A stretch of DNA of 64,000 nt from Thermoleophilaceae bacterium (lineage in GTDB: Bacteria; Actinomycetota; Thermoleophilia; Solirubrobacterales; Thermoleophilaceae), in assembly GCA_030446485.1 (NCBI GenBank), contig JAUJNF010000001.1, positions 477,964-541,963 on the forward strand. The letters are read 5' to 3'. Shown piece after piece: positions 1 to 64,000 of this stretch. Numbering within the stretch: the stretch's first letter is position 1; the number at the start of each line of letters is the position of its first letter. Under the pieces are notes generated by a model. The model was not told the origin of the DNA. It ran no database searches and saw only the letters and a program-made list of their open reading frames with translations. Made by a program: the position numbers and the translations under genes.

Positions 1-28
1 GCGGCAAACGGCAGCAGACGGGGGACAG

Positions 29-70
29 CTCACACGCGAGAGGTCGCAGGTTCGAAACCCGCCGCGCCCA
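29..70 (+). other. 3' half of tRNA-Val (CAC), candidate attachment-site remnant
   Basis: From the anticodon loop onward this reads as a tRNA: loop CTCACAC with anticodon CAC and U33, 3' anticodon stem GCGAG, variable loop AGGTC, T arm with TTCGAAA, acceptor strand CGCGCCC and discriminator A. The spacing from anticodon to T loop is exactly canonical. The 5' strand of the anticodon stem (CTCGC expected) is absent, and no D arm precedes it, so this is not a complete tRNA. One T-stem pair is also mismatched. A bare 3' half beginning in the anticodon loop is typical of the distal att copy left when an element integrates into a tRNA gene. In that case the element lies to the left, outside the window. 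That last step is inference. Confidence 0.6.
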
Positions 71-199
71 TGAAGACGGCCACCGAATCCGATCGAAAGG
101 CGCGGTCGCCGTTCAATCCGATGAGTGCTTGTGACCGAGGCAGGGTTTGGACACGGGTACAGCCCCGATATGAGGTCCTCGGGGAGAAGGAGTTTGTCG

Positions 200-805
200 A
201 TGCAACGGATGGCAGGCTTCGCAGTCCTGGCCCTGCTGTCCACGCTCATCGCCCCGGCCGTCGCCGGCGCCAGCCACCAGGGCGCCGCCGGACCTCCGCG
301 CGACTTCGCGGTGGGCGGCGGCTTCACCGGTGCCCAGAGGTCCCCCTCCGGGGCGCAGCAGGTCGGCTTCGCCGCCTTCGGCGGGCCAACCACGTTCGTC
401 GATCCCCTGACCCCGGTCTTCGGCGGTGACCCGGTAACCGGGCATTTCAGGGCGGGCGGGGAGTTCCTCGACCCTCAGGGCGGCAACAACGAGCTGATCG
501 AGTTCCAGCAGGAGGGCCCGGTCACCTGCCTCGTCGTAGAGGGCAACAAGGCGCGGCTCGTCTACCCCCTGAAGCAGGCCAAGCCGGAGGCAAACGAGGC
601 GAATGAGGTGCTCATCTTCCTCGAGGACAACGGGAATCCCGAGAACGGCCGGCCCACCGACATGATCGGCTTCGCCCTGCTCGCGGACGAGACCCCCACC
701 GACGATCCGCCTTCGGAGCAGGACAGCGGGTGCGTGGCCCCGCTGGAATCCCCGGTGATGTCGACGCTCAGCAGGGGCAACATCACCATCCACGAGGCCC
801 CCTAG
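200..805 (+). CDS. Secreted hypothetical protein (post-COAP-1-like domain)
   Basis: A 201-residue protein begins with a clear signal peptide: a short basic start, a hydrophobic core around MAGFAVLALLSTLIAP, and an AxA-type cleavage near VAGA. The start chosen is the internal ATG at 200, because GAGAAGGAG lies just upstream and the signal peptide begins there; the longer ORF from 125 adds a non-signal extension. The mature part contains a VTCL...GN segment followed by an EDNG..P-NG..D motif. This resembles the repeat domain called post-COAP-1 in secreted actinobacterial proteins. It probably acts outside the membrane. Function is unknown. It stands alone, the first gene after the tRNA-Val remnant. 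Confidence 0.7.
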   Translation: MQRMAGFAVLALLSTLIAPAVAGASHQGAAGPPRDFAVGGGFTGAQRSPSGAQQVGFAAFGGPTTFVDPLTPVFGGDPVTGHFRAGGEFLDPQGGNNELIEFQQEGPVTCLVVEGNKARLVYPLKQAKPEANEANEVLIFLEDNGNPENGRPTDMIGFALLADETPTDDPPSEQDSGCVAPLESPVMSTLSRGNITIHEAP

Positions 806-1142
806 CGGATCGAGGGCGGCACCAGGGCCTAGAACCCGTCCCCCCTGCCCCCGCGGAGGTCCCGGCCGTCCGAGCGCCCCGTGCGGCCGGCGGGCTACGA
901 GCTGGTCTTGAAACGACGAGACCCGGCGTGTTATAGGGCGCTCTATCCGAGCACCGCTTCGCGCCACGTCGCCACCGTGGCCCTTCCGCTCGGTCATGAC
1001 CGCCGCGGGTTCGCTCGCTGGCCGCGTCGAGGTTGTCGAGGTGGGCACCATGGGTCTCGCGAGCGCGTCACCTACGGGTGACCACAGACCGGCCGCGCTG
1101 CCTCCTGGGCCTGGCCCTGCCGCGGCGGCCCCCGCTGTACCT
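806..1142. other. Intergenic, no gene seen
   Basis: About 340 bases between a plus-strand secreted protein and the convergent SDR gene. Short ORFs in all frames are shadows with no recognisable motif or ribosome binding site, and I see no RNA gene. Confidence 0.5.
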
Positions 1143-2177
1143 CTAACGCTTGGTCAGCGTGTCCCGCAGCGCCTCTAGGCCGGTGTAGGAGGGCGTCCAG
1201 CCCAGCTCGCGCTTGGCCTTGGCGGCGTCCATGATCGACGGATGGCTGATCGCTTCGGCCCACTCACCCGCCGGGGGAACGAACGGGGGCGTCGGAAGCG
1301 CGGCGATGGCCCGACCCGCGCGCTGGACAACGCCGCCCGGAACCGGAAACGCCGTCAGCCCCAGCTCGCGCGCCACCTCGGCGGCGGTCACCAGGCCGTC
1401 AGCGGCGATGTTGTAGGCGCCGGGAGCACCAGCGCCGACGATGCACAGCAGGAACGCCTGACCCACGTCGTCCTCATGGATGAGCTGCACCGGCAGCGCG
1501 GGCGCCGGCACCGGCGGCCCGACGGGCAGGCGGTCGAGCAGTCTCGCTGCGCCGCGGGCCAGCGGCACGAGCGCGGCGAGCGGGCCGGGGAGCACGTTCT
1601 TGGCGCCCACGGCGTGCGGGCCGAGCACGATCGGAGGGCGCAGGAGGTAGAGCCCGAGCTCGGGATGGCGCTCCGCCTCGCCCGTGAGAAGCTCTTCGAG
1701 CTCGGCCTTCTCCTGCGCGTAGAAGAGGTGCTTGGCCGGGCGGGTCGGCCACTCCTCGGTAAGCGGCACGGGGTTGTCGGGATGAAAGCCGTACGCGGCG
1801 ACCGACGAGGCGTAGACGAAGCGCTTGGCCCCCGCTGCGGCTGCCGCGCGGAACGTGTTGAGCGTGCCGTCGACGTTGATCGCGCGGATCGTGTCGCGCG
1901 GCGCCGTGCCGGTGATCAGAAACGCCAGATGCACGACGACGTCGGCGCCCGCGAAGGCCTCCTCCAGCGCCGAGGGATCGCGCACGTCGCCTCGGCGGTA
2001 TTCCATCTTGGTCCAGCCGTGCGACGCCGGGTCGAACTCGCGCCGCGCGATGCCGACGATGCGCTTGATGCGCGGGTCGGCCTCCAGCAGCGGGATCAGC
2101 CCGAAGCCGAACGTCCCGGTCGGGCCGGTGACGGCCACCGTCAGAGGCTTGGCGCGGGGCTTCTTTGCGCGAGACAC
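1143..2177 (-). CDS. NAD-dependent epimerase/dehydratase (extended SDR)
   Basis: The 344-residue product has the extended short-chain dehydrogenase layout. A Rossmann nucleotide-binding loop TGPTGTFG lies near the N terminus, DVRD follows strand 3, and an active-site YAQEK (YxxxK) sits around residue 170 after the VYASSVAAYG strand. Substrate cannot be read from the sequence; NAD(P)-dependent sugar-nucleotide or steroid-like substrates are typical of the family. I chose the GTG at 2177 because AGGGAGG lies 6-7 nt upstream; the ORF track begins 9 codons earlier at another GTG. It is divergent from the aldehyde dehydrogenase gene across about 160 bases, which likely hold both promoters. Confidence 0.85.
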   Translation of the reverse strand: MSRAKKPRAKPLTVAVTGPTGTFGFGLIPLLEADPRIKRIVGIARREFDPASHGWTKMEYRRGDVRDPSALEEAFAGADVVVHLAFLITGTAPRDTIRAINVDGTLNTFRAAAAAGAKRFVYASSVAAYGFHPDNPVPLTEEWPTRPAKHLFYAQEKAELEELLTGEAERHPELGLYLLRPPIVLGPHAVGAKNVLPGPLAALVPLARGAARLLDRLPVGPPVPAPALPVQLIHEDDVGQAFLLCIVGAGAPGAYNIAADGLVTAAEVARELGLTAFPVPGGVVQRAGRAIAALPTPPFVPPAGEWAEAISHPSIMDAAKAKRELGWTPSYTGLEALRDTLTKR

Positions 2178-2336
2178 GAAAGCCTCCCTACCCGGATGGG
2201 ACACCGTTGCAACAGAAGGGAAGGCGCACCAGCACGGTGCGCGCGAACGCCCTCAGCCTCCGCGTGCGAGCAACCTGCGCGCCATCCGTTCCCGCGGCGT
2301 ATCGTCGCCGAACGCCACGAATCAAAGGAGCACGGA

Positions 2337-3800
2337 ATGTCGACCATCGAGCACGACACCAAGACGGGTTCCGCAGACACCGCTGCCATCGAGGAGCTGC
2401 ACGAGATCGTCGACCGCCAGCGCGCCGCGTTCCTGGCCGACCCGTTCCCCTCCCTCGACGAGCGACGGGCACTCCTCGCCGCGCTGGCGGGCATGGTGAT
2501 GAGCAATCGCACGCAGATCGAGGAGGCGATGAGCGCCGACTTCGGCGTCCATCCGACGCTCGCCACCGACCTGATCGAGGTGCTGGGCGTGGCGGGCCGC
2601 GCCGCGTACGTCGCGGAGCAGCTCGAAGGCTGGATGGCGCCCGAACCCCGCTACTCCGACCCAACGCTGTACGGCACCGGCCGCGCGTTCGTGCAGCCTC
2701 AGCCGAAGGGCGTCGTGGGCAACATCAGCCCCTGGAACTTCCCGTTCGACCTATCCGTCGGTCCGCTCACCGAGATGCTGGCCGCGGGCAACCGCGTGGT
2801 GCTCAAGCCCTCCGAGCACACCCCGGCGTGCTCGGAGGTGCTGCGGGACATGATCCGAGCGACGTTCGATCGCGACCGCGTGGACGTGGCCGTGGGCGGT
2901 CTCGAGCTGGCCAAGGCCTTCACCCGCGTGCGCTGGGACCACCTGCTCTACACGGGCAGCCCCGAGATCGGGCGCCAGATCGCGATGACGGCAGCCGAGC
3001 AGCTCGTGCCCGTGACGCTGGAGCTGGGCGGCAAGTGCCCGGCCATCCTCACCGACGACTCGATCGACGCCGAGTCGGTCAAGCAGGTGCTGGGGACCAA
3101 GGCGCTCAAGAACGGGCAGATGTGCATCTCGGTGGACTACTGCCTCGTGCCGAGAGAGCGCATGGACGACTTCGCCCGCCTGGCCGTCGAGCACGTGCGC
3201 GAGAACATGCCCGACTTCTACTCGTCGGAGAACAACACCGGCATCATCACCAACCGCCACCTCGAGCGGATCCAGAACCTGATCGAGGACGCCCAGGAGC
3301 GCGGCTGCGAGGTGCGACCGCTCGAAGAGGGCGGCGAGATCGACCCCGACACGCGTCAGCTGCCGATGTCGATCGTGCTCGATCCGCCCGACGACCTCGC
3401 CCTCATGCAGGAGGAGATCTTCGGCCCGATCCTGCCGGTGAAGGCCTACGACGAGATCGACGAGGCGATCGGGCACGTGAACGCCGGCGAGCGCCCGCTC
3501 GCGCTGTACGTGTTCTCGAAGGACGAGCAGGTGGCCGACGACGTGCTGCGGCGCACGACCTCAGGGGGAGCATGCGTGAATGCCGCGGCCGTGCACGGCG
3601 CTCTGCCGTCACTGCCCTTCGGCGGCATTGGGGAGAGCGGATCGGGCCGCCATCACGGCATCGAAGGCTTCCGCGAGTTCTCGAATCTGCGCGGGGTCTT
3701 CGTGCGCGGAGAAGGGGACCTGATCGAGGCCTTCGCGCCGCCCTACGGCGACACCGCTCAGGCAGTGGTGGGCGCGGCGTTCGAGGAGGCGGGCGGCTAG
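2337..3800 (+). CDS. Coniferyl-aldehyde-type aldehyde dehydrogenase
   Basis: The 487-residue protein is a full-length aldehyde dehydrogenase that oxidises an aldehyde to the acid with NAD(P)+. The active-site Glu is in VTLELGGKCP, the catalytic Cys is in NGQMCIS, EEIFGPILPV follows, and the C terminus has PFGGIGESGSGRHHG. These segments match the coniferyl aldehyde dehydrogenase branch, so aromatic or fatty aldehydes are plausible substrates, but this is not proven. AAAGGAG precedes the ATG by 6 nt, which sets the start; the ORF track extends about 1.1 kb further upstream only as the antisense shadow of the SDR gene. The last ~450 bases are repeated in decayed form at 4.4-4.7 kb. Confidence 0.92.
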   Translation: MSTIEHDTKTGSADTAAIEELHEIVDRQRAAFLADPFPSLDERRALLAALAGMVMSNRTQIEEAMSADFGVHPTLATDLIEVLGVAGRAAYVAEQLEGWMAPEPRYSDPTLYGTGRAFVQPQPKGVVGNISPWNFPFDLSVGPLTEMLAAGNRVVLKPSEHTPACSEVLRDMIRATFDRDRVDVAVGGLELAKAFTRVRWDHLLYTGSPEIGRQIAMTAAEQLVPVTLELGGKCPAILTDDSIDAESVKQVLGTKALKNGQMCISVDYCLVPRERMDDFARLAVEHVRENMPDFYSSENNTGIITNRHLERIQNLIEDAQERGCEVRPLEEGGEIDPDTRQLPMSIVLDPPDDLALMQEEIFGPILPVKAYDEIDEAIGHVNAGERPLALYVFSKDEQVADDVLRRTTSGGACVNAAAVHGALPSLPFGGIGESGSGRHHGIEGFREFSNLRGVFVRGEGDLIEAFAPPYGDTAQAVVGAAFEEAGG

Positions 3801-3830
3801 GGCTCGTCGCGCTCGGCCACAGCGCTCGAC

Positions 3831-3857
3831 GCGCCGCGCGATGTCGTCGCGCGGCGC
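3831..3857. terminator. Strong hairpin between convergent genes
   Basis: GCGCCGCGCGA, a TGTCG loop, then TCGCGCGGCGC form a perfect 11-bp stem. It sits 30 bases after the aldehyde dehydrogenase stop and 7 bases from the stop of the opposing gene, so it can serve both strands. There is no U tract, as is common in high-GC actinobacteria. Confidence 0.7.
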
Positions 3858-3863
3858 GCGCGG

Positions 3864-4196
3864 CTAGCTAGTCCGCACCCATACGACGTCCTTGGGACCG
3901 TCGCACCGCGGGACCCGACGAGCTCCGTCGAAGATCTCGTACATGGCGCCCCAGAAACCGACGGAGTCGCTGAAGCGGAGTGGCCAGCGGTACCCGTACC
4001 GACAGTCCGGACGCGACCGGAGCCGGAAGTAGACGACGAGCTCCGGGTTGTCGGCCGGCCCCTCCACCGCCAAGGAGTCCGCGTGGTCCCGGACCAGATG
4101 ATCCCGTGCGACTTCGCGCAGGAACTTCCGCTTGCCCTCGTCCAGCCCGCCGCCGGTCTCTGCGACCCAACGGTCGATCCAATCGGGTTCCGGCAT
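3864..4196 (-). CDS. Hypothetical protein, 110 aa
   Basis: The reading frame begins at MPEPDWIDRWV and runs to GPKDVVWVRTS. The protein is soluble and mixed-charge, with no signal peptide, membrane segment or recognised domain. The start is the ATG at 4196; the longer ORF reads back through a rhomboid gene remnant in a meaningless frame. A decayed second copy, with many small insertions and deletions, lies at about 4.67-5.2 kb behind the intact rhomboid gene. The original order was therefore probably rhomboid then this gene, as an operon. Function unknown. Confidence 0.6.
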   Translation of the reverse strand: MPEPDWIDRWVAETGGGLDEGKRKFLREVARDHLVRDHADSLAVEGPADNPELVVYFRLRSRPDCRYGYRWPLRFSDSVGFWGAMYEIFDGARRVPRCDGPKDVVWVRTS

Positions 4197-4204
4197 GCCG
4201 TCTG

Positions 4205-4412
4205 CCGTCAGCGCTCTGAATCCGCGTCCCGCCGCCGCGCCAGCAGACGCGCCGCCACCACGCCACCGATCGCTCCGAAGAGGTGCCCCTGCCACGAGAT
4301 CCCCTCCTGGGGCGCGAGACCGGCCCGCCGAGCTCCGCCCCCGAGCGGGCCGAGCACCACGCCGAGCGCAGGCTCGCGGCTGCCGGGGTGGCCGATCCCA
4401 CGGCTGAGGCGA
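4205..4412 (-). pseudogene. Rhomboid protease 3' fragment (duplicated copy)
   Basis: Aligns by eye with 5300-5495, the 3' part of the intact rhomboid gene, sharing for example GATCGCTCCGAAGAGGTGCC and ATCCCCTCCTGGGGC. It encodes the last rhomboid segment (GHLFGAIGG-like) and its C-terminal tail. It is cut abruptly near 4410, where sequence matching the aldehyde dehydrogenase gene begins. This is the expected break of a tandem duplication. Confidence 0.65.
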
Positions 4413-5215
4413 TATCAATCCCGACACGCGTCAGCTGCCGATGTCGATCGTGCTCGACGGCCCTCGACGCGGCCCGATCGCTCAGGCAGTGAAGGCGACG
4501 CGCTCGACGAGGCGATCGGGCACGTGAACGCGCGGCGCGCGCGGTGTTCAGCTAGTGTTGCGGCGCACGACCTCGCACGCATGCCGCAGCCGTGCACGCA
4601 TGCCGTCACTGCCCTTCGGCGGCATCAGGGAGAGCGGATCGAGCTGGCCGCCATCGCGGCGCGCTTCCGCGAGCTCCGTCGAAGAGTGTTCGTCTCGTAC
4701 ATGACGCGCCCTAGGACCGCTCACTGTCGGGCAGCTCGTCGCGCTGAGTTCGCGCGCCCTCTCGTCGGCATCGCTTCGTACATGGCACGACGCCTTCATG
4801 ACGCCCCGACGGAGTCCCCGGAAGCTCCAGCGCGGCACGCGCCAGCGGTATCCCCCGTGGGGTTGTACCGACACCTTCATGGACGCGACCGAGCCTGGGA
4901 AGTAGACGACGAGGTGATCGCCCGTTTCTGTCGGCCGGCCCCTCCACCGCTCAAGGAGTCCGCATCGAGGACGCGACCAGATGATCCCGTGCGACTTCCC
5001 GGGGGATGATGCGGCAGGGGGAGTCGCGCACGGTGGCCGGGTTCTTCAGGGTCAGCCCTCTCGTCCAGCCCGCCGCCGGTCTCTGCGGACCCAACGTCGA
5101 TCCAACTCCACGGGTTCCGGCATGCCGTCTGCCGTCGCTTGCGGTCGCGTCGTTGTCCGCGACCGGACGCCGTCAGCAGACGCGACCGCCACCGCGCTGA
5201 GCTTCAACCCGTGGA
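4413..5215 (+). repeat. Decayed duplicate of the aldehyde dehydrogenase 3' end plus the 110-aa gene
   Basis: This stretch follows 3350-4230 in order. CCGACACGCGTCAGCTGCCG, GAGGCGATCGGGCACGTGAA, GTCACTGCCCTTCGGCGGCAT, GAGCTCCGTCGAAGA, CGGCCGGCCCCTCCACCGC, AGATGATCCCGTGCGACTTC and GGTTCCGGCATGCCGTCTGC all recur. Between them are many small deletions and insertions, so no ORF survives. Together with the preceding rhomboid fragment it forms one ~1 kb tandem duplication unit. No functional gene is supported here. Confidence 0.75.
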
Positions 5216-5254
5216 AGAGAATCCGGCCACGTTGATGGGCGCCCGCCTCAGCGC

Positions 5255-5923
5255 CTAGACCAGGCTGGGCGGCCGATCCTGACCGCGGCCACCGATCGGG
5301 GGTCTGGGGACGGCGCCCCCCCGCCGCGCCCGCACACGCCCCGCCACCACGCCCCCGATCGCTCCGAAGAGGTGCCCCGGCCACGCGATCCCCTCCTGGG
5401 GCTCGAGACCCGCCAGCAGAGCTCCGCCCCCGAGAAGGCCGACCACCACGCCGATCGCAATCTCCACGAAGCCGCGGTTGAAGATCCCACGGCTGATGAG
5501 GTAAGTGGCGTAGCCGAACACCACTCCGCTCGCGCCGATGTGGATCGTCGACTCGGGGCTGATCACCCAGGTGCCGAGCCCACCGACCACGGCGACCACC
5601 GCGGTGACGGCAAGCACGCGCAGTGCCCCGCCGAGCGCGATCACGAAGCCCAGCACCAGGAAGGGGACGGTGTTGGCCACGAGGTGACCGAAGCCGGCGT
5701 GCAGGAATGGGGCCGCCACGACGCCCACCAGGCCGTCTGCGTCGCGGGGCTCGATCCCGTACTGGTCGAGCCGGCCGCCGGCGACCGAGTCGGCGATCTC
5801 GAGCACCCACATGAGGGTTACCATTGCGGCCACGAGCCACAGGCCCCGCCGTCGTCCCGCTCGCGAGGACGACTGCCCGGACACGGCCCCAGGCAGTAGG
5901 GCTCTCTCGACCTGGGCGCTCAC
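5255..5923 (-). CDS. Rhomboid family intramembrane serine protease
   Basis: The ~222-residue protein has several hydrophobic segments: one near residue 25, then HAGFGHLVANTVPFLVLG and further transmembrane helices. The rhomboid catalytic serine is in HIGASGVVFGY (GxSG), and the catalytic histidine is in the later helix at GHLFGAIGG. It cleaves substrate proteins within the membrane; the substrate is unknown. The start is uncertain. I used GTG at 5923 (VSAQVERA), since the much longer ORF is the antisense of the TIM44 gene. It is divergent from that gene. Its 3' half has a truncated duplicate at 4.2 kb. Confidence 0.8.
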   Translation of the reverse strand: MSAQVERALLPGAVSGQSSSRAGRRRGLWLVAAMVTLMWVLEIADSVAGGRLDQYGIEPRDADGLVGVVAAPFLHAGFGHLVANTVPFLVLGFVIALGGALRVLAVTAVVAVVGGLGTWVISPESTIHIGASGVVFGYATYLISRGIFNRGFVEIAIGVVVGLLGGGALLAGLEPQEGIAWPGHLFGAIGGVVAGRVRARRGGAVPRPPIGGRGQDRPPSLV

Positions 5924-5986
5924 GCCGCCATTGTCGCTGACGTCGGGCCCCCGGCCTGCGGCGCACGGCGCAGTTACGATGCGCCG

Positions 5987-7339
5987 GTGCTTCGCGTGCC
6001 ACCTCGGACAGTCGGCTCCCTCGCGCTTCTCGCCCTGCTCCTGCTGCTCCCCGACTCCGCGCTCGCCCAGGCGGGCGGCGGCAGCTCGGGCTTCGGCGGC
6101 GGCGGCGGTGGTGGTGGTGGCGGCGGCGGTGGCGGAGGCTTCGGCGGCGGCTCCGGTGGCACCTCGGACGACGAAGGTGGCGGCTTCAGCTTCCTCCTCA
6201 TCGTCCTGTTCGTCGTCGGCAGCCTGCTGTGGAGCGTCCTCGGCACCATGTACTACCGACGGCGCGTCAGGCGGCGCCACGCCCGGGTCCGCACCGCGGC
6301 AGCGGAGGCCGCCGAGGACGATCCCTGGTTTGCCCCCGACCACGTGGAGCGCGACGCGCGCCAGCTCTTCGTCGAGGTCCAGCAAGCGTGGGACCGCCGC
6401 GAGCGCAGCCGCCTCAGCCAGCTGATCGGGACGGATCTGTTCGTCGAGTGGGAGCGCCGGCTCGACGACTTCGAGCGCAAGGGGTGGCACAACCGCGTCG
6501 AGGTGCTGGGCGAGCCGGCGATCGCCTACATGGGCCTGACCAACCGCGAGGATGACGCGGAGGACCGCGCGACCGTGCAGGTCACCGCCACCCTGCGCTC
6601 CTGGGTGGTCGACCGCGAGGGCAGCAAGATCATGCGCAGCGGCGAGTCCGACGAGGAGATCGAGGTGAACGAGTTCTGGACGCTCGCCCGCAATGACGAC
6701 CGCTGGATCCTCACCTCGATCGAGCAGAAGGAGGAGGGCGAGCACCACCTGACCTCGGAGATCGTCGCCTCGCCGTCGTCGGACGAACGCCTGCGCGACG
6801 AGGCCGTCACCGAGCTCGCGTCGGCCGACGCCCTTCCCGAGGGCTTCACCACCGCCGATCTGGCGGACTTCGACTTCGAAGGCGACGCCCGCGCCCACGC
6901 GCTCGACCTGTCCGTGGCCGACGGCCGCTTCGCCCCCGACGTGCTCGAGGCCGCGGCTCGCCGCGCCGTGGCGGCCTGGGCGGAGGCGGTCGACGGAGAC
7001 GATGGCGCACTCGAGGCCGTGGCTCACCCCGACGCCAGGCGCGACCTCCTCTACGGTGGCGACGAGACGGGCCGCACGCGCCTGGTGGTGCGCGGCCCGC
7101 GCATCAGGCGGTTGCGGATCGCCGCGGTGGATGTCGAGAACACGCCGGCCACCATGCGGGTGGAGGTCGAGCTGGGCGGGCGCCGGTACGTGGAGGACCG
7201 CGACACGGCGGCGGTGCTGTCCGGCGACAAGAACCGGGCCACCACCTTCACCGAGCGCTGGACGCTGGCCCTGAACGGTCCCGGCGAGGCTCCCTGGCAG
7301 CTGATCGGCGGCCAGCCCGAGAGCCTCGCCACCTCCTAG
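5987..7339 (+). CDS. TIM44-like domain membrane protein with poly-glycine stretch
   Basis: The 450-residue protein begins at a GTG with a signal peptide (LALLALLLLLPDSALAQA). A run of about 25 residues dominated by glycine follows, then one transmembrane helix near residues 68-92 (LLIVLFVVGSLLWSVL) and an Arg-rich patch. From about 110 to 230 it matches the TIM44-like fold (RDARQLFVEVQQAWDRRE..., then VTATLRSWVVD...EFWTLAR..RW.LTSIEQ), and a second NTF2-like region may follow from about 290. TIM44-like domains bind membranes or translocation machinery in mitochondria; the bacterial role is not defined. The glycine run is encoded by a GGC/GGT tract and may vary in length. Confidence 0.78.
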   Translation: MLRVPPRTVGSLALLALLLLLPDSALAQAGGGSSGFGGGGGGGGGGGGGGGFGGGSGGTSDDEGGGFSFLLIVLFVVGSLLWSVLGTMYYRRRVRRRHARVRTAAAEAAEDDPWFAPDHVERDARQLFVEVQQAWDRRERSRLSQLIGTDLFVEWERRLDDFERKGWHNRVEVLGEPAIAYMGLTNREDDAEDRATVQVTATLRSWVVDREGSKIMRSGESDEEIEVNEFWTLARNDDRWILTSIEQKEEGEHHLTSEIVASPSSDERLRDEAVTELASADALPEGFTTADLADFDFEGDARAHALDLSVADGRFAPDVLEAAARRAVAAWAEAVDGDDGALEAVAHPDARRDLLYGGDETGRTRLVVRGPRIRRLRIAAVDVENTPATMRVEVELGGRRYVEDRDTAAVLSGDKNRATTFTERWTLALNGPGEAPWQLIGGQPESLATS

Positions 7340-7402
7340 TTTCCACCCGCATCGGGCGCGCCGAACCGCCGCGGGCCGCGGGCGTCGGGGCGGGCGGATA
7401 GA

Positions 7403-7672
7403 GTGCGCCGCGTGGATCTCAGGCACGAGAAGGTCACGATCGAGACCGACCGCTACCGGATCGAGGGCAACCTCACCCTCCCGCGCGAGGGCTACCGCAG
7501 CCGCCTGTCGGACTTCGTGAACCAGCGCGACCGCGAGTTCTTCTCGATCAGCGAGGCTACGGTGTCGACCCTCGACGCGCCGCCCGACTACTCGCACGAG
7601 GTTCCCTTCGTCATGATCGCCCGCCGGCACGTGCGGATGGTCACGCCCCAGGAGAGGCAAGAGGACCTCTGA
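7403..7672 (+). CDS. Hypothetical protein, 89 aa (DUF6812-like)
   Basis: A small soluble beta-rich protein (VTIETDRYRIEGNLTLP...). The pattern 'RIEGNLTLP..YRSRLSDFVN' then 'FFSISEATV' is that of a conserved short family found in several phyla, and I recall it as DUF6812. No catalytic residues are evident. It lies 64 bases after the TIM44 gene and 57 bases before the next, so it may be co-transcribed. Confidence 0.7.
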   Translation: MRRVDLRHEKVTIETDRYRIEGNLTLPREGYRSRLSDFVNQRDREFFSISEATVSTLDAPPDYSHEVPFVMIARRHVRMVTPQERQEDL

Positions 7673-7728
7673 GTCGGGCGCGGCGGGCTGACGCCTGCTC
7701 GCCCCGCACGCGGTACGGTCCCCCGACG

Positions 7729-10458
7729 ATGGGGGACGGGGACGACGCCAGAGAGGTGAGCGCACGAGACGAGCGGGGCTCGATCAGGCCGCCGCGACTG
7801 CGGCGCGTCCTTCTCGCGGTCCCCTTGCTAGTGCTGTTCCTTCTGCTCCCCTTCCTCGCCGCTCCGACCCCCCGCGCCGACTTTCAGCCTGCCGCCACCC
7901 GCGCGGACCGCACCGAGCTGGTGATCGTCACCCGGTCGCAGCGGACGGTGGCGCGGCGGAGGGGACTCGCGGTGCGGGTCGGCGGGCAGCGGGGGCTGAG
8001 GCTCCGCCTCCGGGCGACCGTGCGCTTCCCCGGCACCCGGTCCAGGGGCGGCCTCCTTCGCCCGCGAGTGGTCAGGCTGCGTCACGCGCGTCGCACCGTG
8101 GTCCTCCGCCTGACCACCCGCGGGCGCCGCCAGCTCGGCCGCTGCCGAGACGGACGGGTGACGGTCGCTGCCTACCGGGTTCGCCGTTCGTCTCGCCGTC
8201 GACCGGTGGCGAAGAGGTCGGTCTCGCTGCGTCGCGATCGTGGCCGGTGCGGTGGGCGCAACGCTCCTGGGACCGGTCCGAACGATCCAAGGCCGGGCGA
8301 CGGCGGCGATGCCTCGGACGTGAACACCGCCAACGCCGACCGGTGCGACTTCCTCGACCCGTCGGTGTGCCTGTATCCATTCCCCAACAACGAATTCACG
8401 AGGCCGGACTCCTCGACCGACACGGGGATCCGGGTGAACTTCGACCAGCTCTCGATGCCGCGGAGTGGACCGGACTCGGGCGGAGAGAACGCCGGCAAGC
8501 CGATCGAGGTCGACGACTACAACGTGGCCGATGGCTTCAGCCCCGGCCAGGCGCTAATCACGCGGGTGCCCGGCCTGGACAACCCCGACGCCTTCCGCCG
8601 CACGGGAGCGGTGCCGATCGACGACCCAGGGCGCTCCTTCGATCCCGAGCAGCCCGTCGTGGTCATCAACACGAAGACAAACCAACGCCACCTGATCTGG
8701 GCCGAGATCGACTCGAACCCGGCCGACCCGAAGGACCGCACGCTGATCATCCGCCCGGGCGTGAACTGGAGCGAGGGCACCCGCTATGTGGTCGCGCTCC
8801 GCAACCTCAAGGACGCAAGCGGCAACACCATCCCGGCCACCAGGGCCTTCCGGCTCTACCGGGACCGGTCGATCACCACCAAGAAGGAGATCGAGGACCG
8901 CCGGCCGCGGATGGAGCGCCTGTTCACCGAGTTGAAGGAGGCCGGCATCCGCCGCCGCGATCTCTACCTGACCTGGGACTTCACGGTGGCGAGCGCCCGC
9001 AACACCACGGCGCGGCTCCTCTCGATCCGCGACCGCGCCTTCGCCGAGCTCGGTGACACCAACCTCGCCGACCTCCAGGTGCAGGGCCGGGCGCCCACCT
9101 TCACGGTCAACCCCGACGATCCGGCCAACCTGCCCCAGACCGCCGACACGGACGGGGTCCGGGACTTCGCGCCCTGCTCGGCGGGTGCGACGCCCGCCTG
9201 CGAGGCCGGCGAGGACGCTGAGATAGCCCGGCGGATCAAGGGCACCTTCGTGATCCCGTGCTTCCTCGACCAGCCCGGCTGTCCGAGCGGCTCGCAGTTC
9301 GCCTACGACGACGGCAACACGGACGTTCCGCGGCGGATCCCCGGGAACACCTACGCGCAGCGCTTCACCTGCCAGGTCCCGCGCGTGGCCGTCGACGGAC
9401 CGGCGGTCCGCCAGGGTCGGCCCTCGTTGTACGGCCACGGCCTGTTCGGCAGCGGCCAGACCGAGATCGAGCAGGGTCAGCTCCAGACCTTCGGCCAGGA
9501 GCACAACTTCGTGTTCTGCGCGACCGAGTGGGACGGCATGGCGCTGCAGGACGTTCCGAACGCCTTCACGATCCTCGGCGACCTGTCCCGCTTCCCAACG
9601 CTCATCGATCACGTGCAGCAGGGCTTCGTGAACATGCTCTACCTCGGGCGGTTGATGGTCCATCCCGACGGCTTCAGCGCCAACCCGGCGTTCAGGTTCG
9701 ACCGGGGGGCCGGTCCACAGAGCGTGATCGACACGCGGCGGCTGTTCTACGACGGCAACAGCCAGGGAGGAATCTACGGCGGGACGCTCGCCGCCGTGGC
9801 CGTGGACCACGAGCGGGCGACGCTCGGCGTGCCGGGGATGAACTTCTCCACCCTCCTGCGCCGCAGCGTCGACTTCGACATCTTCGCCCAGGTGCTCTAC
9901 CGGTCCTACCCCGACGAGCTCGAGCGCCCGCTCCTGCTGGGGCTCCTCCAGATGCTGTGGGACCGCGGGGACCCGAACGGCTACGCCCACCACATGACCG
10001 ACAACCCGCTGCCCAACACGCCACCGCACCAGGTGCTCCTCCATCCGGCGTTCGGCGACCACCAGGTGGCCGACGTGACCACCGAGGTCGAGGCGCGCAC
10101 GATCGGCGCGCGGATCCACCAGCCGGCGCTCTCTCGGGACCGCTACCGGGAGCCCCCGTACGGCACGCTCGGCAACCCGTTCTTCGGAATCGCGCCGCTG
10201 CCGGCGGAGCCCTTCGCCGGCTCGGGCCTGGTCTTCTGGGACTCGGGACCGTTCAGGATGCAGGGCGGTACGAGCCGCGGCACGCCTCCCCCGCCGGCGG
10301 CGAACCTGCCCAACCGCGACGGCAGGGACCCTCACGAGGAGCCGCGGAACACGGTGGCCGCCCGCCTGCAGAAGTCGGAGTTCCTGAAGATCGACGGGCG
10401 GATCATCGATGTGTGCGGCGGCGGCCCCTGCTACTCGCGGGAGTACAGCGGGCCGTAG
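7729..10458 (+). CDS. Large secreted hydrolase-like protein
   Basis: A 909-residue protein. An N-terminal hydrophobic segment (residues ~27-45, LLAVPLLVLFLLLPFLA) acts as a signal or anchor. A very Arg-rich, beta-type region follows to about 180, then a long extracellular region beginning near DRCDFLDPSVCLYPFPN. Around residues 290-385 there is an Ig-like segment ending in RYVVALRNL. The C-terminal half looks like an alpha/beta hydrolase: YGHGLFGSG, then FYDGNSQGGIYGG, a GxSxG-type nucleophile elbow. Family members are annotated hypothetical in related actinobacteria. Substrate is unknown. It ends before a hairpin and a convergent cyclase gene. Confidence 0.75.
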   Translation: MGDGDDAREVSARDERGSIRPPRLRRVLLAVPLLVLFLLLPFLAAPTPRADFQPAATRADRTELVIVTRSQRTVARRRGLAVRVGGQRGLRLRLRATVRFPGTRSRGGLLRPRVVRLRHARRTVVLRLTTRGRRQLGRCRDGRVTVAAYRVRRSSRRRPVAKRSVSLRRDRGRCGGRNAPGTGPNDPRPGDGGDASDVNTANADRCDFLDPSVCLYPFPNNEFTRPDSSTDTGIRVNFDQLSMPRSGPDSGGENAGKPIEVDDYNVADGFSPGQALITRVPGLDNPDAFRRTGAVPIDDPGRSFDPEQPVVVINTKTNQRHLIWAEIDSNPADPKDRTLIIRPGVNWSEGTRYVVALRNLKDASGNTIPATRAFRLYRDRSITTKKEIEDRRPRMERLFTELKEAGIRRRDLYLTWDFTVASARNTTARLLSIRDRAFAELGDTNLADLQVQGRAPTFTVNPDDPANLPQTADTDGVRDFAPCSAGATPACEAGEDAEIARRIKGTFVIPCFLDQPGCPSGSQFAYDDGNTDVPRRIPGNTYAQRFTCQVPRVAVDGPAVRQGRPSLYGHGLFGSGQTEIEQGQLQTFGQEHNFVFCATEWDGMALQDVPNAFTILGDLSRFPTLIDHVQQGFVNMLYLGRLMVHPDGFSANPAFRFDRGAGPQSVIDTRRLFYDGNSQGGIYGGTLAAVAVDHERATLGVPGMNFSTLLRRSVDFDIFAQVLYRSYPDELERPLLLGLLQMLWDRGDPNGYAHHMTDNPLPNTPPHQVLLHPAFGDHQVADVTTEVEARTIGARIHQPALSRDRYREPPYGTLGNPFFGIAPLPAEPFAGSGLVFWDSGPFRMQGGTSRGTPPPPAANLPNRDGRDPHEEPRNTVAARLQKSEFLKIDGRIIDVCGGGPCYSREYSGP

Positions 10459-10542
10459 GCGATCCCAGCGGTAGTCCCGTGAGCGGTGCCACCGGCGCGG
10501 TGGCGCTTCGATCGGGCTGATCGCCCCCGGCCGGTGGAGCAT

Positions 10543-10559
10543 CGGGCAGGATCTGCCCG
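10543..10559. terminator. Hairpin between convergent genes
   Basis: CGGGCAG-GAT-CTGCCCG is a perfect 7-bp stem in the gap between the large secreted protein (plus) and the cyclase (minus). Confidence 0.45.
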
Positions 10560-10600
10560 CCCTCCAGCACCTGCTCGGCCGCCCTCCATCGGGACCCGGC

Positions 10601-11359
10601 TCACGGCACCATCGCCACCACACGCGCGGGCGCTGCGCTCCCACCCTCGATGCGTAGTGGAAAGCAGGAAACGGTGAAGCCGGTGGGCGGCAGCGCGCCG
10701 ACGTTCACCAGCCGCTCGATCTGGGAGTAGGGCAGGTCCGCCTGATGCGCCTCCCAGAAGACGTCCCGCTCGCGCATCTCCAGTGCCCGCTGGGCCTGGA
10801 TGTGCAGCGGCGCGTCCCAGCCCCACGCGTCGACGCCCATAACGCGCACGCCGCGATCGAAGAGCCAGCGCGTGGCCTCGGCGGTCACACCGGGGCCGCG
10901 GGCCATGTAGTCGGGCTGGTCGGCGAACTCGTCGCGGCCGGTGCGCACCAGCACGATGTCGAGCTCTTTCAGCTCGTGCCCCACGCGGTCGAGCTCCGAC
11001 TCCACCTCGGCGGCAGTGACGGCCTCGCCGTCCTCCTTGTGGGCCATGTCGAGCACCACCGCGTCGGAGTGGAACCACTCGAGCGGCAGCTCGTCGATCT
11101 TCTGAGCCGGGCGTCCCTGGATCGTCGAGTTGTAGTGCCAGGGTGCGTCCACGTGCGTCGAGTTGTGCGTGCCGAACTTGGTGAACTCGTCGTTCGACCA
11201 CCCCTCGCCGTCGCGCAGCAGCTCGGGCGGCACTCCGAACAGCTGCTGGATCTGAGCGGCGCCCTCGGCATGGCCGGAGTAGGTGATCTCCGTGCGCAGC
11301 GGCGGGATCAGGTCGGGAGGGCTCTGCCGGATGGGGCCGGAGAGGTCGACGAACCGCAC
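10601..11359 (-). CDS. Cyclase family protein (kynurenine formamidase-like fold)
   Basis: The 252-residue protein has the family's metal-binding signature HNSTHVDAPWHY (HxTHxD) around residue 70. VDLSGPI is at the N terminus, and a later segment, RTGRDEF...GPGVTAEATRWL, is typical of these metal-dependent hydrolases. The family includes kynurenine formamidase, isatin hydrolase and polyketide cyclase-like enzymes, so the exact substrate is open. The GTG at 11359 (VRFVDLSG) fits the family start; the ORF track extends 29 codons upstream without family similarity. Confidence 0.85.
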   Translation of the reverse strand: MRFVDLSGPIRQSPPDLIPPLRTEITYSGHAEGAAQIQQLFGVPPELLRDGEGWSNDEFTKFGTHNSTHVDAPWHYNSTIQGRPAQKIDELPLEWFHSDAVVLDMAHKEDGEAVTAAEVESELDRVGHELKELDIVLVRTGRDEFADQPDYMARGPGVTAEATRWLFDRGVRVMGVDAWGWDAPLHIQAQRALEMRERDVFWEAHQADLPYSQIERLVNVGALPPTGFTVSCFPLRIEGGSAAPARVVAMVP

Positions 11360-11523
11360 AGCGCGACGATACCGCCGGACGTACAGCGGGCTGGGCGAGA
11401 CGGTATTTGAACCACGAGACACGCGGCCCGCATATGGCGGCTCCATCGCTTTCTGAGCTCAGATGCCTGAGCCGACCGAGCCTCGTCCCGCCACGCCGCC
11501 CGGCGACGCACGGCTCTCCGCGG

Positions 11524-12213
11524 TCAGCTTCCTTCGGCGATTCCGAGCTTGTCCTTTATCTTCTCAACCGTCTGCTTCACGGTCGGGGCTTTCATCACCG
11601 GCTCGTCGCGATAGCCCGTGTCGGACTCGCGCGGCGCGGGGAACTTGATGCCCTCGGTGTACGGCGCCTCCCGGTTCAGCAGCCAGGCGGCCTGCTGCTC
11701 GCCGAGCTCCTTACGCGCGTCCTCCGCGGTCATCCGGCCCTCGACGATCTCATGCATCAGGTTCGCCGCCAGGAAGTTGGCCGCCTCGTTGTCGCAGCTG
11801 AACGTCACCTGCCCGGCGGTGCGGTAGACGATCAGGCTGCCGTCGTACCGGGCAAGCTCGGGCAGCTTCTCGACCGGCACGTCGTAGTTGATCGTCTGCG
11901 AGATGAAGTCGGTGTGAGGCGTCGGGAAGTCGTGCGCAGTCTCATCACTCGTCACGATCGTCCGCTTCCACGGGCCGCTGTCGTGCCAGATCAGCAGCGT
12001 CGGCGTCGCCTCGTTCGGCGGGCCGTACTGCTTCACCATGTCCTGGGCCATCTTCTTCGGAGCCGAAGGCCACCTCTCGATGACCGCATCCAGGTCGGCC
12101 TCGGGGACGCCGAAGGCCGCACCCGGTGCGGACTCATCTCCGCTCGACGCCTTCTCCCGTTGGGCGCCGATCTTCGTCTTGGCGACCGTCTCGACTCGAT
12201 CCTTCGGATCCAC
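11524..12213 (-). CDS. Hypothetical protein, 229 aa
   Basis: Begins at a GTG with GGAGGGG 4 nt upstream, a good ribosome binding site. The protein is soluble, without signal peptide or membrane segment. It has a region around residues 45-75 (VIERWPSAPKKMAQDMVKQYGPP.EATPTLLIWHDSG) and an ordered central part (LPELARYDGSLIVYRTAGQVTFSCD). The C-terminal part is charged. It looks like a conserved bacterial protein, but I do not recognise a functional family. Confidence 0.7.
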   Translation of the reverse strand: MDPKDRVETVAKTKIGAQREKASSGDESAPGAAFGVPEADLDAVIERWPSAPKKMAQDMVKQYGPPNEATPTLLIWHDSGPWKRTIVTSDETAHDFPTPHTDFISQTINYDVPVEKLPELARYDGSLIVYRTAGQVTFSCDNEAANFLAANLMHEIVEGRMTAEDARKELGEQQAAWLLNREAPYTEGIKFPAPRESDTGYRDEPVMKAPTVKQTVEKIKDKLGIAEGS

Positions 12214-12328
12214 GCTTCCCCTCCAAGTTCCGCTACCGCCCGGGCAAAGTGTCCATACCCGGACAGCCGGCGGAAGAACCGTCTCGCTCGACCCGTAGCG
12301 CCACGCAAGCCGTGCTCGCTTGCTTTAG

Positions 12329-12417
12329 CGGAGAGGGAGGGATTCGAACCCTCGAGGCAGATTTCTCCGCCCACGCGATTTCCAGTCGCGCTCCTTAAGC
12401 CACTCGGACACCTCTCC
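12329..12417 (-). tRNA. tRNA-Ser (GGA)
   Basis: On the minus strand GGAGAGG pairs with CCTCTCC as acceptor stem. There is a D arm (TGTCCGAGTGGCTTAAGG), an anticodon arm GCGAC-TGGAAAT-type loop carrying GGA, a long variable arm as in class II tRNAs, and the T arm GAGGG-TTCGAAT-CCCTC. The discriminator is G. CCA is not encoded. Confidence 0.95.
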
Positions 12418-12437
12418 GGGCGTGGCCCATCGTAGAG

Positions 12438-13010
12438 CTACAGGCCGAGTCCCCTGACTCCCTGCTCGTTCCAGCCCAGGTGATGGGCAAGCTCGTGGCG
12501 CAGCGTGCGCTCCACCTGGGCGGCCAGCAGGTCGGGGTCGTGGCCGAAGTCGCGCTCGAGCGTGTCCCGGTAGAGCACGATGCGATCGGGATGGTTGTCG
12601 CGGGCCACCGTGTCCCCCATGTAGTGACCGTAGGCGCCGGCCTCGGCGCCCAGATAGGACACCACCACGGGCACCCGCTCCAGCACCGCGCGAAACTCGT
12701 CCGGGAGCTCCTCGATCGCCTCTTCCACGAGTGCCCCGAAGCGGTCCTCGTCTAGCGGTGGCGGCGGTCGCCGGGCGAGCTCCTCGCTGCGGGCGACCAT
12801 GCGGTCGACCTCCGCCTCGCTCAGGCTTTCGCGTCCGGTGAGCGCCACGGCCGCCCAGGCGCTCAGCAGCACGAGGGCGAGCGCGCCGGCCACCAGGCTG
12901 ATCAGCTCCTCGGCGCCCGAGAGCGAGGGCGGATTGAGGAGGAACAGGATCGTTCCGATGATGAAGGCGGTGAGCGCAGCAGCTCTGAGCACCGGCTTCA
13001 CGTCCTTCAT
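12438..13010 (-). CDS. Metallopeptidase family protein (minimal zincin)
   Basis: The 190-residue protein has two N-terminal hydrophobic helices (residues ~10-28 and ~33-55). A soluble domain ends in RTLRHELAHHLGWNEQG, an HExxH zinc motif of the minimal zincin (MMP, PF06262-type) family. The linker residues PPPPLDEDRFGALVEEAIEELPDEF match the usual start of that domain. Its substrate is unknown; the active site should face one membrane side. It sits directly downstream of tRNA-Ser (GGA). Confidence 0.85.
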   Translation of the reverse strand: MKDVKPVLRAAALTAFIIGTILFLLNPPSLSGAEELISLVAGALALVLLSAWAAVALTGRESLSEAEVDRMVARSEELARRPPPPLDEDRFGALVEEAIEELPDEFRAVLERVPVVVSYLGAEAGAYGHYMGDTVARDNHPDRIVLYRDTLERDFGHDPDLLAAQVERTLRHELAHHLGWNEQGVRGLGL

Positions 13011-13087
13011 GGAACGAGGGTAGTTACCGCGGTCGCCGGCGGGGGTACAGGGCTTTCTCCGCAGTCAGCCATCCACCGGAGGTCTCG

Positions 13088-13789
13088 ATGTCGCGAATCC
13101 CACTGCCGTCCTCTCCCAGCCGCCGTCGCTCGTCGGCGCGTCGAAGCAGGGCGGTGTGGGTGCTGTTGATCGGTGCCCTCGGCGCCGCGGTGGCCGGACG
13201 GGGGCGCGTGATGGCGCTGCTCGGACGCGGCCCGGAGGACGATCTCTATGCGGGCGCCACGGTCCCGGGCAACGAGGGACCGGCCGTGGCGGCGGCGCAG
13301 ACCGAGGTCGACGACATCGCGCACGAGGAGGTGCCGGCGGCGGTGGACCCGGAGGGCGACGACCCGGCCGGCGCGGAGAGTGAGGCGGTCGACCCGCCCT
13401 CCGACGACATCCCTGAGGTCGCCGTCTCCGAGGGGGAGGTCGACGATGTCACGGCGGCCGACAGCCGCCTTGGCGCCGACGCGGAGGAGCCGGCGGACGA
13501 CCCGGTCGCGGGGGCGGACTCCGCTCTCGACGACCTCCCTCCCATGGCCGGCGATGAGATCGACCCCACCCTGTCCGCCACCGAGGTCGCCGATCCGGCC
13601 GCCGTGGTCGATCCCGGAGAGGCCGCCGTGGCCGTGGAGCCGGACCCGGAGGCGCCCGCCGACTCACCCGACGCTGTGCCGCTCCCCGACGACGCGAGCG
13701 AAGACCCGCTCGCGATCGAGGAGGCCGACAAGGCCGCCGCCGAGGCCGGGGCGATCGGGAGCGAGCCCGAGGACCCCGACCGGCCCTAG
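13088..13789 (+). CDS. Acidic low-complexity membrane-anchored protein
   Basis: A 233-residue protein with a basic N terminus (RRRSSARRSR) and one hydrophobic helix (VWVLLIGALGAAVAG). It then has about 190 residues made almost only of Asp, Glu, Ala, Pro, Val and Ser, in loose repeats such as VDPP/EVDD/AVD.G. GGAGG lies 8 bases before the ATG. No fold or function can be assigned. It could be an extracellular or cytoplasmic acidic tail of a single-pass protein. Confidence 0.55.
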   Translation: MSRIPLPSSPSRRRSSARRSRAVWVLLIGALGAAVAGRGRVMALLGRGPEDDLYAGATVPGNEGPAVAAAQTEVDDIAHEEVPAAVDPEGDDPAGAESEAVDPPSDDIPEVAVSEGEVDDVTAADSRLGADAEEPADDPVAGADSALDDLPPMAGDEIDPTLSATEVADPAAVVDPGEAAVAVEPDPEAPADSPDAVPLPDDASEDPLAIEEADKAAAEAGAIGSEPEDPDRP

Positions 13790-13839
13790 CCGGCCGTTAA
13801 GCTGCCGTCCGCGCCGGCCGAGGAGGTACGGCTCCCCTC

Positions 13840-14076
13840 ATGGGCCTCCCCATCGTCATCCTCATCCTCGCTGTCGTCGGCCTGATCCTGGGCAGCGCGT
13901 TCGTGCTCGGCGCGCCGATACTGGCGGTGCCGTTCCTGCTCCTCCTGCCGGGGCCGTTCGTCATGCTCGGCGCGGCGCGCAACCAAGCGCGCCAGCGGCG
14001 CATCAAGAACTTCCGGCGGGCGGCCAAGGCCAAGAAGACCGACTTCCGCCCCGCGGATCGCGAAACGATCGTCTAG
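13840..14076 (+). CDS. Small membrane protein, 78 aa
   Basis: Two closely spaced hydrophobic helices (GLPIVILILAVVGLILGSAFVLG and ILAVPFLLLLPGPFVMLG) are followed by a basic tail rich in Arg and Lys. GAGGAGG precedes the ATG. This is a short integral membrane protein of unknown function, ended by a strong hairpin. Confidence 0.7.
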   Translation: MGLPIVILILAVVGLILGSAFVLGAPILAVPFLLLLPGPFVMLGAARNQARQRRIKNFRRAAKAKKTDFRPADRETIV

Positions 14077-14087
14077 GCGGGGCGGCT

Positions 14088-14109
14088 CTCCGGAGATGCG
14101 TCTCCGGAG
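14088..14109. terminator. Hairpin shared by two convergent small genes
   Basis: CTCCGGAGA-TGCG-TCTCCGGAG forms a perfect 9-bp stem with a four-base loop, starting 11 bases after the plus-strand stop and ending one base before the minus-strand stop. Confidence 0.7.
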
Positions 14110-14277
14110 CTAGCCGGCGTTGTCGGGGTTCCCGGTGGCCTGGCCCTCGTTGCCGGGCGTGCCCGGATTCTCGTGTGCCTCCTTGCGGGTGTCGGCGCTG
14201 TTGTCGTCGTCGACCACGTACTCGGGCGGTGCATCTTCAGGCTTCTGGTCCGACTCGGTCTCGGGCGTGTCGTTCAT
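14110..14277 (-). CDS. Small hydrophilic protein, 55 aa
   Basis: MNDTPETESDQKPEDAPPE... is a very polar, probably disordered peptide, with DNSADTRKEAHENPGTPG near its C terminus. The ATG at 14277 is chosen, since upstream residues of the longer ORF are not of the same character. Function unknown. Confidence 0.5.
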   Translation of the reverse strand: MNDTPETESDQKPEDAPPEYVVDDDNSADTRKEAHENPGTPGNEGQATGNPDNAG

Positions 14278-14401
14278 GGCCGCCTGATACCCCAGCGGCG
14301 GCCGAGCGAATCCCCGTCGATGTAGCGTGACCACTTCGACCGCGATGAGTTTCGCCACTTCGCCCGGTCCTAGTCGTAAGGATTCCGAAAAGGAGGTCGC
14401 A

Positions 14402-14764
14402 ATGGCCCGCTACGTAGACGGTTTCGTCGTACCGGTTCCGAAGAGCAAGCTCGACGCCTACAGGCGCATGGCGCGCAAGGCCGGCAAGATCTGGCGCGAG
14501 CATGGCGCGCTGGAGTTTCGCGAGTGCGTCGCCGAGGACGTGAAGTCCGGGAAGGTCACGTCGTTCCCGCAGAGCGTCAAGCGCAAGCCCAGCGAGACGG
14601 TCGTGTTCTCGTGGATCGTGTTCAAGTCTCGCGCGCAGCGCGATAGCGTGAACGCAAAGGTGATGGAAGATCCGCGCATGGCCGACCTGATGGATCCCGG
14701 GGCCATGCCTTTCGACGGCAAGCGCATGATCTACGGCGGTTTCGAGGTGGTCGTCGACGTCTGA
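14402..14764 (+). CDS. DUF1428 family protein
   Basis: A 120-residue protein that starts MARYVDGFVVPVPKSKLDAYRRMARKAG and contains GALEFRECVAED and VVFSWIVFKSRAQRDSVN. This is the characteristic pattern of DUF1428, a ferredoxin-like dimeric alpha/beta-barrel family without a known role. AAAGGAGG lies 6 nt before the ATG, fixing the start. A single gene between hairpin-ended small genes and a tRNA. Confidence 0.88.
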   Translation: MARYVDGFVVPVPKSKLDAYRRMARKAGKIWREHGALEFRECVAEDVKSGKVTSFPQSVKRKPSETVVFSWIVFKSRAQRDSVNAKVMEDPRMADLMDPGAMPFDGKRMIYGGFEVVVDV

Positions 14765-14861
14765 GGCCATCACCTCGCCAGGCCCGTGGGTCTCCGCCCG
14801 TCGTACAGAGGTGATGCTCTTGGCCGACCTCACCGCGGGGCGGAACTTCAGAACCTTCTAG

Positions 14862-14951
14862 CGGAGAGGGGGGGATTCGAACCCCCGATGGACGCTTGAC
14901 GCCCATAACGGTTTTCGAGACCGCCGCATTCAACCGCTCTGCCACCTCTCC
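14862..14951 (-). tRNA. tRNA-Ser (CGA)
   Basis: The minus strand has acceptor GGAGAGG/CCTCTCC, D arm TGGCAGAGCGGTTGAATG, anticodon loop with CGA (GGTCTCGAAAACC), a long class II variable arm and T arm GGGGG-TTCGAAT-CCCCC. No CCA encoded. Confidence 0.95.
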
Positions 14952-15032
14952 AAGTGGCGCTCGAGCCGAGCCGCCGGCTCGGGCGGCGACCCCTAAGGTA
15001 GCGGGAATCGACGCTCGCTCCGGGGCATCGGC

Positions 15033-15494
15033 TCAGCGGCGCGTCGCGAAGAACCCCCGCAGCAAGCCGGCCGACTCCTCCGCCAGCAGCCCGCCCGCGA
15101 CCTCCGGCCGGTGGTTCAACCGCGGCTCAGCGAGCACGTCGAAGACGCTGCCCGCGGCGCCGGCCTTGGGATCGGTGGCCGCGTAGACCACCCGCGAGAC
15201 CCGCGCGAGCACGATCGCTCCGGCACACATCGCACACGGCTCGAGCGTCACGTACAGCACCGTGCCCGACAGCCGCCACCCCCGACGGCCCGCGACGCCT
15301 CGCGCAGTGCCAGGATCTCGGCGTGGGCGGTGGGATCGCCTCGCAGCTCGCGCTCGTTTCGCCCGGCGCCCACCATCTCCCTCGGCGGCGATCACGCAGC
15401 CCACCGGGACGTCGTCGTGGGTCGGAGCCTGCTCGGCCTCCCGCAGCGCCAGCCGCATGAAGTACTCGTCGCGCGGGAAGAAGACGGGCCTCAT
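15033..15494 (-). CDS. tadA: tRNA adenosine(34) deaminase TadA, with two compensating frameshifts
   Basis: TadA converts adenosine 34 of tRNA-Arg(ACG) to inosine. The N terminus (FMRLALREAEQA..DDVPVGCVI) and the zinc-binding C-terminal half (LYVTLEPCAMCAGAIV, then GSVFDVL) are in one frame. The segment between, which must carry the catalytic HAE, is not: it reads as Arg-rich noise in this frame. In the neighbouring frame the same DNA encodes NERELRGDPTAHAEILALRE. Thus an extra base near 15375 and a missing base in the G run near 15293 displace about 28 codons. The gene is probably intact in the organism, if these are sequence errors. The start at 15494 matches the family. Confidence 0.8.
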   Translation of the reverse strand: MRPVFFPRDEYFMRLALREAEQAPTHDDVPVGCVIAAEGDGGRRAKRARAARRSHRPRRDPGTARGVAGRRGWRLSGTVLYVTLEPCAMCAGAIVLARVSRVVYAATDPKAGAAGSVFDVLAEPRLNHRPEVAGGLLAEESAGLLRGFFATRR

Positions 15495-15641
15495 GGGCAC
15501 GACCGCGTGCGCCGGGCTCGTTGCGCATCCCGACCCCGCGACCGAGCCGTCCGGCCCAAAGGTCCGCAGCAAGGGTGCAACCTTTCAGGCTGGCCCGCGT
15601 TTGAGTCGAAGTACCCTCGGAAGGGCAGGTACCCCGGCCGC

Positions 15642-17000
15642 ATGCGCACTCGACTCCTCATAGGGCTCACTCTGACGGCGGCATCGATCGTCATGCCCGC
15701 GAGCGCAGTCGCGGCCGAGTTCGTCCCCGGCGAGGTGATCGTCAAGTACAAGGGCAGCTCATCGCCGGCCGCCCGCGTTGACGCCCAGCAGGACGCCGGG
15801 GCCGGTCGCCCCGAGCCGATCGCCGATCGCACGCGAGAGCTGGCGATCCTCGACGGCGAGTCGGTGCCCGAGACGGTGGCCGAGCTGAACGAGGACCCGA
15901 GCGTCGCCTACGCCGTCCCCAACTACGTCGCCCACGCCAGCGAGCTGGTCCCGAACGATCGCGGCTTCGGCCCCCCCGGCGACTGGCGGTCGGTGCAGTG
16001 GAACTTCCTGGCCGACAGCGGGGTGAACGCGCCCGCCGCCTGGGAGACGGCCGCTGCGCTCGGCGCTCCCGGGGGACGCGGCGCCACGGTGGCCGTGCTC
16101 GACACCGGCGTCGCCTACGAGAACTACGGGCGCCACCGCCGCGCGCAGGACCTGCGCGGAACGCGCTTCGTGCGGGGCTACGACTTCGTGAACGGAGACA
16201 GCCACGCAAACGACCTCAACGGACACGGTACCCACGTGACCGGAACCATCGCCCAGACCACCAACAACGGTCGCGGGGTCACGGGCCTTGCCTACGGGGC
16301 GACCATCATGCCGATACGTGTGCTCGACAAGTACGGCGGCGGGGACGCGGCCGCCATCGCGCGCGCCATCCGCTTCGCCGCCAACCGTGGCGCCGACGTG
16401 ATCAACATGAGCCTCGAGTTCGACAGCCGTGTGCGGGCCTCCTACATCCCCGACGTGCTCGGGGCCATTCGCTACGCGAACCGGCGCGGGGTCGTGGTGG
16501 TGGGGGCCGCCGGCAACCAGGCGGGATCAACACGCTGCGGGACCACCTGTCCCGTCGCCTACCCGGCTGCCAACGGCATGGTGATCGCCGTCGGCGGCGT
16601 GACCCACCGACAGTGCCTGGCCGGCTACTCCAACACCGGCCCCCAGCTCGATCTGGTGGCGCCCGGAGGCGGTCGTGACGCGCGACCCGGCGACAACCCG
16701 CGTGACCAGCAGAGCTGCCGCCCGGACCAGGGCGGGCGCTTCATCTTCCAGGAGACCTTCACCCGCCCCAACCAGCGGCGCTTCAGCCTGGTGTCGGGGT
16801 ACGAGGGCACTTCGATGGCCGCGCCGCACGTGTCGGCCACAGCGGCGCTCCTGATCGGGAGCGGCCGGCTGGGGCGCGATCCAAGCCCTGCGGACGTGGA
16901 GCGCCGGATCGAGGAGACCGCCCGTGACCTGGGCACCGACGGCGTGGACGACCGCTACGGCGCGGGCCTCCTGGACGCCGCCGCTGCGCTGGCCCCGTAG
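15642..17000 (+). CDS. Secreted S8 family serine peptidase (subtilase)
   Basis: A 452-residue extracellular protease. It has a signal peptide (residues 1-25), an I9-like propeptide with VPGEVIVKYKG up to about 95, and the peptidase domain. The triad is visible: Asp in VAVLDTGVAY, His in LNGHGTHVTGT, Ser in GTSMAAPHVSA, with the oxyanion-hole Asn in GAAGNQ. The Asp and Ser are about 270 residues apart, as in the family. A region rich in Arg, Asp and Gln near residues 350-380 may be a surface loop. The ATG at 15642 begins the signal peptide; the ORF track runs far upstream as the antisense of tadA. Confidence 0.92.
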   Translation: MRTRLLIGLTLTAASIVMPASAVAAEFVPGEVIVKYKGSSSPAARVDAQQDAGAGRPEPIADRTRELAILDGESVPETVAELNEDPSVAYAVPNYVAHASELVPNDRGFGPPGDWRSVQWNFLADSGVNAPAAWETAAALGAPGGRGATVAVLDTGVAYENYGRHRRAQDLRGTRFVRGYDFVNGDSHANDLNGHGTHVTGTIAQTTNNGRGVTGLAYGATIMPIRVLDKYGGGDAAAIARAIRFAANRGADVINMSLEFDSRVRASYIPDVLGAIRYANRRGVVVVGAAGNQAGSTRCGTTCPVAYPAANGMVIAVGGVTHRQCLAGYSNTGPQLDLVAPGGGRDARPGDNPRDQQSCRPDQGGRFIFQETFTRPNQRRFSLVSGYEGTSMAAPHVSATAALLIGSGRLGRDPSPADVERRIEETARDLGTDGVDDRYGAGLLDAAAALAP

Positions 17001-17045
17001 CGCCCGCCCGCCGGCGACCGCGTCAGGTGGCCGCGTCGGCCCGCC

Positions 17046-17489
17046 TCAAGTGGTACGGATGATCATCACGCTGCAGGGCGCGTGGTGCGACACCTTGTTG
17101 GGCACGCTGCCTAGCAGGAAGCGCTTGGCACCGGTCATGCCCTTGTTGCCGACCACGATGAGGTCGGCACCCTGCTCCTCCGCCACGTCGAGAATGGCGT
17201 CCGCGGGATCGCCCTCGCGCGCGAACGTGTCCACCTGAACCCCCTGCTCGGAGAGCGTCTCCGAAGCTTCCCTCAGCGTCGCGTTCACGTCCTCCTTCAC
17301 GTTCACCATCCACTCGAGGTCCCGCGGTACCTCCTGCTGCTCCTCGCGCAGGCGGGTGTTCGACACCGGCTCGTAGGCGCTCACCAGGTGCACCTTGGCA
17401 CCGACGCTCTTTGCCAGGTCGGTCGCCTGCCGCACCGCCTCACCGGCCGTCTGAGACCCATCGGTCCCCACCACGATCGAGCCGAACAT
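17046..17489 (-). CDS. Universal stress protein (UspA family)
   Basis: The 147-residue protein has the UspA fold: IVVGTDGS at the N terminus and the ATP-binding loop VVGNKGMTGAKRFLLGSVPNKV near the C terminus (GxxGxxxxxxGSV). It is therefore probably an ATP-binding type. The gene is monocistronic, with a divergent very short ORF upstream. Confidence 0.92.
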   Translation of the reverse strand: MFGSIVVGTDGSQTAGEAVRQATDLAKSVGAKVHLVSAYEPVSNTRLREEQQEVPRDLEWMVNVKEDVNATLREASETLSEQGVQVDTFAREGDPADAILDVAEEQGADLIVVGNKGMTGAKRFLLGSVPNKVSHHAPCSVMIIRTT

Positions 17490-17578
17490 AGTCCTCCTTC
17501 ACCGCTTGGAGCCAGAACCCGGCGCGATCATACGCGCGGAGACGATCGCCGGGGGGTTGCGGGCGGCACAATGGGGAG

Positions 17579-17662
17579 GTGCCGCGCTACTGGTTCTACC
17601 TACAGCTCGTGATCGTCCTCTGCGTGCTGATCTCGGCGGTGATTGTCGCGATAAAGCTCTGA
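17579..17662 (+). CDS. Possible 27-aa single-helix membrane peptide
   Basis: GTG start, then PRYWFYLQLVIVLCVLISAVIVAIKL and stop: a single hydrophobic helix with basic ends. GGGGAGG directly precedes and partly overlaps the start codon, a spacing too short for a normal ribosome binding site, so the call is tentative. It is too short for the ORF track. Confidence 0.3.
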   Translation: MPRYWFYLQLVIVLCVLISAVIVAIKL

Positions 17663-17686
17663 GCACCCGAGCGGGTGCGGGCCCTG

Positions 17687-18292
17687 TCAGCCCGGCGGCG
17701 GTGGCATTGGGTTCGCCGCGAGCGCCCGGGCCACCGCGAGCAGGTTGGAGGCCGCGGCCTCCCCGGTCGAGCGCGACCAGTCGTGCCCCTCGTCGGTGTC
17801 GAGATAGGAGGGACCGGGGCCCGGCCCCTTGTTCCAGTAGGTCCAGGCCTGGCCGGGGATCGTGAAGCCGAAGTCGCTCAGGGATCCGCCCACCTCGCTG
17901 ATCACATGGTGGGCGCCGTCCTCGTTGCCCGTCACGACCACGCCGGCCACGCGGTTGTAGGCCACGGGGCGCCCCGCCTCGTCGGTCTCCGAGAGCAGCG
18001 CGTCCATGCGCTCGATCACCCGCTGCGCCACGCTCGAGGGCTTGCCGACCCAGGTCGGCACGGCCATGATGAGGATCTCGGCACTGAGGACCTCCGCGCG
18101 GATGGCGGGCCACTCGTCGCCGTTGCCCTCGTCCGACGACACGCCGGGGCGCACGTCGTGGTCGACGACGCGGATCGTATTGGTCTCGACCCCTTCGCGC
18201 TCGAGCGCTCCCAGCACGATGTCGGCGAGCACCTGCGTGTTCGAGCGCTCCGGCGACGCCTTGAGCGTGCAGTTGAGCGCCAGGGCCTTCAT
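17687..18292 (-). CDS. NAD(P)H-dependent FMN reductase / flavodoxin-like oxidoreductase
   Basis: The 201-residue protein begins KALALNCTLKASPERSNT, the flavodoxin-like FMN-phosphate loop with SNT. It continues with VPTWVGKPSSVAQRVIERMD (the flavin-binding loop), then GVVVTGNEDGAHH. These match the NADPH-dependent FMN reductase family. The electron acceptor is unknown. It lies downstream of the formate dehydrogenase operon on the same strand, with an 80-base gap after the formate channel stop. Confidence 0.85.
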   Translation of the reverse strand: MKALALNCTLKASPERSNTQVLADIVLGALEREGVETNTIRVVDHDVRPGVSSDEGNGDEWPAIRAEVLSAEILIMAVPTWVGKPSSVAQRVIERMDALLSETDEAGRPVAYNRVAGVVVTGNEDGAHHVISEVGGSLSDFGFTIPGQAWTYWNKGPGPGPSYLDTDEGHDWSRSTGEAAASNLLAVARALAANPMPPPPG

Positions 18293-18374
18293 CGCGACGG
18301 CAATCTATCCGGCGCCGGTGGCGGAGAACGAAACAAACGAGAAACAGGAACCAGCCGCTCGCCGGGAAAGCCCG

Positions 18375-19259
18375 CTAGGCGCTCGACTGAGACACCGAGC
18401 CAACCGCCTGACGCTCGTCGGCCGGAGCGCCGCCGTTAGGCGCGGTGTCGGCCGCCACGCCGCCGGCGCTGGGCGCAGCGTCTCCCGGTCGCGCGTACAG
18501 GTACCAGTACCCGCCGGCCACGAATATCGCCGCCCCGACCAGGTTGCCGAGGAAGGCGAAGATCCAGTTGTGCACGGCGTCCCACCAGGTCAGGTCGGCG
18601 CCGGCGAAGATGGCCGCGGGGATGAAGAACATGTTGGCCACCACGTGGTCGAAGCCCATGGCCACGAAGGCCATGATCGGAAAGAAGATGGCCAGGATCT
18701 TTCCGCCGATGTCCTGGGCGCTGAGGGCCATCCAAACCGCGAGGCATACGAGCCAGTTGCAGCCCATCGCGCGCAGGAAGATCTGCCACTCGGTTTCCTC
18801 CACGCCCTTCTTGGTGGCGATCGCGTCCAGCCGTGCGAACACCATCTCGTCGCTCACCACACCCGCCTGGTCGGCCAGGAAGAAGGCCACGAACAACGAG
18901 CCAAGCAGGTTGCCGACGAGGACCAGGCCGAAGTTCTCGAAAATCCGCCTGAGCGTCACGCGCCCCTTGAAGGCCGCCAGGGGCAGCAGCGCCATGTTGC
19001 CGGTGAGCAGCTCGGAGCCGGCGATGATCACGAGGATCAGGCCGAGGCTGAACACCGCGCCCGCGAAGAAGGTCGGCAGCGTCCCCCAGACCTCGGGGTC
19101 GAGGCCGGCGGTGGTGGTGGTGGCCAGCAGCGCGCCGAAGGCGATGTAGGCGCCGGCCAGGAAACCCGCCACCAGCGCCTTGTCCCACGACAGCTTGGCC
19201 TTCGAGACGCCCTTCTCGATGCCGACCTCGGTGATCTCCGCTGGGTCCTTGAACGACAT
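18375..19259 (-). CDS. Formate/nitrite transporter (FocA family)
   Basis: The 294-residue protein has six hydrophobic segments and FNT-family signatures: GFLAGAYIAFGALL in helix 1, IIAGSELLTGNMAL in the second third, GNLLGSLF and FDHVVANMFFIP. FNT channels move formate, nitrite or related monovalent acids across the membrane. It lies 11 bases after the membrane subunit of a formate dehydrogenase, and GAGGGGGAGAG precedes its ATG, so it is the last gene of that operon. Formate is the likely substrate by context. The C-terminal tail is Ala/Gly-rich and polar. Confidence 0.9.
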   Translation of the reverse strand: MSFKDPAEITEVGIEKGVSKAKLSWDKALVAGFLAGAYIAFGALLATTTTAGLDPEVWGTLPTFFAGAVFSLGLILVIIAGSELLTGNMALLPLAAFKGRVTLRRIFENFGLVLVGNLLGSLFVAFFLADQAGVVSDEMVFARLDAIATKKGVEETEWQIFLRAMGCNWLVCLAVWMALSAQDIGGKILAIFFPIMAFVAMGFDHVVANMFFIPAAIFAGADLTWWDAVHNWIFAFLGNLVGAAIFVAGGYWYLYARPGDAAPSAGGVAADTAPNGGAPADERQAVGSVSQSSA

Positions 19260-19270
19260 GTCTCTCCCCC

Positions 19271-20444
19271 TCAGGCTCGCTCTTTGGCCAGGTCGGCGGC
19301 GGGCACCCGCGCCGCGCGCGCGACGGCCTCGTCGTCCCCCGCCGACGTCCTACCCGCACCCACCCACGCGTAACGGAAAGCGAGGCCCGCGGCGAGGTAC
19401 AGCGCGCTGGCGAGATGGTGCACCGGAGCGCCGCCGCGCTTGCGCGCCAGGCGTAGCGCCAGGCCGCCGCGCACCGACCACTTGGCCCGGACGGCCTTGG
19501 TCGAGCGGCTCTCGCCAGGCGGCCGAGCCAGGCCGCTTCTCGTTGCCGCTCGAAAGGAGCAGCTCGGCGGCCATGGCGCCGGTCTCCACACGGCCGAGCG
19601 CGGTGCGCGTCGGGTGACCGCTCGGCAGCCCCGTGGCGCTGAGTACGAGGCGGTTGGCGGCCGCTCCCGTGGCCGCCGCCGTCGCTACGAAGATCGGTGG
19701 CAGGAACACGCGGCTGCGCGCCCACACCGGCACCGCGGTCGAGGCCAGCAGCACGCCCGTGTAGGAGCCGAGATAGAGGCCGAGGCCGGCGGTGCCCGCA
19801 CCCAGGGCCCGCGCCGTGCCCGAGCGCCCCAGGACGTCGGCGGCCACGGCGGCGCCCGCAAGGTTGGAGAAGCCCATGAGGCACCACGCCCCCATGGACA
19901 TCGGCGAGCGCGGCTTGAAGATCCTCAGCATGTTCAGGAAGCGCGCCGGACGGCCAAGGTCCTTCACGAGCAGGGGCGCGGACGGCAGAGCGGCGGCAAG
20001 GGTGACCATCCGCGCCGTGCGGGCGGAGCTATGGTCGCCCGCGGCGTCGCAACCGAGGGCGACGAACGAGGATCCCGTGGCTATGCCGCCGAGCCAGAAG
20101 TACAGCGGCACCTCCCAGGTCCACACCGCGGGCTTGATCACCGGGCCCTGCACCGTGTCCGGGATCTCCTCGCCACCGCGCATCCGCCGTGCCGCCGATT
20201 GCACCTGGCCGTCGACCGCCGCCTCGGGGGCGTAGCTCGTGTCGCGGCCGTAGAGGTAGGACCAGCGGGCGTCGCCGAAGCGCCCGCGCGTGAGAGCCAC
20301 GGCGGCGCCCTCCACGGCCCGCCGGTAGCTCCCCGGCTGGCCGCGGGTGCCGAGCGCGGGAGTGGTGTCGCGCGTGCCGCCCGAGCCGCCGGCGGCCCCT
20401 TCGCGCTCGGCGGCGCTGCCGCCCGAGCCGCGCCGCTTGCTCAC
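19271..20444 (-). CDS. NrfD-type membrane subunit of formate dehydrogenase, one frameshift
   Basis: About 390 residues if the frameshift is corrected. An N-terminal soluble segment is followed by several hydrophobic helices (WEVPLYFWLGGIATGSSFVALG; FSNLAGAAVAADVLG; GLYLGSYTGVLLASTAVPVW). GPVIKPAVWTWEVPLYFW is typical of NrfD-type quinone-reactive subunits in formate dehydrogenases. The GTG start overlaps the stop of the iron-sulfur subunit (GTGA). The frame breaks near 19490: upstream reads DQGRPGQVV, and the continuation AKWSVRGGLALRLARKRGGAPVHHLAS...FRYAWVGAG is in the next frame and ends at 19271. A single-base indel restores one protein. It likely passes electrons between the iron-sulfur chain and quinone. 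Confidence 0.75.
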
Positions 20445-21484
20445 CGCCGCCGGCCGCCTCGGTGGGAGAGCACGAAGGTGGCCACGACGGCCCCCGCCGC
20501 CGCCAGCGCCGCGCCCAGTCCGGCGGCCGTGGCCACCGGGGCGTTCTCCTGGATCGGGGACTCGGCCTGCGCGGGCAGGCCGAAGCGCTCGGGCGCCTCG
20601 GTGAGGAGGAAGAATGCCCCGAGCCCGCCGGCGAGCTGGTCCTGCGGCTCGTCGCCCGCGCCGTAGAGGTAGGCGCCGTCGATGCCGCGCGCGTGCAGCT
20701 CGGCCACGCGCCGCCTGGCGATGTCCACGAGCTCGTCGTAGGGGCCGAACAGGATCGAGTCCGTCGGGCACGCCTTGGCACAGGCCGGCTCGAGGCCGTC
20801 CTGGAGGCGGTCGTAGCAGAGCGTGCACTTCCCGGCACGCCCGTCGATCTTGTCCCGGTCGACGACCCCGAAGGGACACGAGGGGATGCAGTATCCGCAG
20901 CCGTTGCACACATCCGGCTGGATGAACACGGTCTGGAACTCGGTGCGGATGATCGCCCCGGTCGGACAGGCGTCGAGGCAGCCGGCGTTCGTGCAGTGCT
21001 TGCACACATCCGACATGAACAGCCAGCGGTCCATCTGCGCCACGGCGCCCGCGACATCCACCCCGCCCGAGCCCTCTTCCTCCCCAGCCCCGCTCTCGGC
21101 CAGAGCGACCAGGTCGAGATCTCCAGGACTGTCCACCGTCCCCCGTCCCCCGTCCCCTGTCCACCGTCCCCCGTCCACCGGGAGAGAAGGCACCCCCCCT
21201 CCTCCCCCCGCCGCCAACCGCGAAGCCGCATCCTCACGCTCCGCAGCCGACGGCGCCAGCCGCTCGACGAAGCGCACGTGCCGCCACGTAGCCGCCCCGA
21301 GCGAGCCGGTGTGGTCGTAGGACATGCCCTTGCGGAACACCGAGCCGTCCGCGGGCAGGTCGTTCCACTGCTTGCAGGCCACCTCGCACGCCTTGCACCC
21401 GATGCACACCGTGGTGTCGGTGAAGAAGCCCATGCGCTCGGCGCCCTCACGGTGGATGGCGATCTCGGTCGGCGCCGCGCTCAC
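20441..21484 (-). CDS. Formate dehydrogenase iron-sulfur (beta) subunit
   Basis: The 347-residue protein carries four [4Fe-4S] motifs: CIGCKACEVACKQWN, CKHCTNAGCLDACPTG, CNGCGYCIPSCPFG and CTLCYDRL...CAKACPTD. It relays electrons from the molybdenum/tungsten subunit to the membrane. One hydrophobic helix near the C terminus (AAGLGAALAAAGAVVATFVL) anchors it. The GTG start overlaps the TGA of the catalytic subunit (GTGA). Between motifs 1 and 2 it has an unusual ~50-residue low-complexity insertion (GGGGGVPSLPVDGGRWTGDGG...) encoded by a tandem DNA repeat. Confidence 0.9.
   Translation of the reverse strand: MSAAPTEIAIHREGAERMGFFTDTTVCIGCKACEVACKQWNDLPADGSVFRKGMSYDHTGSLGAATWRHVRFVERLAPSAAEREDAASRLAAGGGGGVPSLPVDGGRWTGDGGRGTVDSPGDLDLVALAESGAGEEEGSGGVDVAGAVAQMDRWLFMSDVCKHCTNAGCLDACPTGAIIRTEFQTVFIQPDVCNGCGYCIPSCPFGVVDRDKIDGRAGKCTLCYDRLQDGLEPACAKACPTDSILFGPYDELVDIARRRVAELHARGIDGAYLYGAGDEPQDQLAGGLGAFFLLTEAPERFGLPAQAESPIQENAPVATAAGLGAALAAAGAVVATFVLSHRGGRRR
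21131..21181. repeat. Short tandem repeat inside the iron-sulfur subunit gene
   Basis: Units of CCACCGTCCCCCGTC and variants (CCCCTGTC) recur several times, encoding a Gly/Asp/Arg-rich loop (DGGRWTGDGGRGTVD). The repeat keeps frame, so length changes in multiples of three would be tolerated. Confidence 0.65.
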
Positions 21485-24400
21485 GCGGAGGAGCCCTTCT
21501 CCCCCGAGCCGTGAGTGCTCTGGCCCGTCTCGGCCGCCCGGTGCGGCTGGTCCGCGCGGTGATCGCCCGAGGCGGTGAGCCACGACTCGGACCGCACGCC
21601 GGCCATCCGCGCGGTCGTCTCACGCGAGCGGCGCCCCGCGCGCACGTCGCACGAGAACGCCTTCGACTCCTGGATCGACACGTTGGGGTCGCCGGAGAGC
21701 ACCACCAGGTCGTTCGTGGCGTCGCCGGTCACGCCGTCCTCGGAGCTCGCGTAGCTCCCCCAGTGCCAGGGCAGGCACACCTGGTGGAGCGTCTTGCCCG
21801 CCACCTGCAGGGGCCGTACCCGCGGGGTCACGAGCGCGCGGGCCTCGATCTCGGCGCGCTCGGTGGCGATCGTCATCCAGCCGCCGTCCTCGATGCCGCG
21901 CTCGGCGGCCAGCACCGGATCGATCTCGGCGAACATCTCGGGCTGCAGCTCGGCCAGCCACGGCAGGTTGCGGCTCATCGACCCCGCCGTGTGGTGCTCG
22001 GTGAGCCGGAAGGTGGTGGCCACCAGCGGGTAGCGCGGGTCGGCCGGCGGGTTGATCGGGTTGTCGGTGCGGTCCCAGGTGATGGCCGCGGGGTCGGCGC
22101 CCATCTCGGGATAGAGAAGGTTGCCGACCGGCGACTCGAACGGCTCGTAGTGCGTCGGGAACGGCCCGTCGAGCAGGCCGCTCGGCGAGTAGAGCCAGCC
22201 GCGACCGTCGGCCATCATGATGAACGGGTCGTCGCCGGCTATCGAGTCCATGCCCTGGGCGTCATCGGGCGGGACGTAGTCGGGGCGCTTGTCGGCGGGG
22301 AAGTCGGGTACGTCGTAGCCCGCCCAGCGGCCCTCGTCCTCGTCCCACCAGACGTACTTCTTGCGCTCGGACCACGGCCGGCCATGCGGATCCGCCGAGG
22401 CGCGGTTGTAGAGGATGCGGCGGTTGGCGGGCCACGCCCAGCCCCACTCCGGCGACACCCAGCCGCCGGGGGCGTCGAGGTCGCCGGGGTTTCGCCGGCG
22501 GGTCTGGTTCACGCCGTCGGCGTAGCAGCCGGCGTAGATCCAGCAGCCGCCCGCCGTCGAGCCGTCGGCACGCAGCTCGGCGAAGCCGCTCACCGGCCGC
22601 CCGGTGGCCACCTCGTAGCCGTTGATCTCACGCAGCACGGACTCGGCCTCCGGCTCCTCGTGCTCGCCGCGCTCGGGGTAGTCCCACCGCAGGTTCACGA
22701 TCGGCCAGTCCCGCTCGCGCTCCGAGCCCGCGTAGTGCGCCCTCACGCGCTTGGCCAGATGGTGCATGAAGTGCAGCTCGGAGCGGGCGTCGCCAGGCGG
22801 CTCGAGCGCCTTGTCGCGCCACTGCAGCAGTCGCTGGGTGTTGGTGAAGTGGCCCTCCTTCTCCACATGGCCGGCGGCGGGCATGAGGAAGACCTCGGTG
22901 TCGATGTCCTCGGTGCGCAGCTCTCCGGAGGCCACCTCGGGCGAGTCCTTCCAGAAGCGCGCGGTCTCGATGTCGGCCAGGTCGCGCACCACGAGCCACT
23001 TGAGCTTGGCGAGCGCGCGGCGCTGAAGGCCCGCGTGTTGCGAGCCGACCGCCGGGTTCTGGCCCATGACGAACATGCCGTCGAGGCCGCCGTCGATGGC
23101 GCGCAGGGTCGTGGGGAAGTGCGAGTGGTTGCCGGTGATCTTCGGCAGGTAGGAGAACCCGTAGCCGTTGTCCTCGGCGGCGGAGTCTCCGAACCAGGCC
23201 TTCAGCAGCGACACGATGTAGTTGTCGAAGTGCGACCACCAGCCGCGCTTCGATCCCATGCGCTCTACGTAGCCGGCAAGCGTCCCGTCCTCTTCGGACG
23301 CACGCGGCATGGGCAGGTAGCCGGGCAGGATGTCGTACAGCGTCGGGATGTCGGTCGAGCCCTGGATCGACGCGTGGCCGCGCATGGCCATGACCCCGCC
23401 CCCGGGGCGGCCGACGTTCCCGAGCAGAAGCTGCAGGATGGCCCCGGCGCGGATCATCTGCGCCCCGGCCGTGTGCTGTGTCCACCCGACCGCGTACACG
23501 AGCATCGTGGTGCGCTCCCGGCCCGAGTTCTCGATCAGCGTCTCGGCCACCCGCAGGAAGTCGGCCTGCGGCACCCCGCACACCTGCTCGACCATTTCCG
23601 GCGTGTAGCGGGCGTAGTGCTTCCTCAGCAGCTGGAAGACGCAGCGCGGGTGCTCGAGGGTGGGGTCGCGCTGGGGGTCGCCCTCGAGCAGGCCGCCGCC
23701 GGTCTGGTCGCTGAAGGCCTGCGTCGTGTGCTCACGGTCACCCGCGGCCGACGGCACCTCGCCGCCCTCGTAGGCCCACGAGCGGCGGTCGTAGGAGCCG
23801 GTGTCCGGGTCGAAGCCGGAGAACACCCCGTCCAGATCCTCCGGCCCCCGGAAGTCCTCGCTCACGAGCGTGGCCGCGTTCGTGTAGTTCACAACGTAGT
23901 CGCGGAAGAACGAGTCGGTCTCGATCACGTGGCGGATGAGCCCGCCCACGAAGGCGATGTCGGCGCCGGCGCGGATCGGCACGTACTGGTGGGCGAGCGC
24001 GCTGGTGCGCGAGTAGTGCGGATCGACGTGGATCAGCTTGGCGCCGCGCTCACGCGCCTTCATCGCCCAGCGGTAGCCCACCGGATGCGCCTCGGAAAGC
24101 GATGACCCCTGGATCCAGATGCAGTCCGCCATCTGCATGTCCTGCTGGAAGTTGGTGGCCCCTCCGCGGCCGAACGAGGTCCCCAGACCGGGGACCGTGG
24201 AGGAGTGTCATATGCGCGCCTGGTTCTCGATCTGCACCGCGCCCATCGCGGTGAACAGCTTCTTGATCAGGTAGTTCTCCTCGTTGTCGAGCGTGGCCCC
24301 GCCGAGGTGGGCGAAGCCGAGCGTGCGGTCGACGCGCCGGCCGCGCTCGTCGCGCTCCTGCCAGTGATCCTCGCGGGCGCGGATCAGGCGCTCGGCGATC

Positions 24401-24807
24401 ATGTCCATCGCCTGCTCGAGCTCCAGCTCCTCCCATTCGGTGCCACCCGGCCGGCGGTACCTGACCTTGGTCAGGCGCCCGGGCTGCTGGATGAGCTGCC
24501 GCGAGGCGGAGCCCTTGGGGCAGAGCGTGCCCTGGTTTATCGGCGAGTCGGGATTGCCCTCGATGTCCACGAGCTCGCCGTGGCGCGTGTACACCAGTTG
24601 GCTGCACCCCACCGAGCAGTAGGGGCACACCGACACGTCGGCCTTCAGTCCGGCTATCCGGGGTCCCGCCTGCCGGGTGTTCTTGGAGACGGCGCGCGGG
24701 CCGAGGCCCCAGTCGGCGGCGCGCCCCACGACGGGCAGGCGGCGCAGGCGGGAGAAGGTCCGCGGGCGGTTCGACCCGTTCTCCACGATCCGCCCGCTGT
24801 CCTCCAT
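21481..24807 (-). CDS. fdhG: Selenocysteine-containing formate dehydrogenase catalytic subunit
   Basis: About 1,108 residues when the in-frame TGA at 24208-24210 is read as selenocysteine (position 200). It oxidises formate to CO2 at a Mo/W-bis-pterin centre. The N-terminal [4Fe-4S] site is CPYCSVGC with a later CPKG. Around the TGA the sequence reads NQARI-U-HSSTVPGLGTSFGRGGATNF, followed by MQMADCIWIQGSSLSEAHPVGY, the canonical active-site region of Sec-type enzymes. The C-terminal molybdopterin-binding domain (GGWMTIATERAEIEARALVT) is complete. The ORF track splits it into two parts at the TGA. ATG at 24807 follows GAGGGC. No clear twin-Arg signal is seen, so the side of the membrane is uncertain. 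First gene of the fdh-focA operon. Confidence 0.9.
24178..24196 (-). promoter_or_regulatory. SECIS hairpin for selenocysteine insertion
   Basis: On the mRNA strand, GGTCCCC-GGTCT-GGGGACC forms a perfect 7-bp stem with GGUCU in the loop. It begins 11 bases after the TGA codon. Bacterial SECIS elements sit immediately 3' of the UGA inside the coding region and bind SelB; the GGUCU loop resembles that of the E. coli fdhF element. Confidence 0.85.
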
Positions 24808-24817
24808 CGTGCCCTCG

Positions 24818-25249
24818 TCAGCCCGCTTCGGCCAGTGACTTGAGCCGCTGGAGCGCCCTCGTATTACGCCCGTGTAGGAGCGGGTCCACGACCTTCGCAA
24901 GCAGTCGCATCGGCAGGCCGCCCACCGGGTGCTCGTCCATGGTCACGCGTGTCCGGCCGGACTCGCTCTCGAGGTAAAGCACGATGCGCGCGGCGCCCAG
25001 CGGCCGGCTCCTGGCCCGCAGCACGAGCCGCCGCGGCGGGTCGACCTCCTCGACCAGCGTGTGGTCCTTGATCGTGACCGGGCCGAAGCCGACGGTGTGG
25101 TGGAACTTCGTCCCCTTGGCGGGCCAGTCGGCCTCGGCCGCACGCACCTCCTTGGATCCCACCACCCAGTGCGCGTAGCTGCGCGGATTCGACAGAACCC
25201 CGAAGACGCGGTCGCGCGGGGCGTTGATGAGGATCCGGTTGCGCGCCAT
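24818..25249 (-). CDS. SRPBCC family protein
   Basis: A 143-residue protein of the START/Bet v 1-like superfamily: RNRILINAPRDRVFGVLSNPRSYAHWVVG at the N terminus and a hydrophobic-pocket beta sheet. The family binds lipids or other hydrophobic ligands, or acts as polyketide cyclase; no ligand can be assigned. It ends 10 bases upstream of the formate dehydrogenase start on the same strand and may be co-transcribed. I used the ATG at 25249; a TTG 8 codons earlier is possible. Confidence 0.8.
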   Translation of the reverse strand: MARNRILINAPRDRVFGVLSNPRSYAHWVVGSKEVRAAEADWPAKGTKFHHTVGFGPVTIKDHTLVEEVDPPRRLVLRARSRPLGAARIVLYLESESGRTRVTMDEHPVGGLPMRLLAKVVDPLLHGRNTRALQRLKSLAEAG

Positions 25250-25342
25250 CAGCGCTGCGACGTTACCCGCCAAGCGCCGCGCGCGAACACCACGCGGTCG
25301 TCCACGACGGCGAGCCGGGCACCAGCACCCGTCGCTAACCGC

Positions 25343-26188
25343 TCACGGCGTGCCGGCCACCGGGTACTCCGGCCACCGAAACAGCGGCTTCTGGTAATCC
25401 ATTAGCCAGGAGAGCACCCTCGGATCTCGATCGATGAGGTACTCCGATCCCTTCACCAACTCCACGAGGAAGCGTTCCGGGCTCATCTCGATTCGCTTCA
25501 GGTCTGGCCCGAACCCCGCATAGGTCGTATGCATTTGCCGACAGTCGTTGGCCTCGAGTATGGCGTCCGACTCCTGCACCACGCGCCTCGCCAGCTCCAG
25601 ATCGCGCATCTCCCCCACCGGCCGGGTGTGAGTGACGGGGGTGCCATCGATGATGCCGACGTTCTCGTAGTCCAGGAGCTTCGGCCAGAGGGAGTCCAAT
25701 CCCCACCCCCAGCCGGTCACGGTCAGGTCCAGGGTCGGCAGGAGCCTCTCCAGCGCTGGTCTACTGAAGCCCGGCATCATGATCTCCACGAATCCGACCC
25801 AGCGCCCGTAGAAGCTCGCGTTCTTCATCGTGATGAAGTGCGCGTAGTAGGAGCTCTCGTGTAGCGCAGGGGCAAAGAGCTCCAGGCCAACTGCCCTTGC
25901 CACTTCGAACATCGTGGTGACCGTGTCCTGGTCGGCACGTATGTCGTCGTCGGGAAGCCAGATGTAGTCGTAGTCGCGCCAGCCGTCCCATTCGTTCAAG
26001 ACCGTTCGAAGACCCGACCACTTCGGGCCGGGCATGACGTCTCCCACCACGTACTCGGAGTCGCTCTGCTGTGGAATCGCCTGGTAGGGAGCGAGGCGGA
26101 GATCCCAGTTCCGCGGCTTTGCAGGGTCGAGCCAACCCTCGTGCAGGGAGTTGCGGCCGGCCCGCGCGAGAACCAGATTCCTGCCCAT
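25343..26188 (-). CDS. DUF707 family protein (glycosyltransferase-like)
   Basis: A 281-residue protein starting MGRNLVLARAGRNSLHEGWLD, with NWDLRLAPYQ, YIWLPDDDIRADQDTV, GWGWGLDSLWPKLL and GIIDGTPVTHTRPVG. This is the DUF707 pattern; the DDD resembles a glycosyltransferase DxD metal site. The likely role is cell-surface or polysaccharide glycan synthesis, by inference. No neighbour clarifies this. Confidence 0.82.
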   Translation of the reverse strand: MGRNLVLARAGRNSLHEGWLDPAKPRNWDLRLAPYQAIPQQSDSEYVVGDVMPGPKWSGLRTVLNEWDGWRDYDYIWLPDDDIRADQDTVTTMFEVARAVGLELFAPALHESSYYAHFITMKNASFYGRWVGFVEIMMPGFSRPALERLLPTLDLTVTGWGWGLDSLWPKLLDYENVGIIDGTPVTHTRPVGEMRDLELARRVVQESDAILEANDCRQMHTTYAGFGPDLKRIEMSPERFLVELVKGSEYLIDRDPRVLSWLMDYQKPLFRWPEYPVAGTP

Positions 26189-26347
26189 CCCCCCATCCTT
26201 ACATCTAACTCGATCAACAGCCTTGCGGGGGGCGACCCCTCTCCTGGGGGCCGTGCGGAGGAGCCCGCCGTGAGCGCAGCGGGGGCAGCGGCTGGGGCAA
26301 CGTGCGGTTTCCCGAGTGGTCGCCGTGGGTAGGCGACCGCTTTCGTA

Positions 26348-27838
26348 ATGTTTTCGTTACCTCTCAACGAGCGCACGCTGCCGCACCACGCCGCGCGGGT
26401 TTCCGTACCGACCTACGACCGCGGGGCGCTGACGCCCGGCGTGGTGCACATCAGCGTCGGGTCCTTCCACCGCTCCCACCAGGCGGTGTACTTCGACGAG
26501 CTCGCCCGGCGCGGTCTCGGCGGCGACTGGGGGCTGATCGGCGTCGGGCTGCACCGGCGCGAGATGAAGGAGGTCCTGCAGGATCAGGACGGGCTGTACA
26601 CGGTGGTGATCCGTGGTCCGGCGGGTGACGAGGCGCGGGTGGTCGGGGTCATCACCCGCTACCTCTTTGCCCCCGAGGAGGGGGCGGCGGTCCTCGATGC
26701 CCTGACCGAGGAGTCCACGCGCCTCGTGACGCTGACCATCACCGCCGACGGCTACAAGGTCGATCCGGAGACCGGCGCGTTTGCAAGCGACGACCCTGCG
26801 GTGGTCGCCGATCTCGCCGATCCCGCCCGGCCCGGCTCGGCACTGGGTCTCGTCGTCGAGGCGCTCGACCGCCGCCGGCGGGCCGGACGTCCCCCGTTCA
26901 CCGTGCTCTCGTGCGACAACATGCCGGGGAACGGCGCCATCGCGCGCACCGCGGTCCTCGCCTTCGCGGCCCTCCGCGACGAGCGCCTTGCAGAGTGGGT
27001 GCACGAGCACGTGACCTTCCCGAGCAGCATGGTCGACCGGATCACCCCGAGGACCACACCCGAGGAACGCGACTGGGTCGAGCAGGCGTTCGGCGTGCAC
27101 GATCGGTGGCCCATCATGACCGAGCCGTTCTCGCAGTGGATCGTCGAGGACGCGTTCTGCAACGGACGTCCGGCGCTCGACGCGGTGGGCGTTCAGTTCG
27201 TCGACGACGTGCAGCCGTACGCGCTGACCAAGACGCGACTGCTGAACGCCAGCCACAGCGCGCTCGGCTACCTCGGCTCGCTGGCCGGCCACGTGCGCAC
27301 GGACCAGGCGATGGCCGACCCCGTCTTCGCCGCCTACGTCGAGCGGATGATGACCGAGGAGATTGCGCCACTGCTCCCGTCGATCGACATGGACCTATCG
27401 GACTACGGCGCGACCCTGCGGGAGCGGTTCGCCAACCCGGCGATCGCCGACCCGCTGTCGCGGCTGTGCCGCAACGGCTCGACAAAGGTTCCCAGGCACC
27501 TGCTCTCCTCGATCCGCGAGGCCCGGGCGACGGGGGGCCCGTACGCGCTGCTCACGCTCGCGGTCGCGGGCTGGTGCCGGTACCTGCGTGCCGTCGACGA
27601 GGACGGCCGAGCGGTCGAGGTAGACGATCCCGCCGCGGAGCGCCTGCATGACCTCGCGGTGGTGGGAGCCGGCGATCCCAGGCCGTTGCTCGGGGACCGC
27701 GCCACGTTCGGCTCGCTCGGGGAGTCTCCGGAGTTCGCCGCAGCGGTGCACCGTGACCTGCTCGACATGGAGGCGGAGGGAGCACGCGCGGTCGTCGTCG
27801 CTCGCGCCGCGGCGGACGAGCAGGTCGCCGTCGCTTGA
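26348..27838 (+). CDS. Mannitol dehydrogenase family protein
   Basis: The 496-residue protein is a full-length polyol-specific long-chain dehydrogenase/reductase. GVVHISVGSFHRSHQAVYFD marks the N-terminal NAD-binding domain. TITADGYKVD is in the middle, and the catalytic pattern KTRLLNASHSALGYLG (K-x5-N-x2-H) is near residue 300. It likely oxidises mannitol or arabinitol to the ketose with NAD+. A HAD phosphatase gene follows with a 4-base overlap, so the pair is translationally coupled and may handle a polyol and its phosphate. Confidence 0.9.
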   Translation: MFSLPLNERTLPHHAARVSVPTYDRGALTPGVVHISVGSFHRSHQAVYFDELARRGLGGDWGLIGVGLHRREMKEVLQDQDGLYTVVIRGPAGDEARVVGVITRYLFAPEEGAAVLDALTEESTRLVTLTITADGYKVDPETGAFASDDPAVVADLADPARPGSALGLVVEALDRRRRAGRPPFTVLSCDNMPGNGAIARTAVLAFAALRDERLAEWVHEHVTFPSSMVDRITPRTTPEERDWVEQAFGVHDRWPIMTEPFSQWIVEDAFCNGRPALDAVGVQFVDDVQPYALTKTRLLNASHSALGYLGSLAGHVRTDQAMADPVFAAYVERMMTEEIAPLLPSIDMDLSDYGATLRERFANPAIADPLSRLCRNGSTKVPRHLLSSIREARATGGPYALLTLAVAGWCRYLRAVDEDGRAVEVDDPAAERLHDLAVVGAGDPRPLLGDRATFGSLGESPEFAAAVHRDLLDMEAEGARAVVVARAAADEQVAVA

Positions 27839-28629
27839 GCGACGGGATACTGCGCTTCGCGACGCTCGACGCCGGCGCCGTCGAGATCCTGCTCTGCGAC
27901 GCCGACGGCAACCTCTTCCCATCCGAGGAGCCGGCGTTTGCCGCCTCCACGACCGTCACGAACCGGTTGTTGGCCGAGCTCGGGATCGACCGCACGTTCA
28001 CGCCGGACTCGTTGCGGCGGCGCGCGGTGGGCATGAACTTCCGGTCGACCATGTTGGCGCTCGCGGGCGAGGCCGGCGTGGCGATGGACCGGGACGGCCT
28101 CGAGCGGTGGGTGGTGGCGGAGCAGCGGGCGGTGGTCGAGCACCTCGGATCCCTGCTGCGCCCGGATCCCGAGGTGCACGCCCCGCTCGCGGGCCTGGGC
28201 CGGCGCTTTGGCCTCGCGGTCGTCAGCTCTAGCGCGACGGCGCGCCTCGCCGTGTGCTTCAGCGCCTCCGGCCTCGACCACCTCTTCCCGCCCGAGGTGC
28301 GCTTCAGCGCGGAGGACTCGCTGCCCGTGCCGACGAGCAAGCCCGATCCGGCGATCTACGCGTTCGCCGGGCAGCGGCTTGGCGTGGCCGGCCCCGCCGG
28401 GCTCGCGGTGGAGGACGCGGTTGCCGGCGCGCAGTCGGCGATCGCCGCAGGCTTTCCCACCGTAGGCAACCTGCAGTTCGTCCCGCCGGACGAGCGCGAG
28501 GAGCGGACCAGGGCGCTGCGGGAGGCGGGCGTCGTCGCGGTCGTGCCGTCGTGGCGGCATCTTGCGCTGCTGCTCGGCGGTGACGGGGAGCCCGGTACAC
28601 CGGTGACGACGGGGGAGACGACCGCCTGA
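27835..28629 (+). CDS. HAD superfamily hydrolase (subfamily IA-like)
   Basis: A 264-residue protein. Motif I is LLCDADGNLFPSE (DxDGN), motif II is the serine region VVSSSATARL, and motif III/IV is SKPDPAIYAFA...VEDAVAGAQSAIAAG. The helical cap between residues ~25 and 110 fits a C1-capped phosphatase. It probably dephosphorylates a sugar or polyol phosphate, given its coupling to the mannitol dehydrogenase gene. The TTG start overlaps the upstream TGA; the residues after it read in the right frame. Confidence 0.85.
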   Translation: MSDGILRFATLDAGAVEILLCDADGNLFPSEEPAFAASTTVTNRLLAELGIDRTFTPDSLRRRAVGMNFRSTMLALAGEAGVAMDRDGLERWVVAEQRAVVEHLGSLLRPDPEVHAPLAGLGRRFGLAVVSSSATARLAVCFSASGLDHLFPPEVRFSAEDSLPVPTSKPDPAIYAFAGQRLGVAGPAGLAVEDAVAGAQSAIAAGFPTVGNLQFVPPDEREERTRALREAGVVAVVPSWRHLALLLGGDGEPGTPVTTGETTA

Positions 28630-28661
28630 CGGGCATCGGGCCGGTCGACCACGGCTGCCGG

Positions 28662-29183
28662 CTACTGGGCGGCCTCGTTTGCCTCGGCCACCAGCGAGCG
28701 CACGTCCAGAGGGGCGGTGAACATGGCGAGACCACCGTCGGGGCTGCGTGGCCACTCCGACTCGGGGCGGTCCCGGTAGAGCTCCACCCCGTTGTCGTCG
28801 GGGTCACGCAGGTACACCGCCTCGCTCACGCCGTGGTCCGACGCCCCGTCGAGTCCGATGCCCGCATCGAGGACTCGCCGCACAGCGTCCCCCAGGGTGG
28901 CCCGGGTGGGATAGAGGATCGCGTGGTGGAAGAGGCCGGTCGCGCCCGGCGGAGGCGGGGATCCGCCTGCGCTGTACCACGTGTTGAGGCCGATGTGGTG
29001 GTGGTAGCTCCCCGCGGATATGAAGGCGGCCTGGCCGTGCCATATCTGCTGGATCTCGAAGCCGAGCACTCCCACGTAGAACGCCAGCGCACGGTCGAGG
29101 TCGCCGACCTTCAGGTGGGTGTGTCCGATCCTCACCCGCGGGTCGATGCCGCCCGGGGCGCCCGCGGGCTCCGCTCCGCTCAC
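28662..29183 (-). CDS. VOC family protein (catechol 2,3-dioxygenase-like)
   Basis: A 173-residue protein of two beta-alpha-beta-beta-beta modules: RIGHTHLKVGDLDRALAFYVGVLGF, then SYHHHIGLNTWYS, and DHGVSEAVYLRDPDDNGVELYRDRP. The His and Glu metal ligands expected of an extradiol-dioxygenase-like fold are present (GHTHLKV, YHHHIG, NGVELY). It may open or modify an aromatic compound, or act as a glyoxalase-type enzyme. The GTG start overlaps the stop of the upstream gene (GTGA), so the two are coupled. Confidence 0.82.
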   Translation of the reverse strand: MSGAEPAGAPGGIDPRVRIGHTHLKVGDLDRALAFYVGVLGFEIQQIWHGQAAFISAGSYHHHIGLNTWYSAGGSPPPPGATGLFHHAILYPTRATLGDAVRRVLDAGIGLDGASDHGVSEAVYLRDPDDNGVELYRDRPESEWPRSPDGGLAMFTAPLDVRSLVAEANEAAQ

Positions 29184-30184
29184 TGGTACATCACGAAGTC
29201 CGCCTCGGGCCGCAGGCGCAACACCTGCGCCGGGCTGAGCAGGCCCCGGTCGAGGCTGTAGAAGAGCGAAAAGCCGTTGAAGAGCCGGTCGCGGCTCAGC
29301 CGCGCGTAGCCTCGCCTCTTGGCGGGGCCGCTGCCGATGCCGTCGAAGTTGATCAGCGACGCCACCTCCGGCCGCGTGGCGATCCGCTCGCGATCCGGCA
29401 GGCTGGGCGACCGGTACTGGTGGAGCACGAGGAGCTTCTGCGGGAGATCTTCTTGGCGCACCAGGCGGCCGAGATATGCCGATACCGAGTTGACGGTGGC
29501 CGCCCGGAGCACGCCGTCGGTGCGGCCCGGCACGCCCCGCGGTCCCACGTTCCACTCGGGGTCGATCGCGAGGTCGACATCCGGTTCGCGCAGCCACGGG
29601 GCCAGCACCCTCACCTCGGCGAGCGGCTTCGAGCGCCCCGGCTGGACGTCGAGGATGAGCCGGGCACCGACGCGTCGCGCGGCCCGAAGGTAGGTCCTGA
29701 TCACGGTGCGCGACTGGCGCGAGCGGTGCATGCCGTCTCGACCGGCGTCGGCCGTCGCGATGGCTGCCACCAGGTTGAACGCGGGGATGACCGGCCGCTC
29801 CCCGCGTCGGTCGTAGGGGGCCGCCTGCTCGACGAGCCGCTCCGCGGCGGCACTGGCGCTCAGGCGCCCGAGAATCGATCTGGTGAGCTGCGGCGAGCCC
29901 CAGAACGACACCACCCGGCTATCCGGGAAGATGTCGCCGCCGGACGCGTCGTCGTCCGGCGGGGGTTCGGCGGGGGTCTGCTCGAGCTGGTCCGAGCCCG
30001 CGGCCGAGGCCTGCGGACGGTTCAGCTCATGGCTATGCGGAGGAGCCGGGCGCTCCGCGGACGGACCACCCGCAGCCCCCGCGGCCGCGGGGGCGAGCGC
30101 GGCCACGGCCATCGCGAGCGCAAGCGCCAGGAACGCGGCGCGCGTCCGAACCGGTCGAGATCCTGTTTTGGTTCCCGTCGTCAC
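29180..30184 (-). CDS. Secreted hypothetical protein
   Basis: A 334-residue protein with a signal peptide (RAAFLALALAMAVAALAPAAAGA) and a Pro/Asp-rich linker. A globular domain follows with VVSFWGSPQLTRSILGRL, PVIPAFNLVAAIATADAG, ARLILDVQPGRSKPLAEVRVLAPWL and PDVDLAIDPEWNVG. The strand-helix alternation with acidic residues at strand ends suggests a TIM-barrel glycosidase-like fold, but I see no certain catalytic pair. It is found as a conserved unknown in related actinobacteria. Translationally coupled to the VOC gene. Confidence 0.7.
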   Translation of the reverse strand: MTTGTKTGSRPVRTRAAFLALALAMAVAALAPAAAGAAGGPSAERPAPPHSHELNRPQASAAGSDQLEQTPAEPPPDDDASGGDIFPDSRVVSFWGSPQLTRSILGRLSASAAAERLVEQAAPYDRRGERPVIPAFNLVAAIATADAGRDGMHRSRQSRTVIRTYLRAARRVGARLILDVQPGRSKPLAEVRVLAPWLREPDVDLAIDPEWNVGPRGVPGRTDGVLRAATVNSVSAYLGRLVRQEDLPQKLLVLHQYRSPSLPDRERIATRPEVASLINFDGIGSGPAKRRGYARLSRDRLFNGFSLFYSLDRGLLSPAQVLRLRPEADFVMYQ

Positions 30185-30332
30185 GGGCGGGCAGGGTAAC
30201 GACCGTCTAGCTGCGAGCGTGTCGGCGGCGTGCTGACCCAGCGGGCTCTCGAGTCCTTACGAACTCGTGCAGCCGGCCCTATCGTCGGCAGGGCGGGGCT
30301 ACCCTTGGTCGACCAGCCGAAAGGGAAGTCAC

Positions 30333-30983
30333 ATGCTCTTCACCCGCCGAAAGACCACCATGCCCGACCCCGCGGACGCCCTGCCCGGACGCGACCGCGA
30401 GATGCGCGTTCCCGACAAGCATTTCGTGAAGGGCACGCCGCTCAAGCCGCCCTTCCCGGACGGCGTCGAGACGGCCATGTTCGGCCTCGGGTGCTTCTGG
30501 GGCGCCGAGCGCGTGTTCTGGCAGGCCGACGGCGTGTACTCGACGGCGGTGGGCTACGCCGCCGGCCACACGCAGAATCCGACCTACGAGGAGGTGTGCA
30601 GCGCCCGCACCGGCCACAACGAGGTCGTGCTCGTGGCCTATGACCCGAAGGTCATCCCCTACGAGCGGCTGTTGCAGCTCTTCTGGGAGGGGCACAACCC
30701 GACGCAGGGGATGCGCCAGGGCAACGACGTCGGCACGCAGTACCGCTCGGGCGTCTACACCTACACCGACGCTCAGCAGGAGGCGGCGGTGGCCTCGCGC
30801 GAGCGTTACCAGAGCGCGCTCGCCGACGCCGGCCACGGTGAGATCACCACCGAGATCGTCCCGGCGCCGCCCTTCTACTACGCCGAGGACTACCACCAGC
30901 AGTACCTCGCCAAGCAGCCCAACGGCTACTGCGGCCTGGGCGGTACGGGCGTGTCCTGCCCGGTGGGGCTGGCCACCGCTTAG
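30333..30983 (+). CDS. msrA: Peptide-methionine (S)-S-oxide reductase
   Basis: The 216-residue protein repairs oxidised methionine in proteins. [13 protein letters not shown] carries the catalytic Cys. [26 protein letters not shown] and [14 protein letters not shown] are the classic MsrA blocks, and a resolving Cys region is near the C terminus ([16 protein letters not shown]). The ATG at 30333 follows AAAGGGAAG. The sequence has the ~30-residue N-terminal extension seen in the actinobacterial form. Confidence 0.95.
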
Positions 30984-31009
30984 ACGCGCCTCGGGACAGC
31001 GGCGGGGGG

Positions 31010-31447
31010 GTGCCCACCGTCTGGACGATCGGCTACGAGCGCCTGCTCCCGGCGGAGCTCGTGGCCGAGGTGGAGGCCGCAGGCGTTCAGCGGGTGATCG
31101 ACGTGCGCTACCGGCCGCAGTCGCGCCGTCCCGGCATGTCGAAGACCCGCCTGGGCGAGACGCTCGGCGAACGTAGGATCGCCTACGAGCACCGCCGCGC
31201 GCTGGGTACGCCTCCCGACCTGCGCTGGCTGTACCGGGCCGGCCGCACCGCCGAGGCGGCGGCCGGCTACCGGCGCCACGTCGAGGACAGCGCGGCGGAC
31301 GAGCTCGACGCCCTGGCCGCCGAGCTCGACTCGGGGCCCCGTACGGTCCTCCTGTGCCTCGAGGCTGACCCCGCGACGTGCCACCGGCGGGTGATCGCCG
31401 ATGCGCTGCGAGCGCGTCTACCTCGGCTCGTGGTCGTGGATCTGTAA
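31010..31447 (+). CDS. DUF488 family protein
   Basis: A 145-residue protein: [40 protein letters not shown] at the N terminus and [18 protein letters not shown] near the C terminus, with the family's Cys/His pair. DUF488 proteins are of unknown function. GTG start, 26 bases after msrA, probably co-transcribed. Confidence 0.88.
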
Positions 31448-31522
31448 CCGGCGCGAACACGATCCGGGCCGGGGCCGCCGCACCCCCCGCCGCTCAGGCC
31501 GAGGTCGGAATAGGGTGTCCCC

Positions 31523-31972
31523 ATGGGAGTGATCAGCGGCGAGCGCACCGTCGAGATCGACGCGCCGGTGGAGCGGTGCTACGACATCGCCGCCGACATC
31601 GAGCGAGCCACCGAGTGGCAGGGCTCCCTACGTGACGTCGAGGTGCTCGAGCGCGACGCCGAGAAGCGGGCGATGGTGGTCGAGACCGAGTCCGACGCCA
31701 AGGTCAAGACCGTGCGCGCACGGCTGCGGTTCTCCTACGAGCCGCCGAGCCGCATCCGCTGGACCCAGGAGAAGGGCGACACGAAGTCGCTCGAGGGTTC
31801 GTGGCGGCTCGAGGACCTCGGGGGCGGGCGCACCCGCGCCACCTATGCGCTGAGCGCCGACCCCGGCCGCGTCCTCGGCATGCTGCTGCGCGGCCCGGCC
31901 GAGGGCAAGGTGCGCGACTTCCTGCTGGGCGGGGCGGCGGAGGGGCTGAAGAGGCACGCCGAGCGCGGCTGA
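31523..31972 (+). CDS. SRPBCC family protein
   Basis: A 149-residue START-like protein: ERTVEIDAPVERCYDIAADIERATEWQGSLRDVEV, then SYEPPSRIRWTQEKGD..LEGSWRLEDLGGGRTRATY. This is the polyketide cyclase/dehydrase-type SRPBCC pattern. The ligand is unknown. ATG start, 75 bases after the DUF488 gene. Confidence 0.85.
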   Translation: MGVISGERTVEIDAPVERCYDIAADIERATEWQGSLRDVEVLERDAEKRAMVVETESDAKVKTVRARLRFSYEPPSRIRWTQEKGDTKSLEGSWRLEDLGGGRTRATYALSADPGRVLGMLLRGPAEGKVRDFLLGGAAEGLKRHAERG

Positions 31973-31989
31973 GGCGCGGGCCGTGCGCT

Positions 31990-32631
31990 TCAGCGCGAGC
32001 GCCGCCCGCGCTGCGGCCGGGTGCCGCCGCTCAGCATGTCGAGAGCCCAGTCGGCGTTGGCCAGCAGCCGCTCCACGGGGTAGCGCTGCGGGTCCGTGAG
32101 CAACAGCCGTACGGCCTCGTCGGAGACGGCGCTGAGCATCCGCGCGGTGAGCTCGGGATCGGGCGGCTCGCGCTGCGGCAGGAGCCCGGGACGCACCGCG
32201 GCGGCCAGGTGCGCGATCACCGCGTCGCGCCCGCGGGCTATGTGCTCTCGCAGCGACGCCGGGGCGCCGTCGGGCGGCATGAGCACGAGGCGCCAGGTGT
32301 CGGGGTTCGCCTCGGCGGCCTCCAGGTAGCCGCGCAGCCCCGCGATCAGCAGCTCGCGCGCGTCCCCCCCGGCCAGGCTGCCGGGCAGCGTCGGCGCCAC
32401 CTGCTCGAGGGCTCGGCCGGCCTCGCGCTGGACGAGCGCCTCGAGCAGGTCGCCGAGATCACGGAAGTGGCCGTACACCACGGGACGGGTGATGCCGGCC
32501 TCGCGGGCCACGGCCTCGATCGAGACGGCGTGGAACCCGTCGCGGATCACGAGGCCCCTGGTCACGTCGAGCAGCTGCTCGCGACGCTCCTGCCCGGTCA
32601 TGCGTACGGTGGTGCGGGAGGCGACGGCCAT
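31990..32631 (-). CDS. TetR family transcriptional regulator
   Basis: The 213-residue protein has the TetR DNA-binding region QERREQLLDVTRGLVIRDGFHAVSIEAVAREAGITRPVVYGHFRDLGDLLEALV followed by a variable helical ligand domain. It probably represses the divergent monooxygenase/SDR operon and itself. The operator candidate is the palindrome at 32663-32684 in the shared gap. Its inducer is unknown. Confidence 0.9.
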   Translation of the reverse strand: MAVASRTTVRMTGQERREQLLDVTRGLVIRDGFHAVSIEAVAREAGITRPVVYGHFRDLGDLLEALVQREAGRALEQVAPTLPGSLAGGDARELLIAGLRGYLEAAEANPDTWRLVLMPPDGAPASLREHIARGRDAVIAHLAAAVRPGLLPQREPPDPELTARMLSAVSDEAVRLLLTDPQRYPVERLLANADWALDMLSGGTRPQRGRRSR

Positions 32632-32662
32632 AACGGTTGACGCGTATCCTACATACCTGTAA

Positions 32663-32684
32663 GTTACGCCTTCGTAAGCGTAAC
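32663..32684. promoter_or_regulatory. Candidate TetR operator
   Basis: GTTACGC-N8-GCGTAAC is a perfect inverted repeat, with a nested TTACG-CCTT-CGTAA. It lies between the divergent tetR and monooxygenase genes, 24 bases before the latter's ATG. A TTGACG at 32637 could be the -35 box and TAAGTT at 32660 the -10, so a bound repressor would cover the -10 region. Site and promoter are inferred. Confidence 0.55.
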
Positions 32685-32708
32685 GACCCGGAGCAGCGAG
32701 GAGTCAGA

Positions 32709-34241
32709 ATGACGGCGACCGAGGAGCAGACGAACGCCCAGGACGGTGCCGGCGCGCCACCGGATCAGGTGGACGTCGCGGTGATCGGCAGCGGCTTCTC
32801 GGGACTCGGTATGGCGATACGCCTGAAGCAGGAGGGCCTCGACGACTTCGTGGTGCTCGAGCGCGGCGACGAGGTCGGGGGCACCTGGCACTTCAACACC
32901 TACCCCGGCTGCGCCTGCGACGTGCCGTCCCACCTCTACTCCTACTCCTTCGCCCTGAACCCCGACTGGAGCGAGACCTATTCGCGCCAGCCCGAGATCG
33001 GTGCCTACCTACGTCGTTGCGCCGACGACTTCGGCGTCCGGCCGCAGATCCGCCTCGGCTGTCAGGTGACCTCCGCCGCGTGGGACGAAGAAGACGGCCG
33101 CTGGGACATCGAGACCACCCGCGGAAGCCTCCGCGCCCGGGTCCTCGTGGCCGCCCCCGGGCCGCTGTTCGAGCCCAAGTGGCCGCCGCTGCCCGGCCTC
33201 GACCGGTTCGAGGGCCACGTCTTCCACTCCGCGCGCTGGGACCACGACCACGACCTTGCCGGCAAGCGGGTGGCCGCTATCGGCACCGGCGCGTCGGCCA
33301 TCCAGTTCGTGCCCGCGATACAGCCGGAGGTCGAGCGGCTGCACGTGTTCCAGCGCACGGCGCCCTGGGTGATGCCCCACACCACCCGCAGCACCAAGCC
33401 CCTGGAACGCCGTCTCTACAACGCGGTGCCCGCGCTCCAGCGCCTCGCGCGCGGCGGCGTCTACGTAGCGCGGGAGTCGCTCGTGCTCGGCTTCGTGAAG
33501 AGGCCGAAGCTGATGGGAGTGGTCGAGCGGATCGCGCGCCAGCACATGCGCCGGCACATCTCCGATCCCGCGCTGCTCGCGAAGGTCACGCCCGACTACA
33601 CGATTGGCTGCAAGCGCATCCTGCCGTCCAACCGGTGGTACGAGGCGCTCGTCCAGCCGAACGTCGAGCTGGTCACCGACGCCATCGCCGAGGTGCGCCC
33701 GCGCTCGATCGTCACGAGCGACGGCAGCGAGCACGAGGTCGACACCATCATCTTCGGCACCGGGTTCCGGGTCACCGAGATGCCGGCGTCGAGCTTCATC
33801 CGCGGGCGTGACGGCCGGACCCTCGCCGAGACCTGGGGCGGAAGCCCCCGTGCCTACCGCGGCGCCACCATCGCGGGCTTCCCGAACCTGTTCATGCTGC
33901 TCGGCCCCAACACCGGTCTCGGCCACTCGTCGATGATCTACATGGCCGAGTCTCAGATCGCCTATGTCATGGACGCCCTGCGCGTAATGGCCGAGCGTGG
34001 GGCCACGGCGGTGGACGTGTGGGCCGACGTCCAGCGCGACTACAACGCGCGCATCGACGCCCAGCTCGAGGGCACCGTCTGGAACACCGGCTGCTCCAGC
34101 TGGTACCTCGACGACACCGGCCGCAACGGCACCCTGTGGCCGGACTGGACCTGGCGCTTCCGCCAGCGCACCGCGCGCTTCGACGCCGAGAGCTATCGGC
34201 TGCGTTCGAGGTCCGAGAGCCGCACCGCAGTCCCGGCATGA
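32709..34241 (+). CDS. Flavin-containing monooxygenase (Baeyer-Villiger type)
   Basis: The 510-residue protein is an NADPH- and FAD-dependent monooxygenase. The FAD site is VIGSGFSGLGMAIRL, FEGHVFHSARWDHD is the Baeyer-Villiger fingerprint (FxGxxxHxxxW), and a second Rossmann loop is AIGTGASAIQFVP. Substrates are probably ketones or steroid-like compounds, unproven. GAGGAG precedes the ATG at 32709. A coupled SDR gene follows (ATGA overlap). Likely repressed by the divergent TetR. Confidence 0.92.
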   Translation: MTATEEQTNAQDGAGAPPDQVDVAVIGSGFSGLGMAIRLKQEGLDDFVVLERGDEVGGTWHFNTYPGCACDVPSHLYSYSFALNPDWSETYSRQPEIGAYLRRCADDFGVRPQIRLGCQVTSAAWDEEDGRWDIETTRGSLRARVLVAAPGPLFEPKWPPLPGLDRFEGHVFHSARWDHDHDLAGKRVAAIGTGASAIQFVPAIQPEVERLHVFQRTAPWVMPHTTRSTKPLERRLYNAVPALQRLARGGVYVARESLVLGFVKRPKLMGVVERIARQHMRRHISDPALLAKVTPDYTIGCKRILPSNRWYEALVQPNVELVTDAIAEVRPRSIVTSDGSEHEVDTIIFGTGFRVTEMPASSFIRGRDGRTLAETWGGSPRAYRGATIAGFPNLFMLLGPNTGLGHSSMIYMAESQIAYVMDALRVMAERGATAVDVWADVQRDYNARIDAQLEGTVWNTGCSSWYLDDTGRNGTLWPDWTWRFRQRTARFDAESYRLRSRSESRTAVPA

Positions 34242-35056
34242 GCCGCCGGGTGCTCATCACCGGCGCGGCCAGCGGGATCGGTGCGGCGGCGGCGGGCGAG
34301 CTGCGTTCGCGCGGCGCCCGGGTTGTGGGTCTCGACCTGGTCGGCGACGGCGCCGACATCATCGCGTGCGACGTCCGCGACCAGTCCGCGGTCGACCGCG
34401 CCGTGGCCGAGGCGATCGAACGGCTGGGCGGCCTCGACGTCGTGATCAACAACGCCGGCATCGGGACGCCACAGAGCGCGGGGCTTGCCCCCGACGCGGG
34501 CGCCCGCGCGGTGATCGAGGTGAACCTGCTCGGGCCCTGGCGGGTCACCGCCGCCGCGCTGCCGGCGCTGCGCGAGTCGCGCGGCCGGGTTGTGAACGTG
34601 GCCTCCGGGCTCGCCCACCTCAGCGTGCCCTTCGCGCCGGCGTACTGCATGAGCAAACGGGGGCTCGTGGCCTACTCGGACGCGCTTCGCCTCGAGGAGG
34701 GCGACGCGATCTCGGTGACCACCGTCTACCCGGGCTACATCCGGACGCCGATCCATGCGGCCTCCCAGGAGCAGGGGCTGGCGCTCGAGGGCATCGTGCC
34801 GGTCGAGCCGCTCGAGGCCGCGGCCCGGGCGCTCGCGCGCGCCGCCCTGGAACGGTCTGTGCGAGACCTCGCCACCACGCGCCGGGGGGCGCTTGGATAC
34901 GCCCTGGCCCGGCGTGCGCCGCGCCGTCTCCTCGACCTGCTCGTGATCACGCGGTTCCGGACAGCGGCCCGCGCCGGCCGCTTTGACGGATCTTCCCTCG
35001 CGAGCAGGCTGGTGGCGCGCTACGGCACCCGCAGGCGCCGGCTCACGCGCGCCTGA
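34238..35056 (+). CDS. Short-chain dehydrogenase/reductase (SDR)
   Basis: The 272-residue protein has the classical SDR motifs: VLITGAASGIGAAAAGEL, NNAG in VVINNAGIG, and the catalytic VASG...YCMSKRGLV (S, YxxxK). It probably forms the ketone/alcohol partner step for the monooxygenase. The ATG lies inside the upstream stop (ATGA), so translation is coupled. The C-terminal ~80 residues are basic, and the cofactor loop is not typical of a simple NADP type. Confidence 0.9.
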   Translation: MSRRVLITGAASGIGAAAAGELRSRGARVVGLDLVGDGADIIACDVRDQSAVDRAVAEAIERLGGLDVVINNAGIGTPQSAGLAPDAGARAVIEVNLLGPWRVTAAALPALRESRGRVVNVASGLAHLSVPFAPAYCMSKRGLVAYSDALRLEEGDAISVTTVYPGYIRTPIHAASQEQGLALEGIVPVEPLEAAARALARAALERSVRDLATTRRGALGYALARRAPRRLLDLLVITRFRTAARAGRFDGSSLASRLVARYGTRRRRLTRA

Positions 35057-35083
35057 CGATTGGCCGGCCGGCCGGCCTGCGAC

Positions 35084-36559
35084 TCAACCCGTGAAGCGCG
35101 GGGCGGGCCCAGGCCGTCGCGGGGCCGGTCCAGTCCGTTGCGCGGCTCGAACGTCGACCGTGACAACGGCGGAGCGCAGTCCGGAGCTCGTGAAGCGTGC
35201 GCGGTGTCGGCCCCGGCTCAGGCGGGCAACCATCGTAGCCCGGCCTCGGTCGTCGGTGCGTACCTTCCGGCCGGCGAACCGGATCGTCGCGGCGGCGAGC
35301 GGCCCGGTCGGCGTGGAGGCGGTGAAGCGGAAGCGCGTGCGCTGCCGTGCCCGGGCGCGCCGCGGGGTCACGGCGCCGGTGATGGCCACGGGACGGGCGG
35401 CCGTGCAGCTGCCGGGTAGCTGAAGCTCGAAGGGGAGCGTGGCGGTCAGCGCACAGCCCGCCCGCGTGCGGATCGACACCGTGCCAGAACCGGCCCCCGC
35501 GAGCCGATCGCCCGCGCGGGTGAATGTCTCCAGCTCCTCGGGCGGCGCGTCGAAGCGGTAGCTGAGGCCCCACATGTCCCCGGTCTGGGCCACGGTTCGG
35601 TAGGTCCAGTCGCCCGGGCTCTCGACGACAGGTGCGAAGAAGCCCCACTCGATGGCGTCGCGCAGGTGCTGGCGCCAGTAGGGCCAGTCGTGGATGCCCT
35701 GCCTCGGGCGGTAGGTGGTGTCGACTCCCGACGCGCGCGCGGCCGCCACGAGGTCGTCGGACTGGGGCCGCAGGCCGGCCTCCACCGCACCCCCGCCCAC
35801 GATCGTCGCCGGCGCGCTGGCCACGCCGGGCTCGGGCGTGCCGTCTCCGACCGTGACGTACAGCCGCGTCGAGCGCAGGTTGTCGGTCAGCCGTGGCGGG
35901 TTGTGGCCGGTGGCGTAGAAGGCGTCCGGGGGACCGAAGATGTTCTCGTAGGAGCCACCCAGGAGCGACAGCGCAGGCGCGACCTCGGGCCGCTGGTGGG
36001 ACACGAACCCCGAGAAGCTGGCGGAGGAGCCGAAGTAGCCCGGCAGCTGCGTGGCGAGGAACGTCGAGCCGAGGCCGCCCATCGACAGGCCGGCGATCGC
36101 GTGCCAGCGGCGCCCCGGCCGAATGCTGAAGCGCTGCTCCATCAGCGGAATCAGCTCGTCGAGGTAGTAGCGCTCCCAGCCCGGGTCGCCCCGGCGCCCC
36201 CCGTTCCACCAGTTGGTGTAGAAGCCGCGGGCGGCCTCGGGCATCACCACGATGCCCTCGAAACCCCGGGCCGTGTTCATGATGTCGCCCCGCGCGGGCC
36301 TGGCCCAGGCGTCGTAGGCGTCGCCGACCCCGTGGAGGAGATACAACACGGGATAATCGCGCGCCTCGTCGTAGCCGTCGGGCAGCAGGACGTTGGCCCG
36401 CAGCTCCCGCGGGTGGTCGCTGCCGTTGAAGCTGACCCGGCTCGCGTCGACGTTCACGCTGGGCGCCGCGACCGTGACCAGCCGCTGCTCCGCGCTCGCC
36501 TGCGCGGGCAGCAGCGCGAGCGCCATCGCGATGAGGAGCACAACTGCTGAGCGGCGCAC
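35084..36559 (-). CDS. Secreted esterase (mycolyltransferase/esterase D-like)
   Basis: A 491-residue secreted protein. It has a signal peptide (RRSAVVLLIAMALALLPAQASA), then an alpha/beta hydrolase: VLYLLHGVGD, a nucleophile elbow AGLSMGGLGS, DDL.AA, and a C-terminal HDWPYWRQHLRDA carrying the catalytic His. These are the marks of the putative-esterase/antigen 85-like family. An additional ~130-residue beta-rich C-terminal domain follows. It probably hydrolyses an ester at the cell surface. Divergent from the Rieske gene. Confidence 0.85.
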   Translation of the reverse strand: MRRSAVVLLIAMALALLPAQASAEQRLVTVAAPSVNVDASRVSFNGSDHPRELRANVLLPDGYDEARDYPVLYLLHGVGDAYDAWARPARGDIMNTARGFEGIVVMPEAARGFYTNWWNGGRRGDPGWERYYLDELIPLMEQRFSIRPGRRWHAIAGLSMGGLGSTFLATQLPGYFGSSASFSGFVSHQRPEVAPALSLLGGSYENIFGPPDAFYATGHNPPRLTDNLRSTRLYVTVGDGTPEPGVASAPATIVGGGAVEAGLRPQSDDLVAAARASGVDTTYRPRQGIHDWPYWRQHLRDAIEWGFFAPVVESPGDWTYRTVAQTGDMWGLSYRFDAPPEELETFTRAGDRLAGAGSGTVSIRTRAGCALTATLPFELQLPGSCTAARPVAITGAVTPRRARARQRTRFRFTASTPTGPLAAATIRFAGRKVRTDDRGRATMVARLSRGRHRARFTSSGLRSAVVTVDVRAAQRTGPAPRRPGPAPRFTG

Positions 36560-36633
36560 CGGTTAAGTACAGCACGGCGCGCCGAGGCATGGGCCGTAGC
36601 CCGCGGCCGCCTCCCCGCGGGTAGGCTGCCGTC

Positions 36634-37521
36634 GTGGCCACCGAGCTCAACCGCAAGGTCTCGCCGTTCGAGCCGCTGATCGATGCGCTCGAGGGGGCGG
36701 CGGGCCTCGACGCACCGGCCCAGGCGGTGGGCAAGAAGGTGCGCGCGACGTTCCAGCCGGGACCGGTCAAGGACGCTCTCAGCGGCACCTGGCTCGGCCA
36801 CGCGCTGCACCCCGTCCTCACCGACGTGGTGATCGGCTCCTTCCTGAGCGCCTCGCTGCTCGACCTCCTCGGCGGAGATGACGATGGCCGCGCGGCCGAG
36901 CGGCTCCTCGCCGTCGGGCTGGTCGCCTACGTGCCGACCGCCCTAACCGGGGTAACCGATTGGGCCGACAGCGAGTTGGGCGATCCGCGCGTGCGGCGCG
37001 TCGGCCTCGTGCACGCCGCCTCCAACGCAGCGGCGGCGGCGTTGTACACCGCTTCGCTGCGCGCCAGGCGCCGGGGCGAGCGCCGGCGGGGCAGCGTGTT
37101 CGCCCTGGCCGGCGCGGCGGTGCTCGGTGGCGGGGGCTATCTCGGGGGGCATCTCACGATGGCGCGCGGCACCGGGCCGAACCAGACCGCGTTCGACCCC
37201 GGGCCCGACGAGTGGACGGCGGCGCTCGAGGCCGGGGACCTGGTCGCGGGCGAGCCGAGGCGAGTGGTGGTTGACGACACGCCGGTGCTGATGCTCCGCC
37301 ACGAGAAGGGCATACACGCGCTGCACGATCGCTGCTCGCACCGAGGCTGCAGCCTCAGCTCGAGCGAGATCGAGGGCGAGGTGGTCACCTGCTCGTGCCA
37401 CGGCTCGCGCTTCGACCTGCGCGACGGCTCGGTGCTGCGCGGCCCGGCCACCGCGCCGCAGCCGGCCTACGACGTGCGGGAGAGCGAAGGCCGGATCGAG
37501 ATTCGCGTCAGGGCTTCCTAG
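36634..37521 (+). CDS. DUF2231 membrane domain fused to Rieske [2Fe-2S] domain
   Basis: A 295-residue protein from a GTG start. The N-terminal half is a four-helix membrane domain of the DUF2231 type (GTWLGHALHPVLTDVVIGSFLSASLLDLLGG). The C-terminal ~110 residues form a Rieske fold with CSHRGCSLSS and CSCHGSRFDLRDGSVL (CxH...CxxH), which binds a [2Fe-2S] cluster. It is thought to move electrons, but the partner is unknown. Confidence 0.9.
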   Translation: MATELNRKVSPFEPLIDALEGAAGLDAPAQAVGKKVRATFQPGPVKDALSGTWLGHALHPVLTDVVIGSFLSASLLDLLGGDDDGRAAERLLAVGLVAYVPTALTGVTDWADSELGDPRVRRVGLVHAASNAAAAALYTASLRARRRGERRRGSVFALAGAAVLGGGGYLGGHLTMARGTGPNQTAFDPGPDEWTAALEAGDLVAGEPRRVVVDDTPVLMLRHEKGIHALHDRCSHRGCSLSSSEIEGEVVTCSCHGSRFDLRDGSVLRGPATAPQPAYDVRESEGRIEIRVRAS

Positions 37522-37537
37522 GGCCCTCGCCGGCGCG

Positions 37538-37909
37538 TCAGTCCGTCCACCAGTTCTGGATCACCTCGCCGTCCCCGTCGTGACGGGGGCCGAAGGCGAG
37601 CAGCTCGATGCCGTCGGATCCGGCCTCGAACGCACGAGTCACTCCGGGTGCCACGCGGATCGCGTCTAGCGCCTCGAGCCCGACGATCTCGTCGTCGAGC
37701 TTGACGCGACCGGAGCCGGCAAGCACGACGTAGACCTCCTCGGCGTTCTCGTGCCTGTGCGCGAACGCGTGGCGCTTGCCACCCTTGAGGCGGTGGTAGC
37801 TGACCCCCGTGTGCTCGGTGGCGAGCTCGTCGTTGGCGAACCTGGCCTCCTGCACCTCACCGAGCCCGAAGGTCGGAGCAGAGTCCTCCACGTGGGTGAG
37901 CTTCTTCAC
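37538..37909 (-). CDS. Cupin domain protein
   Basis: A 123-residue cupin. AFAHRHENAEEVYVVLAGSGRVKLDDE gives the first metal-binding motif (HxH...E), and VAPGVTRAFEAGSDG lies on the second part. It probably binds a metal and a small ligand. A close paralogue is encoded at 41223. Unknown substrate. Confidence 0.85.
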   Translation of the reverse strand: MKKLTHVEDSAPTFGLGEVQEARFANDELATEHTGVSYHRLKGGKRHAFAHRHENAEEVYVVLAGSGRVKLDDEIVGLEALDAIRVAPGVTRAFEAGSDGIELLAFGPRHDGDGEVIQNWWTD

Positions 37910-37963
37910 CGTGTACAGGGGGGGTCATCCAGGCCTTCCTTCCGTTCCGGAGTGCTCGGGCGC

Positions 37964-38941
37964 TCAGCGCGCGACCCCCTGCGCGGCGAGCGCCGCGTCA
38001 ACCGCGGCGTCCCACGTGCCCGCGACCCGCTCGGCGGTGTCCCGCTCGTTGTGCAGGATCGTCTGCGCGAGCTCGGCGGTCCGCTCGTCACCCCCGCGGC
38101 CCGCCGTCCGCGCGAGCAACTCGTAGGCACCGGCCTCCAGCGCCTCGAAGGCGTACGCGAACCCGCCGAGCTTCACCGGCGTGTCGGGCTGAACCTTGAA
38201 GAAGACACCGAGGTTTACGGCCGGCACGCGCATGGCGGCGGCCTCGAACCGGGCCGGCCTTCCGCCCAGCTCCTTTAGCCGCTCGTCAACGAGGCGCTGG
38301 TGCTCGCGCGTCTCCTCGAGGTGCTCTCGGAAGAGGATCGCCAGTGCGTCGTACTCGGCGAGCTTGGGCCCCACCTCGAGCATCTGTAGGGCCTGCGCCT
38401 CGAGCGCGTGCGCGTCGCGCAGGTACTTCACGATCTCGGTGCCGAGGTCGCCGGCGTCCTTCTCGCGCAGCGAGGCGTCCACCGCAGCTTCCCACCGGTC
38501 TCCGATCCGGTCAGCCATCGCCCGCTCGTCGGCGCCGACGCGGAGCGCCAGGTCGCGCAGGCGGTCGTCGCCCGCCCGCTCGGCGAAGCGGCGCAGCAGC
38601 TCGTATGCCGCCAGCTCCATGTGCTCGTAGGAGTACGCGTGCATAGCGAGCTTCCCCGGCGTGTCGGGGTTCGCCTTCGCGAAGAGCACCATCCCCCAGC
38701 CGCCCACGCGGCCCGCGACGTCCTTCAGCGTCGACGGCTTCGCGCCGCGGCGCTCGAGCTCCTCGCGCACCAGCCGCTCGTGGCCCTCCGTCTCCTGGAA
38801 GTGCTCCCGATAGATGCCGGCAAGCTCGGGGCTCCCGGCGATCCTCGGAGCCATCCGCATCTGCTCGAGCGCCTGCACCTCGATCGAGTGGACATCGGTG
38901 AGGTACTTGATCAGCTGCTCGTCGAACGTGCGCTCGGCCAC
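37964..38941 (-). CDS. Protein with two DUF892 (ferritin-like) domains
   Basis: The 325-residue protein contains two copies of the DUF892 (YciE/ferritin-like) helical bundle. Copy 1 spans residues ~5-165 (KYLTDVHSIEVQALEQM...), copy 2 ~168-320 (KYLRDAHALEAQALQML...). In each, E..H pairs recur (TEGHERLVREEL; TREHQRLVDERL). These domains bind iron or act in stress response. The tandem arrangement forms one chain. Confidence 0.85.
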   Translation of the reverse strand: MAERTFDEQLIKYLTDVHSIEVQALEQMRMAPRIAGSPELAGIYREHFQETEGHERLVREELERRGAKPSTLKDVAGRVGGWGMVLFAKANPDTPGKLAMHAYSYEHMELAAYELLRRFAERAGDDRLRDLALRVGADERAMADRIGDRWEAAVDASLREKDAGDLGTEIVKYLRDAHALEAQALQMLEVGPKLAEYDALAILFREHLEETREHQRLVDERLKELGGRPARFEAAAMRVPAVNLGVFFKVQPDTPVKLGGFAYAFEALEAGAYELLARTAGRGGDERTAELAQTILHNERDTAERVAGTWDAAVDAALAAQGVAR

Positions 38942-39034
38942 GCCTGGGGCGTACCCGAACGAGGCGCGGCGTAACGGCGAATGGACGCGGTCGCGATCAG
39001 TGGGTCTTGGCCTGCTTCATGGCTGGAGGACGAG

Positions 39035-39305
39035 GTTCACGTTCGTGACCGACGGGGTGGAGAGCGCGCTCGAGCAAGCGCGTGAGGCGGGAGGCGGTCG
39101 CGATATCGCCGTCGCGGGCGGTGCTCAAGCCGTCCAGCAGTTCCTCGCCAGCGGCCTGCTCGACGAGCTCTACCTCCACATCGTGCCGGTCGTACTCGGG
39201 GAGGGGACGCGGCTGCTAGAGGGGGTGGGTGACCCCGCCTTGGAGCAGGTCAAGGTCGTCGCGTCACCGACCGTCACGCACGTCAAGTACCGCGTGGTCC
39301 GCTAG
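39035..39305 (+). pseudogene. RibD C-terminal / dihydrofolate-reductase-family 3' fragment
   Basis: Reads FTFVTDGVESALEQAREAGGGRDIAVAGGAQAVQQFL, then LHIVPVVLGEGTRLLEGVG, which is the C-terminal half of the RibD_C/dihydrofolate-reductase-like family. The N-terminal NADPH-binding half is absent; upstream DNA is unrelated. It is a 5'-truncated remnant. Confidence 0.7.
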
Positions 39306-39595
39306 AAGCCGGCCAACCGTGGCCGACGCACGGGCTGGCGGGTCTCGCGGTGGTGGTCCACCCGATGCGCTGGAACCGCAACGGGTTTCGCCACGCTGCA
39401 CGGACGTAACCGGATGGCCTCCTCGGCTCCGGAGACGATCAGATTCGCCATCCGGCCCGATGACGCGTGCCAACCTCCCCGCGCTCTGCGAGCGAGCTAC
39501 TCGCCTTGATGGGCCTGCGCGACGCCCTGCCCGACTGAGTGCTCCCCCTCCTAGTGCCGCGCGCTCAGTCGACTCTGAGCGCCTGGCGGGGCAGG

Positions 39596-40588
39596 CTACG
39601 TCCCCAGGCGGGCAGGCAGGCCGAAGAGCGGGAAGATGGCCTCGGTGCCAAGGAAAAACGTGAGCTCGATGATCTGACCGTTATCGATCTCGAGAACCTG
39701 GAGAGCCCAGGGGTCGTAGCCATAGCCCGTTTCACTCGGCTTGTACTGGCCGAACGCAGGCGAGCCGTTGGCGGCTGAGGCTGGGATCACGCGGGAGCCA
39801 CGACATCCGGCGCCCTTGCCCACCCACCAGCTCAGGATGTCGTCGCGGCCGCTGAGCCACAGCTCATACGGCGGCATCGACTGGGTCGCGTCCTCGTGGA
39901 TCAGCGAGGTGAGCGCGTCCATGTCATAGCGCTCGAAAGCCTCGACGTAGCGGGCGAGCAGCTCGCGGTCGGGGCCGTCGAGCGCGGGTGGCGGGTCGGA
40001 AGCGCTGACGCCGCTCGCGTCGAGCGTGGCGCGCGCGCGCTGAAGCGAGCTGTTGACGGAGGCCACGCTCGTGTCGAGCAACTCGGCAACCTCGGTGGCC
40101 TTCCATCGGAGCACCTCGCACAGGATCAATGCGGCGCGCTGTCGGGGCGGAAGACGTTGCAGCGCCGCCACGAACGCGAGCCGAACTGTCTCGCGAGCGA
40201 CCGCGACGTCCGCCGGATCGCTTTCGGAGATGACGAGGCCATCCGGCATCGGCTCCAGCCAGGCGACCTCGGGCAGCGTGTCGCCGATCGGGCCGTCGGG
40301 AGACCGGGCAGGCCCGAAGTCCATCGGGAGCGCGCGGCGCTCCCTGCCCTTCTGCATGTCGAGGCAGACGTTGGTCGCGATCCGGTACAGCCAGGACCGC
40401 AACGCGGCGCGCCCCTCGAAGCTCTCGAGGCTGCGCCACGCGCGCAGGAGCGTGTCCTGGACCGCGTCCTCGGCCTCGAACGGTGAGCCGAGCATCCGGT
40501 AGCAGTACGCGGTCAGCGCCCGGCGATGCTCCTCGAGCTGCCCGAAGGCGGGCGTGGTCGTGAGCGCCGACGCCTCCATGACGGCCAT
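39596..40588 (-). CDS. RNA polymerase ECF sigma factor with NTF2-like C-terminal domain (SigG/TIGR02960-like)
   Basis: The 330-residue protein has region 2 (HRRALTAYCYRMLGSPFEAEDAVQDTLLRAWRS...GRAALRSWLYRIATNVCLD) and region 4 (LPPRQRAALILCEVLRWKATEVAELLDTSVASVNSSLQRARATL). A SnoaL/NTF2-like C-terminal domain follows (residues ~210-330). This is the layout of SigG-type or TIGR02960 sigma factors. GGGAGG lies 7 nt before the ATG at 40588. It directs core RNA polymerase to a small regulon. No anti-sigma gene is adjacent. Confidence 0.88.
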   Translation of the reverse strand: MAVMEASALTTTPAFGQLEEHRRALTAYCYRMLGSPFEAEDAVQDTLLRAWRSLESFEGRAALRSWLYRIATNVCLDMQKGRERRALPMDFGPARSPDGPIGDTLPEVAWLEPMPDGLVISESDPADVAVARETVRLAFVAALQRLPPRQRAALILCEVLRWKATEVAELLDTSVASVNSSLQRARATLDASGVSASDPPPALDGPDRELLARYVEAFERYDMDALTSLIHEDATQSMPPYELWLSGRDDILSWWVGKGAGCRGSRVIPASAANGSPAFGQYKPSETGYGYDPWALQVLEIDNGQIIELTFFLGTEAIFPLFGLPARLGT

Positions 40589-40759
40589 TCTAAGCCTCCC
40601 TTCCAGGCAGGCGCAATGCCACCCGCGGTGCTCAAGCGAAGTCGCGGTCGGCGTCCGAGCTGGCGCCGGTGAACGTTGACGACCCTTGGGTGCGCGGCGG
40701 CGCGCAGCAGCGGCAGGGACGCTCTGCGCGGCTCGCGTCGACCGCATTCGTTTGGGCGA

Positions 40760-40940
40760 GCCGCCTCCAGCTTGCGCTCGAGGCTGTCGAAGATTCTGCC
40801 CCACCCGCCCTCGTGCGAGCGCACGGCCTGCTCGTCCCACAGGCCACTGTGGGTGAAGCGGACGGTGGTGATGCCGCCGGTCTCCTCGAAGTCGAGCTCG
40901 ATGAGCGTCCGCCTCGTGTCGCCGTCGCACATCCGCAACC
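40760..40940 (-). pseudogene. AHSA1/SRPBCC-like 3' remnant
   Basis: TLIELDFEETGGITTVRFTHSGLWDEQAVRSHEGGWGRIFDSLERKLE is the C-terminal half of an AHSA1-type SRPBCC domain. It lacks an N-terminal half in the same frame; the DNA upstream to 41216 gives only short unrelated frames, in part resembling other protein pieces. The whole 40589-41222 stretch otherwise has no intact gene. Confidence 0.5.
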
Positions 40941-41222
40941 GACGGCACGAGCTCCTCCACCGGCACGCCTCTCACTTGGGCGATCACGAGACAGGGGGTG
41001 AGCCGTCCAGCGCGTCGAGCATCGGGTCAGCCTCGTCGCCAAGGGGCTGCCCGCGGCCGTCAGCTCCGACACGCGCCCGCAGTGTCTGTCCGGTCGACGG
41101 CCACCGAGGCCGTGAGGGCGAGGATCGTGCCGTCGATGCCGTCGTCGGCGAGCACGGCCGCCGTGGCCCGGTCGCATGACCGACGTGCACGGCGCAGATC
41201 TGCAACGTTCTCTCATTGACTG

Positions 41223-41600
41223 ATGCCTGGCTGGACCAAGAAGAACTTCGCGGACGTCACCGACCGCAGCCCCGACGAGACGATGGAGTGGCGTCTGTCA
41301 CGGGGCGCCATACGGTCGCGGCAGGTTGGCGTCAGTCGCTTCACGTACGCGCCGGGTGCACGCATGCCCTTCGGCCATCGCCACCGAGAACAAGAGGAGG
41401 TCTACGTGATCGTCGCCGGCTCAGGCCGCGCGAAACTCGATGACGAGATCGTCGACGTCGCAGAGTGGGACGTCATCCGCGTCGCGCCGGGCGTGATGCG
41501 GGCGTTCGAAGCCGGGCCAGACGGACTTGACGTACTGTGCGTCGGCGGTCGACGACCGGAAGGCGGGGACACCGAACGCGATGAGGCCTTCTGGACCTGA
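41223..41600 (+). CDS. Cupin domain protein
   Basis: A 125-residue single-domain cupin, similar along its length to the one at 37538: PFGHRHREQEEVYVIVAGSGRAKLDDEIVDVAEWDVIRVAPGVMRAFEAGPDG. The shared motif carries the metal ligands HxH and E. The two genes are probably paralogues from an old duplication. Role unknown. Confidence 0.82.
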   Translation: MPGWTKKNFADVTDRSPDETMEWRLSRGAIRSRQVGVSRFTYAPGARMPFGHRHREQEEVYVIVAGSGRAKLDDEIVDVAEWDVIRVAPGVMRAFEAGPDGLDVLCVGGRRPEGGDTERDEAFWT

Positions 41601-41710
41601 GAAAGGTCGCGTCAGGTCCCGGAGCAGCAGCTCACCGGTGGCTCGCCGGCCAACAGCAGCCGCATCGCTGCGCCCGGCCCGCACGGCGTCCTAGCTTCGG
41701 CGGCAGCGTG

Positions 41711-41821
41711 GACCACGCTGGACGCGCTCCCTACTTCGGCAGCAAGGACGGCCTGTTCGAGGCCGGGCAGGTCTCCTGGGATCGTTCGCCGATCGCTCAG
41801 GCGGCCGATGGCCGGAAGTAG
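41711..41821 (+). pseudogene. TetR-type DNA-binding remnant
   Basis: APYFGSKDGLFEAG matches the end of TetR HTH domains (YYHFGSKEGLFEAV-like), but only ~36 residues remain and no start codon or ligand domain is present. It is the only coding trace seen in the ~450-base gap between the cupin and the LigD-type gene. Confidence 0.4.
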
Positions 41822-42076
41822 TGCCCCTGCTCTAGGTCGCCGATGAGCCCGGGGTCGGTCTGCTGCCGGGAAGAGGCGAGGACTCGCCCCGATCCGCCTA
41901 GTGCAGGCCTGGGAGAACCAGCACCTTGCCGAGGCTCCCAGGTCTCCGCGAACGCGGGGCGCTGGCTCGGCGCCGCGCGGACCTCGATGCTCAGCGCGCG
42001 CTTGCGTCCGTCCGCAAGTCATTGCCGTTAGACATCTCGGCCATGCGTCGGGACTTTGCTCGACACTGTCGTCTCC

Positions 42077-43141
42077 GTGAGTCCCTCCGACGCAACGACG
42101 ATCGATGCCGGCGGGCGCGAGCTGCGCGTCTCGAGCCCGGAGCGGGTCATCTTCCCGAGCACCGAGCGTTCGCCTGACATCACCAAGCTCGACGTCGTCC
42201 GGTACTACCTCGCCGTCGGCGACGGGATCATGCGCGCGCTGGCGCGACGGCCGACGACGCTCGAGCGCTGGCCGAAGGGCGTGCATCCCGGCATCGTCCT
42301 ATCGACACGCGAACGCGGGGGCGGCGACGCCTTCTTCCAGAAGCGGATCCCCCAGGGCGCCCCGAGCTACGTCGAGACAGCACGGATCGAGTTCCCGTCG
42401 GGTCGCCATGCGGACGAGATCTGTCCCACCGAGCCGGCCGTCGTCGGCTGGGCGGCCCACATGGGCACGATCACGTTCCATCCCTGGCCCGTGCGGCGCG
42501 AGGACGTCGACCACCCCGACGAGCTGCGCCTCGATCTCGACCCCCAGCCGGGCACGGACTTCCCCGATGCCGTGCGCGTGGCCACCGAGGCGCGCGCGCT
42601 TCTCGACGAGCTGGGCTACGCGAGCTTCCCGAAGACGTCGGGGGGTCGGGGGATCCACATCTACGTGCGGATCGAGCCGCGCTGGACGTTCACCGACGTC
42701 CGCCACGCCGCCATCGCCTTCGGACGCGAGCTCGAGCGGCGCCTGCCCGGCGAGGTGACGACGAAGTGGTGGAAGGAGGAGCGCGGCGAGCGCATCTTCG
42801 TCGACTACAACCAGAACGCCCGCGACCGCACCATCGCCTCGGCCTACAGCGTGCGACCCAAGCCGGGAGCGCCCGTCTCGGCTCCGGTCACGTGGGACGA
42901 GCTCGCCGAGGTCGCACCCGAGGACTTCACGATCGGCACGATGCCGGCGCGCTTCTCCGAGGTGGGCGACCGCCACGCCGCGATCGACGAGGTCGCGCAC
43001 TCCCTGCAGCCGCTGCTCGACATGCACGAGAGGGACGTGGCCGAGGGCGACGGGGACATGCCCTATCCGCCCGACTACCCGAAGATGCCGGGCGAGCCCA
43101 AGCGCGTGCAGCCCTCGCGCGATCGCGATCGACCGCGCTGA
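42077..43141 (+). CDS. LigD-type polymerase/primase domain protein (non-homologous end joining)
   Basis: A 354-residue protein of the archaeo-eukaryotic primase fold. Key segments: RVSSPERVIFP, AFFQKRIPQGAPSYV, TFHPWPVRREDVDHPDELRLDLDPQPGTDF (metal-binding DxD), KTSGGRGIHIYVRI and KEERGERIFVDYNQNARDRTIASAYS. It matches the stand-alone polymerase domain of LigD, which fills gaps and adds ribonucleotides in end joining. No ligase or Ku gene is in the window. GTG at 42077 is the likely start; a TTG at 42056 is the ORF-track start. It converges on exonuclease III. Confidence 0.9.
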   Translation: MSPSDATTIDAGGRELRVSSPERVIFPSTERSPDITKLDVVRYYLAVGDGIMRALARRPTTLERWPKGVHPGIVLSTRERGGGDAFFQKRIPQGAPSYVETARIEFPSGRHADEICPTEPAVVGWAAHMGTITFHPWPVRREDVDHPDELRLDLDPQPGTDFPDAVRVATEARALLDELGYASFPKTSGGRGIHIYVRIEPRWTFTDVRHAAIAFGRELERRLPGEVTTKWWKEERGERIFVDYNQNARDRTIASAYSVRPKPGAPVSAPVTWDELAEVAPEDFTIGTMPARFSEVGDRHAAIDEVAHSLQPLLDMHERDVAEGDGDMPYPPDYPKMPGEPKRVQPSRDRDRPR

Positions 43142-43144
43142 CCG

Positions 43145-43160
43145 CGGGGCGGTCGCCCCG
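43145..43160. terminator. Hairpin between convergent genes
   Basis: CGGGGCG-GT-CGCCCCG is a perfect inverted repeat just after the LigD-type gene and just before the 3' end of the convergent exonuclease gene. Confidence 0.5.
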
Positions 43161-43167
43161 ACAGGCG

Positions 43168-44021
43168 CTACGGGGCCTGCGGCAGCTTGACCGACCTGCG
43201 GGCGGGCGCGGGCGCCGACGGCGGCGGAACCACCGGCCCGATGTCCCCGTCGGGCGCCTCGTCGAGGTCCACGATCACCGGGGCGTGATCGCTTGGCCCA
43301 CGGCCCTTGCGCGCCTGGCGGTCGACCCACGCGGCGCGAACCCGGTCCGCGACCGGCTCGGCGGCCAGGACGAGGTCGATCCGCATGCCGAGATCCTGGT
43401 GGAACATCCCGGCTCGGTAGTCCCAGTAGGTGAAGACGCGCTCGACCGGCCAGCGATCCCTCACCACGTCGCGCAGGCCGAGCTTCGCGAGCGCCGCCCG
43501 CTCGGGGGGCGTGACGTGGGTCTGGCCGACGTACGCGTCCGGGTCGAAGACATCGTCGTCTGAGGGCGCGATGTTCACGTCCCCGCACACGACAGTCGCC
43601 TCCGGGCCGGCAGCGATCATCGCGCGGAGCGCCTCCAGCCAGGCGAGCTTGTACCGGTAGTGGTCGGAGTCGGGGCGCCGACCGTTCGGGACGTAGACCG
43701 AGACCACTCGGATCCCCGCGCACGTCGCCGCAATCGCGCGTGCCTCCTGGTGCGGGAAACCCGGCGCGCCGGGCAATCCCGGGACGGCGTCGTCGAGTCC
43801 CACGCGCGAAAGGATCGCGACGCCGTTCCACGCCGCCTCCCCGTGCATCGCGACGGCTAGCCGCGAGCGGCGAGCTCCTCGCCGAGCAGCTCCCCGAACG
43901 CGTCGTCGGTGAGCTTCGTCTCCTGGAGGCAGACGACGTCCGGCCGCCGCTCGTCCAGCCATGGCAGGAGCCGCGGCAGGCGCTGCTTGACCGAGTTGAC
44001 GTTCCAGGTGGCGATCCGCAC
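43168..44021 (-). CDS. xthA: Exodeoxyribonuclease III, one frameshift
   Basis: DNA repair AP endonuclease/3'-5' exonuclease, ~284 residues when corrected. The N-terminal part (VRIATWNVNSVKQRLPRLLPWLDERRPDVVCLQETKL) ends in a stop at 43857 (LAARG*). The rest (AVAMHGEAAWNGVAILSRVG ... VCGDVNIAPSDDDV, then GPSDHAPVIVDLD) is in the next frame. One base is missing in GGCTA(C)GCC near 43860; adding it gives RGYAVAMHGE, the expected join. Catalytic QETK, GDVNIAP and SDHAP motifs are present. Probably a sequence error or a recent pseudogene. Confidence 0.85.
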
Positions 44022-44219
44022 CGAGCGCACGCTAGCGGCGTGGCCAGCGCGCGTTGAGCTCCCCGACCTGGAGCTCCTCTTAGAGGCGATGACGAACTCG
44101 GGCACCTGCTCGGTCGCCTCGCGTAGGCGGGGGAACTGCGCTTGAGCTGGTCTCCGGGTCGTCGCCTAAGGCGCGGTCCGCGGCGTGCGCAGGAGCGCCT
44201 GCCGTCTTCGGAGGCGAAC

Positions 44220-46514
44220 GTGACGAGCGCTTCAGCCGCGAAACCGCGTTACCCTGCCCACCTCACCTTGCTGAACCGCCGCCAGTTCCTCGCCGCCGCC
44301 GCTGCGGGCGCGGCTTCGCTCGGCTGGGAAGGCGACGCCGCGGCGGCGGCCTCTTGGCGAACTGACTTCGCGGCTCAGGCCGACGGATCCGGCTGGCCGG
44401 GATTCGCCTGCGTCGGAGTGGCCAACCTGCATCGTGAGGGCGGCCAGGGGCTGCTCGAAGCGGGCTCCGACGTATTTCCGAACGATCCCCGGCCGGTCGC
44501 GTTCTCGATCGACCGCCGCTACGCGGATGGGTCTGTCACCGCCATCGTGTCCGCGAGCGGCGCCGGAGCGGGAGTCGTCCGACGAGCCTCTCACCGTCAC
44601 TACTACGCCGCGATATATGAACAGGAGCAGGCCGCGCTGATCATCGTGCGGCGCACGGGCGACGAAGTCGTCGAGCGCGCCCGTGTCCTCGCCCCTCTGG
44701 TGCGACTGCCGGCGGCCCTGACGCTCGCCTCGGCGGGGACCTTCCCGACCCGCCTGACGGCGACGCTGGTCGACGCCGATGCCCGCCGCTATACGGCGTC
44801 GGCCGCCGATACCCACGGGTCGCTGCAGGGCCCGGGGGATCCCGGAGTCCTGTCCACCGCGCGCACCCTGTTCCCGAGCGAGCCCAACGAAGCCTTCCCC
44901 GCCCTGGGGAACGTTCATCTCCTGCCGTACGGGGTGCAGGAGGGCGCGGTCGTGCTCGAGACCCCGGCGGGGCAGGCGGTGATCGGCACCATCCGCGAGC
45001 GCTCGACGGCGGCGTTCCGCGAGATCAGCGTCACCACCGACGAGGCCTTCAAGGTCACGGAGCCATCGATCGTGGCCGCCACGAGCGGGGTACCGCACAA
45101 GCGAGGGGCCACCGTGCACGTGGCCACCGACGTGCCCGCCCGGCTCGCGATCGAGGTGGCCGCACGGCCGAACTTCCGCGACGCGCGAAGAGTGGAGATC
45201 GGAGCGACGCGCGACTTCGAAGCCGCAGCACAGCGGCTGTCGGGCCTCACTGCGGAAAGTCGTGTCTACTGGCGCGCGCTCGCGAGGCGGCGCGGGCGCA
45301 CGGTCGCCGGGCCCCCGCGCGCCTTTCGCGTCCTGCCTCCGGAAGGCAGCAGCAGCCCGGCCTCGATCGCGGTGGGCGCCTGCGCGTCGCAGTTCGGCCA
45401 GATCTTCGACCGCATCGCAGACCGGCGGGCAGACGTCTTCGTCTGGCAGGGCGACCTCAACTACCCGGACACCCACGGGCCGCTTGCTCAGACGATGAGT
45501 GGCTACGCGGGCGTCTGGCGCGACTTTCTCGCGAATCCCCGGATGCGACCGATCCTGGACTCGGCCTGCTTCGTCGGCGGGCGCGACGACCACGACTACG
45601 GCGTCCAGGACGCGCACTCGGAGAACCTCAAGCCGTTCGGGCTGGCGCCCTGGGAAGCGCTCGTGGAGCGCGGCGACTACCACCGGTTCACGGCCGGCCT
45701 GGCCGAGGTGTGGGTCCTCGACCAGCGCCGGTTCAAGAGCCCGCCGGGCAAACCGGACTCCCAGGCCAAGACCCTCTTGGGCGCCAGGCAACGGGGGTGG
45801 CTGCTCGACACGCTCTCCACCTCGGACGCACCGTTCAAGGTGATCTGCTCGCCGTGCACCCTCTCGCCCACCCAGAGCGAGAATGCGCGCGACGGCAACT
45901 GGAGCGCGGGCTATACCACCGAGCGCGACCTCCTACTGCGCCACATCGAGCGGCAGGTGACGGGCACGACGATCTTCATCACCGGCGACACCCATTACAC
46001 GATGGTGTACGACCGCGACGGCCTGTTCGAGGCGCGTCCCTGCCCCCTCGACATCCCCACGCCGAACGACATCACCCTGGTCGACCCCCTGGCCGCGCAG
46101 GAACTCCGCGCCCGACCCGGGGTCGTCTACGCGGACGACAGGCTGGGCCACTTCGCGCACCTCCGAGTGGCGGGCGCGGGCGGCATCGCCCGTCTGGATC
46201 TGACCCTCGTGCGCCAGGACGGAGTAGCCGGCTACACGAGGCGCTTCGAGGAGCCGATCACAGGATCAACGCGGCGCGTTGGAGCAGGGCCGCGGCGACG
46301 CCCGGGAGGCCGCGGGGGGAACGGAGGGCGCGGAGGCAACAGAGGCGGCGGGGTTCGCGGGCTGCGGACCGGCGCGCGGGGCGGCAGCGGGTCAGGGGGC
46401 TCGTCCGGCCTCCCGTTCACGGGCTCCCGCCCGCTGGCGGCAGCACTGGCCGGCGCGCTGCTGGCGGCGACAGGGGCGGTGGCCCGCCGGCTGGGCGCCG
46501 GTCGCAAGGGATAA
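44220..46514 (+). CDS. PhoD-type phosphatase with Tat signal and LPFTG sorting motif
   Basis: A 764-residue protein. The N-terminal LLNRRQFLAAAAAGAASLG is a twin-Arg-like export signal. A beta-type region follows to about residue 370, then a metallophosphatase domain of the PhoD kind: FVWQGDLNYPDTHG, FVGGRDDHDYGVQD, VWVLDQRRFKSP and FITGDTHYTM, with metal ligands D, D, H and H. A Gly/Arg-rich linker comes before LPFTGSRPLAAALAGALLAATGAVARR, a sortase signal with membrane stretch and basic tail. The protein is therefore probably folded, exported by Tat and attached to the wall. GGAGG lies upstream of the GTG at 44220. Function: alkaline phosphatase/phosphodiesterase. Confidence 0.85.
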   Translation: MTSASAAKPRYPAHLTLLNRRQFLAAAAAGAASLGWEGDAAAAASWRTDFAAQADGSGWPGFACVGVANLHREGGQGLLEAGSDVFPNDPRPVAFSIDRRYADGSVTAIVSASGAGAGVVRRASHRHYYAAIYEQEQAALIIVRRTGDEVVERARVLAPLVRLPAALTLASAGTFPTRLTATLVDADARRYTASAADTHGSLQGPGDPGVLSTARTLFPSEPNEAFPALGNVHLLPYGVQEGAVVLETPAGQAVIGTIRERSTAAFREISVTTDEAFKVTEPSIVAATSGVPHKRGATVHVATDVPARLAIEVAARPNFRDARRVEIGATRDFEAAAQRLSGLTAESRVYWRALARRRGRTVAGPPRAFRVLPPEGSSSPASIAVGACASQFGQIFDRIADRRADVFVWQGDLNYPDTHGPLAQTMSGYAGVWRDFLANPRMRPILDSACFVGGRDDHDYGVQDAHSENLKPFGLAPWEALVERGDYHRFTAGLAEVWVLDQRRFKSPPGKPDSQAKTLLGARQRGWLLDTLSTSDAPFKVICSPCTLSPTQSENARDGNWSAGYTTERDLLLRHIERQVTGTTIFITGDTHYTMVYDRDGLFEARPCPLDIPTPNDITLVDPLAAQELRARPGVVYADDRLGHFAHLRVAGAGGIARLDLTLVRQDGVAGYTRRFEEPITGSTRRVGAGPRRRPGGRGGNGGRGGNRGGGVRGLRTGARGGSGSGGSSGLPFTGSRPLAAALAGALLAATGAVARRLGAGRKG

Positions 46515-46803
46515 GGCTCCTCGCCGATCGTGGCAGCTGACGCCGCCGGTGCGAGAGCGTCAGTGTGGCGAGCGTGGAGACGAGCATGCGCACGAGGGTC
46601 ATAGAGGCCTCAACGATTGGCGAGCGGTGGGTCTTGCGCCATCCGCCCTGACGGCAGCGCGCTGCTACGCCTCTCCCGCGCGTCCTTCAGACGGCTGGCG
46701 GCATGTGTGACGCGTCCCCTCCCCGGTTGAGCGCCGTCGCACCATAAAGGCGAGCGGGTTCGTAGCCGATAGCTCGTGGGAGCGCCTCTTGGCGATCGCT
46801 CCT

Positions 46804-49800
46804 ATGACGTCCACGCTCGAAGATCCGGCCCGTCTCGCGGCGCTCGCCGCGGCGGGACTGCTTGACGCCCCGGCGCAGGAGCCGTTCGATCGGCTGACGC
46901 GCCTGGCCGCTCGGGTTGTGCGCGCGCCGATCGCGCTGATGACGCTCGTCGACTGCGAGCGGGAGTTCTGCGCAAGCGCGGTCGGTGACCCGTCGGCGGC
47001 CAACCGGGTCGGGGACCTGTCGCACTCGCTCTGCCGCTCCGTCGTCGAGTCGGCCGAAGCGCTCGTCGTCGACGACCTGCGGCGCCATGCGCGCCTGCAG
47101 TCGCACCCGGCGCTTCAGGAGCTCGGTGTCGTGGGCTACGCCGGCGTCCCGGTCGTGACGGCCGACGGACATGTCCTGGGCGCCTTCTGCGTCGCCGCGC
47201 GCGAGCCACGAGCATGGAGCGACGACGATGTCGCGGCGCTGCAGGACCTGTCGGCGGCTGCCGCCACCGAGATCGACCTGCGCCGCGCGATCGGCAACAT
47301 GGACGACCAGCACCGCCGGCTGCGCGACAGCGAGGCGCGCAAGGCGGCGATCCTCGAGTCCGCGCTGGACTGCGTGGTCACGATGGATGCCGGGGCGCGT
47401 CGTCGACTTCAATCCTGCGGCCGAGCGCACCTTCGGCTACTCGCGAGAGGAGGTCGTCGGGCGAGAGCTGAGTGAGCTGATCGTGCCGCCCTCGCTGCGC
47501 GCCGCTCACCGGGCGGGGCTTGCGCGCCAGCTGGCGGCTGGCGGGCCCGGCTATCTGAACCAACGCCTCGAGATGCCGGCCGTGCGCGCCGACGGCAGCG
47601 AGCTCCCGGTCGAGCTGACGATCACCCGCACGGAGGTGGGCGGAGCACCGCTGTTCACGGGATACCTGCGCGACCTGACCGAGGTCCGGCGCGCCCAGGA
47701 GGATCTGCGCGACGCCGAGCGGCGGTTCCGTGCGCTCGTCGAGCAGATGCCGACGGTCACGTACGTGCGCGACCACGGCGGGGTGGGCCGCCTGCGCTAC
47801 ATCAGTCCGCAGATCGAGGCGGCGACGGGATATCCGCCCGATCGCTGGACCGGCGACGCGGACCTGTGGGTTCGTTCGATTCACGCCGAAGACCGGGCAG
47901 GCGCGGTCGCGGAGCTTCGGCGCTGCGTCGAGCGCGACGAGCCGTACGCGGGCGAGTACCGCGTCGTGTGCGCCGACGGCCGCGAGCGGACGGTCTTTAC
48001 CAAGGAGGTCGTCGTTCGCGACGAGCAAGGCATCGAGTCACAGGCAGGGCTCTTGCGTCGATGTGACCGACCTGCGCCGCGCCGAGGCGGCGTTGCGCGC
48101 CAGCGACGAGTTGAATCGGTCGGTCGTGGCCATCCTCGACGAGGGCGTGGTCGTGCTCGACGCCGACGCGCGGACGATCACATGCAACGACAGCGCGACG
48201 CGGATCCTCGGCCTGGAGCGAAATGCGGTGATCGGAGCGCGGCCGCCGTTCCTGCCGCTCTTTCGTGAGGACGGAACCCCGATCCGCCCCGAGGACAGCC
48301 CCGCGCGCGCCGCTGTGCAGAGCGGTCAGCCTAGGCGTGACCTCATCCTACGCGTGCTGCGTCCCGACGGCGCCGAGGCGTGGCTGTCCGTCAACTACCT
48401 GCCGCTCACCGACGAGCAGGACGGCGCGGTCACCGGCCTCGTCTGGTCGTTCAGCGACATCACCGCGCGGCGGCGCAGCGAGCAGGAGGTGGCTCGGCTT
48501 GCCTTTCACGACGGGCTCACGGGCCTCCCCAACCGCGCCCAACTCGAGGACCACCTCGCGCGCTCCGTCGCTCGCGCACACCGCAGCGGACGTGCAGGCG
48601 CCGTGCTCTTCATCGACATCGACAACTTCAAGCTCGTCAACGACAGCCTCGGGCACGTCGCCGGCGACGAGCTGCGCGCCAGGTCGCCGCGCGACTGGCC
48701 GCCTGCGTTCGGGCGAGCGATCTCCTCGCCCGGCACGGCGGCGACGAGTTCATGCTGCTGCTCGATGACCTGTCGCTCGACCCTCGGAGCGCGGCCGAGG
48801 CCGTCGCGGCGACGCTCCCTGCGCGCGCTCGACGCGCCGTTCGTCGTGGAGGGCGCTGAGCTTCACGTCGCGGCCAGTATCGGCATCGCGCTCTATCCGC
48901 GCGATGCCGCCACGCCGGGAGAGCTGCTCAGGCACGCCGACGTCGCGATGTACGCCGCCAAGCGCGCGGGCAACGGCTACACCTGCTACACGGCCGACAG
49001 TGATGATTCGCGTCGTCGGCTGACCCTGACCGCCCGTCTGCGACGTGCGCTCGTCCGCGACGAGTTCCGCCTGCACTACCAGCCCGTCTTCGATCTCTCG
49101 CGCTCCGTGCCGGTGGGGGTCGAGGCGCTCATCCGCTGGGAGGATCCAGACGAGGGCCTCATCCCGCCCGACCGGTTCATCCCGCTCGCCGAGGAGACCG
49201 GCCTGATCGACGACATCGGCGCCTGGGCGCTCGACGCCGGCTGCACCCAGGCGGTCGCATGGGAGCGTGCTGGCCTCGTGCAGCAGCTCTTCGTCAACGT
49301 CGCGCCCGCCAGCTGCGCCGCCCCGGGTTCGCCGACACCGTCCGTCAGGCGCTCGACCGCCACGGCCTGGACCCGTCGCGGCTGACCGTCGAGATCACCG
49401 AGTCGGCGGCGATGAGCGAGCCGCAGCAGACCGATGCGGTCCTCGGCGCGCTGCACGCCATCGGCGTCCACGTGGCGATCGACGACTTCGGCGTCCAGCA
49501 CTCGTCGCTCAGCCGCCTGCGCGAGCTGCCCGTGGACATGCTGAAGATCGACCGGTCGTTCCTGCGCGGCGTGCCCGAAGACCCGAACGTCGCGGCGATC
49601 ATCACCGCGATCCTCACGCTGGCCGGCGCGCTCGGAATGCAAGCCGTCGCCGAGGGTGTCGAGACCGCCGAGCAGCAGCGCTTCCTCGTGAGCGAGGGCT
49701 GCCCGCTCGCGCAAGGCTTCCATCTCGCGCGGCCGATGCCGGCCGAGCAGGCGACCGCGTTCCTGCTCGCCGACGCCGGACGCGGCGCGGCCTTGCAGCA

Positions 49801-49830
49801 CCGCTGGTCGTTCAGAACCGCGGTCCGGAG
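46804..49830 (+). pseudogene. GAF-PAS-PAS-PAS-GGDEF-EAL signalling protein, broken by five frameshifts
   Basis: Cyclic-di-GMP turnover protein. Domains in order: GAF (LDAPAQEPFDRLTRLAAR...VGYAGVPVVTADGHVLGAFCV), PAS (VVDFNPAAERTFGYSREEVVG), PAS (GRLRYISPQIEAATGYPPDRW), PAS (EGVVVLDADARTITCNDSATRILG), GGDEF (FHDGLTGLPNR...HGGDEFMLLLDD) and EAL (VEALIRW...DDFGVQHSSL...VDMLKIDRSF). The reading frame changes near 47395, 48050, 48680, 48815 and 49305, each fixable by one base. Both the GGDEF and EAL active-site motifs are present, so the protein would be active if the frames were continuous. The 3' end is approximate. Confidence 0.8.
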
Positions 49831-50160
49831 AGCTCCGGGAGCCACTGTCCGGCGCGGGCGACGGCTTCGCGCCACCGGTCGCGGTCGGCCGTGCCGGCGG
49901 GCTCGACGACGTGAGCGGGCGACCAGGCCGCCGCGATGTCGTCGTCGCCGCTCCAGATGCCGACCGTGAGACCCGCGACGTAGGCGGCGCCGAGCGTTGT
50001 GGCCTCGACCACGGGCGAGACCTCGACCGGCCGGCCGCACGCGTCGGCGAGCGCCTCGACGAAGACGCTGTTGGCGCTCATGCCTCCGTCGACGCGGAGC
50101 ACCGGCACCTTTAGTCCGATGAGGTCCTTGTCGGTCACGGCGTTGGTCCCGGCGGTGTGG
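49812..50160 (-). pseudogene. Glycerol kinase 3' fragment
   Basis: TNAVTDKDLIGLKVPVLRVDGGMSANSVFVEALADACGRPVEVSPVVEATTLGAAYVAGL is the C-terminal ATP-binding part of glycerol kinase-like FGGY kinases. The N-terminal ~300 residues are missing. Upstream DNA belongs to an unrelated SnoaL-like gene. Confidence 0.75.
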
Positions 50161-50251
50161 GGAACGACGTACATCGTCACCACGGAGCTTCTGCGCCGGG
50201 GCGGCCGTTGCTCGCCCGCCGTAGTTCTGACGTCCGCGACAGGCCCAACGG

Positions 50252-50632
50252 TCACGTCGGTCCGGGCGTTTCGAGTTCGGCGAGAACCTTCCGGTAGGCG
50301 TCCTTGAGCTTGATGCGATCGCCCTGGAACTCGAAGATGTCGCAGCCGTGGACGCGCGTTTCGCGCCCGGCGGCGTCCCTGCGGACGAGCACCCATTGGG
50401 AGGCGCCGTACCGGCCGTTGATGATCGTGATGCCGCCGTGGCCTTCACCGCGTCGTCATAGGCGAGGATGGTCTCGAAGCCGTGCCGGACCTCAGCGCGG
50501 CCGCGGTATGTGCTCCCCGGCTCCGGCCCGACGGAGGCGCGGAACTCGCAGTCGTCGGCCATGAAGGTCATGAGCGCGTCGATGTCTTTGCCGCCAGGCA
50601 TCCCCGAAGGCGGCGAGGCGCTCCTCGGTCAT
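50252..50632 (-). pseudogene. SnoaL-like/NTF2-fold protein with two frameshifts
   Basis: The start MTEERLAAFGDAW is followed after one indel (near 50600) by KDIDALMTFMADDCEFRASVGPEPGSTYRGRAEVRHGFETILAYDDAV. A second shift near 50442 leads to GITIINGRYGASQWVLVRRDAAGRETRVHGCDIFEFQGDRIKLKDAYRKVLA. Corrected, it is a typical small SnoaL-like ketosteroid-isomerase-fold protein of about 126 residues. Confidence 0.7.
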
Positions 50633-50642
50633 CTGCGAGGTC

Positions 50643-51128
50643 TCAGACGTCGTCGTGGGCCTGTTCATCGAAGTAGGCCTCCAGGTCGGGGCCCGCAGGG
50701 TTCGCGAGCACGTGCCGGAGCCACGCCCGCCGTTCGAAGTCGATCACTGCCAGCTCCCAGACGCAGCCGACGGCGGGACTGCGGTGCGGCTCGAGCGCGT
50801 CGACGCGATCCAGCGCGCACGAGAAGAGCCGCTGGTGAAGCTCGTTCTCGCCGGCCCACCAGTCCACGAGCACGAAGCCGTAGTCAGCCGCGTCATGCAC
50901 GACGATGAAGCTGGCGCCGTACCGGGGGCAGTCGCCTGACGCCTCGGCGGGGGCGGGCAAACCACGGCGGGCGACCGTCTTGGCGGCGCTCACGAGTTCC
51001 TCGCGCGGGCGCTCGGCAGCCGCCGCGATGCCATACAGCTTGACTCGCCAGCCGTCGCAGCGGTACTCCTCGAGGAACCTCACGGGCCGCGTGCGATGCG
51101 GGCCACGGAGCGTGATCGCCGTTGTCAT
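50643..51128 (-). CDS. Hypothetical protein, 161 aa
   Basis: An intact gene between broken ones: RFLEEYRCDGWRVKLYGIAAAAERPREELVSAAKTVARRGLPAPA, SFIVVHDAADYGFVLVDWWAGENELHQRLF, and VGCVWELAVIDFERRAWLRHVLANPAGPDLEAYFDEQ. It looks like a conserved soluble bacterial family of unknown function. ATG start. Confidence 0.72.
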   Translation of the reverse strand: MTTAITLRGPHRTRPVRFLEEYRCDGWRVKLYGIAAAAERPREELVSAAKTVARRGLPAPAEASGDCPRYGASFIVVHDAADYGFVLVDWWAGENELHQRLFSCALDRVDALEPHRSPAVGCVWELAVIDFERRAWLRHVLANPAGPDLEAYFDEQAHDDV

Positions 51129-51198
51129 GAACCGCAGGATCGCCGACGGCTAGAGTCGCCGCCGTCGAAAAGTCGTGGGTTATGCTTCGAACGATCCG

Positions 51199-52116
51199 AT
51201 GCTCGATGTGCGACGCCTGCGCCTGCTGGTCGAGCTCTCCGAGCGAGGGACGATCAGCGCCGTGGCGGACGCCCTGCACTTCACGCCGTCCACCGTCTCG
51301 CACGCCCTCTCGTCGCTCGAGCAAGAGATCGGCGTCGCACTGCTGGAGCGCACCCCTCGCAGCGTGCGGCTCACTCCCGCGGGGGACGCGCTCGTCGCCG
51401 AGGGCCGCAAGATCATCGCGAGCCTCAACGCCGCCTGCACCGACGCGAGGGCCGTCGGAGGCCTCGACCGCGGACGGATCACCATCGCGACGTTCCCGAG
51501 CGCCGGCTCCACCCTGGTGGCGGCAGCGGTCGCTCGGCTGCAGGAGCGGCACACTCGAATTCAGATCCGGCTCATCGACGCCGAGCCCGAGGAGAGCCTG
51601 CGCGCGCTTCAGGCGGGCGATGTGGACGTTGCGGTGGTCTACGAATACGGCTTCGCGCCGCCAATCCATACCGATCTCGCCCACACCGCTCTGCGAGAGA
51701 TCCGATGCAGCTCTGCCCGCCTGCGGATCACGGCAGCGCCGGCGGGGACGCATTGCCGCTGGCCACCTTGCGCACGAGTGCGTTCGTCGCAGGACGCCCA
51801 GGCTCACCGTGTCGCTGACTTCACCGTGGCGGCGTGCGCTCGCGCGGGCTTCGAGCCCCGCATCGCCTACCAGACCGACGACATCGCTTTCACCTGCGCG
51901 CTCGTGCGCGGCGGCTTCGCCGCCGCGATCATTGCGGAGTCCTGCTCGCCACGGCGCCGGCGCCCGTGATGACCTACGCGCCCACGCCCCCTCCCTCCGC
52001 GCAAGATCCTCGCAGCCCACCGGCCGTCCGCCGCTCGTCTCATGTCAGTCGTCGCGACCCTGGACGCCCTGAAGGAGGCGGCGAGCAGCAACAGCCGCTG
52101 GCTCACCGCCGCGTAG
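51199..52116 (+). pseudogene. LysR family transcriptional regulator, several frameshifts
   Basis: N-terminal HTH (MLDVRRLRLLVELSERGTISAVADALHFTPSTVSHALSSLEQEIGVALLERTPRSVRLTPAG) and the start of the effector domain are in one frame to about 51690. The following stretch reads correctly only in the next frame (DPMQLCPPADHGSAGGDALPLATLRTSAF), then frame returns at about 51815 (FTVAACARAGFEPRIAYQTDDIAFTCALVRGGFAAAIIAE). Two further shifts are needed near 51945 and 51990 to reach ILAAHRPSAARLMSVVATLDALKEAASSN.RWLTAA* at 52116. The 3' end is duplicated at 54.78 kb. Confidence 0.78.
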
Positions 52117-52206
52117 TAGGGCCCTCGCCGTCTCAACCCGCCGGACAGACCAACCTCTGTAGACACCCGCCAGCCGCATCGACCGACTCGCGGAAGACCC
52201 GGATGT
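51939..52206 (+). repeat. Direct repeat copy 1 (LysR 3' end plus chlorite-dismutase 3' tail)
   Basis: From CCTGCTCGCCACGGCGCCGGCG to GACTCGCGGAAGACCCGGATGT this matches 54779-55052 with roughly 90% or more identity by eye. It holds the LysR C terminus, its stop, and an antisense tail equal to the last codons of a chlorite-dismutase-family gene. Confidence 0.8.
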
Positions 52207-52228
52207 GGGGGCGCGTACGCGCGGCGAT

Positions 52229-52835
52229 CTATGGCTGGCGATCTTGGAGCGCGCTGCGGGCGAGCGTCTCCAGGCCCGCGGCGATGCGCGTCGCGCTCAT
52301 GCCGTGCTCGTGGCGCTGGTGGCGGTACAGGTCGGCGGCCAGCGGGGCGAGGAGGGCGTCGGCGAGCCATTCGGCGTCCAGGCGTGGGTTGGCCTGCTCG
52401 GCGAGGACGCGGACGTGCAGTCGCCAGACGCCGTACGCGCCGAGGCGGTAGCGGGCGCCGGGGCGGCCGGTCTCGGAGGCGAGTACGAGGTCGAGGTTCG
52501 CCTCGGTCAGTTCCGCGAGCGCGCGGAGGAAGGCGACGAGGCGCGCGAGTGGCGCAGCACCGGGACCGAGCGGAGGCGGCCCGCGGAGCAGATCGTCTTG
52601 CAGTCGCCGCTCGCTGTCGTCGAGCAGCGCGGCGGCGAGCTCGCCGCGATCGGCGAAGCGCCGGTACAGCGTTCCCTTGCCGACGCCGGCCGCGCGCGAC
52701 GTCCTCCATCAGCACGCCCGCGAAGCCGCGCTCGGCGAAGAGCTTCTCGGCAGCGCGCAGGACGCGCTCGCGGTTGCGCACGGCGTCGATCCGCTCGCGG
52801 CGCTGCGGCGGGTTGTCGACGGGGCCGCTGATCAC
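52229..52835 (-). pseudogene. TetR family regulator with a frameshift
   Basis: N-terminal HTH RRERIDAVRNRERVLRAAEKLFAERGFAGVLMEDVA, then the continuation RAAGVGKGTLYRRFADRGELAA lies in the next frame (shift near 52700). The ligand-binding part runs to ALQDRQP* at 52229 in that frame. One base restores a ~200-residue TetR protein. GTG start at 52835. A palindrome lies just upstream. Confidence 0.7.
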
Positions 52836-52850
52836 GCCCGAAGCGTACAA

Positions 52851-52866
52851 CCGGACGGACGTCCGG
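52851..52866. promoter_or_regulatory. Candidate TetR operator upstream of the TetR gene
   Basis: CCGGACG-GA-CGTCCGG is a perfect 7-bp inverted repeat with a 2-base centre, 15 bases upstream of the regulator start. Such sites are commonly autoregulatory operators. Inferred. Confidence 0.55.
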
Positions 52867-52879
52867 ATCGCGTCGCTAC

Positions 52880-53030
52880 TTCGCCTGTTGTCCCCGGCGA
52901 TGCACCGCCGGGCGTCTGCCTGGTCGCGCGGCTGGACGATCAGCTGGTCGATGTTCACGTCGCTCGGATGCTGCACACCCAGGCGACGCAGTCGGCGATG
53001 TCCTCGGCCGTCAGTGGTGGGCGGGATGAG
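52880..53030 (-). pseudogene. SDR 3' fragment
   Basis: LTAEDIADCVAWV, then after a one-base shift HPSDVNIDQLIVQPRDQA, is the C-terminal tail of a classical SDR oxidoreductase. The rest of the gene is absent. It lies directly beside the arginase-family remnant. Confidence 0.6.
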
Positions 53031-53045
53031 GCGCAGCTCCCGCTG

Positions 53046-53914
53046 CTACGCCAGAGCCCTGGCGAGCGCATCGACGACGCGCCGAGCGTGTCGGCCGTCC
53101 TCGTCAAGTCGGGATTGAAGTCGGCCACGCTGGCGCCGATGAGCGCGTCGGAGGCCAGCAGCGGCCGCGCGAGCGCCACGAACGCGTCCCAGTCCAACCC
53201 GCCCGGCTGCGGATACGTCACCGCGGGCAGCGCGGCCTCGTCGAGGGCGTCGAGGTCGAGGTGCAGCCAGGCAGGCCCGCGGTCGCCCAGCGCTCGACCC
53301 CACCGTATCCCCGCCTCCGCCGGGCCCGCTGCCATGATGTCCTCGGCGCTCATGCGAGCGATCGCGGCCGGCACGCGCTTCAACTCGAACGCCACGTCCG
53401 GGCTCACGGAGTCGGGGCGGTGCCCTAGGATCACAACATCGGCGGGCTCTACCAGCGGCCCTTCCTCGGGCAGGTCGACGAGTCCCTGCACGTTACATCC
53501 GGTGAGCATTGCGAGCTCCATGTCCGCCGCCTCACCGGTGGGCGACGACCTACCGTCGAGGTAGTCCGCGTGGCCGTCCACGAACCACAGGCCTAGGCGC
53601 CCCACGGCGTCACGGGCACCGGCCACCGCTCCAGAAGCAGCGTGCAATCCCCCCAACCACAAGCGGCTTTGCGCCGCGAGTCAACGCGCCGGCGACCGCC
53701 GCGCGCAAAGCCGCAGAGGACACGCGCAGGTCGGCGAACGCGATGACCCCGGTCTCTGGATCCCGTACCGGATCGCGCAGCCGCGGCGCCACGTCGCCCT
53801 CGTCCGCCGCCCCGAACACCTGGGGCAGCCCCGCGGCCCGCAGCGACGCCGGGGCGCGCTCCTCCCCGCGGCCCGCAGCGGACGAATCGAAGGGGCGCCG
53901 AGCACGGTCCACAC
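53046..53914 (-). pseudogene. Arginase/agmatinase-family protein, several frameshifts
   Basis: Ureohydrolase fold. Pieces in order: VLGAP, FDSSAAGRGEERAPASLRAAGLP, GALTRGAKPLVVGG, DCTLLLERWPV, GLWFVDGHADYLDG, LHLDLDALDEAALPAVTYPQPGGLDWDAFVALARPLLASD, ASVADFNPDLT and VVDALARALA*. Metal ligands DGHAD and DLDALD are kept. The pieces sit in different frames, so at least three to four indels are present. Corrected length about 290 residues. Confidence 0.75.
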
Positions 53915-54074
53915 GACCGGGCACTATGCCGACCGAACTCCCGACGTGACGACTTACTTCTCCCGGGGCAGCTTCTGAGCACTGGCCGCCCCGGCCCTGC
54001 CGGCCCCGCTCCGTCGGCGGCCATTGCGGTCGCAAGCTCTAGACCCGCGCGACAGGCCGCTATGTGGACGAGCC

Positions 54075-54644
54075 CTAACCCCGTCGACCCGACTCGCGGA
54101 AGAGCCGGATGTCGATCTCGCGCTCGACGTAGGCCCATTCCTCCGTCTGGCGTAGGCGATCGACGAGGTCCTCGAAGGCGTCTGCGTGTTCGGGCGCGAA
54201 CTCGAACCAAGTCAGGAAGTCGAACGCCTCCCTCAGGTCGCGGCCGTGGTGCAGCCGCCGGGCGATCGCCGGGAGGTACTCCAGTCCGGTCGCGATGTGG
54301 TCCGAGGTCTCTTCGAAGATGCGGCGGCGCTCGTCCTGGGGCAGCTCCCACCAGCCCTCCGACTTCGTGATCGGGATGAGCGCGGCTTGTGTCGACGTTT
54401 CGCGGCCGAGCGGCTCCTGCTTCGCCGCCAAAGCGTCGCGCTCGCTGCGCGAGACATAGCGTTCGTTGCTCGTGACGCCGCGCAGCGCGTCCGCCGACCT
54501 GCCGTCGAGGCCGCTCGCCGCGCTCCCCTCGAACATTTCGACCCTCGACACGCCCTCCAGCGGCGCCCCAACCACCGTCTCAAGGCGACGAACCACCCAA
54601 GGTCCAGCATCTCCGCCGACGAAGGCGACCATCAGCGGGCGCAC
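54075..54644 (-). CDS. Chlorite dismutase family protein
   Basis: The 189-residue protein is intact. PITKSEGWWELPQDERRRIFEETSDHIATGLEYLPAIARRLHHGRDLREAFDFLTWFEFAPEHADAFEDLVDRLRQTEEWAYVEREIDIRLF is the conserved region of chlorite-dismutase-like ferredoxin-fold haem proteins. The His in RRLHH could be the haem ligand. The in vivo role is unclear; many homologues are not chlorite-active. Its last codons are repeated at 52.16 and 55.02 kb. Confidence 0.85.
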   Translation of the reverse strand: MRPLMVAFVGGDAGPWVVRRLETVVGAPLEGVSRVEMFEGSAASGLDGRSADALRGVTSNERYVSRSERDALAAKQEPLGRETSTQAALIPITKSEGWWELPQDERRRIFEETSDHIATGLEYLPAIARRLHHGRDLREAFDFLTWFEFAPEHADAFEDLVDRLRQTEEWAYVEREIDIRLFRESGRRG

Positions 54645-54778
54645 ACTCTCAGTCTATGCCTGCCTCCACGTCCACACGAGGAGGTGCAACGTAGAGGTCA
54701 TTGAGCAATGCAAGCTTCTCACGACTGCGAGCTCCTCCTCGGCGACAGGCCGAACGGTCACGTCGGTCCAGGCGTCGC

Positions 54779-55060
54779 GGGTCCTGCTCGCCACGGCGCC
54801 GGCGCCCGTGATGACGTACGCGCCCCGCCGCCCCTCCCTCCGCGCAAGATCCTCGCAGCGCACCGGCCGTCCGCCGCTCGTCTCATGTCAGTCGTCGCGG
54901 CCCTGGACGCCCTGAAGGAGGCGGCGAGCAGCAACAGGCGCTGGCTCACCGCCGCGTAGTAGGGCGCTCGCCGCCTCAACGCAGCGGACAGACCAACCTC
55001 TGTGGACACCCCCTAGCCGCATCGACCGACTCGCGGAAGACCCGAATGTCGATGTCGCGC
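54779..55060 (+). repeat. Direct repeat copy 2 (LysR 3' end and chlorite-dismutase tail)
   Basis: Diverged copy of 51939-52206. It contains the last ~60 codons of LysR in one frame (KILAAHRPSAARLMSVVAALDALKEAASSN.RWLTAA*), ending at 54959, and about 45 bases antisense to the end of the chlorite-dismutase gene. The 32 bases before it match 50236-50270, so the segment is a mosaic of local pieces. Confidence 0.8.
54780..54959 (+). pseudogene. LysR 3' fragment (truncated copy)
   Basis: Only the last ~58 residues of LysR remain (LLATAPAPVMTYAP..., KILAAHRPSAARLMSVVAALDALKEAASSN). There is no HTH or start codon of its own. Confidence 0.7.
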
Positions 55061-55105
55061 TCAGCAGCAAGCTGCCTCGCCGCACCACAGAAAGCGGCAC
55101 GCCGG

Positions 55106-55888
55106 CTATAGCCGCTGCTCGACGCGGTCGAGCATCCGAAACAGCAAGTCGGCGAGCATCACGACCTCGGCCGCCTCGGTTGGATCGTCGAACTCCACCT
55201 CTCGGTGGCTACTTGGGTTCTTGAAGACACCGGGCGCCCCAGAAAGGGCCATGGTCGCCTGGCGCTCGCCGGCCTCGGCCTGCGGGTCGGCAAGCCCGCC
55301 ACCCTCCGCGAACTCGCGCTGCACGAGCTTCACGCCGAGGTCGCCGGGGCCCGTGCCCGCGCCGGCCAGCTCACGCACGCGGATCTCCACTTCCCGCATC
55401 GCCGCGAACGCCGCCAGCTCGTACTCGCCGATCAGGAACTGACGTCGGACGCCGTTCGAGCCGAGCGTGTAGATCGACGGCGATGCGGCGCTCCGCTCCT
55501 AGGCGCGCCGGTCCGTCAGGACTACGCGCCGCCTCGTCGCCGCGGCGAGTGACGAAGTACCAGGGACCGCTCTGCTCGTGGTCTCGGGCCAAGAGCCCGT
55601 TCGAGAGCAGCCAGTCCCACGCCTCGAAGACGGCCCGAGCGTAGGGGCCCTTGAAGTCCACCTCCGATCCGCCTCCGGCGATTACCTGCTTCCCGTCATG
55701 CCCGGCGGCCCCGGCCGCTCCGGCGCAACAGTAGGCGGAGTAGCCGAGATGAAGTTCAGCGGACTTCCGAGCGGCGAGCTGCCCGGCGACGTGAACACCA
55801 GCCGCCACAGAACATGCAAAGCCAACTCGTCGACGGGCATCGCCAGCGCCTGCTGCTCGGTAGGCCACGCCTTCGGCATCGAGCTCAT
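55106..55888 (-). pseudogene. TIGR02391 family protein, frameshifted
   Basis: The pieces are: N terminus MPKAWPTEQQALAMPVDELALHVLWRLV; then GGGSEVDFKGPYARAVFEAWDWLLSNGLLARDHEQSGPWYFVTRRGDEA in another frame (shift near 55750); then EVEIRVRELAGAG...LVQREFAEGGGLADPQAEAGERQA...GVFKNPSSHREVEFDDPTEAAEVVMLADLLFRMLDRV in a third (near 55440). These make up the TIGR02391 family, often found near mobile elements and Abi-like systems. About 250 residues when corrected. Confidence 0.75.
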
Positions 55889-56036
55889 TGAGCGCGCTGC
55901 CGATTGTGGATCTCGTCCTGCTGCGGGCGCTGAACACCCATTCCAAAGGCTACTTCTGCGAGAAAAAGCCGGGAGAAGGAAAAGAGCGACGGTCCAGCCG
56001 AGTAAGACAAACCGAAGACTTGCAGGAAGTTCTCAG

Positions 56037-56083
<47 letters not shown>

Positions 56084-56373
56084 GAGTGAAGCCCGCGTGC
56101 AAGGCCGATCTCGCGGCGATGCGATCCGGAATGCGACCCGGAGACCTCGCATAGATTCGCCGCTCGTTGCACGTCGTCGCATGTCATGGCACCACCGCGG
56201 TGAAGGTGATGTCCAGCCCGCGCGCTTTGCCTATCCCGGGTCGTATCTCGTAATGACACGCTGAGTGATCTTGGGTGCCGGCGTACCTGCCGCTGAGCGA
56301 CGACCCGTTCAGCAGCATTGCTCACCTCCCGGCCTGGACAGCGCGGAGGCAGGCGCCTTAGAGTCGGTACTTG

Positions 56374-57588
56374 ATGCCAAAGCCTGCACGAAAGGATGAC
56401 TATCCGTCATACGCGCGCGGAATCGCGCGGGGACTCGAGAATGCTTTCCGGCCGCCCACCGACAGGTGGTGGCAGCCCTGGCGGCGCCCTACCGCGCAGC
56501 GGCACGTTGAAGCTCGAATCGAGGCCGAGAACCTCAAGGCCGTCGTGTTCTCCGACCTGCACCGAGGCAAGTTCGTCGACAAGGCCGACGACTTCCGCCG
56601 CGCGCACCGTGCCTACCGTGCCGCGCTCGGTTCGTACTTCGAGCAGGGCTACGAGCTGTGGCTCCTCGGCGACATTGAAGAGCTGTGGGAGAACAAAGCG
56701 AAGGACGTCGTCACGACCTATGCAGAGGCGCTCGAACTCGAGCAGCGCTTTGTCGCGCCCGGCGGTCCGGGACTGCGCCGCTTCTACGGCAATCACGACC
56801 TTGATTGGAGCCGTCCGAAGTGGGTGAAGGAGCACCTCGCAGAGTGGCTGGACGGCACCCCTGTCAGTGAGTCGCTGCGGCTGCACGTGCACGAGCGCGG
56901 CAAGCCCCTCGGCATGTTCTTTCTCGTGCACGGCCACCAGGGCACGGCGAGCAGCGACACGTTCGCCGCTATCTCGCGACTACCGGTGCGCTACGTATGG
57001 CCCCACATCCAACGCGCGCACGGCTGGGTCGCTACGACGCCCGCGGAGTCGCCAAACCTCCGCGACAAGCACGACCGTGCAATGGCTGACTGGGCGATGG
57101 CGCGAGCCAGCAGCGAGCCACGTCATGCTCGCCCAATTCTCATCGCCGGGCACACACACCACCCGATCTTCCCGGACGAGCCGCCGAAGCGACCGACAGA
57201 GGGGGAGCTCGCAGCGCTCCGCGACCAACTCGCCGACGAGACAAACCCGGCGGCTCGCGCAGAGCTCGCGGGGAAGATCGAGCTTATGCGGGCCGAGCTC
57301 TGGGAGCCGGAGTTCGTTCCGCCGTCGATTGTCCCGCCGTGCTACTTCAACACCGGCTGCGCTTCCTTCCCGGACGGCGACGTCACGTGCCTCGAGCTCA
57401 ACGGCGAGCAGCTCGTCGACGCGGAGGACGAGAATGACGGCCGGGGCAAGATCCGGCTCGTTCGCTGGCTCGACAATCACGGCGAGCCGCGATCTCACCC
57501 TCTCGCCAGCCGACCCCTGCGGGAGGTCCTCAACGACGTAAGCGCGGCCCAGGTCTCAGGGGGAAGCGCCGCGCCTAGCCAAATCTGA
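56374..57588 (+). CDS. Metallophosphoesterase
   Basis: A 404-residue protein with a calcineurin-like phosphoesterase core: VVFSDLHRGKFVD, WLLGDIEELWENK, FYGNHDLDWS, FLVHGHQG and LIAGHTHHPIF. The metal ligands D, D, N, H and H are all present. The C-terminal ~120 residues (VPPSIVPPCYFNTGCASF...) continue the same domain. Substrate is unknown. The ATG at 56374 follows a TTG. It is the first gene after the tRNA-Arg remnant. A membrane protein gene follows 28 bases later, so the two probably form one unit. Confidence 0.85.
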   Translation: MPKPARKDDYPSYARGIARGLENAFRPPTDRWWQPWRRPTAQRHVEARIEAENLKAVVFSDLHRGKFVDKADDFRRAHRAYRAALGSYFEQGYELWLLGDIEELWENKAKDVVTTYAEALELEQRFVAPGGPGLRRFYGNHDLDWSRPKWVKEHLAEWLDGTPVSESLRLHVHERGKPLGMFFLVHGHQGTASSDTFAAISRLPVRYVWPHIQRAHGWVATTPAESPNLRDKHDRAMADWAMARASSEPRHARPILIAGHTHHPIFPDEPPKRPTEGELAALRDQLADETNPAARAELAGKIELMRAELWEPEFVPPSIVPPCYFNTGCASFPDGDVTCLELNGEQLVDAEDENDGRGKIRLVRWLDNHGEPRSHPLASRPLREVLNDVSAAQVSGGSAAPSQI

Positions 57589-57616
57589 AACGCTGAACGC
57601 AGAAAGCGCCTTCGCA

Positions 57617-58177
57617 GTGCCCGAACTTTCAGCAACACTCGCCGGCGTCGCCTTCACTAGCGGGCTCGCCGCTCTCCTCGCCGCTGCCACCGGTGCGACG
57701 GTGAAGATCGCCGGCAACGAGCTAGGCGCCAACGGCGTTCGCACCCGAGTAACGACGGCCCTAATAGGACTCTCTCTCGTGGGCTGGAGCGCGTGGAGCA
57801 TGCGTGAGCAGCCATTTGAGGTGTCCGCAATCGAGGGGGACCGGCTTGATCTGGTTAGCCTCGATCGCAAGAGTTGCCGAGCCGTGGTGGAGGTGGCCGT
57901 TTTCGTCCGCTTCCGCCGTGCGCCGGGCACCGTCCGTTACGAGGTCAGATTCGGACCAGAGATCCCGGTCAGAACCTTCAGCCAGAAGCTGAAGCACTCT
58001 GGCTCCGGGGCCGACCTGCTCGGACCGAAGCGCATTCGGCTGCCCGCGAACCGCCCGAAGATTCCTTTGAGACCCGAAGTCGTCATCGTCTCACCGAACC
58101 TGGTGCGCACGCGGGATATCAATCTCGGCGGTCCACCGGCGCTCGGTGACGCAGTCCGGAAGTGCCGGCTCACATAG
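57617..58177 (+). CDS. Hypothetical membrane protein, 186 aa
   Basis: GTG start. Two hydrophobic stretches (TLAGVAFTSGLAALLAAATGATVKIAG and VTTALIGLSLVGWSAWSM) precede a beta-rich soluble C-terminal region (VEVAVFVRFRRAPGTVRYEVRFG, and ALGDAVRKCRLT). No family is recognised. Downstream partner of the metallophosphoesterase. Could be a toxin-like or defence-associated membrane protein, but nothing in the sequence proves it. Confidence 0.6.
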   Translation: MPELSATLAGVAFTSGLAALLAAATGATVKIAGNELGANGVRTRVTTALIGLSLVGWSAWSMREQPFEVSAIEGDRLDLVSLDRKSCRAVVEVAVFVRFRRAPGTVRYEVRFGPEIPVRTFSQKLKHSGSGADLLGPKRIRLPANRPKIPLRPEVVIVSPNLVRTRDINLGGPPALGDAVRKCRLT

Positions 58178-58294
58178 GGCGATTCGTCCTGGACGCGCGA
58201 ACTCACGCGTGCATGTGCAGGCGAGCGTGCTTCGAGCCGGCGCGGCGAACGGATCCGGGCAGACGAGCCCCCGGCGCCGCCGTCGGGTCGACAG

Positions 58295-59046
58295 TCAGCG
58301 GTCGCGCCAATCCTCGATGCCGAGGCGGACGTGCCCCGCTTCGAGCCGGGTCGCGTCGCTGTCGATCGCGGCCGCGGCCGCGACCTCAAGGGCGGCCAGG
58401 ACGTGGCGGACGCTGCCGTCCTTCTCGTCGTAGAACGCGGCGAGGGCGGATAGCACCTCGTCTCCGATAAGGTCCTCAACGCGCACGCCAATGTCGTAGA
58501 AGTCGAGCCGGTGCGCGAGGATGGCTCGCAGCCCGTCAACCGTGCGAGCAGCCAGTGACGGGATGGTGGCTTCGAACAGATAAGGACGTAGCTCGGCGTA
58601 GGCATCCAGCTCGGTGAAGTGATCCTGCACGGCGATGATCGTCGGCGTCTCGATCTCGCGTACGAGCAGCTTGAGGCTGTTGGTGAAGAAGCGGTCGCGC
58701 GTGGCGTCGTCGACGCCGGTTCCGAGCGCGGCCTCGGTGTCCTCCAGGACGAGTACGGGGACGCGCTTGTAGTGATTGAAGATCGCGAGCAGGCGGTCGA
58801 GGCCGTAAAGGCGGTCGGCGGGCTGTCTGCCCCGGCTGTACTCGATCTCCAGCGACTCGAGCTGGGCGGACACCTCAATCGGAACGGGGCCGCCGCCGAG
58901 CCTTGCCCCACCGCTGGTGCGACCCGGCCGACGGTCTCGTCATCCGCGCGGGCGCTCTCGATCGCCTCGCGTTGGTCGCCGCTGACGGCGACCTCGTTCG
59001 CCTTCGCGGCCTCGAGGGCGGCGCCGAGCGCCACGCTGCCGAGCAC
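58295..59046 (-). pseudogene. AAA-type ATPase, 5'-truncated and frameshifted
   Basis: The frame from 59046 (LGSVALGAALEAAKANEVAVSGDQREAIESARADDE) is separated by a one-base shift near 58905 from GGGPVPIEVSAQLESLEIEYSRG...RLLAIFNHYKRVPVLVLEDTEAALG (Walker B-like DTE). It continues with LKLLVREIETPTIIAVQDH and a helical C-terminal part. The Walker A (P-loop) is not present; a stop codon immediately precedes the first frame. The gene is thus a fragment of an ATPase of unknown function. Confidence 0.6.
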
Positions 59047-59315
59047 GGCCTAGAGGCGCCCGGCCTCCCGGAACCGCTAGCGTTCGGGGCGAAGGCAGAG
59101 CGGGCCTCGGCTCGTTCGCTACGGAGGGGCGCCACAGCGTCCAAGCCCCCAAACCACCGGACTCGCGACCGGCCTCCGCAGCCCCGGCCAAGCCGCCACA
59201 TATTCGCGGCTAGTCGCTCCATACGAACCCTAGAAACCGAAAGCTCCGGGCAGCCCGCGCCCCGGCGGCTCAGGTGGGCGCGGGCGTCAAGCAGGGTTCG
59301 TGAAGGAGCAATCGA

Positions 59316-59525
59316 GTGCCGAAGATGATCGACAGAGCCACCGGGGAGCGGTTGCTCACCCCGGCAGAAGTTGCCGACCAATGCCGGGCGACGCCGCGCC
59401 AAGTTCGGCGCTGGCTCGACGAACGCCGCCTTGCCTTCGTCGAACTCCCGCGCGGGCGGCGCGTCCCTGAGAGCGCCTTGCACGCCTTTCTCGCTAGGCG
59501 CACGGTCGAGGCGGAGGACCGATGA
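59316..59525 (+). CDS. Small HTH protein (excisionase/MerR-like)
   Basis: A 69-residue protein: RLLTPAEVADQCRATPRQVRRWLDERRLAFVELPRGRRVPESALHAFLAR. This is the helix-turn-helix pattern of excisionase-type DNA-binding proteins. GAAGGAG precedes the GTG. It probably assists recombination or regulates the element. It overlaps the next gene by 4 bases (ATGA). Confidence 0.75.
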   Translation: MPKMIDRATGERLLTPAEVADQCRATPRQVRRWLDERRLAFVELPRGRRVPESALHAFLARRTVEAEDR

Positions 59526-59893
59526 AGAAGAAGGGGCCGGGGCCGGGGCGCCACCCGAACAGCCTCGCGAACCTGCGGCCGGCGCCGCCCGCGCCCATGG
59601 GGAACAAGAGGGTCTTCAAACACGGCGCGCACGCCCAGCGTGAAAAGACGAGAGCGCTTGAGGCGTTCGAGCGGAAGGCCCGCACGGATATCGCCGCCGC
59701 GCTCGCGGCGAGCGCGCCCGTGCGCGAGGACGGCGAACTGCCCGCCGCCGACGAAGCGGCCGTCGAGCTGGCGGCACGGCAACTCGCGCGCGTGCGCAGC
59801 ATGGATGAATACGTGACCCAACACGGCTGCCTCGACGACGACGGGAAACCGCGCCCGGCGCTCGACCTGCTGGAGCGCGCGACCAAGAACGCG
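59522..59893 (+). pseudogene. Phage terminase small-subunit-like fragment
   Basis: GNKRVFKHGAHAQREKTRALEAFERKARTDIAAALAA and MDEYVTQHGCLDDDGKPRPALDLLERATKNA resemble small terminase subunits of phages and their relatives. The ORF runs on to 60796 as an Arg-rich shadow, but similarity stops near 59893, where a different gene on the other strand begins. It is thus a truncated gene at a junction. Confidence 0.6.
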
Positions 59894-60054
59894 CCGAGCA
59901 GCGACCACGCGGTCGCACCCCACGGCTCGTCGATCGTCCAGCCGCGCAGCCGGGCGCGGGTCAGCACGGCGGCGGCGAACAAGCCGCCCAGTCCGGCGCC
60001 GTGCAGCACGGCGCCCAGCAGGGGCGAGGAGGTGATGAGGAAGGTCGAGGTCAT
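59878..60054 (-). pseudogene. Truncated small membrane protein
   Basis: TFLITSSPLLGAVLHGAGLGGLFAAAVLTRARLRGWTIDEPWGATAWSLLGAFLVA is a two-helix membrane protein that runs directly into the opposite strand of the terminase-like gene. The gene ends without its own C terminus. It marks the rearrangement junction with the phage-like side. Confidence 0.5.
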
Positions 60055-60109
60055 GCGCCGCCCCCGCCAGCCCCGGCTGGCACCATCGCAAGCAGCAACC
60101 ACGACCGAC

Positions 60110-60235
60110 CGACAGGTGGCGCAACACGCTCGCGACAACGTCTTCGACGATCGCTACGGTCGCCGGGTCCTTGAGCCTGTAGAAGGCGTTCCCGCCTTCC
60201 TTGCGCGTGCCGACGACGCCCGCGTGAGTGAGATG
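60110..60235 (-). pseudogene. ArsR-type regulator C-terminal fragment
   Basis: LTHAGVVGTRKEGGNAFYRLKDPATVAIVEDVVASVLRHL matches the wing and last helix of ArsR-family HTH domains (TRKEG..YYRL). The upstream part of the gene is not found. It sits in a gap of about 430 bases with no intact gene. Confidence 0.5.
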
Positions 60236-60340
60236 TACACGTCAGCGCGCTTGTGCCGCTGTACTTGTGCGTGCGTGCGCTCTACTGGTTGTCCGCTGCC
60301 GCCTCGCTGGTTGATGGTGAGCCTTCTGGGCCATGTCGGG

Positions 60341-61126
60341 TTAGACCGACTGTTGCGAGCCGGTCTCCTGATGGGAGGGCGCCCGCTCGTTGTGATCGGT
60401 CTCGACCTCGATGTCGTCGATGTCCAGCGCGACGAGGGTCGGATGGCGGAGAGATCGGCCGCGGGGCCCGCGTACGTGGACTCGCCGGCGAGCAGCGAAG
60501 ACGAGTCGGTCGATGCGTTGGTGATCGCTGCTGTAGTGGGCGGCGTGTGCCCAGCGGCTGACTGGCTGGGCGGTGTAGTCGTGGCGGCGGATGAGGCCCG
60601 CAGCATCGACGTAGAACGTCTGGCGCGGAGAGTGGGTGTGGAGGCTCGGCGGGAAGCGGACCTCGAGTCGTCGCCATTGCTCACCGGCCTCCGGCCAGGC
60701 GTGTCCCTCGGTGACCGTGACTCCTTCGGAGGTGAGCAGGATGGGCGTGGCGAGGTAGTTCCACCATGCGTATCCGGCGAAGTACGTGGCGTCTAGCGCG
60801 TCCCAGCGGAGGTTGCGACGCACGCTGCTCAGGCCGTTGAAGGCGGCGCGAGCGTTGTGTCGGCTCTCGATGAGTCTGCCACCGAGGGTCTCGATCCGGA
60901 CGTCGCCTCGATCGAACACCGCGCGATGGCCGGCTTGCGGGAAGCCGTCAATGACCGCGTGCTGGTGCGCTGGCTGAACCCGCACTGTCCCGTTGGCCAT
61001 GCGGTTCCCCGGGAATCGCGAGCGCAGCAGCCCGCTGAAGGTGCCGCGGGCAGTGATCGCGGTGACGTCACGCCACGATTCAAGGCCGCCGTGGGCGGCG
61101 AGGGCCTCATCGAGAAGCGCGCTCAC
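60341..61126 (-). CDS. Hypothetical protein, 261 aa
   Basis: MSALLDEALAAHGGLESWRDVTAITARGTFSGLL is the start of a protein predicted to be beta-rich. FPGNRMANGTVRVQPAHQHAVIDG and LRWDALDATYFAGYAWWNYLATPILL are conserved-looking blocks. No signal peptide is visible. The ATG overlaps the HxlR stop (ATGA), so it is translated with that regulator. Function not known; context suggests a substrate-binding or carrier role. Confidence 0.7.
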   Translation of the reverse strand: MSALLDEALAAHGGLESWRDVTAITARGTFSGLLRSRFPGNRMANGTVRVQPAHQHAVIDGFPQAGHRAVFDRGDVRIETLGGRLIESRHNARAAFNGLSSVRRNLRWDALDATYFAGYAWWNYLATPILLTSEGVTVTEGHAWPEAGEQWRRLEVRFPPSLHTHSPRQTFYVDAAGLIRRHDYTAQPVSRWAHAAHYSSDHQRIDRLVFAARRRVHVRGPRGRSLRHPTLVALDIDDIEVETDHNERAPSHQETGSQQSV

Positions 61127-61752
61127 GCGGGCGTATCCGCGAAGACTGCGCTGAGGACGCCCGGGTCACCTTGGACGCGGGCGACGGGTAGAGCTTGCTC
61201 GAGGGTGAGCGCGCCTGCGGCGAGGCCGAGGACGATCTCTGGCGGTGCGGTCAGGACCGTGTCGGGGCGCTGGTCGGGTTCGGCGGTGACGTGGGGGCCG
61301 TCCTTGTCGATCCGCAGGGTCACGAAGAGTCCGGGGAGGTCGATCCCGACCTCAGCCGGACGTCGCGCTGTCCGCCTGTGAAGCAACGCGGGGAGCGCGA
61401 CGGCCAGCCAGCGCGGCGAGAAGGTGTCAGGGCCTGGGCCGCTGATCATCAGCGGGGTGCTCCAGCGGACGAGCGACTCCACAGGCTCTCGCAGCTGAGC
61501 GCCCCAGGGGGTCAGGGCGTAGACGACACCTCCCGGCTCGCCCAATCGCCGCTCGATCACACCGGAGGCCTCCAGGCTGCGCAGCCGGTCGGCCAGCAGA
61601 TTGGTCGCTATCCCGTCGAGCGTCGCCTTGAGTTCGCTGTAGCGCAGCGGGCCGAGCAGCAACTCGCGAACGATGAGCAGGCTCCAGCGATCGCCGATCG
61701 TGTCCAACGAGCGCGCAAGCCCGCAGTACTGCCCGTAAGAACGAGACGCCAT
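61123..61752 (-). CDS. HxlR family transcriptional regulator
   Basis: The 209-residue protein has SYGQYCGLARSLDTIGDRWSLLIVRELLLGPLRYSELKATLDGIATNLLADRLRSLEASGVIERR, the winged-helix HxlR signature. An SCP2-like C-terminal domain (LFVTLRIDKDGPHVTAEPDQ...GLAAGALTLEQALPVARVQGD) follows. It is divergent from the SnoaL/hydrolase genes with a 74-base gap that must hold both promoters, so it is the likely regulator of both sides. Confidence 0.85.
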   Translation of the reverse strand: MASRSYGQYCGLARSLDTIGDRWSLLIVRELLLGPLRYSELKATLDGIATNLLADRLRSLEASGVIERRLGEPGGVVYALTPWGAQLREPVESLVRWSTPLMISGPGPDTFSPRWLAVALPALLHRRTARRPAEVGIDLPGLFVTLRIDKDGPHVTAEPDQRPDTVLTAPPEIVLGLAAGALTLEQALPVARVQGDPGVLSAVFADTPA

Positions 61753-61826
61753 AACTTGACTATCTCACGTCTGCTTGATTTTCTCTAGTGCCACGCACCC
61801 CGCACCCCCTTCCTCGAAAGGTCTCG

Positions 61827-62342
61827 ATGTCCGTCACCGTTCCCGCCGCTCCTTCCTTCTCGCCCGTCTCAGCCGCGATCGCGACCTATCGCGCCGCCGG
61901 TGAACGCGGTGACGCCGATGCCATCAGCGCGCTGCTAGCGCCTGACGTGGCGCTGCACTCGCCGCTCACCGCGCGCGTGCGCTTCGCGGGCAGGGACGAG
62001 GTCACAGCCATGCACCGCGACATCTTCGCCGTGCTCGAGGAGCTTGAGACCAGCGAACCGCTGGCCCTTGACGACACGCGATCGTTCACGTTTCGTGCGC
62101 GCGTGCGCGGCGTGGAGCTCAACGCCATGGTCCTCGCGGAGTTCAACGAGGACGGGCAGATCGCTGACCTGACGATCTTCGGCCGGCCGCTCCCGGCCGT
62201 CGCGACGCTGTTCGCCGCGCTCCCCCCGCGCGTATCGGCCAGGCGCCGCGGACGAATGACGGGCGCGCTCGTCGCACTGGTCGCCCGACCGATCGCGTTC
62301 GTCGTGCGCACCGCCGACCGCCTGGCGCCGCGGTTCCTGTAG
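61827..62342 (+). CDS. SnoaL-like/NTF2-fold protein
   Basis: A 171-residue protein: AAIATYRAAGERGDADAISALLAPDVALHSPLTARVRFAGRDEVTAMHRDIFAVLEELETSEPLA. This is the cone-shaped NTF2 fold of SnoaL/ketosteroid-isomerase types. The C-terminal end is Arg-rich with a hydrophobic stretch. AAAGG lies before the ATG at 61827. The hydrolase gene follows 5 bases later, so the genes are coupled. Confidence 0.78.
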   Translation: MSVTVPAAPSFSPVSAAIATYRAAGERGDADAISALLAPDVALHSPLTARVRFAGRDEVTAMHRDIFAVLEELETSEPLALDDTRSFTFRARVRGVELNAMVLAEFNEDGQIADLTIFGRPLPAVATLFAALPPRVSARRRGRMTGALVALVARPIAFVVRTADRLAPRFL

Positions 62343-62347
62343 TCGTC

Positions 62348-63244
62348 GTGACTGACGCGAGCAGGCCCGCCTGGGTCGACGACGAGCTGTTCCCTTTCAA
62401 GAGCCGCTTCGCAGAGCTGGACGGCAACGTCGTGCACTACGTCGACGAGGGCTCGGGGCCGATCCTGCTGATGCTGCACGGCAATCCGGTCTGGTCCTTC
62501 GTGTACCGCGAGGTGATCGCCGCCCTGCGAAACCGGTTCCGGTGCATCGCCCTGGACTTTCCGGGGTTCGGCCTGTCCACCGGCGCCTCCGGCTATCGGT
62601 ACCTGGCCCAGGACCACGCCGACCTGCTCGTGTCCTTCCTCGACCACCTGGACCTGTCTCAACTAACCCTGGTCGGCCACAACTGGGGCGGCCCGTTCGG
62701 CCTGTACGCCGCCCAGCAACGGCCGGAGAAGTTCGAACGCCTCATCCTGGCTAACACCTGGGCATGGCCGCTGAACGGCGACCTGACCAGCGAAGTGTTC
62801 TCCCGCGGCATGGGGGGACCGGTCGGACGCGCGCTGATCAGGCAGTTCAACCCGCTCGTCAACTACTTCATCCCCTCAGCGCACAAGCGCCGGAAGCTAT
62901 CCGAGGCCGAGAAGGCGCACTATCGCGAGGCAATGCCCACGCCAGGACGTCGCCACGCCGGCGCTGTCCTTCCCGGCGAACTCGTCGGCGCTCGCGAGTT
63001 CTTCACCAATCTCGCCGACCAGCTCAGCACAGTCGAGAACTTGCCGACGCTGATCCTCTGGGCCGACGCGGATCCGATCTTCAACGACAAGTACCGTGAG
63101 CGCTGCGAAGCGACCTTCCCCAACCACACCACGACAGTGCTCCACGGAGTCGGCCACTTCCTGCAATCCGACGCACCAGCGGAGTTCAGCCAAGCCATCG
63201 AGACGTGGTGGGCCGGACTGGCCGGTGATGGCGGCCCGACCTGA
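62348..63244 (+). CDS. Haloalkane dehalogenase-like alpha/beta hydrolase with Asn nucleophile position
   Basis: The 298-residue protein has the family's LMLHGNPVWSFVYR oxyanion/halide loop, LDFPGFGLST and a nucleophile elbow VGHNWGGPFG. It also has an acid in WADADPIF and the catalytic His in GVGHFLQSDAP. Active dehalogenases have Asp in HDWGG. Here residue 112 is Asn (AAC at 62681), while His270 and Asp242 are kept. It may be inactive, a different hydrolase, or mature by deamidation. GTG start, directly after the SnoaL-like gene. Confidence 0.85.
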   Translation: MTDASRPAWVDDELFPFKSRFAELDGNVVHYVDEGSGPILLMLHGNPVWSFVYREVIAALRNRFRCIALDFPGFGLSTGASGYRYLAQDHADLLVSFLDHLDLSQLTLVGHNWGGPFGLYAAQQRPEKFERLILANTWAWPLNGDLTSEVFSRGMGGPVGRALIRQFNPLVNYFIPSAHKRRKLSEAEKAHYREAMPTPGRRHAGAVLPGELVGAREFFTNLADQLSTVENLPTLILWADADPIFNDKYRERCEATFPNHTTTVLHGVGHFLQSDAPAEFSQAIETWWAGLAGDGGPT

Positions 63245-63261
63245 ACAGGCCTCCCCCCGCC

Positions 63262-63360
63262 CACCACCGTCGTCATCGGAGGCGCCGGCCACTTCGCGTA
63301 GTCCGACGCCCCAGGCGCGTTCGCGGCAGCGATCCGCGACTGGCCGCCTTCAGAGGCCAC
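63262..63360 (+). pseudogene. Second, decayed dehalogenase-like 3' tail
   Basis: TVVIGGAGHFA-stop-SDAPGAFAAAIRDW mirrors the intact gene's TTTVLHGVGHFLQSDAPAEFSQAIETWW. An in-frame TAG is inside the motif, and nothing of the body is present, so it is a 3'-end remnant copied or left next to the intact gene. Confidence 0.6.
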
Positions 63361-63815
63361 GACGGCCTCAGCTTCCGGAACGAATTTACTTCGGGATCTG
63401 GCGCCACGAACATCGCGTCGAGATCGCTCGGCGGCGGGGCTGCGACCAACAGAGTGCTGGGCGGGAGTCGGGAGGTTGTGCGCCCGTCCGGATGCGCGAT
63501 GAAAGGAAACCTGGGCTGGTTCTGCGAGCTTCCGGCCGGAACGATGAGTCCGCTTGCCAGCTGCACCATCTTTGGGAGATCCGGTGTTCCATCTCGGTCC
63601 GCCATTCAGTCAGATTTGGCCCACGAGGCCGACAGACGCTGGTCGGTGCTCGGGGAGTTGCGTGTCCGCGATCGTGAACACTTCCGCTTTGGACAAGCCC
63701 GGCGCCGCATCGACCACGACTTTGGCCGCTGCGGAGTCCTCAGCGTCCTGACTCTCGATCCGACGATGGTCAGCCGCGGTACCGATCCAAACTACGACGG
63801 CGAAGGGGAACATCA
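63361..63815. other. No intact gene
   Basis: The ORFs on both strands are short and inconsistent. A minus-strand frame (VFTIADTQLPEHRPASVGLVGQI and MADRDGTPDLPKMVQLASG) may hold a frameshifted small protein, but I cannot support a family. Confidence 0.4.
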
Positions 63816-63821
63816 TAAAAG

Positions 63822-64000
63822 CCGATTCGACCGAGGCGGTCTTCCGCTACGACTTCAACTCACCGTACGCGTACCTCGCCGCGGAACGCATTGACGAAGT
63901 GGTCGGACCCGACGTGCGGTGGCAGCCGATCGCCTTCGCCTTCCTCTTGAGGGCTCAGAAGCGAGTCCCGTGGTCGCTCCGCTCCGAGCGCGCCGACGGC
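63822..64000 (+). CDS. DsbA-like / 2-hydroxychromene-2-carboxylate isomerase family protein, partial
   Basis: FRYDFNSPYAYLAAERIDEVVGPDVRWQPIAFAFLLRAQKRVPWSL matches the N terminus of the HCCA isomerase branch of DsbA-like thioredoxin-fold proteins. The gene runs off the window. GAAGGGG is nearby, but the start codon is not clear: no ATG, GTG or TTG is seen in frame just upstream, so an indel may hide it. Confidence 0.75.

What the first reader, a model, noticed from the sequence alone, without database searches (positions are those of the whole stretch)
3340..5500. Decayed ~1 kb tandem duplication across three genes
The order ALDH 3' - 110-aa gene - rhomboid 3' | ALDH 3' - 110-aa gene - rhomboid is what one tandem duplication gives. 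The junction (about 4410) joins the rhomboid gene to the aldehyde dehydrogenase gene. The second set of ALDH and 110-aa sequences has many scattered small indels, so it is an unusually indel-rich decay or a mis-joined low-quality stretch.
Basis: seen in the sequence. Interest (0 to 1): 0.6.

Follow-up and report, generated by a model that had tools for sequence, protein, structure and literature searches.

The report
Garbled false duplication from genome assembly
A roughly 1.1-kb stretch that looks like a decayed second copy of three neighbouring genes is, on the evidence, most likely not bacterial DNA but a scrambled, falsely duplicated piece left by genome assembly.

Summary
Window 3333-4411 (ALDH 3' end, 110-aa gene, rhomboid 3' end) recurs at about 4408-5500, with the junction at 4408-4411. 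The second copy is far from a clean repeat: 81 indel events against 49 substitutions over about 970 bp.

The "tandem duplication then decay" reading does not hold well. (1) Aligned to 33 rhomboid relatives, copy 2 is native up to one switch point and copy 1 is native after it; the other copy is broken at near-invariant residues on each side. Joining the flanks across 1089 bp gives a better rhomboid (290.6 vs 273.6 bits). (2) In the indel-free rhomboid overlap, 25 of 28 changes are transversions, 19 are A/T to G/C and none is G/C to A/T, the reverse of bacterial mutation. (3) Source pieces are interleaved out of order. (4) It is the only such locus in 1.28 Mb scanned. (5) A 100-N scaffold gap lies 4.3 kb away, and two other local duplications in the contig sit at places that look like joins.

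Best reading: a false duplication from an error-filled read or gap fill, between about 4298-4313 and 5387-5402. No reads were available, so this is inferred, not proven. Interest is low.

The parts
2337..3800 (+). Intact aldehyde dehydrogenase gene (487 aa)
   Evidence: Pfam PF00171, E 3.7e-76, residues 9-452
3864..4196 (-). Intact 110-aa ORF with no relative found (ATG at 4196)
   Evidence: Open frame; no Pfam or NCBIfam match; none in 40 related genomes or in the genome-contig scan
4208..4313 (-). Native 3' end of the rhomboid gene (GISWQGHLFGAIGGVVAARLLARRRDADSER-stop)
   Evidence: Carries the near-invariant S (33/33), Q (32/33), A (29/32), L (30/32) of the relatives where the other copy has A, P, G, R
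4314..4411 (-). Corrupted copy of rhomboid sequence (no indels, 20 substitutions, broken at near-invariant residues); start of the suspect tract
4408..5312 (.). Scrambled second copy of ALDH 3' end and 110-aa gene: exact islands of 10-38 nt separated by about 81 indels, some islands out of order
5313..5386 (-). Corrupted copy of the rhomboid 3' end (8 substitutions, no indels); end of the suspect tract
5387..5923 (-). Native 5' and central part of the rhomboid gene; 5387-5402 is the 16-nt block identical to 4298-4313, so the exact join cannot be placed inside it
   Evidence: PF01694 E 1.5e-22 for the ORF as given; relatives 54-69% identical; flank join scores 290.6 against 273.6 bits as given

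Best explanation
The 1089 bp between about 4298-4313 and 5387-5402 are an assembly artefact of the false-duplication kind. The real locus is inferred to be ALDH - 110-aa gene - rhomboid, each once, in unbroken order. During assembly or gap closing of this metagenome-assembled genome, a poor-quality representation of the sequence next to the rhomboid join (ALDH 3' end, 110-aa gene, rhomboid 3' end) was placed between two good pieces that already abut. Partial correction against real reads may have produced the islands of exact identity, leaving uncorrected stretches between them. Shown: the duplication, its reciprocal native/broken structure, its non-biological error spectrum and its interleaving. 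Inferred: that it is an assembly product. Not determinable here: the read type and the software.
For: (a) Rhomboid profile of 33 relatives: of the 14 differing residues before the switch point, 13 favour copy 2 and one is a tie; all 7 differing domain residues after it (down to 4228) favour copy 1. Chance is about 1e-5 if each copy decayed independently of position (one search gives 2.6e-5 for a 14/6 split). Joining the flanks across exactly 1089 bp, a multiple of 3, keeps the frame, restores ISWQ and AARLL, ends at a natural stop and scores 290.6 against 273.6 bits. (b) Of 28 substitutions in the indel-free rhomboid overlap, 25 are transversions, 19 A/T>G/C and 0 G/C>A/T, although the native sequence is 71% GC. 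Bacterial mutation, Actinobacteria included, is AT-biased and led by G/C>A/T transitions (PMC2936535). (c) 81 indels against 49 substitutions, with deletions crowded in the first part and insertions in the last. (d) Interleaving: 4670-4703 comes from 3919-3945, 4734-4745 from 3802-3813, then 4776-4786 again from 3937-3947. (e) Unique in 1.28 Mb: 11 distinct offsets in one chain against at most 5 elsewhere, those in a region of period-105 repeats. (f) The assembly is scaffolded, with 100-N gaps at C15:477864-477963 (ending at the base before the window), C9:159986-160085 and C20:70436-70535. Flye is one assembler that writes 100 Ns and has made a scaffolding error at chimeric reads (PMC7500977). 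(g) Error-laden reads and incorrect gap filling are documented causes of false duplications (PMC9516828).
Against: No reads, coverage or assembly graph could be examined. There are no Ns at this locus. The error pattern (10-20 nt indels, substitutions towards G/C) is not that of any single sequencing technology I can name. Parts of the tract (e.g. 5024-5059, 5194-5239) match nothing convincingly in their own genome, so their source is unexplained. The two comparison places at 183 and 361 kb are themselves only inferred to be joins.
Confidence: 0.86

Rival explanations
1. A real 1.09-kb tandem duplication whose redundant parts have since decayed: rhomboid piece in copy 1, ALDH and 110-aa pieces in copy 2.
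For: Gene order is exactly what one tandem duplication gives; the offset is 1089 along the rhomboid overlap; ALDH and the 110-aa gene are intact in copy 1.
Against: Copy 1's rhomboid fragment is useless along its whole length yet keeps a perfect family tail while its upstream half is broken, and the full-length copy 2 has lost invariant residues exactly there. The substitution spectrum is the reverse of bacterial mutation (PMC2936535). The ALDH/110-aa part has more indel events than substitutions while the rhomboid part has about 15% substitutions and no indel, though both would be equally old.
Confidence: 0.06
2. A false duplication from strain variation: two diverged but real alleles of the locus stitched one after the other.
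For: Two other local duplications in the same contig look like joins at strain-variable places: C15:360962-361096, which ends at a single N, and C15:183037-183312 / 183736-184017.
Against: Those two have closely similar copies with few indels. Here the second copy is scrambled and broken at invariant residues, so it cannot be a working allele.
Confidence: 0.05
3. A real complex rearrangement: error-prone replication with repeated template switching copied short local pieces into a new 1.1-kb stretch.
For: The tract is built of short exact pieces of the immediate neighbourhood, some out of order, and one jump (3677 to 3919) falls on a short shared CGAG.
Against: Nearly all pieces are on one strand: 14 bases covered by inverted 14-mers against 320 direct. 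It gives no reason for the A/T>G/C transversions or for the precise 1089-bp offset on both rhomboid sides. It is unique in 1.28 Mb.
Confidence: 0.03

Closest known systems
False ('homotype') duplications in long-read assemblies, caused by error-laden reads or incorrect gap filling (PMC9516828)
   Same: Adjacent duplicate of the same genes, one clean and one error-rich; other scaffold gaps in the same assembly
   Different: Described in vertebrate assemblies and recognised there by read depth and k-mers, which could not be examined here
Flye scaffolding error at chimeric reads, with 100 Ns inserted (PMC7500977)
   Same: Runs of exactly 100 N in three scaffolds of this genome, one 4.3 kb from the tract
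   Different: No Ns at the tract itself; the assembler of this genome is unknown and other tools may write 100 Ns too
Tandem gene duplication followed by pseudogene decay
   Same: Gene order
   Different: Substitution spectrum, indel excess and reciprocal rhomboid pattern do not fit

Membership tests
Assembly false duplication | One copy error-rich relative to the other, not explained by neutral decay | tested here: met
   81 indels; 25/28 transversions, none G/C>A/T in the indel-free part
Assembly false duplication | Leaving the tract out gives a normal locus | tested here: met
   Flank join gives a 208-aa rhomboid with the near-invariant residues, 290.6 against 273.6 bits
Assembly false duplication | Scaffold joins or gaps in the neighbourhood | tested here: inconclusive
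   100-N gap 4.3 kb away and further 100-N gaps in other scaffolds, but no N between the two copies
Assembly false duplication | Low or absent read depth, or discordant reads, in the duplicate | not testable with these tools
   No reads available
Real tandem duplication with decay | Decay in the redundant copy only, spread along its length | tested here: not met
   Decay switches copy at 4298-4313 / 5387-5402
Real tandem duplication with decay | Mutation spectrum of a bacterium (transitions, towards A/T) | tested here: not met
   3 transitions of 28; 19 A/T>G/C, 0 G/C>A/T (PMC2936535)
Real tandem duplication with decay | Same duplication in a close relative | not testable with these tools
   No relative of the same genus among the 40 searched; no relative found shares the gene order

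The most novel reading that the evidence does not exclude
A real, recent local rearrangement in which an error-prone copying process rebuilt a 1.1-kb stretch from short neighbouring pieces, with an unusual A/T-to-G/C transversion spectrum.
Probability: 0.03. Interest if true: 0.6.

Novelty: not a real feature. Interest (0 to 1): 0.08.

Why it matters
Read at face value it would give a false pseudogene cluster, a false tandem duplication and a mis-annotated rhomboid with a wrong C-terminus in the only sampled genome of its genus among those searched. The test used here (profile scoring of each copy against relatives, plus the substitution spectrum) can expose such tracts without reads.

Tried and rejected
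Mobile or plasmid-borne element: no match in plasmids at the 'distant' setting. Origin of the unmatched inserts elsewhere in the genome: only weak, chance-level hits. Sequencing phasing, where a wrong base equals its neighbour: 8 of 28 equal the previous base and 12 of 28 the next, no clear signal. A mutT-like spectrum (A:T>C:G): covers many changes but not the C/G swaps or the indels, and would not be local (reasoned from general knowledge, not tested). Synteny in relatives: rhomboid found in many; ALDH, 110-aa, epimerase and Tim44-like neighbours in none of the held stretches. The 110-aa gene as a marker: no relatives found. OPERA-MS as the assembler: some relatives carry 'opera_contig' names, but nothing ties this genome to it.

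Full report
OBSERVATION. The window is G000:C15:477964-541963, in a 2.6-Mb, 27-contig genome, 76% complete. Its nearest named relatives by the rhomboid gene are Thermoleophilaceae and Solirubrobacterales metagenome-assembled genomes. The repeated order ALDH 3' - 110-aa - rhomboid 3' | ALDH 3' - 110-aa - rhomboid is real in the sequence as given and far above chance. The ALDH gene (2337-3800), the 110-aa ORF (3864-4196) and the rhomboid gene (starting at 5923, minus strand) each have one readable copy.

WHICH COPY IS NATIVE. I aligned both rhomboid pieces with 33 related rhomboids and scored each differing residue against the family. From 4411 to 4315 (equivalent to 5500-5404) copy 2 is the native one: it has L, F, R, V, L, L at near-invariant sites where copy 1 has R, G, P, L, R, R. 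From 4297 to 4228 (equivalent to 5386-5317) copy 1 is native: S, Q, A, L where copy 2 has A, P, G, R. The switch lies inside a 16-nt identical block, 4298-4313 / 5387-5402. So 1089 bp between these points are foreign to the gene. Joining the flanks there keeps the frame and gives a canonical 208-aa rhomboid with a higher family score (290.6 against 273.6 bits). Under duplication and decay, copy 1's fragment would be free to decay everywhere and copy 2's tail would be the protected one; the opposite is seen for the tail.

HOW THE TRACT DIFFERS. In the indel-free rhomboid parts, taking the native copy as the starting state, there are 28 substitutions: 25 transversions, 19 A/T>G/C, 8 G/C swaps, 1 A>T and no G/C>A/T. 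Bacterial mutation, including in Actinobacteria, is AT-biased and dominated by G/C>A/T transitions (PMC2936535). In the ALDH and 110-aa parts there are 81 indel events against 49 substitutions. Deletions crowd into the first part (3333-3930: 40 deletions, 10 insertions) and insertions into the last (4120-4302: 1 deletion, 13 insertions). Pieces of the source are interleaved: 4670-4703 matches 3919-3945, then 4734-4745 matches 3802-3813, then 4776-4786 matches 3937-3947 again. The local pieces are almost all in direct orientation. Some stretches (e.g. 5024-5059, 5194-5239) have no convincing source in the genome.

SURROUNDINGS. A scan of 1.28 Mb in four contigs for chained local repeats finds no second case: this locus has 11 distinct offsets in one chain; the next have at most 5 and lie in a region of period-105 repeats in C9. 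The assembly is scaffolded: runs of exactly 100 N at C15:477864-477963, C9:159986-160085 and C20:70436-70535. The first of these ends at the base before the window and lies 4.3 kb from the tract. Flye is one assembler known to write 100 Ns and to have made a scaffolding error at chimeric reads (PMC7500977); the assembler used here is unknown. Two further local duplications in C15 look like joins: 135 bp of an acyltransferase-like 3' end at 360962-361096 that stops at a single N, 2.2 kb from the full gene, and a copy of an ETF-quinone-oxidoreductase-like 3' end at 183037-183312 against 183736-184017 (265 of 285 columns identical, nearly all of the first 240), where one copy is frameshifted. Those gene names rest on my reading of the translations.

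EXPLANATION. A false duplication fits all of this: a poor-quality version of the sequence next to the rhomboid join was inserted between two good pieces that abut. Error-laden reads and incorrect gap filling are documented causes of such duplications (PMC9516828). The islands of exact identity may be stretches that later correction repaired; this step is conjecture. No reads were available, so I put the artefact reading at 0.86, with 0.05 for a strain-stitching artefact, 0.06 for a real decayed duplication and 0.03 for a real complex rearrangement.

VERDICT. Observation confirmed; not a biological feature on present evidence; interest low.

Noticed in passing
window 30-71; G000:C15:461972-462043 and 463770-463815: The 3' half of a tRNA-Val gene (intact at C15:461972-462043) recurs at C15:463770 and again at the window's start, as attachment sites of an integrated element would; the 16-kb stretch between contains the 100-N gap.
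   Followed up: partly
G000:C15:183037-184017: About 240-bp, near-identical direct duplication of a 3' gene end 700 bp apart, one copy frameshifted, with a truncated unrelated ORF between; looks like another join.
   Followed up: partly
G000:C15:360962-361097: 135-bp copy of an acyltransferase-like 3' end that stops at a single N, 2.2 kb from the full gene.
   Followed up: partly
window 3864-4196 (-): 110-aa ORF without any detected relative in Pfam, NCBIfam, 40 related genomes or the genome contigs pattern scan.
   Followed up: partly
window 51886-52206 and 54714-55049: About 320-bp imperfect direct repeat 2.84 kb apart (294 of 342 alignment columns identical).
   Followed up: no
G000:C9:151142-154631: Array of period-105 repeats with diverged copies, about 5 kb from a 100-N gap.
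   Followed up: no
window 1179-1269 (+): ARAGORN calls a tRNA-Ala inside the epimerase-like gene (1143-2204, minus strand); probably a false call.
   Followed up: no

What the first reader, a model, noticed from the sequence alone, without database searches (positions are those of the whole stretch)
62348..63244. Dehalogenase-like enzyme with Asn instead of the nucleophilic Asp
VGHNWGG has Asn112 (AAC at 62681) where haloalkane dehalogenases have Asp. The His, acid and the HGNP halide loop are kept. A loss, change, or masked activity is possible. It is coupled to an SnoaL-like protein and faces an HxlR regulator.
Basis: partly seen in the sequence, partly recalled or inferred. Interest (0 to 1): 0.55.

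Follow-up and report, generated by a model that had tools for sequence, protein, structure and literature searches.

The report
Dehalogenase-like clade without its nucleophile
This gene belongs to a small, mobile group of dehalogenase-like bacterial proteins that have all lost the one residue that should attack the substrate (it is now Asn, Ser or Gly) yet keep the rest of the active site, so they are probably maintained for some job other than classical dehalogenation.

Summary
In detail: window 62348-63244 (+) encodes a 298-residue alpha/beta-hydrolase closest to subfamily III haloalkane dehalogenases (DhmeA), with Asn112 (AAC, 62681-62683) at the nucleophile position and Asn46, Trp113, Asp242 and His270 kept. 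It is not a base error. Fifteen intact members of one clade (69-100% identical; 100/100 support) carry N (10), S (2) or G (3) there and never D, while all 51 nearest relatives outside the clade carry D. The clade is under ordinary purifying selection (median dN/dS 0.19; canonical relatives 0.20), sits beside a conserved divergent HxlR regulator (13/15), and is patchily spread, also on Rhodococcus plasmids. In the whole protein only residues 45 and 112 switch together: Gly45+Asn112, or Ser45+Ser/Gly112. Glycine members show that residue 112 need not be a nucleophile. Best reading (inferred): a dehalogenase-derived protein using the conserved His-Asp pair as general base, or only binding a ligand, without a covalent intermediate. 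Self-deamidation to Asp remains possible for the Asn members only. A sister clade of 30 shows the mirror image: Asp kept, catalytic His lost. The activity is untested. This is a new variant of a known kind.

The parts
62348..63244 (+). HLD-III-like alpha/beta-hydrolase, 298 aa, GTG start
   Evidence: Pfam Abhydrolase_1 3e-32; PDB best DhmeA 8ooh 3e-62; AF2 pLDDT 83.4, Foldseek best 8ooh TM 0.84/0.89
62681..62683 (+). codon 112, AAC = Asn at the nucleophile elbow (Asp in haloalkane dehalogenases)
   Evidence: model has strand 106-112 then helix 114-124
62480..62482 (+). codon 45, GGC = Gly in HGNP; the only other residue that switches with residue 112 across the clade
62483..62485 (+). codon 46, Asn of HGNP (halide-binding position)
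   Evidence: invariant in 15/15 clade members
62684..62686 (+). codon 113, Trp (second halide-binding position)
   Evidence: invariant in 15/15 clade members
63071..63073 (+). codon 242, Asp, catalytic acid position
   Evidence: 14/15 clade members; Asn in L079
63155..63157 (+). codon 270, His, catalytic base position
   Evidence: invariant in 15/15 clade members
61827..62342 (+). SnoaL-like (NTF2-fold) protein, 171 aa, ends 5 bases before the hydrolase start codon
   Evidence: Pfam SnoaL_2 3.4e-9; PDB 3mso 3e-9; relatives in L036, L112, L114, L117
61123..61752 (-). HxlR-family regulator, divergent
   Evidence: Pfam HxlR 1.3e-18; divergent partner in 13/15 clade members, 27/28 and 16/21 of sister groups, 0/7 outgroup
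60341..61126 (-). uncharacterised 261-aa protein overlapping the end of hxlR; relatives beside other clade members
   Evidence: no Pfam or NCBIfam match; relatives in 8 other clade loci
63251..63361 (+). broken C-terminal relic of a second, His-bearing hydrolase (stop at 63299-63301)
   Evidence: tblastn 3.4e-9 to a canonical member, L023, in a small database

Best explanation
Shown: this is a member of a monophyletic, selectively maintained offshoot of the HLD-III-like alpha/beta-hydrolases in which the attacking Asp was replaced (Asn in most, Ser or Gly in some) while the His-Asp pair, the Trp and the Asn of the pocket stayed. Inferred: the protein no longer forms the covalent alkyl-enzyme. 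It most likely still binds a small ligand in the old pocket and acts on it through His270/Asp242 as a general base (water, proton or C-C chemistry), in the way that the cofactor-free dioxygenase HOD works without its nucleophile. Residues 45 and 112 together then shape and hydrogen-bond the pocket (Gly45 with Asn112, or Ser45 with a small residue 112). Expression is presumably set by the divergent HxlR regulator.
For: No intact clade member has Asp at 112: N 10, S 2, G 3. The clade is monophyletic, 100/100, nested within Asp-bearing relatives. Three members have Gly, one of them 85% identical to the window protein, which cannot be a nucleophile. His270, Trp113 and Asn46 are invariant in 15/15 and Asp242 in 14/15. 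dN/dS median is 0.19 against 0.20 in six canonical relatives. Of 298 positions only 45 and 112 split perfectly together, and one origin of the Ser45 set is rejected at p-AU 0.016 (protein) and 0.037 (DNA). The fold and elbow are intact in the model. Precedent for a dispensable nucleophile with a His-Asp base, including natural Ser-to-Ala forms, is in PMC10548524.
Against: No substrate or activity is known. Conserved His and Asp could be kept for ligand binding or folding alone. One member (L079) has Asn at the acid position. The Asn members might still become Asp after translation. The AU test is modest, the group was named after the pattern was seen, and the fork order inside the clade is poorly resolved.
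Confidence: 0.45

Rival explanations
1. Pseudoenzyme: the pocket only binds a ligand (sensor, carrier or partner of the HxlR and SnoaL proteins) with no chemistry.
For: Residue 112 varies among N, S and G; the tight link to a transcriptional regulator fits a sensing role; a sister clade has lost the catalytic His instead.
Against: His270 is invariant in 15/15 while the sister clade shows how freely it drifts once unused; Asp242 is nearly invariant.
Confidence: 0.27
2. Masked dehalogenase: Asn112 deamidates to Asp in the active site, giving a working HLD-III enzyme after synthesis.
For: An engineered DhlA Asp124-to-Asn mutant was activated by hydrolytic deamidation (Pries et al. 1995, title seen in the references of PMC3005927); an Asn-Trp context and an intact His, acid and halide pocket are present here.
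Against: Close relatives with Gly or Ser cannot do this; Asn is fixed in ten divergent members although one base change would restore Asp, which is odd if Asp were the working residue.
Confidence: 0.13
3. Covalent catalysis with another nucleophile: Ser112 (a G-x-S-x-G elbow) or Ser45 in the Ser45 members, and Asn112 itself in the Asn members.
For: GHSWGG matches the classical serine elbow; Ser45 appears exactly when residue 112 is small; Asn acting as a nucleophile in a dehalogenase is reported (Ichiyama et al. 2000, title seen in the references of PMC4899344).
Against: It needs up to three different nucleophiles in proteins that are 70-87% identical; Gly112 members leave only Ser45, whose reach to the substrate was not measured.
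Confidence: 0.12
4. Decay: an inactive gene on its way out.
For: The relative L036 carries a 2-base insertion directly before codon 112, so its frame is broken; a relic of another hydrolase lies just downstream in the window.
Against: Fifteen intact members with dN/dS about 0.2, conserved neighbours and plasmid carriage.
Confidence: 0.03

Closest known systems
DhmeA, Haloferax mediterranei, subfamily III haloalkane dehalogenase-like enzyme (8ooh, 8ckp)
   Same: Fold, cap, halide-binding Asn and Trp, His base and Asp acid after strand 7; about 35% identity
   Different: DhmeA has nucleophile Asp129 (PMC10503415); here Asn112
NCBIfam NF002873 (PRK03204) haloalkane dehalogenase
   Same: Best NCBIfam match, full length, 2e-69
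   Different: 234 bits against a cut-off of 466, so not an equivalog
OleB beta-lactone decarboxylase (HLD-III relative)
   Same: Shows that HLD-III members can do non-dehalogenase chemistry (PMC10503415)
   Different: No direct comparison was made, and ole genes were not searched for around the window gene
HOD-type cofactor-free dioxygenases
   Same: alpha/beta-hydrolases whose nucleophile is dispensable while the His-Asp pair acts as base (PMC10548524)
   Different: Separate lineage; no evidence of oxygenation here

Membership tests
Haloalkane dehalogenase, subfamily III | alpha/beta-hydrolase fold with helical cap | tested here: met
   AF2 pLDDT 83.4; Foldseek best 8ooh, TM 0.84/0.89
Haloalkane dehalogenase, subfamily III | nucleophilic Asp after strand 5 | tested here: not met
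   Asn112; N/S/G in 15/15 clade members
Haloalkane dehalogenase, subfamily III | halide-binding Asn and Trp | tested here: met
   Asn46 and Trp113, invariant
Haloalkane dehalogenase, subfamily III | His base and Asp acid | tested here: met
   His270 15/15, Asp242 14/15
Haloalkane dehalogenase, subfamily III | dehalogenase activity | not testable with these tools
   needs an assay
NCBIfam NF002873 haloalkane dehalogenase | score over the curated cut-off | tested here: not met
   234.1 against 466 bits
Serine alpha/beta-hydrolase | Ser at the elbow (GxSxG) | tested here: not met
   Asn in the window protein; Ser only in L071/L009 and L077
HOD-like nucleophile-independent enzyme | catalysis by the His-Asp pair without a nucleophile | not testable with these tools
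   residues present; activity unknown

The most novel reading that the evidence does not exclude
A natural enzyme series in which one dehalogenase lineage lost its nucleophile and rebuilt the site through a paired switch (Gly45+Asn112 or Ser45+Ser/Gly112) to run a new, non-covalent or Ser45-based reaction, while a sister lineage beside related HxlR regulators kept the nucleophile and lost the His, like a natural HaloTag.
Probability: 0.2. Interest if true: 0.75.

Novelty: new variant of a known kind. Interest (0 to 1): 0.52.

Why it matters
The nucleophile is the defining residue of haloalkane dehalogenases. A conserved, mobile clade that replaced it with three different residues, next to a sister clade that lost the base instead, gives natural material to test how much of this active site each step needs and how the fold moves to new chemistry. 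It also warns that automatic 'haloalkane dehalogenase' labels on these genes are unsafe.

Tried and rejected
Base error at 62681: rejected, AAC recurs in ten genomes or plasmids. Viral origin: the one viral-contig scan found no relative. The structure of the 261-aa neighbour gave pLDDT 46 and was not used. No model coordinates were available, so the 45-112 distance could not be measured. Paper searches for natural Asn, Ser or Gly forms, His-less dehalogenases, deamidation, and HxlR-linked hydrolases found no report of such natural forms in the held CC-licensed library; that library lacks most subscription papers. More members were sought in 1,767 searched genomes (some counted more than once); the clade is rare. 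In many of those genomes only the top few candidates were scored, so absence there is not proven.

Full report
OBSERVATION. The ORF at 62348-63244 (+) encodes 298 residues with VGHNWGG; residue 112 is Asn, codon AAC at 62681-62683. Upstream, a SnoaL-like gene (61827-62342) ends 5 bases before the start codon, and an HxlR gene (61123-61752, minus strand) diverges from it. The finding is real as described.

WHAT THE PROTEIN IS. Pfam places it in Abhydrolase_1 (3e-32). The best NCBIfam model is the haloalkane dehalogenase NF002873, 2e-69 but only 234 bits against a cut-off of 466. By sequence the nearest solved structure is DhmeA (8ooh, 3e-62). An AlphaFold2 model (pLDDT 83.4) has the elbow intact, with a strand at 106-112 and a helix at 114-124, and Foldseek ranks DhmeA first (TM 0.84/0.89). 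DhmeA is a subfamily III haloalkane dehalogenase-like enzyme with pentad N63, W130, D129, D258, H286; this subfamily has low dehalogenase activity and includes the beta-lactone decarboxylase OleB (PMC10503415). Here the matching residues are Asn46, Trp113, Asn112 (for Asp), Asp242 and His270.

THE CLADE. Residue 112 is N in 10, S in 2 and G in 3; all N codons are AAC, all S codons AGC and all G codons GGC. In the nearest 51 relatives outside the clade (about 52-61% identity) it is D in every case. The tree, built without the trait columns, makes the 15 one clade with 100/100 support, nested inside Asp-bearing proteins. So the Asp was lost once in this sample, and the position then moved among N, S and G. 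GAC-AAC-AGC-GGC is a chain of single base changes (sequence fact; the direction is inferred).

SELECTION AND COUPLING. Median pairwise dN/dS is 0.19 in the clade and 0.20 in six canonical relatives, so these are working genes. Asn46, Trp113 and His270 are invariant in 15/15 and Asp242 in 14/15. Over all 298 positions only 45 and 112 split the clade perfectly: Gly45 with Asn112 (10) or Ser45 with Ser112 or Gly112 (5). A single origin of the Ser45 set is rejected at p-AU 0.016 on protein and 0.037 on DNA. That suggests the paired switch happened more than once, but the test is modest, the group was named after the pattern was seen, and fork order in the clade is poorly resolved. From general knowledge of the fold, residue 45 lies in the oxyanion/halide loop facing the elbow; the distance was not measured.

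NEIGHBOURS AND SPREAD. A divergent HxlR gene lies near the hydrolase in 13/15 clade members, 27/28 members of the His-less sister clade, 16/21 canonical relatives and 0/7 outgroup proteins, and HxlR and hydrolase distances correlate (Mantel r 0.63, 0 of 2000 permutations as high). The 261-aa neighbour has relatives in 8 other clade loci; the SnoaL gene in 3 other intact clade members plus the broken relative L036. The clade is rare: of 199 genomes of the window's class only two have a match at 1e-90 or better, the window genome itself and one with an Asp-bearing, His-less sister-clade protein. Plasmid carriage and the scatter over distant actinobacterial lineages suggest horizontal transfer (inference). 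The window genome also has a 40%-identical relative with GHDWGG at C15:210771-211589, and several clade-bearing genomes hold a second relative at 51-55% identity, so in those genomes the clade gene is an extra copy and not the only one.

MECHANISM. Gly members exclude any mechanism common to the clade that needs a nucleophile at 112. The invariance of His270 argues that the pocket still does something with it; the sister clade shows that the His drifts to T, L, D, I or A when not needed. The closest working precedent is HOD, where the His-Asp pair is the base, the nucleophile is not essential and natural Ser-to-Ala forms exist (PMC10548524). I therefore favour non-covalent general-base catalysis (0.45) over pure ligand binding (0.27), Asn deamidation to Asp (0.13), another nucleophile (0.12) and decay (0.03). 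The deamidation precedent is Pries et al. 1995 (listed in PMC3005927) and the Asn-nucleophile precedent is Ichiyama et al. 2000 (listed in PMC4899344); I saw only their titles here.

MEMBERSHIP AND NOVELTY. It has the fold, halide residues, base and acid of HLD-III but fails the defining nucleophile test, so it should be called HLD-III-like and not a dehalogenase. No description of natural N/S/G clades or of the His-less clade was found in the searched library, which lacks most subscription papers. I rate it a new variant of a known kind, interest 0.52: a clean, testable evolutionary series with unknown chemistry.

Noticed in passing
30 proteins, e.g. L012:3989-4906, L080:1483-2379, L069:4001-4876: Sister clade that keeps Asp, Asn and Trp in 30/30 but has lost the catalytic His (T 20, L 7, D, I, A one each), monophyletic 100/99, 27/28 beside a divergent HxlR gene: resembles a natural HaloTag.
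   Followed up: partly
window 63251-63361 (+): Relic of the C-terminus of a second, His-bearing HLD-like gene with an in-frame stop at 63299-63301, starting 6 bases after the hydrolase stop codon; suggests duplication or replacement at this locus.
   Followed up: partly
L036 around 4334-4336 (same contig as L039): Uncultured Solirubrobacterales relative whose frame is broken by a 2-base insertion directly before codon 112; the downstream frame reads GAT there. Pseudogene or assembly fault.
   Followed up: partly
window 60341-61126 (-): Uncharacterised 261-aa protein family with no Pfam or NCBIfam match; 54-63% identical relatives beside other clade members.
   Followed up: partly
L067, L068, L105, L106, L107: His44 of HGNP, invariant in canonical relatives, is Thr or Ser in five Asn112 members.
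   Followed up: no
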